From a virus, in IMG/VR virus record IMGVR_UViG_3300023119_000096, positions 1-27,640 of that record: a stretch of DNA of 27,640 nt, one strand, 5' to 3'. This document shows, piece by piece, positions 1-27,640 of this stretch. The position numbers and the translations under genes were made by a program. The notes beneath the pieces are model-generated. The model made no database searches and was not told the origin of the DNA. It saw only the letters and a list, made by a program, of their open reading frames with translations. Within the stretch, counting starts at the first letter, position 1. Each line of letters opens with the position of its first letter.

Positions 1-303
1 TCAGCCGGACTTTTTCTTGGCATTTGTTTTCCCCTCTAACTCTTTTATACGAGCTTCTAATTCATCAATTTTGGATGTGATTTTAGGATACTTAACACGC
101 CATGCATTTGGATCATTTTGTAACCAAGTCCACCCCCAGCGAATTGCTAGATATTCTAGTGTACGGTCAAACTTGCCCACAGCCCATATCGCCATTTTTG
201 TATCTTTGAACCAAAACAAAAATGCAGCGCCAAATAATGAACCAGCAATACCTGTGTAAATCCACAAGCGATCACTTGCCATGTTTTGTATCATTTCCCA
301 CAT
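1..303 (-). CDS. Small one-TM protein, holin candidate
   Basis: A 100-aa protein of unknown family. Residues about 13-32 form one hydrophobic membrane segment near the N-terminus. The rest is basic and aromatic, and residues about 75-95 form a charged heptad-like helix ending in a lysine-rich tail. It is the last gene of a lysis cassette (endolysin, coiled-coil membrane protein, lipoprotein, this gene). The endolysin has no signal peptide and needs a membrane-permeabilising partner, so a holin or antiholin role is a reasonable inference, but no holin family motif was recognised. The ATG at 301-303 has AAGGA at 310-314 as ribosome binding site. Both lie in a strong inverted repeat (see separate entry), which suggests regulated translation. 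The gene is complete, with a TGA stop at 1-3. Confidence 0.75.
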   Translation of the reverse strand: MWEMIQNMASDRLWIYTGIAGSLFGAAFLFWFKDTKMAIWAVGKFDRTLEYLAIRWGWTWLQNDPNAWRVKYPKITSKIDELEARIKELEGKTNAKKKSG

Positions 304-326
304 ATAGTTTCCTTGTTAACTATATG
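301..326 (-). promoter_or_regulatory. RBS-sequestering hairpin of the 100-aa gene
   Basis: A perfect 9-bp inverted repeat pairs 318-326 with 301-309 around an 8-base loop (310-317). In minus-strand RNA the arms read CAUAUAGUU and AACUAUAUG. The start codon AUG is the end of the second arm, and the AAGGA ribosome binding site is in the loop. RNA reading through from the upstream lysis genes could fold this way and block initiation. A promoter placed just upstream would start RNA inside the first arm and release the site. Confidence 0.6.
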
Positions 327-334
327 TATTTAGT
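327..334 (-). promoter_or_regulatory. Degenerate late promoter (ACTAAATA)
   Basis: The minus strand reads ACTAAATA, one base off the NATAAATA late promoter found elsewhere in the window. It lies 23 bases before the ATG, the same spacing as the strong examples (21-24 bases). The predicted start near base 321 falls inside the first arm of the hairpin at 301-326. It overlaps the TAA stop of the preceding lipoprotein gene. Confidence 0.4.
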
Positions 335-785
335 TGAATGGATTTATATTTCCAATGATAGACTTTGTTGGTTGATTGTTTTGAGCTTCAACTTCTGCTT
401 TTGCACCGTCGATTTGTGCATTTGCATCGTCTAATGCTTGTTCAGATGCTTCGTAGTAGTTTTTATATGCTGCGATGATTTGTTTTTGCTGTGCTATTAG
501 ACGCATAATTTCACTCATATTAAGTGATAGTACTTCATAGCCGTCATCTGTAAGTCCTATAAGCATAGGATCTTTTTTATCTTTTAAAAGTTTTGCAAAA
601 ACTTCTTGTGCATTTTCTTCTGTGATAATAACCCATTCTACATCTTTTAAGCGTAGTTGTTCTACAGGTGGAAGAACTAGTGCAGGTTTATCGATAGGTT
701 TTGCACTGATTTCAATTTGTCTTGGTTTTGTTGTACAACCTGCAAGTACAAGTGTGCTAACTAGTGCTATTACTAAAAATCTCAT
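330..785 (-). CDS. Lipoprotein, outer-spanin-like
   Basis: A 151-aa protein with a lipoprotein signal: a short basic start, a hydrophobic core and the lipobox Leu-Ala-Gly-Cys with Cys17 as the predicted lipidated residue. The mature part is hydrophilic, with an alpha-helical stretch at about residues 100-140 (QQKQIIAAYKNYYEASEQ region). The ATG at 785 is preferred over an in-frame start six codons upstream: it overlaps the TGA of the previous gene as ATGA and has GGAAGAA just before it. Position directly after an N-anchored coiled-coil protein and an endolysin fits an i-spanin/o-spanin pair (Rz/Rz1-like) that fuses inner and outer membranes at lysis. The spanin role is inferred from topology and context, since spanins have little sequence conservation. 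It could instead be an unrelated phage lipoprotein. Confidence 0.75.
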   Translation of the reverse strand: MRFLVIALVSTLVLAGCTTKPRQIEISAKPIDKPALVLPPVEQLRLKDVEWVIITEENAQEVFAKLLKDKKDPMLIGLTDDGYEVLSLNMSEIMRLIAQQKQIIAAYKNYYEASEQALDDANAQIDGAKAEVEAQNNQPTKSIIGNINPFN

Positions 786-1279
786 AGGTTCTTCCTTTTC
801 CAAGCATCTGATTGTATGTTAGGATCAAAGTTTGGATTTGCATCTCTCCAACATTCTGGGTTTATCTCGCTTGGTTTTGTTGCAGACATTTCTGCGTCTG
901 TTAAAGGTGCCCCACTTAATATTTCTAAACAACGCTGTGCATTACGTGTTGCACCGTTTAAAACTTTTTCTGTTAGCCCTGGCTTTGCAACTGCCGCGGC
1001 ACCTATATCGTGTCGCGACAGTCTGTTTTCTAACGCTCTATTACGATCGCTAATTGCTTGAAATTCGTTGGCCAATCTAGCATTTTCTTTTTGCATTGCT
1101 GCAAAACTTGCTGCTTGTGCTTTTAGAGCTTCTTCGTTGGTTTGGACTGCTGTTTCTAACTTAGCATTATTTTCCTGCAAGATAGCAATGCGCTCCTGTG
1201 TATCTTGATAATAAAGATACCCTGCGCCGGCCATTCCTGTCATCAAAAAGAAAAATACTATTGCTAACTTAGCACCCAT
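782..1279 (-). CDS. N-anchored coiled-coil protein, inner-spanin-like
   Basis: A 165-aa protein. Residues about 4-24 form an N-terminal membrane anchor (a hydrophobic, Gly/Ala-rich stretch). Residues about 28-95 are a long charged coiled coil rich in Glu, Gln, Asn and Ala, and the C-terminal 70 residues are probably periplasmic and contain two cysteines. An inner-membrane anchor followed by a periplasmic coiled coil is the i-spanin (Rz) layout. The gene starts 5 bases after the endolysin stop and its own stop overlaps the lipoprotein start as ATGA, so translation is probably coupled. The ribosome binding site is AGGTAGG immediately before the ATG. The function is inferred from topology and gene order, without a family match. 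Confidence 0.75.
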   Translation of the reverse strand: MGAKLAIVFFFLMTGMAGAGYLYYQDTQERIAILQENNAKLETAVQTNEEALKAQAASFAAMQKENARLANEFQAISDRNRALENRLSRHDIGAAAVAKPGLTEKVLNGATRNAQRCLEILSGAPLTDAEMSATKPSEINPECWRDANPNFDPNIQSDAWKRKNL

Positions 1280-1284
1280 CCTAC

Positions 1285-2142
1285 CTACCCCAATAATTTT
1301 CCCAGTGTTTTAGGTCCTACAATGCCGTCTGGAGCAAGCCCATTTTCACTTTGCCACTGCTGGACAATGCGTTCAGTGCCTGGACCAAAGATACCATCTG
1401 CTGGCTCAATGCCTAACTTTTCTTGTACTTCTGCTACAAGCGGACCTCTACTGCCTTTGCGTATAGTTTGATTTAAATTAAGTTCCTGCTCTTCGGGTTC
1501 TTCAAAATCACCACCTAATACATCCATAGCATGTAGATAATGTTTTTTACGATCATCTAAACCAATAGTGCCACCATTGATACGTTTTGTTGCGCCAACA
1601 ATGTCTTGGTCATCACAATACTTGTTTAGGCCATTTGTATCCCAGAACCAGCAAGCACTATCTAATGCACCTTTTTTAGTGCGTACATAGTCTACTGCTT
1701 CTTCTGGACTCATATCTACTGCTTCGCCAAACTTTGTGTAGTTGTAACGTCCAGTAAGTTGAAGTATGCCGCCTCCGCGGAAACGCCAACCATCACCGCT
1801 ATCTGCGTCTCCGTTGTCCATTCTATTTGCGTAAATAACGTTTGCAATTTTTTCAGGTTGTCTATGATACTCATTTGCATCTCTTCCTGCTCGTTTAAAG
1901 TATTTAGGGAAAATTGTATTCAATGCTTTGGCGCTATAGTTCAAGTTTTCACTTAGTACTCTAAAGCCGCCGGACTCGTGTCCACACTGTGCAACAAACA
2001 TTGCTACACGCTCAATCGTGTCTACTTCCCACAGTGGAAGGATCTCGCACATTGCTTCGTACCAGTCTTCCCAGTCGTCCCGATGAATAAGCTCTTCAGC
2101 CATCCACGGTTCGAAGTTAAATTTGAAGTGTTCTTTTGCCAT
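1285..2142 (-). CDS. GH19-type endolysin with C-terminal PG-binding domain
   Basis: A 285-aa lysis enzyme. Residues about 20-210 match the glycoside hydrolase 19 (chitinase/lysozyme-like) fold: the AQCGHESGGF block has the probable catalytic Glu56, and the FRGGGILQLTGRYNY block at 121-135 is a typical substrate-cleft motif. Residues about 226-285 are a PG_binding_1 domain with the characteristic DGIFGPGT and DGIVGPKT turns, which anchors the enzyme to peptidoglycan. It should cleave cell-wall glycan strands at the end of infection. No signal peptide is visible, so export would depend on a holin. It leads the lysis cassette and has its own late promoter at 2180-2187 and an AGGATTGGA ribosome binding site. 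The C-terminal position of the wall-binding domain is one of two common arrangements. Confidence 0.93.
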   Translation of the reverse strand: MAKEHFKFNFEPWMAEELIHRDDWEDWYEAMCEILPLWEVDTIERVAMFVAQCGHESGGFRVLSENLNYSAKALNTIFPKYFKRAGRDANEYHRQPEKIANVIYANRMDNGDADSGDGWRFRGGGILQLTGRYNYTKFGEAVDMSPEEAVDYVRTKKGALDSACWFWDTNGLNKYCDDQDIVGATKRINGGTIGLDDRKKHYLHAMDVLGGDFEEPEEQELNLNQTIRKGSRGPLVAEVQEKLGIEPADGIFGPGTERIVQQWQSENGLAPDGIVGPKTLGKLLG

Positions 2143-2161
2143 TTAATTCCAATCCTACTTG

Positions 2162-2173
2162 CGGGTTGCCCCG
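2162..2173 (-). promoter_or_regulatory. Short GC hairpin with GCAA tetraloop in endolysin leader
   Basis: In minus-strand RNA, CGGG (2173-2170) pairs with CCCG (2165-2162) around a GCAA loop, a GNRA-type tetraloop. The hairpin begins about 7 bases after the late promoter box, so it would sit at the extreme 5' end of endolysin mRNA. It does not cover the ribosome binding site. A stabilising role is an inference. Confidence 0.4.
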
Positions 2174-2179
2174 TCCTTG

Positions 2180-2187
2180 TATTTATT
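2180..2187 (-). promoter_or_regulatory. Late promoter (AATAAATA) for lysis cassette
   Basis: The minus strand reads AATAAATA, matching the NATAAATA late promoter of marine T4-like phages (T4: TATAAATA, recognised by the gp55 sigma factor). It lies 38 bases before the endolysin ATG and overlaps the stop-proximal end of the upstream gene. Confidence 0.6.
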
Positions 2188-2899
2188 GGATTCTTTCCGC
2201 TACTAACGTCTTTCCGGCGTGTTCAAAAGTAAGTTTATTACCGTATTTTGTAATGTTATAGTCGCCTATGTATTTTGACAAATAAATGATTTCAGCAAAA
2301 TCATCTGCGTTAAACGATTCTTTTATAGAATCAAGTGTTTCTTGTGTATTGCCTATGTCAATAAATTTAAATTTAATAGGATCTGCATAAAGTTTCTTAA
2401 TAATAAGTGTATCGTCGTCCATTTCTACTGTTTCTAAGAAACTTTTACTAAAAAAGTTTTTATAGTTTTCTAAACGAGATTCATTTACACGACTGTTATA
2501 TTCATCACTTGTAGCAGGAATATCTTCACCTAATGCATCTTGTGAAATTGGAACACTACGGAAATTTTTGTAGTATCTATATTTCATATCTTCTATTTGT
2601 GCAAGTTTTCCTACGCCGTCTAATAATTCCATAATTTGTTCTGGAACATCACGGGTTCGTTCCATTTCAATGAAAACTCTATACAATCCGTCTGACTGCT
2701 CGCCTGCTGTTTTGTCAGCATCTAGTACAAAGTTATATCCGTGTTCTACAAATTTAGCAAGGTCATTTGCTGCTTCTTCAGTTTTTACTTTGAAGGCAAG
2801 TGTAACAATGCTGTCGTCTGACCCCATTTTACTTTTAAACGAATCAATCTCAACTATATGATCAACAAGATCTCTAAGTGCGTTTGCTTCTAAGGTCAT
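2183..2899 (-). CDS. Conserved-looking phage protein of unknown function (238 aa)
   Basis: A soluble, acidic 238-aa protein with no membrane segment or signal. The sequence mixes helices and strands. The N-terminal half (residues 1-110) has alternating hydrophobic strands and a helix (EEAANDLAKFVEHGY), and residues about 190-238 end in short beta hairpins. No catalytic motif was recognised. The start overlaps the stop of the 174-aa gene upstream as ATGA, so the two are probably translated together from the late promoter at 3442-3449. Late expression and proximity to the lysis block suggest a virion or assembly role, but this is only context. It could also be a lysis-time regulator. Confidence 0.8.
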   Translation of the reverse strand: MTLEANALRDLVDHIVEIDSFKSKMGSDDSIVTLAFKVKTEEAANDLAKFVEHGYNFVLDADKTAGEQSDGLYRVFIEMERTRDVPEQIMELLDGVGKLAQIEDMKYRYYKNFRSVPISQDALGEDIPATSDEYNSRVNESRLENYKNFFSKSFLETVEMDDDTLIIKKLYADPIKFKFIDIGNTQETLDSIKESFNADDFAEIIYLSKYIGDYNITKYGNKLTFEHAGKTLVAERIQ

Positions 2900-3420
2900 A
2901 CTGCTGCCTCCGGTGCTGCTTCTGGAGCAGGTGCTGCTGCTGCGTCTGCTGCTTGTGGTTCTGGATTAGTTTCGGGTGTTTGTGTAGGCTCAATATATAC
3001 TTCTTCGTAATAACCGGAATATATGTCAGCAATTAAACGCTTTGGCATTTGAATTGTAACAACCCAAATAGGTTTACGATCTAGTTTGCCCTTTTTAGTA
3101 CCTGGACGATAGTCGTCTTGTGATTTAATTTTTCTAGGAACAATAACATGCGTCTTTTCGTAAGATACTTTGCAATCATAATCAAGTAAACGTTTGCCTC
3201 CCATTGGATCTGGCATGTTTTTTTTGTCCCACATAAAGGAACAAGTTACCCAATGACGTTCGATATTAGGACCTTGACAAAGCTCTCCATCACTCCAGTT
3301 ATCATAGACATAAACATCTAGAGAATCTAAAACTCTTTCAAAGTCTTTTAATACATTAAATGATGTATTTGAATCGTAGATCGATTCAATGTTTTTTAAA
3401 ACGTCTTCAATATCATGCAT
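2896..3420 (-). CDS. Phage protein of unknown function with Ala/Pro-rich tail (174 aa)
   Basis: Residues 1-140 look globular, with many aromatic residues and a basic central part (KKGKLDRKPIWVV). Residues about 144-174 are a low-complexity Ala/Pro/Glu tail, coded by repetitive GCT/GCA-rich DNA at about 2900-2985. That tail is probably an unstructured linker or interaction arm. No family was recognised. It is the first gene of a late unit with a NATAAATA promoter 21 bases ahead of the ATG and an AAGGAA ribosome binding site, and it is coupled to the 238-aa gene by a 4-base overlap. It is divergent from phoH. Confidence 0.8.
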   Translation of the reverse strand: MHDIEDVLKNIESIYDSNTSFNVLKDFERVLDSLDVYVYDNWSDGELCQGPNIERHWVTCSFMWDKKNMPDPMGGKRLLDYDCKVSYEKTHVIVPRKIKSQDDYRPGTKKGKLDRKPIWVVTIQMPKRLIADIYSGYYEEVYIEPTQTPETNPEPQAADAAAAPAPEAAPEAAV

Positions 3421-3441
3421 GTTTCTAATTCCTTGTATACT

Positions 3442-3449
3442 TATTTATC
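3442..3449 (-). promoter_or_regulatory. Late promoter (GATAAATA) for the 174/238-aa pair
   Basis: The minus strand reads GATAAATA, ending 21 bases before the ATG at 3420. An AAGGAAT ribosome binding site lies between promoter and start. It is paired back to back with the plus-strand late promoter of phoH 37 bases away. Confidence 0.7.
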
Positions 3450-3486
3450 AGTATTTTAACATTATAGTTATTATTCGAAGCCGCAT

Positions 3487-3494
3487 GATAAATA
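3487..3494 (+). promoter_or_regulatory. phoH: Late promoter (GATAAATA) for phoH
   Basis: The plus strand reads GATAAATA, the only late-type box found on this strand next to a gene start. The predicted transcription start about 6 bases downstream (near 3500) coincides with the first base of a long hairpin in the phoH leader. The leader to the ATG is about 64 bases, much longer than for the minus-strand late genes. Confidence 0.65.
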
Positions 3495-3499
3495 CAAAT

Positions 3500-3534
3500 G
3501 TAAGGACTGCTAGTTCTTATAACTAAGTCCTTAC
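3500..3534 (+). promoter_or_regulatory. 5'-terminal hairpin in phoH leader
   Basis: GTAAGGACT (3500-3508) pairs perfectly with AGTCCTTAC (3526-3534), and TAGTT (3511-3515) pairs with AACTA (3521-3525) around a 5-base loop. This gives 14 base pairs with only a 2-base bulge (3509-3510). No T-run follows it, so it is not a simple terminator, and it leaves the AGGAGG at 3551-3556 exposed. It may protect the mRNA 5' end or serve as a protein-binding element; both are inferences. Confidence 0.65.
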
Positions 3535-3563
3535 TACAGACTCAACCCAAAGGAGGACACTTA

Positions 3564-4289
3564 ATGGGTGCAAAAAGAAAGGCTGCTCGGCAGCATTCCA
3601 ACGCAAATTTTGCAAATAATGTAGTAAATTTTAATTCATTCCAAAAAAAGAAACAAGTCCAAATCCTTCCAAGAAATAGAAACCAAGAAAGTTATGCACT
3701 GAAACTGTTAGACGAATCCAAAGACATTGTGTTTGGTATTGGTCCAGCAGGAACAGGTAAAACTCTATTGGCTGTTCAAGTAGCAGTTAAACTATTCAAA
3801 GAAGGGGCAGTGGACAAAATCATCGTTACAAGACCAGCAGTGTCAGTTGACGAAGATTTAGGTTTTTTACCAGGAACGCTAGAACAAAAAATGGCACCAT
3901 GGACAAGACCAATCTTTGATGTGTTACGTGAGTATTTCAATGCACGTGAGATAGAAGGAATGATTGAAGAAGGTATTATTGAAATTGCTCCACTCGCATA
4001 TATGAGAGGACGCACTTTCAAGCATGCTTTTATACTAGCAGACGAAATGCAAAACGCAACCCAAAATCAGATGAAAATGTTGTTAACTAGGTTAGGGGAA
4101 GGATCTATGATGGCTGTAACCGGAGATCTAGCACAGGCAGACAGACTAAAAGACAATGGTCTAATAAATTTTACAAAACTGCTCGAAAAAACAGACGCAA
4201 CACATATAGACATAGTCAACTTTGGACAGGGAGACATTGAAAGACATGAGGCAGTGAAAGAAGTTCTTCAAGTATACGGAGATACTTAA
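3564..4289 (+). CDS. phoH: PhoH-like P-loop ATPase
   Basis: A 241-aa PhoH-family protein. Walker A GPAGTGKT is at residues 60-67, the Walker B-like ILADE at 157-161 is followed by the family-typical MQNAT and QMKMLLTR segments, and VTGDLAQ is at about 185-191. The PhoH core covers residues about 35-235 after a basic, Asn-rich start. PhoH is a cytosolic ATPase common in marine phages. It is often linked to phosphate stress or RNA metabolism, but its role in infection is unsettled. It is the only plus-strand gene of the window, with its own late promoter, a leader hairpin, a strong AGGAGG ribosome binding site and a terminator at 4299-4331. The isolated orientation suggests separate control from both neighbouring blocks. 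Confidence 0.95.
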   Translation: MGAKRKAARQHSNANFANNVVNFNSFQKKKQVQILPRNRNQESYALKLLDESKDIVFGIGPAGTGKTLLAVQVAVKLFKEGAVDKIIVTRPAVSVDEDLGFLPGTLEQKMAPWTRPIFDVLREYFNAREIEGMIEEGIIEIAPLAYMRGRTFKHAFILADEMQNATQNQMKMLLTRLGEGSMMAVTGDLAQADRLKDNGLINFTKLLEKTDATHIDIVNFGQGDIERHEAVKEVLQVYGDT

Positions 4290-4294
4290 CTAAC

Positions 4295-4552
4295 TTAGGG
4301 GAGTGGATCTCGTGAAACACTCCCTTTTTCTTTCTTAAGCAAATACATCAAATATTCATTTTTAGTGTATATTAACTTATAGTATCCTGCTTTTTGATCA
4401 TGGTTAATTGTAAGTTTCCATGCAATCTGCATTTCTATATATTTTGTTAACCATATAGTTTTGGTACTAAAACTACTAAAAGTTGGAAGCCAAGCAAATT
4501 TTTCAGTTATAATTTCTTGTGGTGATCCTAAATATGCGCTTATATGCTTCAT
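4295..4552 (-). CDS. Small protein of unknown function after thyA (85 aa)
   Basis: An 85-aa protein rich in aromatic residues ([20 protein letters not shown] region), basic near its end, with no clear membrane segment. Its ATG overlaps the thyA stop as ATGA, which supports it as a real coupled gene. Its 3' end converges on phoH with a 5-base gap, and its last 10 codons contain the phoH terminator on the opposite strand. No family or function was recognised. Confidence 0.7.
4299..4331 (+). terminator. Rho-independent terminator after phoH
   Basis: On the plus strand GGGAGTG (4299-4305) pairs with CACTCCC (4318-4324) around a 12-base loop. It is followed directly by TTTTTCTTTCTT. This is a canonical intrinsic terminator 10 bases after the phoH stop. 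On the minus strand no T-run follows, so it acts in one direction. It lies inside the 3' end of the convergent 85-aa gene. Confidence 0.85.
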
Positions 4553-5415
4553 ACAGCCATAGGTGCCTTAATAGTATCCATAGGATCATAACCCATTAAT
4601 TTATAATCAGTTGGCTTAGTTTTTACTAGTTCTTCTAAATCTTTGAATTCAGGCATTAACAAATCAGGAAGTTCTCTAGGAATTCTAGTAATTTGTTCTT
4701 GTACTTGCTCCATGTGGTTTTGGTAGATATGGCAATCGCCTCCTGTCCATACAAAATCGCCTACTTTTAAATCAAGTAATTGTGCGAACATATGTGTAAG
4801 CAAACTATACGATGCAATATTAAATGGTACGCCAAGAAACATATCTGCCGAACGCTGATATAGTTGACAACTTAGTTCGCCATCAGTTACATGAAATTGG
4901 AACAGCGTATGACAAGGTGGTAAAGCCATTACGCCTACTCTGTCAGCATTCCATGCACTTACAATATGTCTGCGACTATCTGGATTGTAGTGCAGTTGTT
5001 CTAAAACTTCTGCAATTTGATCTACATAACCAAGTGCAGCATCCCACCGGCGCCACTGATGTCCGTAAACAGGACCTAAATCTTTGTTAACGTCATCATT
5101 AATATAACCTAAGTCTTTGCCTTGCTTGTCTGCATTAGCAGTCCATATTGTAGTTTTACCTACAAGTTCTTCTCTAGGTTTGCCGTAGTGTATTTCGGCA
5201 AGTCTACGCTCGTCACTAGACCCTTCAAGCATCCAAAGCAGTTCACTAACTACACTTTTCCAAGCGAGTTTTTTAGTAGTCACTGCGGGGAAGCCTTTGC
5301 GTAAGTCAAAACGCATCTGGTAGCCAAATACACTCTTAGTACCGACGCCGGTGCGATCGCTTCGATCTTTGCCGTGTTCTAATATGTGTTTTAATGCTCC
5401 TAGATATTGATCCAC
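4549..5415 (-). CDS. thyA: Thymidylate synthase ThyA
   Basis: A 288-aa folate-dependent thymidylate synthase that makes dTMP from dUMP with methylene-tetrahydrofolate. Visible signatures are DRTGVGT at 20-26 (Arg21 binds phosphate), the [10 protein letters not shown] block at 147-156, the catalytic Cys168 in [23 protein letters not shown] at 196-206 and [10 protein letters not shown] at 225-234. The length is normal for ThyA. The start is GTG at 5413-5415 with AGGAG seven bases ahead. It lies 2 bases after the DHFR gene, and DHFR regenerates the folate used by ThyA, the same functional pairing as T4 frd/td. It is ThyA, not the flavin-dependent ThyX found in many marine phages. Confidence 0.98.
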
Positions 5416-5417
5416 TT

Positions 5418-5891
5418 TTATCTCCTACTATATTTTTCGATTGTTAACACATCTGACTCTTCCCATTTCGCAAACTTAAATTTTTCTCCAATAAGTTTAT
5501 CATCTAAATGTGTATCACAATCATATATTCCTGTTATTCTGCTAATCCAAACCTCGTCAATAATGTCAATAAGAAGTTCAAATATTTGTGCGCCGCCGAT
5601 AACCCAAATATCTTTTCGATTTAAATTTGGCAGCATTGCTAGTGCTTCATCTAGTGTAAGTTTTACATCATAACCTTCACTAACTTCTTTTGTGCTAATA
5701 ACTATGTTTTCACGATTAGGTAGAGGTTTAGGCATGTCTGGATCTTCCCATGTAACTCTACCCATTACTACTGTACTATTTTTTGTACACTCTTTGAACC
5801 ATTTTTGGTCTTCGGGTTGATGAGGCCACGGTAATGTTCCGCTTTTTCCTATCCCCCAATCTTCGTCACATGCAAAAATTGCTCTAATCAT
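5418..5891 (-). CDS. folA: Dihydrofolate reductase
   Basis: A 157-aa DHFR that reduces dihydrofolate to tetrahydrofolate with NADPH. The Met20-loop region [11 protein letters not shown] is at 13-23, the active-site acid Asp28 sits in [10 protein letters not shown] (E. coli Asp27 equivalent), [10 protein letters not shown] at 41-50 is the cofactor-site helix, and VIGGAQIFE at 97-105 is the Gly-Gly motif. The length matches single-domain bacterial and phage DHFRs. A strong AGGAGGAT ribosome binding site precedes the ATG, overlapping the end of the upstream small gene. It is directly followed by thyA. T4 homologues of this family can also be baseplate components, but the sequence here looks enzymatically intact. 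Confidence 0.97.
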
Positions 5892-5894
5892 AAC

Positions 5895-6068
5895 TTATCC
5901 TCCTGTTTCCCCTTCCAACTGTTTTATTCGTTGTTTTAGAAAACTGATTGTTGTATGTATATGTCCTGTGTCGTGAGGTTGTAATAGTGTTGTATAGTAT
6001 TTAACTTCTTCCTTCAAAACATCTATACGTATTAAATCGTGTATAAGTTGTTTGTTTTTAGTCACCAC
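5895..6068 (-). CDS. Small helical protein between ferredoxin and DHFR
   Basis: About 57 aa from a GTG start at 6068. The sequence is mostly helical and amphipathic, with two segments ([19 protein letters not shown] and [16 protein letters not shown]) separated by a His/Pro/Gly turn, suggesting a small helical hairpin or coiled coil. An ATG at 6131 would give 78 aa but would overlap the ferredoxin gene by 74 bases with no ribosome binding site, unlike the 1-14 base overlaps elsewhere here. The GTG has only a weak AGAAAG six bases upstream. The start is therefore uncertain. The function is unknown. Confidence 0.6.
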
Positions 6069-6405
6069 TACCGGCTTTCTCTGAAAATTCTGTTTCAAAT
6101 TTATTAGGAATATTGTTCCATTTCTCTGCATCAGGCGGAGAATCTTTGACTTTTGTTATTACTGGCCATTTCAAACTATATTTTCTGTTAATTTCTGTCC
6201 ATCTATCCATTTCTGTATCTTCTAATGCAATATCAGGAACAATAGCATCTATCGGACACTCAGGCTCACAAACACCACAATCAATACATTCATCTGGATT
6301 GATTACTAGCATGTTTTCACCTTCATAAAAACAATCTACTGGGCATACTTCTACACAGTCAGTATGCTTGCATTTAATACAATTATCAGTAACTAAGTAT
6401 GTCAT
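6058..6405 (-). CDS. fdxA: 7Fe ferredoxin, FdxA type
   Basis: A 115-aa ferredoxin, counted from the ATG at 6405, which has GAGGA nine bases ahead and gives the family start MTYLVTDNC. An in-frame TTG two codons upstream is less likely. Cysteines 9, 12, 17, 21, 25, 40, 43, 46 and 50 have the spacing of Azotobacter-type 7Fe ferredoxin: Cys9, 17 and 50 for the [3Fe-4S] cluster and Cys21, 40, 43 and 46 for the [4Fe-4S] cluster. The 60-residue C-terminal extension ([20 protein letters not shown]) is typical of alphaproteobacterial FdxA. It is a soluble electron carrier, and its partner in infection is unknown. A cellular origin by host transfer is inferred. It is preceded by a candidate sigma-70 promoter and a palindrome. 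Confidence 0.95.
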
Positions 6406-6420
6406 TGACAAAGATCCTCG

Positions 6421-6457
6421 TACAGTACTGTATAATTTCTGTGCTGACTTTTGTCGT
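6421..6457 (-). promoter_or_regulatory. Candidate sigma-70 promoter with overlapping palindrome, upstream of ferredoxin
   Basis: On the minus strand ACGACA (6452-6457) and TATACA (6429-6434) are separated by exactly 17 bases, each matching 4 of 6 consensus positions. A perfect 12-bp palindrome TACAGTACTGTA (6421-6432) overlaps the -10 box and the predicted start and could be an operator. The 105-base gap before ferredoxin is large for this compact block. The assignment is tentative. Confidence 0.35.
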
Positions 6458-6510
6458 ATCTAAATATAGGAATGTATCCAAATAGTTTTTTTAAAATCAT
6501 TTATTTTTCC

Positions 6511-7410
6511 TCAAAAAGGTCTAGTCCATTGTTTTGCTTTTTCGTATAACTTCATATCTGCTTTTTCAGCATCAACTAGTTTTTGTATATCTGGCTGTTT
6601 TCTTACATCATCCATAGTCCAATACTTATCTTTTGACTCGTTGAGTTTTTTATATGTATAATCTAATCCTGCCATTTTAGTAAAACTACGAATGTCTTTC
6701 TCAAGATTTTCAGTTACACCCAACCACCACATCTCAGGAAAAAAATTAGAAGCAAATTCAAACCAGTCTATGTCACCAGTTGGTTGATACATCCACTCCG
6801 GCCAAGTTTCTGGAACTGCTTGTCCTTCCTTAATCCCACTATCTGGTCCAAACACATAATACGGATGCCGTTTCCAAGTATCGTTTTCTCGTGCAAGAAA
6901 ACTTTTTACAATCCATTTACATTGTGTATTTTGTTGAAACTGAGTATCTTGATAAAACTCCCATAGAGAATCGTAATCACTAGCACATTTGGTTTGTCTT
7001 ATAGCCCAAATATCCATATACGGTGTACAAGAACTAAACAATTTTGGATCTTGGCATCTATTCTGTTTCGTCCAGCGATAATTAAAATCACTTAATATAC
7101 GTTCTATTGGATGTCGAATAGTTGTGATAAGTCTTGGGGTTCTTTTTTCTTTCAACCAGCGGTGGCTATTACAGAAAACACTATGACCACTCATTACAAC
7201 TAATTTTTTCTGTTGTTCCATTGTGCGCTGGCTTAATCGTGGAATAAGCCAATCTTCGTATGCATCTTCACTCCACGGATCTACGTAAACATAGTGTTTG
7301 AGATGTCTATCGTTTTCTGTTTCTGCAGGATGTCCTATAGCATGCTGAAATGTAGTTCCGCCTGTTCTAGGAATATGCAAATATAAAAAAATATTTTTAT
7401 CTACCAACAT
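6511..7410 (-). CDS. Sulfotransferase family protein
   Basis: A 299-aa protein with the two PAPS-binding signatures of the sulfotransferase superfamily. The 5'-phosphosulfate loop is HIPRTGGTTF at 12-21, close to the HIPKTGGTS form of carbohydrate (heparan 2-O type) sulfotransferases. The 3'-phosphate site is TTIRHPIERILSDFNY at 96-111, with Arg99 and Ser107. Expected activity is transfer of sulfate from PAPS to a glycan or similar acceptor; the acceptor cannot be read from sequence. It overlaps the preceding oxygenase gene by 14 bases, so the two are probably translated together and may act on the same target. It lies between clamp loader and ferredoxin, an unusual site for such a gene. Many Trp and Tyr residues occur in the acceptor half. 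Confidence 0.88.
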   Translation of the reverse strand: MLVDKNIFLYLHIPRTGGTTFQHAIGHPAETENDRHLKHYVYVDPWSEDAYEDWLIPRLSQRTMEQQKKLVVMSGHSVFCNSHRWLKEKRTPRLITTIRHPIERILSDFNYRWTKQNRCQDPKLFSSCTPYMDIWAIRQTKCASDYDSLWEFYQDTQFQQNTQCKWIVKSFLARENDTWKRHPYYVFGPDSGIKEGQAVPETWPEWMYQPTGDIDWFEFASNFFPEMWWLGVTENLEKDIRSFTKMAGLDYTYKKLNESKDKYWTMDDVRKQPDIQKLVDAEKADMKLYEKAKQWTRPF

Positions 7411-8077
7411 AGTGTTGCCTTTTATAATAAAAATTTGAATTGATACTCACTACTATGCGATCTTTTTCACCTTGGTAGGGACATGCATCGTGCGGTAACC
7501 ATCCAGGAAACAAAATTAATGTTCCGTCTTTGGGCTGAAAGTTATAAGCAAAGTTATCTTCAAACCATTCAGAGCCACTATCGTTGACTCCTTTTTTAAC
7601 ATTAAAATCAAACCAGGTGTTAATACCATTCATTTCTTCTAAATTGCTGTCACCCGATTCCACATAAAATATTCCAGACCAACTACTGCCCGGATGCATA
7701 TGTGTTAAATGATAACCTTTGTTATTTGTAATGTGATACCAACTTTCTCTAATTACACATTCCATGCTGTCTCTTGGAAGCCAACTTCCAGTTTCAGGCA
7801 AGGCTTGTGATATCATGTGCCCAAGTGATTGTTCAAAAAACATTCTTAGTTTTTGAATTGCTGGTTTATTGGTTTTAAGAAAACTAAATTTACTTTCTTT
7901 TAAATTCTTTTTAATAGCCGGTGCTATAGAACTATCGATATCTGAATTTTGCTTTTCTGCTTCTTCGTATATTTCATTAACTAGTATTTGTTTGTCTTGC
8001 CCAAAATTTTCATACTCATAATGAAATACATAAGTAGGCCATAGAGTTTCTGTTTTTGTGTAATTAGAGAAACTCAT
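7397..8077 (-). CDS. 2OG-Fe(II) oxygenase-like protein (TIGR02466-like)
   Basis: A 226-aa protein resembling the TIGR02466 group of putative 2-oxoglutarate/Fe(II) oxygenases. HLTHMHPGSSWSGIFYV at 123-139 gives His126 and His128 as candidate iron ligands. GTLILFPGWLPHDACPY at 185-201 gives the distal His196. Arg207 in EKDRIVVSINSNF is the probable 2-oxoglutarate-binding Arg followed by the typical SxN strand. The substrate is unknown. The ATG overlaps the gp44 stop as TAATG and the 3' end overlaps the sulfotransferase start by 14 bases. Such oxygenase-like genes are frequent in marine T4-like phages. Confidence 0.85.
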   Translation of the reverse strand: MSFSNYTKTETLWPTYVFHYEYENFGQDKQILVNEIYEEAEKQNSDIDSSIAPAIKKNLKESKFSFLKTNKPAIQKLRMFFEQSLGHMISQALPETGSWLPRDSMECVIRESWYHITNNKGYHLTHMHPGSSWSGIFYVESGDSNLEEMNGINTWFDFNVKKGVNDSGSEWFEDNFAYNFQPKDGTLILFPGWLPHDACPYQGEKDRIVVSINSNFYYKRQHYVGR

Positions 8078-8982
8078 TACAATCTCGCTAGTTTAATTAA
8101 TGTTGCTGCCAAGTTTATTTCTGGATCTACAACTAGTGTATGATCAACTAACCCCTGCTTAATAATTAGCACTGCCTGATCCGGATCAGGAAACAAATTG
8201 ACATTGTCATACAACCAACGATAAACTTCTTCCATTTCTTCTGGACGGATAGTGCCACAAAGCAGTTTACGTGCGTCTTGGATTTTGCCTGCTTTGAACA
8301 GTTCGACCATATCCAACTTCCAATCACTTTCGCCAGTATCACCTTCATGCGGTGCAAGCAATACGCCATCAGTTGAATTCATTTGTACCATATTGATACA
8401 CTTACGCAAATCTGGATAAGTTGCTTTTACATATGTATCAAGTGTATCCAAGTCTGGAGTCACTCCTTCAGTGATGAGGATTTCAGCCACACGGGCTGTA
8501 AACTCTGTTTGGTCAATTTTTGCAATATGGAACCCTTGGCACCTTGAGTGGATAGCAGGAATAATTCTGTTAGGATAATTACAAGTAAGTATGAAACGTG
8601 CAGTAGTATGATATTCCTCCATAACACCACGCAATGCCGCTTGAGCGTTTGGAGACAAGTAATCAGCCTCATCTAGTAGTACCACCTTGAAGTCGCCAAA
8701 TGGGATCATTTGTACAAAGTTTACAATTTTATCACGAACATCATCTACTGAGTTTGTTCGCGATGCGTTAATTTCTAATATGTCTAGATCATTTACTTCA
8801 AGCTCGTTAAAAAGTAGTTTAGCAAGAGTAGTTTTACCAATGCCAGCATTACCACTAAAAAGAAGATGCGGAATAGTTTTGTCTTTGATCCAGGTGTTAA
8901 CTTGTTTTCGTTGTGCTTCATCTCTAAATACATAACCGTCCACTGTCTTTGGACGATACTTTTCTACCCATAGTTCTTTCAT
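8077..8982 (-). CDS. 44: Sliding-clamp loader ATPase subunit, gp44-like
   Basis: A 301-aa AAA+ ATPase of the T4 gp44 / RFC small-subunit family, which opens and loads the sliding clamp onto primer-template DNA. The N-terminal LWVEKYRPKTV is the classic clamp-loader box. Walker A GNAGIGKT is at 44-51, Walker B VLLDEAD at 101-107, sensor 1 TCNYPNRI at 133-140, and the SRC motif at 146-148 in HSRCQGF. The C-terminal third is the helical collar. It is the last part of a chain of overlapping genes (DexA, 64-aa protein, gp44, oxygenase). In T4, gene 62, the partner subunit, follows directly. Here the next gene is an oxygenase, and no gp62 was recognised in the window. Confidence 0.96.
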   Translation of the reverse strand: MKELWVEKYRPKTVDGYVFRDEAQRKQVNTWIKDKTIPHLLFSGNAGIGKTTLAKLLFNELEVNDLDILEINASRTNSVDDVRDKIVNFVQMIPFGDFKVVLLDEADYLSPNAQAALRGVMEEYHTTARFILTCNYPNRIIPAIHSRCQGFHIAKIDQTEFTARVAEILITEGVTPDLDTLDTYVKATYPDLRKCINMVQMNSTDGVLLAPHEGDTGESDWKLDMVELFKAGKIQDARKLLCGTIRPEEMEEVYRWLYDNVNLFPDPDQAVLIIKQGLVDHTLVVDPEINLAATLIKLARL

Positions 8983-9173
8983 TCAAAATCCTCCGTGTCT
9001 GCTTCCCAATATCTACAATAAAAGTGTTCGCCGCAGTTGTCAATTTCTTTCTGCGGATAACCTTCGCTCAACAGCCAAGGAACGATACTTTTGCCCTTTG
9101 GATAATCCGCAGGCAACGGTTTAGGAAATCCGTATTTCCAACCGCTAGGCGGATCACACATTAATACTTTCAT
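8979..9173 (-). CDS. Small protein of unknown function between dexA and 44
   Basis: A 64-aa protein with a Pro/Gly/aromatic-rich first half (DPPSGWKYGFPKPLPADYP) and a Cys/His-containing second half (DNCGEHFYCRYWEA), ending acidic. It overlaps the exonuclease stop as ATGA and gp44's start as ATGA, so it is almost certainly translated within this replication unit. A metal-binding knuckle with the Cys, His and Cys at about 47-53 is possible but not convincing. No family was recognised. Confidence 0.78.
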   Translation of the reverse strand: MKVLMCDPPSGWKYGFPKPLPADYPKGKSIVPWLLSEGYPQKEIDNCGEHFYCRYWEADTEDFE

Positions 9174-9709
9174 CGATTAATACCTAACTCTTTGTATGCC
9201 ATTTGTACTGATTTAGCCTGATAGTACGCATCTGCCAACGCATTATGAAGATCTGTCTGCATACCTTTGCGAGGATCACCATTCTTCATAGCAGTAAATA
9301 GTGTACGACTATCTCGTACTTGCCAGAACTGCCATGGAATAGGTTTACCCATCATACGGAAAAAATCTTCTAGGATAGTAATATCAAAGCCGTAACCGTG
9401 ACCCCAAATAACATCAGTGTTGTGTATCCATTTGGTAAGTTCGGTTGCAATGAATTCTAAACCAGAACGTCCTTGTTCTGAAAATGCTTCGTCTTGCACT
9501 TTCTTATCTTGTTGAGCCCACCAAGCGATAGTATCTTCTGATACAGTACGTCCTCGTTGGCTTTGCTCGTCGATATTAAATTTAAAATACATTTCGCTAT
9601 GCGGCTCTGCGTCCGACATAGGATTAAACTTAACAGCACCTAAACTTAGAATTGTACAACTAGGCTTTGTGTCTAGTGTTTCTAAGTCAATCATTGCATG
9701 AATGGCCAT
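9170..9709 (-). CDS. dexA: DEDDh 3'-5' exonuclease, DexA-like
   Basis: A 179-aa DnaQ-fold exonuclease. The metal ligands of the DEDDh class are all visible: Asp8 and Glu10 in MIDLETL, Asp109 in HGYGFDITIL, and His155 with Asp160 in HNALAD (HX4D spacing). Size and motif context match T4 DexA and related phage exonucleases, which degrade DNA 3' to 5', possibly host DNA, to feed nucleotide pools. An RNase-like activity is possible, since related short DEDDh enzymes act on RNA. The ATG is preceded by AGGAAAT that overlaps the stop of the 52-aa gene. Its 3' end overlaps the 64-aa gene and then gp44. Confidence 0.92.
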   Translation of the reverse strand: MAIHAMIDLETLDTKPSCTILSLGAVKFNPMSDAEPHSEMYFKFNIDEQSQRGRTVSEDTIAWWAQQDKKVQDEAFSEQGRSGLEFIATELTKWIHNTDVIWGHGYGFDITILEDFFRMMGKPIPWQFWQVRDSRTLFTAMKNGDPRKGMQTDLHNALADAYYQAKSVQMAYKELGINR

Positions 9710-9711
9710 GC

Positions 9712-9870
9712 TTATTTCCTATTCTCTTGTCCAATGCCTGTAATAATTAAGAATACGTACAGCAAAGGCCATGCCCATCCTGTTAAGTATCCTGTGACGT
9801 GCAGAATCATTAGTGCAATACCGGTTGCGCCAGTAGTACCAATACCTGCTGTTTGCGGTGTAAATTTCAT
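9712..9870 (-). CDS. Small two-TM membrane protein (52 aa)
   Basis: A complete 52-aa gene: ATG at 9868-9870, TAA at 9712-9714, two bases before the dexA ATG. Residues about 8-29 (Gly/Thr/Ala-rich, then LMILHVTGYL) and about 31-46 (WAWPLLYVFLIITGI) form two hydrophobic segments joined by a short TGW turn, with a charged QENRK end. It is probably a helical hairpin in the inner membrane. The ribosome binding site AAGGAG lies six bases before the ATG. A near-consensus sigma-70 promoter and a strong inverted repeat sit directly upstream. The neighbour on the 5' side is the BI-1 membrane protein. The function is unknown: an inner-membrane host modulator is possible. Confidence 0.82.
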   Translation of the reverse strand: MKFTPQTAGIGTTGATGIALMILHVTGYLTGWAWPLLYVFLIITGIGQENRK

Positions 9871-9874
9871 GAAA

Positions 9875-9920
9875 ACTCCTTACTGTTCTTATACATTATA
9901 GCGTAAAAACAGCAAGGAGT
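9875..9920 (-). promoter_or_regulatory. Hairpin covering the RBS of the 52-aa gene
   Basis: In minus-strand RNA, ACUCCUUGCUGUU (9920-9908) pairs with AACAGUAAGGAGU (9887-9875), 13 pairs with a single G-U wobble, around a 20-base loop. The second arm contains the AAGGAG ribosome binding site. Only RNA entering from the BI-1 gene carries both arms, since the promoter at 9895-9923 starts RNA after the first arm. UUUU follows the stem, so it could also act as a weak intrinsic terminator for the upstream unit. Confidence 0.65.
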
Positions 9921-9923
9921 CAA
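9895..9923 (-). promoter_or_regulatory. Strong sigma-70-type (early) promoter
   Basis: On the minus strand TTGACT (9918-9923) and a perfect TATAAT (9895-9900) are separated by 17 bases, 11 of 12 consensus positions. The predicted start is near 9888, about 20 bases before the ATG of the 52-aa gene. It would drive the 52-aa protein, DexA, the 64-aa protein, gp44 and probably genes beyond with host RNA polymerase holoenzyme. Confidence 0.85.
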
Positions 9924-9931
9924 GTGTTTTT

Positions 9932-10606
9932 TTATTCTCTGTTACCAATTAAATGTAGTAACATTTGGAATAAGTTTATGAAGTTTAAGTAAAGACTTAT
10001 GGCAAATTGTACGCCATAACGAGGATCAGCACCGTGATTTAGATAAATCTGTTTCGCATTTTGCGTATCCCAAGCAGTTAGTCCTGTAAAAATAAAAACA
10101 CCTAGAATACTAATTGTAAATTGTAAAGCACTACTAGCCATAAAAATATTTACAATACTAGCGATAATGATACCAATTAATCCCATTATTAAGAAATGTC
10201 CGAACCCGGTCAAATCTCTTTTTGTAGTGTATCCCCATAAACTTGCTGCTCCAAAAGTTGCGGCAGTAATGAAGAATACTTGTGCAATACTTGCACCTGT
10301 GTATACAGCAAAAACAGGCGCAAGTCCTACACCCATTACTGCTGTAAATGCATAATAGAAGTTCCGAAGTTTATCGTAACTCCAATTTTGTCCTGCAAAT
10401 GAATACCAAAGGATCATACCTAATGGTGCAAATGCAAAAAGCCAAATTGCTCCTGACATTGCATAAAGCAATCCAGTTGAGTAAACTAACCATGCAACAA
10501 TACCGCTTACTGCAAGGCCTGCTGCTGTATGATTATACATATTCAACATAAATTGACGAAGTCCTTCGTCATACATTTTCTGTTGTCTTAGTGCTTCTAT
10601 ACTCAT
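9932..10606 (-). CDS. Bax inhibitor-1/YccA family membrane protein
   Basis: A 224-aa polytopic inner-membrane protein of the BI-1 (Bax1-I) family, with a short polar N-terminus and about seven hydrophobic helices. Diagnostic stretches are VYTGASIAQVFFITAATFG and GYTTKRDLTGFGHFLIMG around residues 100-142, then the GLTAWDTQ block with its conserved Asp at about 180. Bacterial relatives include YccA, which inhibits FtsH proteolysis, and BsYetJ, a pH-dependent calcium leak channel. The sequence looks close to alphaproteobacterial members. It starts by TAATG overlap with mazG and has AAGGAGAT as its ribosome binding site. In infection it might protect membrane proteins from FtsH or alter ion balance; this is inference. 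Confidence 0.93.
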   Translation of the reverse strand: MSIEALRQQKMYDEGLRQFMLNMYNHTAAGLAVSGIVAWLVYSTGLLYAMSGAIWLFAFAPLGMILWYSFAGQNWSYDKLRNFYYAFTAVMGVGLAPVFAVYTGASIAQVFFITAATFGAASLWGYTTKRDLTGFGHFLIMGLIGIIIASIVNIFMASSALQFTISILGVFIFTGLTAWDTQNAKQIYLNHGADPRYGVQFAISLYLNFINLFQMLLHLIGNRE

Positions 10607-11016
10607 TATAGATCTCCTTCCTTACGGTTTTCTGAATAGTAAACATCAAACTCGCCACCTGGGTAACGTGCTTTTAGTTTGTTTACATTTTCTGCAACTA
10701 CGTCATTAGGATCCAAACCAAGTGCGCGACAACTATTGATCCAATACCAAATAATATCGCCAAGTTCTCGTTTAATATGAAACTGAGTTTCAGCATCCAT
10801 TGGTTTACCTTGGAAGATGCATTTTTTAACAATTTCACTAAATTCTCCTCCTTCTGATGCAATACCAATTGCACCTGTTAATAGTAGTGCAGTGTTGACT
10901 CCAGAGTCAACTTCAATCGCTTCCATGCGATTTTGCATTGCTACTTTGCTGTTACTTTCTTCACTTGTTACAGCCTGTACAAAATCTTTGTATTTGTTTA
11001 GATCTATATTTTCCAA
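10606..11016 (-). CDS. mazG: MazG-like nucleotide pyrophosphohydrolase
   Basis: A 136-aa all-alpha NTP pyrophosphohydrolase. The EXXE...EXXD metal site is complete: Glu58 and Glu61 in SEGGEFSEIVKK, Glu84 and Asp87 in RELGDIIWYW, with the basic KCIFQGKP segment between. The C-terminal NVNKLKARYPGG block is common in phage forms. It hydrolyses (d)NTPs to monophosphates, cleaning non-canonical nucleotides or tuning nucleotide alarm signals. In marine phages MazG is a frequent accessory gene. It ends in a TAATG overlap with the BI-1 gene, so the two are translationally coupled. Confidence 0.93.
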   Translation of the reverse strand: MENIDLNKYKDFVQAVTSEESNSKVAMQNRMEAIEVDSGVNTALLLTGAIGIASEGGEFSEIVKKCIFQGKPMDAETQFHIKRELGDIIWYWINSCRALGLDPNDVVAENVNKLKARYPGGEFDVYYSENRKEGDL

Positions 11017-11025
11017 TTTAACCTC

Positions 11026-11427
11026 TTATCTTATAAATGATCCTGGATCAACAGTTGCATGTTGGCCGTCTGTATATTCAGCACCAATCTGTACTCCTGC
11101 TGGTTTTTCATTACTATACGCTAAAACACAATCTGCATCAACCATTCTTACTTCTAGTTCGCCTTCATCTGTTTCTAGTGCCATCGAACGAGTCCAACGA
11201 CCGTGTTCGATTAGAATCCAATCACCTATGTTATAATCATCTTTGTTGCGAGGGCCTTTGTCGTAAACTCTCCCCCAGCGTGGATAAATTCCTCTAGTAG
11301 TTCCATCATCATTATTAATAATTAAACCACTTGCAGTTTTCTGCTCTCCAAAATACATATCGGTAACAAGCACACGATCACCGATTGCTCTTAGTTTACC
11401 TTTGAATTTGTGTAGATGTACAGCCAT
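11026..11427 (-). CDS. groES: GroES-like co-chaperonin
   Basis: A 133-aa protein with the chaperonin-10 layout. LRAIGDRVLVTD at 12-23 is the first strand, GEQKTASGLIINND at 27-40 is a GroEL-binding mobile loop, GRVYDKGPRN at 52-61 and YNIGDWILIEHG at 65-76 are the later core strands, and ADCVLAYSN at about 98-106 is the closing strand. It is longer than GroES (about 97 aa) because of inserts (GIYPRW) and a 25-residue C-terminal tail. T4 encodes gp31, a GroES substitute needed to fold its capsid protein, and a similar role with host GroEL is inferred. It lies 3 bases after the 133-aa charged protein gene. Confidence 0.8.
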   Translation of the reverse strand: MAVHLHKFKGKLRAIGDRVLVTDMYFGEQKTASGLIINNDDGTTRGIYPRWGRVYDKGPRNKDDYNIGDWILIEHGRWTRSMALETDEGELEVRMVDADCVLAYSNEKPAGVQIGAEYTDGQHATVDPGSFIR

Positions 11428-11430
11428 TAG

Positions 11431-11832
11431 TTACTCACCTTTTTTTACAAAGTTGCCGTCTTCGTCTTCAACCCATTCTTCTTCTGCTGCTTCTTCTGCA
11501 AGCATTTCTATTTCTTCTTGGGTTAATTCTTCTGTAACGACAACAGTTTCTTCTGGTGTTGAAACTACTTCAGATCCTTGTGCTTCTTTTTTTGCTGCTT
11601 GAGCTTTTGCAGATCCGCTGCGTACCTTACCTGCTACTTTGTAGTGTTCACGTACACGATCTTCTGCTTTGCGAATAATTTTTCCGCCTGCACCTAGTTC
11701 ATCACCACGTGCGTTAACACGAGCATTACCTACTGCTGGAGTAAGCTCGTTTCTTTTGCGTAGTAAATCCATGTCTACCACTTTGCCACGCATACTTCTA
11801 TGCTGGGCTTTTACACTATTTTGTTTTGCCAT
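11431..11832 (-). CDS. Charged low-complexity phage protein of unknown function (133 aa)
   Basis: A two-part protein. Residues 1-70 are basic and Arg-rich (QHRSMRGKVVDMDLLRKRNE, then NARVNARGDELGAGGKIIRK). Residues about 85-133 are highly acidic (EEIEMLAEEAAEEEWVEDEDG). There is no membrane segment. The strong charge asymmetry suggests nucleic-acid or chaperone-client interaction, or a capsid-associated part. It lies directly before the GroES-like gene, and a functional link with folding is possible but unproven. An AAGGAG ribosome binding site and a possible degenerate late box (GGTAAATA at 11857-11864) precede the ATG. Confidence 0.78.
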   Translation of the reverse strand: MAKQNSVKAQHRSMRGKVVDMDLLRKRNELTPAVGNARVNARGDELGAGGKIIRKAEDRVREHYKVAGKVRSGSAKAQAAKKEAQGSEVVSTPEETVVVTEELTQEEIEMLAEEAAEEEWVEDEDGNFVKKGE

Positions 11833-11859
11833 AATTGACTCCTTAAACTACGTAGTTAT

Positions 11860-12381
11860 TTACCTGAGAAACTCTCTCCAATCCAGGTCATATTGGATTG
11901 AATTAATTCTGTGTACACCTATCAAATACAGCACATAACTTGCTACACTTGATCCACGTCCTACGCCCCATACAATGTTGTTCTCACGCATAAAGTCCAC
12001 AAGATAAACCATATACTGTAGCAAAGGCATCATACCTCTAACTTCAAACTCGGCAAGTTCTTCAGCGCATCTTGCTGTTTCTTCTTGTGTATTGCATTTT
12101 GTTAGAATATAGTTGTGTACGTTAAGTGTTTTGTATTCGTCAGGCATAAACCATTCGCTTTGACATACACCGTCAAAAGTCTTTTGATCTACATCTAATG
12201 GGATATACTTTTGTAGTGAAGGAAGACCTTGTTCTTCCATTGCGGCATTGAATTTGTCTACATCGTCTGATTCTGTACAAAGTACAACATGTACCTTGTC
12301 AGAATTACCGCTATAGATCATATCTATAAGGTCGCGGTTAGAGAATCGTGGTATACCTAGTTCGTCTGTTCTCATAAGCAT
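11860..12381 (-). CDS. Stand-alone DnaE/Pol III alpha-like fragment
   Basis: A 173-aa protein whose C-terminal half (residues about 95-173) aligns by eye with bacterial Pol III alpha (C-family polymerase) palm entry. It has a helix of the EYELxVI kind, then VYLVDFMRENNIVWGVGRGSS and the YDLDWREFL end, matching the known GPGRGS...YDLLFERFLNPE. It stops exactly where DnaE continues to the catalytic PDFDVDF, so the metal-binding aspartates are absent. No PHP domain is seen upstream. The next gene starts 28 bases later and no catalytic part is found in other frames. It is thus a non-catalytic domain: a remnant, a repurposed binding protein, or one half of a split gene. The ATG at 12381 has no clear ribosome binding site, and 12375 is an alternative. 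Confidence 0.75.
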   Translation of the reverse strand: MLMRTDELGIPRFSNRDLIDMIYSGNSDKVHVVLCTESDDVDKFNAAMEEQGLPSLQKYIPLDVDQKTFDGVCQSEWFMPDEYKTLNVHNYILTKCNTQEETARCAEELAEFEVRGMMPLLQYMVYLVDFMRENNIVWGVGRGSSVASYVLYLIGVHRINSIQYDLDWREFLR

Positions 12382-12390
12382 TAATACAGT

Positions 12391-12627
12391 TTAACTGATA
12401 TTAATCAGATTGTCAAGTCCATTTTCGCCGGATTCTTGATCTTTTTGTTTTTGTGCTGCTAAAGCACGTCTGGTTTTTGCTTCTTCTTGATATGTATCAA
12501 GTGCAAGTTGTATCTGAGATTTTAACTCAGGATTTTCTGTTTGAAAGAAACGACGACGAAGTAAAAAAATCTTTTCTTCTATTTCGTTGTCGTTTAATTT
12601 ATCTATATTATCTATATACGGATGCAT
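12391..12627 (-). CDS. Small charged helical protein (78 aa)
   Basis: A 78-aa, highly charged, largely helical protein. Residues about 10-60 form one or two amphipathic helices with many Glu, Lys, Arg and Gln (NEIEEKIFLLRRRFFQT; TYQEEAKTRRALAAQKQK). A polar tail ends in DNLINIS. There is no membrane segment or enzyme motif. The ATG overlaps the stop of the 203-aa structural gene as TAATG, so it is coupled to the late block, while the DnaE-like gene follows 9 bases later. A small assembly or tail-related chaperone is possible; it is not recognised. Confidence 0.8.
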   Translation of the reverse strand: MHPYIDNIDKLNDNEIEEKIFLLRRRFFQTENPELKSQIQLALDTYQEEAKTRRALAAQKQKDQESGENGLDNLINIS

Positions 12628-13238
12628 TAGAGTGTATCAAATCTACCTAACCAATTTGCAAACACAGTTGTTCCGCTATTGTATGTCCAAAATTCAACTA
12701 TTGCAGGTCCGCCTGTTGTTTGATCATATGTTAGTGTGTTTAAAGAAAATGGATTTGGGAAATCAGGATTTACTCTTAGGGTGCCGCCACCCTCGCCTAG
12801 CCATGTTATTACTTTGTCAGTATCGTCTACAGGATCATCTGCTTTTATTGTAGAAATTTCTACAGTTATTTTTGCAAGTCCGTCTCTATCAGGCCAGTCT
12901 GCAAGGGTAAGTGTAAGTGTATCTGCTACCGGGTTGATAGTTAATTTTTGATAATGCCCATTTAGAAAACTAATATTTTGATTGTTAATAACTGTTCCAA
13001 TATTATGATATTGTTCAGTATTCAAAATAAAGTTTGCATCGGTAATGTTTGTACCGTTAAAATCGTTTGTTTCATCTAACTTTGCAGTACTATTTTGCAG
13101 TGATGTAATTTCACTTGCTGCTGTAGTCAATCCGTCTTTTATAATTTGGAAATTATCACGGAATCCTTGGGTATCGTTATCGACACCTGCTACAGGATAT
13201 GCTGCATCTATTGTTGAACTTATTATTGAACTTGCCAT
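12627..13238 (-). CDS. Virion structural protein, fibre-associated (203 aa)
   Basis: A 203-aa protein. Residues 1-60 resemble the N-terminal modules of the neighbouring fibre proteins (YPVAGVDNDTQGFRDNFQII followed by a helical TTAASEITSLQNSTAKLDE), which may dock on a baseplate or fibre. Residues about 85-203 are predominantly beta, with repeated Thr/Asp/Gly turns and a final aromatic strand (EFWTYNSGTTVFANWLGRFD). It is the last member of the fibre block and lies 12 bases after the LamG adhesin gene, with an AAAGGATAA ribosome binding site. No enzyme motif. A structural role is inferred from context and composition. Confidence 0.8.
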   Translation of the reverse strand: MASSIISSTIDAAYPVAGVDNDTQGFRDNFQIIKDGLTTAASEITSLQNSTAKLDETNDFNGTNITDANFILNTEQYHNIGTVINNQNISFLNGHYQKLTINPVADTLTLTLADWPDRDGLAKITVEISTIKADDPVDDTDKVITWLGEGGGTLRVNPDFPNPFSLNTLTYDQTTGGPAIVEFWTYNSGTTVFANWLGRFDTL

Positions 13239-13250
13239 TTTTTATCCTTT

Positions 13251-14528
13251 TTAAAATCCGTATCTTGCTTTTGAGTTCGCGTAGTTAGCGTTTAGCTCAT
13301 CGGTAGTTAATGATCTATTATAAAGTTTAACTTCGAAATATCTACCTCTAAAGTTTTGTGTACTTTCGAAGTTACCGTTGTTTGCATCCATTTCCTGTCC
13401 TAGTACAATACCTAGTGTACTGTTACCGTTTAGTGTAGTAGTGTTTGAACCACTACCTATTAGTACATTATCTTTGTACAAAGATACAGTTCCGCCTACT
13501 CCGCGCATAACAAGATTTGTTATTGTTCCGTTAGTAAACGATGCACCACTAAAGTTTGTTGCACTAGTGTTTTCAAATGCTATCTCACTGTTACTTGTTC
13601 TTTGATACATCAGCGCATGGTTACCACTACCCATTGTGAAGAATGTATCCAAATCTGTGTTTGCTGCGTCTCGTTGTAACCATAAATCTATAGTAAACTC
13701 ACTTGCACCTTGTAGTGCGTTAATATCGAGAGTGATATAGTTTGTTGTGTTCTGAGTACTACCTAAGTTAATACTGCTGTCGCCTGCATCAAATGCTGTT
13801 GTGCCTTGTAATGTTGCATCATAACCGTTACCGCTAAGATCGAACCATGTAGTTCCTGTTCCTGGATAACTGGCTGTATCCCCAGCAACAAAGTATGCTC
13901 TAAGATTTTGTGTAACAAGAGCATCTACGGCTAGAGTTGCAACTAAGTCACTTGTGTTACCGCTTTCGTCTGTAGCTCTAATAGTTACTGCAGACTCTCC
14001 AGGTACTGTTGGTGTTCCTCGTAAAAAGCCGTCGGTAATAATTATTCCAGTAGGTAATGTACCCGATTGAACTGTGTAAGTAACAAATCCCGGATCTGTT
14101 GCTTCTAGCTCAATATTATTATATTCATTGTAAGTCAAAGTAATATCTGCACTTGTGACCCATACTGGCCCTACACTATCTGTATTATCAGTTATTGCAG
14201 ATACACTTATATCATCTCCTGCTCTAATACCATATGCCACAGCACTCACTGCATTATGCGAACTTAAAACTGTAATATACTTTTCTGTAGGCACTGTTAC
14301 TGCGCTTCTTTCAAGCACACCTTTTGGTTTTAATACCGTTGCGTATTCAATATAACGTGCATCATCAAAAGCATTTTCTGCATCTGTAATTGCAAGTGTT
14401 ACCTCAACGTCAACATTGTGTCTATTACAAATGCTAATATTAGCCGTAGTGAACTGATCAGTGTCGCACTGATATATAGATTGTGTTACACCACCAGTTA
14501 AATCATGTGTTCCTAGTATTCCGCTCAT
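13251..14528 (-). CDS. Adhesin with Ig-like and LamG (concanavalin-like) domains
   Basis: A 425-aa virion protein in three parts. Residues 1-115 are a beta domain with paired cysteines (Cys21, Cys34). Residues about 120-202 are a putative-Ig (He_PIG) domain with the GTLPTGIIITDGFLRGTP signature and a TIRATDESGN strand. Residues about 205-425 form a LamG/concanavalin A-like lectin fold: YFVAGD, WFDLSGNGYDATLQG, FTIDLWLQRDA, LYKDNVLIGSG and FRGRYFEVKLYNRSLTTDELNA are typical strands. LamG domains bind glycans or proteins, so receptor recognition on the host surface is likely. The gene is 7 bases after the 1176-aa gene. A late box lies only 5 bases before the ATG. Confidence 0.88.
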   Translation of the reverse strand: MSGILGTHDLTGGVTQSIYQCDTDQFTTANISICNRHNVDVEVTLAITDAENAFDDARYIEYATVLKPKGVLERSAVTVPTEKYITVLSSHNAVSAVAYGIRAGDDISVSAITDNTDSVGPVWVTSADITLTYNEYNNIELEATDPGFVTYTVQSGTLPTGIIITDGFLRGTPTVPGESAVTIRATDESGNTSDLVATLAVDALVTQNLRAYFVAGDTASYPGTGTTWFDLSGNGYDATLQGTTAFDAGDSSINLGSTQNTTNYITLDINALQGASEFTIDLWLQRDAANTDLDTFFTMGSGNHALMYQRTSNSEIAFENTSATNFSGASFTNGTITNLVMRGVGGTVSLYKDNVLIGSGSNTTTLNGNSTLGIVLGQEMDANNGNFESTQNFRGRYFEVKLYNRSLTTDELNANYANSKARYGF

Positions 14529-14532
14529 ATCG

Positions 14533-14540
14533 TATTTATC
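14533..14540 (-). promoter_or_regulatory. Late promoter box (GATAAATA) abutting the LamG gene start
   Basis: The minus strand reads GATAAATA only 4 bases before the ATG at 14528 and overlaps the stop of the upstream gene (TAG-GATAAATA). If used, the RNA would start at or just inside the start codon and be leaderless. AGGA (14538-14541) within the box may instead serve as the ribosome binding site on RNA from the 18089 promoter. Coincidence cannot be excluded. Confidence 0.35.
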
Positions 14541-17500
14541 CTACATTGTATGCATAGTTTGCAAATAGAATGTACCTTTCATCTTCATAGTCTTCAGTTC
14601 TTCTTACAATATATCTATCAATATCTATGTGAAATTGTTTAAAGTCAAACTCACTATTTCTAATATTGTTGATAATGTCATCTGCTTCACCCGGTTTACA
14701 ATAACAAATTGGTATGGCACTAACATAATCTAATTCTTGGAAACCATCTTGCGGGCTACGCATCCATAAAGGAAGATAATTTCTTTCATTTTTTCCAATT
14801 GATTTAATGTTTGAACGCATATTATCAATATTAGATATATATCTTACATTGTCTTGGCTAGAGCTAACTTTGACTGCATCACTATCTGTTTTAATAGTGT
14901 TAGTGTCTGGACGCAATCTATAAGGCTCGGCATCTGATAATTGTAAACTTACTGTAACATCTTCACCTTCTCTAACATCCAGCTCAAAATCAGAATCGTC
15001 AACATCAAAAATTATTTGCTCATCGTCTCTTACCGTAACAATAATTTTTCCGTCTTCTGCAAAAATAAACCTAACTTGTCCGCGCCCATAAACAGGTAAT
15101 TGATCATAACCTGCTCCGGTTCTGTTTTCATCATCTTTTACAGCGTATTGTATACTATCGACAGTTAGTTTCTTTTTGTTGTTTATATTAATACTAGTTC
15201 TAGTTTTTCCTGTTTTTGGATTAGATGGATCAATAACTTCGACGTACACAACTTCATATATAACATCAGTTGTTCCGTTTTCCATTGCTACTGCTTTTTT
15301 AACTTCGCCTAGTGCATAAGTTTTTCTTTTATGATTTTTTGCTGCGGCAGCAACAAATTTATCTATTGAAGTTGATTCTATTCCAGCATATACAAGCATC
15401 TCCATTTGATTTTTAATTCCAAAGTTTGAATCACTTGGTCTGTAAATACTATCCGGTGGGAACACTTCTGAACTACTTGTAAAGTTTCTAAATGCAGTTC
15501 TTTGATCTGCTGGAATTAGAGGTCGTGCATACACGTCAGTGTAAACAACATTGTCAAGGTCTGCTACGTTTAGAGTAAATGTTCTTTCAATCGCTGTAAA
15601 TCCAAAACGATCTCGTGCCTCAACTGTAAATGTATACTTTCTATCAAATGTAGTTACACCCGTGATATATCCATCCCATTTTGCATTACCGCTATCAAAA
15701 AGTGTTAATCCAGGACCTTCTGAAGTTTCAAACTGTCTTGCTGCTCCAATAATATCTCCATTGAAACTTAAACTTAATCCATATGGTAACTTACCCGATT
15801 TAATAGTATAAATCATAGGACTATCAGGAACCGTAGTTTGTGCTTCTAATTTTAAATAACTTCTAAAGTTTGCATTAATAGTTCCTAAATCTGCATCTGT
15901 AATCCAAGATATTTCACTATCAATTTCACCAATAGTTTTAAGTTCAAAAGTTTTAGGAGTACTAGGAATGTCAACTTCGTCTCTCGCTGCTACAATAACA
16001 TTTTCAAAAAATCCATCGTTTTTAAACAATGCTATACCAATGTTTCTACCTTGACTAAATTGTGTACTTAAATTTGTATCTAGCAAAAGTCTGTGTTCGT
16101 TATCTCTTACTAGGGTAACATTCATTTGGGTACTATCATCGCCTAATGTAAAGAATTGTTTAATGTTATTTGCAATTCTACTTAAACTTGTACTAGGAAT
16201 TCTTATGCGCCAGTTTTGTGCATTTACAATGTTTACGTATGCTGTATGTCCGTATGCTGCTTCTAGTGTTTGTATTAGTGCTTCTTTTCTTATAGACAAA
16301 CTTAACTCGTCGATTGTTTCTGCTACTTCTGTCCAATTTGCACCGTTGAATACAACCTGTGTTACACCGTCAACAACAATAGGATTATCATCACCATCAG
16401 TCTGTGCAGAAACAGTATGTGTGTAAGTGGCTATATAAATTCTATCATTGCCGCCTGTTTCACTACCATATATTATATAATCACCGATGAAGTAATTTTC
16501 TCCTGCTGCAATTCTTCTTGGCGACCCGCTAGGAAAAATTTCATCTTCTGAAGGATTTGTTTGTTGCACATCCCATTCGAGATAAGGAACAATACTGCTA
16601 ATAGTATATGCTTCAGAATCACTTAATCTAATAGTTCTGTTAGCATATTTTTCTTTTTGTGCTTCATTTAATCTGTTAACAAATATTGTAGGTTGTCCAG
16701 TTTTGGCTGTACGTGATACTATTAAACTTATACTTGGTGATAATGTTGAACTTAAAAATATAATATCATATTCACTGTTTCTAGCATCAACGTTAGTAAC
16801 ACGATATGTTCTATTTTCTAAAAGTATATCTCTAGTAACAAGTTCAGTTAAATCATTTATTCCGTCGATATCTCCGGTAAGATCTAATTTGTAAACCTTA
16901 AACGAGTCTTTTCCTAATAGTGTATCTTCGTAATAGTTTGCATTAATAGAAACAGTTTCTAAATCAGTAGTAATTCTCGTTGCTCTTACTGTAAATTTAT
17001 GATCTCTAGTAATAGCAGGTTGGTACGGTAGTCGTCCTGTTATTTCACCTGACTGACTATCTAGTGTTGTTCCTGGTGGAAGTATACTTGGTGTGCCGTC
17101 GTCGTTAGTACTATCAAGTGTATAAACAATCACTCCTTCTAGGTTTTGATTTTGTATGACATCAAGATATATTGTTGTATAATTGTTTGCTCTTTTATAT
17201 CCTAAATCTCTAGGGGTTAGCCAAACCGGTGTTCTAACATTTGTTGCATCAGCAGTAAATACACCTGTACCTACTTGCATGATTGTGTTGTCTGCTTTTA
17301 GATAATCATCGCCTACAAGATAAATTGTAAATTCACGTTTTACAAAATTTTCGCCATCAGTAACTGTAACTCTAAAATTGTAATATCTATTTAATTTTCG
17401 AGGATTTGCATAAGGTTCGTTATAATCATAATCAACTGTGTCATAGAAAAAACTACTAAAACCGTTTGTTGATAAAATACCATAGTCCATAGGTAAACCA

Positions 17501-18066
17501 GCAAATGGCGATGTATCATATCCGCCGCCGACATATCTTAAATCTAAACTAAGCAAAGGTTCTACTATTCCAGTTAACCTTCCGTCTAGTGATAAAGATA
17601 CACCTGGAGGAAGAACCCCGTCGCCTTCAGCAATAAAATATTCTAAAACATCTCCCGCACTTAGGTCAGGATCTACTGCTTCAAGTTGGTAATCTATAAT
17701 TGCATTATCAAGTATGAAAAGCGATTGGTTTGGCCCTACAGGAAGCAAGCCTTCATTTGTACGCCATTCGGGTGCATCAGGACCAGAAACATCTATTTGT
17801 ACAGTTCTGTCTTCTAGTTTATCTTTGTAAGTTGCTCTTAATGTAAATCTACTAGAAGTATTATATGCAACTTCGTAAACAGTTCCTTCAATAAAACGTT
17901 GATCTTCTGATATACGCAAGCCAGCAGGCAGTCTACCTGCAATAACTTCGACATTACTATTGTAAGCAGAATTTAGTGGTAGTAGTAAGTTAACAACGGA
18001 TCTTTCGACCATTGTTGCAATTTTTCTACCTGTGGGAACTGACCATAAACTATCCGGTTGCGCCAT
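14536..18066 (-). CDS. Large virion protein with several putative-Ig domains
   Basis: A 1176-aa structural protein, the largest complete gene here. At least four putative-Ig (He_PIG-like) units are marked by a LP-x-G-x-x-L...G-x-I/L-x-G pattern: residues about 45-62 (RLPAGLRI), 149-166 (VLPPGVSLSLDGRLTG), 327-345 (ILPPGTTLDSQSGEITG) and about 755-775 (KLPYGLSLSFNGDIIG), each followed by a FTVRA-type strand. Similar domains form the shafts of cell-surface and fibre proteins. The last 110 residues (NYLPLWMRSPQDG, AIPICYCKPGEADD, FKQFHIDIDRYIV) are a distinct conserved-looking module, perhaps for assembly onto the tail. It begins a late unit with its own NATAAATA promoter at 18089-18096. No enzyme motif. 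Confidence 0.88.
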   Translation of the reverse strand: MAQPDSLWSVPTGRKIATMVERSVVNLLLPLNSAYNSNVEVIAGRLPAGLRISEDQRFIEGTVYEVAYNTSSRFTLRATYKDKLEDRTVQIDVSGPDAPEWRTNEGLLPVGPNQSLFILDNAIIDYQLEAVDPDLSAGDVLEYFIAEGDGVLPPGVSLSLDGRLTGIVEPLLSLDLRYVGGGYDTSPFAGLPMDYGILSTNGFSSFFYDTVDYDYNEPYANPRKLNRYYNFRVTVTDGENFVKREFTIYLVGDDYLKADNTIMQVGTGVFTADATNVRTPVWLTPRDLGYKRANNYTTIYLDVIQNQNLEGVIVYTLDSTNDDGTPSILPPGTTLDSQSGEITGRLPYQPAITRDHKFTVRATRITTDLETVSINANYYEDTLLGKDSFKVYKLDLTGDIDGINDLTELVTRDILLENRTYRVTNVDARNSEYDIIFLSSTLSPSISLIVSRTAKTGQPTIFVNRLNEAQKEKYANRTIRLSDSEAYTISSIVPYLEWDVQQTNPSEDEIFPSGSPRRIAAGENYFIGDYIIYGSETGGNDRIYIATYTHTVSAQTDGDDNPIVVDGVTQVVFNGANWTEVAETIDELSLSIRKEALIQTLEAAYGHTAYVNIVNAQNWRIRIPSTSLSRIANNIKQFFTLGDDSTQMNVTLVRDNEHRLLLDTNLSTQFSQGRNIGIALFKNDGFFENVIVAARDEVDIPSTPKTFELKTIGEIDSEISWITDADLGTINANFRSYLKLEAQTTVPDSPMIYTIKSGKLPYGLSLSFNGDIIGAARQFETSEGPGLTLFDSGNAKWDGYITGVTTFDRKYTFTVEARDRFGFTAIERTFTLNVADLDNVVYTDVYARPLIPADQRTAFRNFTSSSEVFPPDSIYRPSDSNFGIKNQMEMLVYAGIESTSIDKFVAAAAKNHKRKTYALGEVKKAVAMENGTTDVIYEVVYVEVIDPSNPKTGKTRTSININNKKKLTVDSIQYAVKDDENRTGAGYDQLPVYGRGQVRFIFAEDGKIIVTVRDDEQIIFDVDDSDFELDVREGEDVTVSLQLSDAEPYRLRPDTNTIKTDSDAVKVSSSQDNVRYISNIDNMRSNIKSIGKNERNYLPLWMRSPQDGFQELDYVSAIPICYCKPGEADDIINNIRNSEFDFKQFHIDIDRYIVRRTEDYEDERYILFANYAYNVG

Positions 18067-18088
18067 ACTTGAATCCTTTTATTACAAG

Positions 18089-18096
18089 TATTTATC
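18089..18096 (-). promoter_or_regulatory. Late promoter (GATAAATA) for the 1176-aa gene
   Basis: The minus strand reads GATAAATA, 22 bases before the ATG at 18066, with AAAGGATTC as ribosome binding site between. It lies in the short gap just downstream of the 235-aa gene. Confidence 0.7.
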
Positions 18097-18100
18097 GGAA

Positions 18101-18808
18101 TCATATACTTCCAAGATCTATGTTTCCAGAAGCCGGTGCACCAAATGTTCCTAAATCAACATCAATGTTTGTTACTAAGAAATGCATTAGACTACTATAA
18201 TCTGGAACTATGCCACCAAAGTCGAATCCAGCATTCCATTCTGCCCAATCACGGATATCGTAACCCCAAACATTGCCTTCCATGTTTCCTGCAAAAAATC
18301 CGGTGATTGTACTTGCATTAACTACACCAACATTTAATAAATCGTTTCCTTGTGCGTCCAAATTGCCGCCTAACTGAGGTGTAAGGTCTTCAACTAGTTC
18401 AGCAATGTTAGTGTTTTCAATAGTAAGAGTACTGTCAACAATTGAAGTAGTAATACCATCTCCGCCTGCAATAGTAAAGGACGCTACATCGTCAAGCGTT
18501 ACATTTCCACTGTCACTGTTTATTGTAAGTGTGTCTAAACCTACATCTGCCGATATAACAATTTTATTTTCATCTGCGGTAAGTGTAATTTTATCTGAGC
18601 CGGCAATTTTTTTAAATTGTAGATCGTAATTTACTTTGTTGTAATAAAGACCTTCGCCGACTGATCCAAGATTTGAAACAGTTGTTTGTTCGTCGTCTCT
18701 AAGATCTAGTTCTTCAAAATTGGTGTTGATTTTGATCATCGCTTCGCGAAGATCATCACCTGTACCGTCATTTGCTACACTACCAACATTGATTAATTGA
18801 ATTGCCAT
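18101..18808 (-). CDS. Fibre protein paralogue (235 aa)
   Basis: A 235-aa structural protein. Residues 1-40 are a modular N-terminus (INVGSVANDGTGDDLREAM followed by IKINTNFEELDLRD) nearly identical in pattern to the start of the 462-aa protein of this block. The middle is a repetitive beta region (ITLTADENKIVISAD; LTINSDSGNVTLDD), followed by a TPQLGGNLDAQGNDLLNVG motif typical of phage fibre shafts. The C-terminus has aromatic and Gly-rich segments (WAEWNAGFDFGGIVPDY). It starts 9 bases after the subtilase stop with an AAGGATAAG ribosome binding site, so it shares the subtilase transcript. The shared N-terminus suggests docking at the same virion site as its paralogue. Confidence 0.85.
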   Translation of the reverse strand: MAIQLINVGSVANDGTGDDLREAMIKINTNFEELDLRDDEQTTVSNLGSVGEGLYYNKVNYDLQFKKIAGSDKITLTADENKIVISADVGLDTLTINSDSGNVTLDDVASFTIAGGDGITTSIVDSTLTIENTNIAELVEDLTPQLGGNLDAQGNDLLNVGVVNASTITGFFAGNMEGNVWGYDIRDWAEWNAGFDFGGIVPDYSSLMHFLVTNIDVDLGTFGAPASGNIDLGSI

Positions 18809-18817
18809 GTCTTATCC

Positions 18818-20722
18818 TTATGTACTTGTATCATTAACAACAACTGAAACTGATTTGTCTATACCTACTAGTTCAAGTACCATAGTTTCTGCACCTTCAG
18901 TTGTTACGTCTAATGCAAAAGTAAAAGTTTTTGTTCCAATACCGTCATCGCCAATTGTAAAACTACCTTCTAGAAGATCGCCGTTAATATCAGCCGAACT
19001 TACTCCAGTGATTACATAATCAACAGTAGAGTCTTGTGCAATATTAGTTGTTGTAAGGGTAATAGTAACAGTATTTCCCTCATCAACTGAGCCTGAACTT
19101 GCAGCCAGTGCATATGTTTTTATAACAGAAGTGTCTGTTTGAGCTTCTGTTAGCGTACTTCCTATTGAAAGTTGTGTTTTACTATTAAATTTATTCCAAA
19201 TAAATCTATTATTAGAACCTAACAAACTTCTAGCATTTGTATAATCATTATCAAACCCTGTTGTATAAAGCCTATCAGTTTTTGCAGCCCCTGTAAAATA
19301 ATTTAGAGCTTGTGCAGGAGTTGAACCTGGATTTAATTGAAGCCATAGTGCTAATACACCTGCAACTTGCGGAGATGCCATTGACGTTCCTGATAAATTA
19401 CCAATTAGGTAATCACCATTAAACTGGTAAGGGCCGTCGTCGTATGAATTAGTGGTGCTAAGTGTACTAAAAATATTTGTTCCTGGAGCCCAAACATTTA
19501 CGCCAGGTCCTTTTTCACTAGATTCTGCTGCTTGTTCTCTACCATTTGCTGCAATGTCACTGTCTATGTTTCCAACAATAAATGCTTCAGTACTAAACGG
19601 TGAAGAACCTCTGTTGTAATAAACATTTTGGCTCGGCGTAAAGTAAAATGATGCTGCTGATCTAGTGAAGTAATTATCGTAATCGTCGCCGCCGTCTATA
19701 TCAATTTTTTGACGATAGTTACCTCCTGCTATACAAACGTGTACTCCTGCATCAATAAGTTCTTCGACATCAGCATCAACAGATGCTACATGTATTCCAA
19801 ATCGATAACCAAAAGTTAGACTATAGTAACTACCAATCATACCTTTTGCTGTATCTCTGTACTGTCCTGTATTATCAGGGCTTGCAGTAGTTGCGCCTCT
19901 ATATGTTATACTGTCAACATCGTAAAAATAACTACCGTATCCCCAACTCATGTTAACAATAGTTGGACGCTTTGCACCTGTTAAAGGATCTATTGGCTTT
20001 GCATTATGCCATTCTTTTATAACATCAAATACGTCTGAAATGGGGATGCCTGTACCACTGTCGCCTGTGCCTTCTAATCCTGCAACTTTTACACTGTATA
20101 TATTTGCATTTTTAGCCCAGCCGTATGTTTTACCTGCTGCAATACCTGCACAGTGAGTACCGTGTCCGTCATAATCTCTATAGTGGTTAGCACTTTGCGT
20201 TCCTGGAAGTCCGCTAGCCGCATACCAATCAATTTGTTGTACTCTGCTATTTCCGTCGGCATCTTGAAATTCAGGATGATCTACTTGTAATCCACTATCT
20301 TGAATAACTATATCAACTCCTGTTCCATCAAGTGTGTAATTATAACCACCACTGATAGTGTAGCCTATGTAAGGATTGTTTGCTTCATTAACTCTACGCA
20401 ACCCCCAATTTATATTATCACCTCTTGTTTCTGTTGACTTTGCAAAAACACCTGTTTGTACAGCGTGGAGACCAATTTCAATATCGTCACGAAGATCTGG
20501 TCTTAGTTCGCATGCAACAACCCTTGAGTCGCTGTTAAGTGCTGTTGCTTCTTCGTCTGTAAGCATGTAGTGCGTGTTACGTTGTGAACCAGGACGAGCG
20601 TTTGCTACTGTTGCGCTTCTGTTAGGAATTGCGCCGCCTCCGGTAGCAGCAATCATTTCTGCATTAAACGCATTGTAATCTACGCCTTTTTTTAATGTAA
20701 CAATATATTCTCTTTCACTCAT
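18818..20722 (-). CDS. Subtilisin-like (S8) serine protease with C-terminal Calx-beta-like domain
   Basis: A 634-aa subtilase within the fibre block. Residues about 5-76 look like an I9-type propeptide (YIVTLKKGVDYN... LTDEEATALNSDSRVVACE). The catalytic triad is clear: Asp142 in VIQDSGLQVDHP, His187 in DGHGTHCAGIAAG and Ser447 in LSGTSMASPQVAGV. The oxyanion Asn335 is in IAGGNYRQ. Residues about 541-634 resemble a Calx-beta beta-sandwich (SGSVDEGNTVTITLTTTN, then a TTEGAETMVLELVG strand pair). No signal peptide is seen, fitting a virion-borne rather than secreted enzyme. It could degrade host surface protein during adsorption or process fibres in assembly; both are inferences. It has its own perfect T4-type late promoter and shares its transcript with the 235-aa fibre gene. 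Confidence 0.95.
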   Translation of the reverse strand: MSEREYIVTLKKGVDYNAFNAEMIAATGGGAIPNRSATVANARPGSQRNTHYMLTDEEATALNSDSRVVACELRPDLRDDIEIGLHAVQTGVFAKSTETRGDNINWGLRRVNEANNPYIGYTISGGYNYTLDGTGVDIVIQDSGLQVDHPEFQDADGNSRVQQIDWYAASGLPGTQSANHYRDYDGHGTHCAGIAAGKTYGWAKNANIYSVKVAGLEGTGDSGTGIPISDVFDVIKEWHNAKPIDPLTGAKRPTIVNMSWGYGSYFYDVDSITYRGATTASPDNTGQYRDTAKGMIGSYYSLTFGYRFGIHVASVDADVEELIDAGVHVCIAGGNYRQKIDIDGGDDYDNYFTRSAASFYFTPSQNVYYNRGSSPFSTEAFIVGNIDSDIAANGREQAAESSEKGPGVNVWAPGTNIFSTLSTTNSYDDGPYQFNGDYLIGNLSGTSMASPQVAGVLALWLQLNPGSTPAQALNYFTGAAKTDRLYTTGFDNDYTNARSLLGSNNRFIWNKFNSKTQLSIGSTLTEAQTDTSVIKTYALAASSGSVDEGNTVTITLTTTNIAQDSTVDYVITGVSSADINGDLLEGSFTIGDDGIGTKTFTFALDVTTEGAETMVLELVGIDKSVSVVVNDTST

Positions 20723-20746
20723 TTGTTTTTTCCTAGTTTAATATAT

Positions 20747-23470
<2,724 letters not shown>

Positions 23471-23494
23471 TCTTCAAAATCCTATTGTTATACA

Positions 23495-23502
23495 TATTTA
23501 TC
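23495..23502 (-). promoter_or_regulatory. Late promoter (GATAAATA) for the 907-aa fibre gene
   Basis: The minus strand reads GATAAATA, 24 bases before the ATG at 23470. AGGATTTTGAAGA lies between. It sits in the 41-base gap after the 462-aa gene. Confidence 0.7.
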
Positions 23503-23511
23503 GTAATCAAC

Positions 23512-24900
23512 TTATACGCCACCTTGTGCAATCTGTCTCCACGCACCTGCTAGATACACTACCATAGTTTGTGCAGCGTTTGACATTGGATCCCAACTTG
23601 TACCATCTGCAACTGCAACCATTCCGTTTACTGGACTACTAGGCTCTGCTGTTAATACAGGTAATGTAAGTGTGTCTGTAAATGTTGTACCGCTAGGTAA
23701 ACCGTTTGCTTGTATTGCTCCGCCTACAATACCTGCGTAATCTAAATCGTTTGTAAAACTTGAAAGTGCTGTAGGAATATCACTTGTTAGTGCAAGTGTG
23801 CCACTGGCATCCGGAATAACAATAGCATTGTCTTGACTTGGATCACTTGCTGTGATTGTAGTTTCAAAGTTGTTCGCTGTGGTGCCTTCGAATACCATAC
23901 TGCTAGATGCATCAAAGTATAACATACCGCCTGTTTCTATTCTAGCAATAGCACTTATACTAATACCATTACCTGGATACCAGTTACCATCTACAGTATC
24001 CCATACTAACGGTTGTGTATCTCTGCTTGGTGCCGCTGTTGCTGTATCAACATCTGTAAGGTCATTAATTTCTGCGGCAGGTAATCCTGTAACAGTTGAA
24101 CCTGTAAAGTCTACTGAACCTCCACTTACAAAATCAACTGCGCCATACATTGTGGTTGCTACGCCGCTTGTGCTGTTGAGTGTAATATGTGTGCTTTCTG
24201 CACCTGTGGTTTTACTTGACAGATACATTGTTTCATCTGCGTGACCTATAAAGGTTGCTGCTTCAACAATACCAAGTCCACCTGAACCTACTTTTACTCT
24301 ACCAGAACCGTGTGGTGACATATTAATATCACTATTATTTCCTGTAGTAAGATCTAAATTTGCTGATGCAACAATTTGTATAGGACCCGGACCAGTAGAG
24401 CCACCATTTGAAATAGTCAAGTAACTGTCACTTGCTGCCATCCAGTTTATACTAGATATTGTTCCTGTAACTTCACCGGTAATTTTTCCATTCACACCAT
24501 CTACCAACAGTGTGCTATCATCTGCAAATACTGAACCTTTGAAATCTGTAGTTCCATCTGTTAAGCCCAGTATAGCAACATTTATCTTTTGATCTGTTTG
24601 TGATTTGGTATATGCATCTGTTATGCCATATCCTGCTACACTTGTAGGTGTATTGCTTATGTTAGGAAATGTAACAACACCGGCTGGCGCTGTGCCACTT
24701 AATGCATCTGCATTTATGCTACTGTTAGGCCCATCAACTAACACAGTGCTGTCTGCACCAATAATAGAGCTTGCTACATCTCCACCAGTCCTATCATATA
24801 GTTCTACAAAGTTTTCATTGATTTTGATCATAGCATCGCGGAGAGCGTCACCACCTCCACTGTTTGCTCCTGTGCCTACGTTGATTACTTGAATAGCCAT
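23512..24900 (-). CDS. Tail-fibre protein (462 aa) sharing N-terminus with the 235-aa protein
   Basis: A 462-aa structural protein. Residues 1-36 (INVGTGANSGGGDALRDAM then IKINENFVELYD) are the same module as the start of the 235-aa gene product. A degenerate (SSIIGADSTVLVDG) and a clear (FKGSVFADDSTLLVDGVNG) copy of the GSVF-DDS module follow. The middle is beta-rich with Gly/Ser/Thr turns (SPHGSGRVKVGSGGLGIVE; ITLNSTSGVATTMYG), and the end carries a LPVLTAEPSSPVNGMVAVADGTSWDP strand pair and an AGAWRQIA tip, a common C-terminal fibre feature. No enzyme motif. The ATG overlaps the upstream stop as TAATG, so it is co-translated with the large fibre protein upstream. Confidence 0.9.
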   Translation of the reverse strand: MAIQVINVGTGANSGGGDALRDAMIKINENFVELYDRTGGDVASSIIGADSTVLVDGPNSSINADALSGTAPAGVVTFPNISNTPTSVAGYGITDAYTKSQTDQKINVAILGLTDGTTDFKGSVFADDSTLLVDGVNGKITGEVTGTISSINWMAASDSYLTISNGGSTGPGPIQIVASANLDLTTGNNSDINMSPHGSGRVKVGSGGLGIVEAATFIGHADETMYLSSKTTGAESTHITLNSTSGVATTMYGAVDFVSGGSVDFTGSTVTGLPAAEINDLTDVDTATAAPSRDTQPLVWDTVDGNWYPGNGISISAIARIETGGMLYFDASSSMVFEGTTANNFETTITASDPSQDNAIVIPDASGTLALTSDIPTALSSFTNDLDYAGIVGGAIQANGLPSGTTFTDTLTLPVLTAEPSSPVNGMVAVADGTSWDPMSNAAQTMVVYLAGAWRQIAQGGV

Positions 24901-27640
24901 TATACTCTCCCTACCACAATCTCGACAACACCTCTGTCTTCAGTGTCTTTTGAGCCAACTGCTTTACCGAGCACTTGACCAACACCTGGAGAATTGTTAA
25001 CCATTGCAAAGCCTGGTATTGCACTTGTAACCAGCATATCTCCTTTTTCCACCCGACCGATGACCTTACATGGAACTCTACCTTGTAGTGCTAGTCCTAC
25101 TACGTGATCACCTTCTAATGCACTGTTCATCAAGTGAGCTGGATTAGTTGTAACAACACCTGCTACACTGGTTTGTCCTTTAGCAGTGCATACAGTAACT
25201 TCTGCATCTCCGCCAAATACAACTACTGTGCCTGGTTCATAGTCTGCATCACCTAAATAGTTTTCTGCCAAGTCAGCATATAGTGCTTCTGTAGCAGTTC
25301 CGTGGAACGTAGTGGCCCAAACAGCGTTGTAAATATTACCACTAGCACCTATAGCAACACCGTTATCAGCACCTGAGTTTGCAGGCCCTATTATATTTCC
25401 AGTATGTGTAATACTTCCTGTTAAGTTAATATCTGCTGTGCCACTTATTGTGCCACTTGTAAATGCAATTCCTGTCATGCCTGCTAGGCTTGTGCTTGCT
25501 GCACCTAGTGCAATAGTTGTTGTGCCTATTGTGATGTCGTCGTTTGATAATTTTCCGTTATCAATACCACCAGTTGCAAGTTCTACCCAACCATCAGTTA
25601 CACTAAATTCTACACTATTGAAACTTGATAGTCCACTTAGTGCTTGTTTCTGTGCTGCTGTTCCTGTAGGTGCTGCTGCTTGTGCAGTGGCAAGATCCAT
25701 TGCAAGTTTGCTTTGCTCAATTCCTGCTGTAGCATTTACGTCTGCATTGATAATACTTCCGGTTGAAATAGCAGTTGTTAATTCGTTAGTAGCTGTTCTT
25801 GTAAATGTAACATCGCCTACTACATTAGCATTTTCACTATTTTGAGCTGTGCCTGTAAAAGTTAACAGTTGCGCACTCATTAAACCGCCTGAACCTGTGA
25901 TTGTTACATCGCCAATATCATTTAGTTCATCGGTTTTCTGATCAACATAATCTTTAGTGGTTGCATCACTGCCTGCAAGAGGTGTTGCTAGGTTTGTAAT
26001 TCTAAAGCCACCCAAGCTCATATCATCTTCCATTGGAGTTTGACTAAAGCCAGGTCCGCCTAATGACATAAAGCCTGGACCAATTTTCGTAGCAGTAAGT
26101 TGTCCATCTCTATCAAGACCAAGTCTGTAGTTTAGATATCCGTCAACTGCTGTTTGTGTTGGAACAGCATCACCTTTTGGATCTGTAAATGTATCATCGT
26201 TTGAAAATTCATTTACACGAACACCACGTTTAAAACCAATACCATCAATGTTTGTAAGGACAAGTGCAGCGTTAAATGTAACACTACCTGTGCCTTGGTC
26301 AACTGTAAAGAATCTGCCAACACGGAAGAAACCATCTTGGTCTGTCATAACAGTAAACACACGCCCTTTTCTACGTTCTTGGGCTTGTGCAGCACTCCTC
26401 GTGCCGTTTTCATCAAATGCATCACTTGTGCTGGTTGCACTTGTGCCAAATGGTTTGCCAAAAATACGTTCTGGATAGTTTGCAGTGTTAAATCCGCCAA
26501 CACCAATATCCAGCATATCGTGGCCTGTTGCACGACAGGTTGAAATGTTCACTGTAACCTGTGCTGGTTCACCTGCTGCTAAGCCTGCTTTTAGTGTAAT
26601 ACCTCTAGTGTTTGTCAAACTAATGGCAAGCCCACTTGATGTAGCTGGCCATGTTACGTCCGTATTAGCTAAGTCTGCAATCTGTATTATACCAACTGTC
26701 TCAGTAGATCCAACACCGTCATCAAACTCGTATTCAGCATAACCTGTCACAGTATAAGTTTTACCGCCCCAAGTCATCAACATATCATTATTGGCAATTC
26801 TAGCTTTGTTATCTGTATCGAGAGCATTAATACAAATAAATCTATCACCTACTGTGGCACCAAAGGTGTTAGCACCGCTTGCACCTGCTGCTGCAATAAT
26901 GTCTGTAAAGTTTGGATCTACAGTTAAACTAGGTGCAGTGCCTGAACCATTAATAGTTTCTGCTAATCCTACAACATCTTGATCTACAGTCATGTCAATG
27001 TAACGATAATTTGCATCAAATGTCACAACACGTTTTGTTCCAAGTCCACTGAGCTGATATCCGTCTGTTATTGTTGTGCCAAAAGCAATTGTTCTGTATG
27101 TGATGCTTGTATCATCTTCAGTAAACACAAATGCAGTTGAAGGTCGAACTGGCAAGTCATCTGCTGGCAATCCGTCAACAACAATGTTTTGTTTGTGTCT
27201 AATAACCAATGGTATATCATGCGGAGTATCTTCTTGTAGTCCGTTATCTGCCGTGCCTTCAATACCTGTGCCGAAGTTGAATCTCCAAACTTGACCATCT
27301 CTTACAGGAGATTGATCATCAAATGCTGCTGTTCCGGAAATTGTAACTGCTGTGATGCCACCGCTGCCATCTACTGTATCAACATCAATTGTTGCATCGT
27401 TAGTTGATGTAAGACCGTCTAATAATGCACCATCAACAGTAAAACTGTCTGTATCTGCATAACCAGCACCTGCGTTTTCAATTTCAACAGTATAACCGTC
27501 GGTTCTGTTTTTGGCAATAGTAAATGTTGCTTTACTGGTTTGTGGACCTGAACCTGAGTAAGTTGCAGCAATTGTATCATTAACAGCCTGATACCCGTCT
27601 AATATATAATCTGTTTGTTGAGCATTGGTAATTTCATAAG
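24900..27640 (-). CDS. Large tail-fibre protein, 5' end outside window
   Basis: A partial gene of at least 913 codons. The reading frame stays open from the window edge (first full codon at 27638) to the TAA at 24900-24902. An internal TTG at 27209 is only a Leu codon inside ...PLVIRHKQNIVV..., and the upstream segment (TVEIENAGAGYADTDSF; GQVWRFNFGTGIEG) continues the same protein, so the true start is outside. The sequence is beta-rich and repetitive. A middle region (VMTDQDGFFRVGRFFTVDQGTG; RVNEFSNDDTF) and the C-terminal 140 residues (ALYADLAENYLGDADYEPG, VVVFGG, ALQGRVPCKVIGRVEKGDML, GKAVGSKDTEDRGVVEIVVG) match the pattern of fibre C-terminal domains in marine T4-like phages. That C-terminal domain resembles the intramolecular-chaperone/peptidase G2 group in pattern, but self-cleavage is unproven. 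Confidence 0.88.
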   Translation of the reverse strand, partial: YEITNAQQTDYILDGYQAVNDTIAATYSGSGPQTSKATFTIAKNRTDGYTVEIENAGAGYADTDSFTVDGALLDGLTSTNDATIDVDTVDGSGGITAVTISGTAAFDDQSPVRDGQVWRFNFGTGIEGTADNGLQEDTPHDIPLVIRHKQNIVVDGLPADDLPVRPSTAFVFTEDDTSITYRTIAFGTTITDGYQLSGLGTKRVVTFDANYRYIDMTVDQDVVGLAETINGSGTAPSLTVDPNFTDIIAAAGASGANTFGATVGDRFICINALDTDNKARIANNDMLMTWGGKTYTVTGYAEYEFDDGVGSTETVGIIQIADLANTDVTWPATSSGLAISLTNTRGITLKAGLAAGEPAQVTVNISTCRATGHDMLDIGVGGFNTANYPERIFGKPFGTSATSTSDAFDENGTRSAAQAQERRKGRVFTVMTDQDGFFRVGRFFTVDQGTGSVTFNAALVLTNIDGIGFKRGVRVNEFSNDDTFTDPKGDAVPTQTAVDGYLNYRLGLDRDGQLTATKIGPGFMSLGGPGFSQTPMEDDMSLGGFRITNLATPLAGSDATTKDYVDQKTDELNDIGDVTITGSGGLMSAQLLTFTGTAQNSENANVVGDVTFTRTATNELTTAISTGSIINADVNATAGIEQSKLAMDLATAQAAAPTGTAAQKQALSGLSSFNSVEFSVTDGWVELATGGIDNGKLSNDDITIGTTTIALGAASTSLAGMTGIAFTSGTISGTADINLTGSITHTGNIIGPANSGADNGVAIGASGNIYNAVWATTFHGTATEALYADLAENYLGDADYEPGTVVVFGGDAEVTVCTAKGQTSVAGVVTTNPAHLMNSALEGDHVVGLALQGRVPCKVIGRVEKGDMLVTSAIPGFAMVNNSPGVGQVLGKAVGSKDTEDRGVVEIVVGRV

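Follow-up and report, generated by a model that had tools for sequence, protein, structure and literature searches.

Gene X, which occupies positions 1 to 303 on the - strand of the stretch of DNA from an uncultivated T4-like phage analysed here (the window, 27,640 nt; IMG/VR record IMGVR_UViG_3300023119_000096), probably carries in its leader a switch of the type described for T4 gene e, in which a late promoter is combined with a hairpin over the start codon. RNA that reads through into X from upstream would fold an 11-bp hairpin that holds the AUG in its stem and the Shine-Dalgarno sequence in an 8-nt loop, and ribosomes would initiate poorly at X on such long RNA. RNA begun at the adjoining late-type promoter would start within the 5' arm, at about position 321, could not fold the hairpin and would be translated. 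The first-pass annotation had proposed a gene e-like switch at this place, and the proposal is supported by two comparisons, since among relatives of X hairpin and promoter box occur together and the arms show compensatory changes. On this comparative evidence from sequence, the hairpin is shown to be a selected RNA structure that is tied to the promoter box. Such a tie is what the switch predicts, because a gene with a hairpin of this kind needs an RNA start of its own inside it.

On the - strand, the hairpin and box region reads ACTAAATACATATAGTTAACAAGGAAACTATATGTGG. Folding and a scan for inverted repeats place the 5' arm at 318-328, the loop (AACAAGGA) at 310-317 and the 3' arm at 299-309. 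The loop contains the Shine-Dalgarno sequence AAGGA (310-314) and the 3' arm contains the ATG (301-303), just as had been noted at first, when the repeat was described as one of 9 bp (301-309 with 318-326); that repeat is present but longer, with 10 perfect pairs (300-309/318-327), or 11 if the U-G pair 299/328 is counted. The inverted repeat with the start codon, the Shine-Dalgarno sequence and the adjoining box is a real and confirmed feature of the window. A perfect repeat of this size is in itself not rare there (three hits at two places, compared with 1.8 hits on average over 20 shuffles), yet the folded leader is unusual, and comparison with relatives is the decisive evidence. The 45-nt leader of X has a minimum free energy (MFE) of -10.4 kcal/mol, while its shuffles have -2.54 (sd 1.5; z -5.2, 0/200). 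RNA from 321 has an MFE of -0.4 kcal/mol, with 149/200 shuffles folding as well or better, so that the expected difference in folding energy between read-through and late RNA was found. The computed cost of freeing positions -12 to +3 falls from 9.9 kcal/mol in the read-through RNA to 1.2 kcal/mol in the late RNA; in predicted folding, the start region is paired in the former and not in the latter, in agreement with the earlier claim that read-through RNA hides the start and late RNA exposes it. The same folding applied to the leader of T4 gene e gives -10.9 for the long RNA and -2.8 for RNA from its upstream late start. An intrinsic terminator or attenuator at this site was ruled out, as no T run follows the hairpin and a terminator scan lists none there. 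Rfam gave zero matches in the window at the gathering threshold.

The late-type box ACTAAATA lies at 327-334 on the - strand and includes the TAA stop codon (330-332) of the upstream gene. If the box spans -13 to -6, as it is defined for T4 (sections of PMC1524935), the predicted RNA start is position 321, inside the 5' arm, which agrees with the start near 321 predicted before. Its departure from TATAAATA had been put at one base; mismatches occur at two places, -13 and -12, and the description can be judged fair because -13 shows little conservation in most T4-like phages of the published comparison (sections of PMC1524935). With its C at -12, X has one of the weaker boxes in the window. The same C is found in the Aeh1-type late promoters (CTAAATA; sections of PMC1524935), whereas among X leaders it is the minority form: the 60 leaders with a box comprise 53 xATAAATA, five xCTAAATA and two others. 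The layout of a T4-type box with its predicted +1 in or after the 5' arm is present in the window and also in many relatives.

The motif TAAATA is rarer in the window than in shuffles (26 vs 42). Fourteen boxes lie on the - strand, where the lysis cassette and the majority of the window's named genes are found, and seven of them are located 21-37 nt ahead of a gene start, namely of X, the endolysin gene (box at 2187), a virion gene (3449) and four genes with starts at 11832, 18066, 20722 and 23470; one more box sits 4 nt before the ATG at 14528. As half of these boxes closely precede gene starts, their reading as late promoters is a natural one. Apart from that of X, the gene-leading boxes of the window are all xATAAATA, with GGTAAATA as the sole exception.

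Relatives of X in IMG/VR numbered 222 in one scan and at least 576 in another. Leaders were compared among the best 80 matches of each of five scans, one of which alone yields at least 576 relatives, so that the 83 distinct leaders, window included, represent the closer relatives only; contig L001 was merged with the window as a duplicate, and L017 was left out of the counts because of too little upstream sequence. Of the 83 leaders, 60 carry a TAAATA box no more than 40 nt from the start, and 23 lack one. A hairpin over the start, defined as an MFE of -5 or below with at least five of the positions -6 to +6 paired upstream, occurs in 47/60 boxed and 3/23 boxless leaders (Fisher p 6e-8), and the mean leader MFE is -7.6 and -2.5, respectively. 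Thirteen boxed leaders fall outside this definition, and some of them fold at 0 (L031, L061). The boxless loci (L022, L035, L037, L057 and others), with no start hairpin apart from these three, form a natural control in which lysis timing could be compared with that of boxed relatives. Computed over 57 boxed leaders, the mean cost of opening -12 to +3 is 8.6 kcal/mol for read-through RNA and 2.0 kcal/mol for late RNA, with a fall of at least 3 kcal/mol in 53 of them. A gp55-like late sigma factor (phrog_12791, E about 1e-78) was found in three of ten long contigs of relatives and not found in the other seven, two of which measure 167 and 237 kb. The window, for its part, is a fragment.

The hairpin could also be a by-product, if the conserved start-site sequence of a promoter, forming the 5' arm, and a conserved coding ATGTGG happened to match. 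CACAT and ATGTG are indeed nearly constant, ATGTGG is kept in 21/23 boxless leaders, and mixed arms fold even so at about -5.6. We regard this explanation as highly improbable, as other box-led starts in the same loci seldom fold, the variable inner pairs covary and leaders do better with their own arms than with swapped ones. In the loci of one scan plus the window, an MFE of -7 or below was reached by 26/46 X starts and by 4/94 other box-led starts, which were gathered mechanically and include chance boxes inside genes; the idea that a hairpin is a general trait of late starts was rejected on this count. Across 57 boxed leaders, own arms fold at -7.69 and arms swapped between loci at -5.62 (sd 0.24; 0/20000 permutations). 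The difference holds for 39 clusters defined by gene identity below 90% (z -8.1, 0/20000) and for 17 clusters (0/20000), and is not significant at the coarsest clustering of five clusters (1685/20000); a smaller run agrees, with 0/10000 for 42 pairs and 1/10000 for 15 representatives. These clusters were built by gene identity, and compensatory changes are counted over leaders rather than as events on a phylogeny. Three boxed leaders with a box-to-start distance of 15 nt (L063, L068 and L185) stand outside the arm-swap, strand and upstream-stop analyses; translation of these three, and perhaps of L281 as well, seems to begin at a different ATG farther upstream.

The compensatory arm changes for which the first-pass annotation had proposed to align related phages were found. 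Inner pairs vary on both sides with pairing kept, chiefly at 7/-2 and 8/-3. In the commonest register, represented by 28 leaders that were picked by register and hence by pairing (unlike the arm-swap set, which was chosen by neither), pair 7/-2 is GU in ten, GC in nine, UA in five and AU in three (paired in 27/28), and pair 8/-3 is UA in 23, AU in four and CG in one (28/28). Pairing weakens toward the loop, where pairs 9 to 11 are formed in 23/28, 18/28 and 9/27. A change on both sides is seen in L166, which carries CATGTAGTT/AACTACATG compared with CATATAGTT/AACTATATG in the window. Covariation was scored on 27 of the 28 leaders plus the window, whose best register differs (26 distinct rows); the score is 0.206, compared with 0.093 (sd 0.017) for shuffles (0/500) and 0.025-0.061 for slid versions, and 89.7% of cells are paired, compared with 82.5 in shuffles (0/500). 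The number of pairs changed on both sides (5; 124/500) and of further pair types (10; 33/500) is not clearly above shuffles, so that the signal rests on the cells, the pairing and the arm swapping. RNAalifold returns the same stem with eight pairs.

The same comparisons bear on the reading of the inverted repeat as a DNA operator, at which a dimeric protein bound over the late promoter would act as repressor or activator; a near-perfect palindrome adjoining a promoter box might point to one. This we consider barely credible, because the arm sequence varies among relatives while pairing is kept, and loop length and register vary as they would not in a protein site. The 57 boxed leaders fold better in sense (-7.69) than in antisense (-4.88), and interior G-U pairs (32) exceed A-C combinations (10), which indicates selection on the sense RNA rather than on a DNA palindrome. 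Several registers occur, with 28/60 leaders in the commonest and the window as one of nine in another, which suggests that occlusion of the start is kept rather than one exact stem.

A different use of the RNA hairpin would be translational coupling. X would then be closed on polycistronic RNA unless a ribosome that ends Rz1 translation at the TAA (330-332) opens the 5' arm, and X would be made in step with Rz1. A terminating ribosome might act in this way because the Rz1 stop lies in the box; it finishes 1 nt ahead of the 11-pair stem. The upstream frame ends at the box TAA in 21/57 boxed leaders and a stop lies near the box in 44/57, and leaders with a nearby upstream stop fold better (mean -8.21, n=44) than those without (mean -5.95, n=13), which nevertheless still fold. 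Coupling requires no promoter, yet boxless leaders are nearly devoid of the hairpin (3/23). We retain coupling as a rival because of the Rz1 stop inside the box and the frequency of upstream stops there, and think it unlikely, as it leaves the tie between box and hairpin unexplained.

The protein that the late-promoter switch would control has 100 aa, with a hydrophobic segment at residues 12-32 at its N-terminus and a charged tail after it. Identity is 77-96% across 40 aligned relatives, X belongs to no named family and to no holin family in Pfam or PHROGs, its structure model is poor (pLDDT 56, pTM 0.22), and a tblastn search (E 1e-3) of the named-phage collection gave no relative. X comes after lysis genes in relatives, and a holin role for it is putative. 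In the window, the gene directly upstream on the - strand encodes an Rz1-like outer spanin (330-785, from the chosen ATG; phrog_812 'Rz-like spanin', E 2.5e-9), which is labelled Rz1 on the basis of gene order and a LAGC-type, lipoprotein-like N-terminus. It follows genes on the same strand for an Rz-like inner spanin (782-1279; phrog_739 'Rz-like spanin', E 8.5e-11) and an endolysin with chitinase-like and peptidoglycan-binding domains (1285-2142; phrog_181, E 3e-71; PF01471, PF00182). When loci of the 222-relative scan with more than 4.2 kb upstream were searched with the proteins of the window (tblastn), a lysis gene was found upstream of X in 49/50 boxed loci, and the full order of virion gene, virion gene, endolysin, Rz and Rz1 in 32/50; the endolysin of the window is unmatched in 12. 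Among the eight boxless loci of this kind, seven have a lysis gene, Rz in all cases, with no endolysin match and no full order.

X had been called the last gene of the lysis cassette, which does not hold: the window merely ends at the stop codon of X, and contig L001 (6299/6300 bases identical) runs on into gene Y (L001:6281-6697, + strand; 138 aa). The two genes share 23 nt, with the ATG of Y inside the end of X. Y shows two hydrophobic stretches by eye, and the hydropathy cut-off is passed by one stretch in Y of L001 and by two in Y of L002 and L014. It matches phrog_10198, a family of unknown function. Y looks more holin-like than X and is the better holin candidate of the two. In some relatives, for example L002 and L014, the gene at the place of Y differs in sequence and carries an EF-hand-like segment at its N-terminus. 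A Y-like gene overlaps or adjoins X in 49/59 boxed and 8/23 boxless leaders, counted without the window. Among named phages, matches to Y are partial, none over 80% of its length, and come from 358 records, of which 348 belong to Vibrio phages; one named phage has an Rz-like spanin about 3 kb away from the match, and two others that were inspected have no lysis gene named nearby. The named phages with Y-like segments (Vibrio, Roseobacter, Pelagibacter) only suggest a marine origin. Given the overlap of the two genes, a single switch would probably govern both of these membrane proteins of the lysis cassette, which we infer to be a holin and its partner.

Farther upstream in the window, a + strand PhoH-like gene is followed by - strand genes for thymidylate synthase, dihydrofolate reductase and the clamp loader. 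As these nucleotide-metabolism genes share the strand of the lysis genes, their RNA could in principle extend into the latter; between them and X lie the PhoH-like gene and late-type boxes. Two of the boxes, AATAAATA before the endolysin gene (2180-2187, - strand) and GATAAATA before a virion structural gene (2896-3420; box 3442-3449, - strand), are possible sources of late read-through RNA, which may therefore be shut out too. The hairpin would exclude early RNA, late read-through RNA or both, the late read-through part being plausible. More speculatively, and with considerable doubt, one hairpin-gated promoter might be the sole translatable source of X and the overlapping Y, as holin plus partner, across a large clade of uncultivated T4-like phages, excluding even late polycistronic RNA with endolysin and spanins and so setting the time of lysis. 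The leader offers a putative lysis-timing element that is open to simple reporter tests, and suggests that T4-like phages be searched for further hairpin-gated late promoters.

Among known systems with comparable leaders, T4 soc encodes a capsid protein, gene 49 is annotated as endonuclease VII, and I-TevI and Aeh1 mobE are homing endonucleases; unlike X, none belongs to lysis. On long RNA their starts lie in an inhibitory structure, as predicted for X; for I-TevI the late promoter is positioned so that late RNA cannot fold the structure, and a comparable layout is reported for mobE (sections of PMC2988022 and PMC3014915). The closest likeness is to gene e, itself a lysis gene, where a late promoter lies before the end of the 5' arm and the start is covered in long RNA and not in late RNA; lysozyme synthesis from the long RNA is 100-fold lower, and the switch, documented for T4, has also been predicted for its close relatives (sections of PMC3014915). 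The two differ in that e is the endolysin, whereas X is a small membrane protein that belongs to no named family and the endolysin of the window has a separate late-type box. Gene e has two late promoters (sections of PMC3014915) and X one box; in the computed fold of e the Shine-Dalgarno sequence lies in the stem, whereas at X it lies in the loop with the AUG in the stem, and the phage clade is different. As predicted from layout, folding and covariation, the same logic would act here on another lysis-cassette gene, in phages whose X has no relative in the named-phage collection. Among the papers listed in literature searches, none deals with a holin of T4-like phages that is controlled by a hairpin-gated late promoter.

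Some other box-led leaders of the window contain inverted repeats. In that of a 1176-aa gene (14536-18066; leader 18040-18130, - strand), GATAAATACTTG...CAAGTATG forms a predicted late-promoter hairpin, with opening costs of 7.3 and 1.1. Relatives of this gene (24 loci) give 11 distinct leaders, ten of them boxed, with folds of -0.3 to -4.4, the strongest being that of a leader identical to the one in the window; as the hairpin is weakly kept, a firmly kept second switch was rejected. The endolysin leader (2143-2187, - strand) is long, with 37 nt from box to ATG, and has a GGGG..CCC inverted repeat, with a predicted opening cost of 5.7 in read-through and 0.8 in late RNA. At 11833-11864 (- strand), the box GGTAAATA is followed by the palindrome AACTACGTAGTT and then by a Shine-Dalgarno sequence, and at 3487-3540 (+ strand) the box GATAAATA precedes the PhoH-like gene and is followed by the inverted repeat AAGGACT...AGTCCTT.
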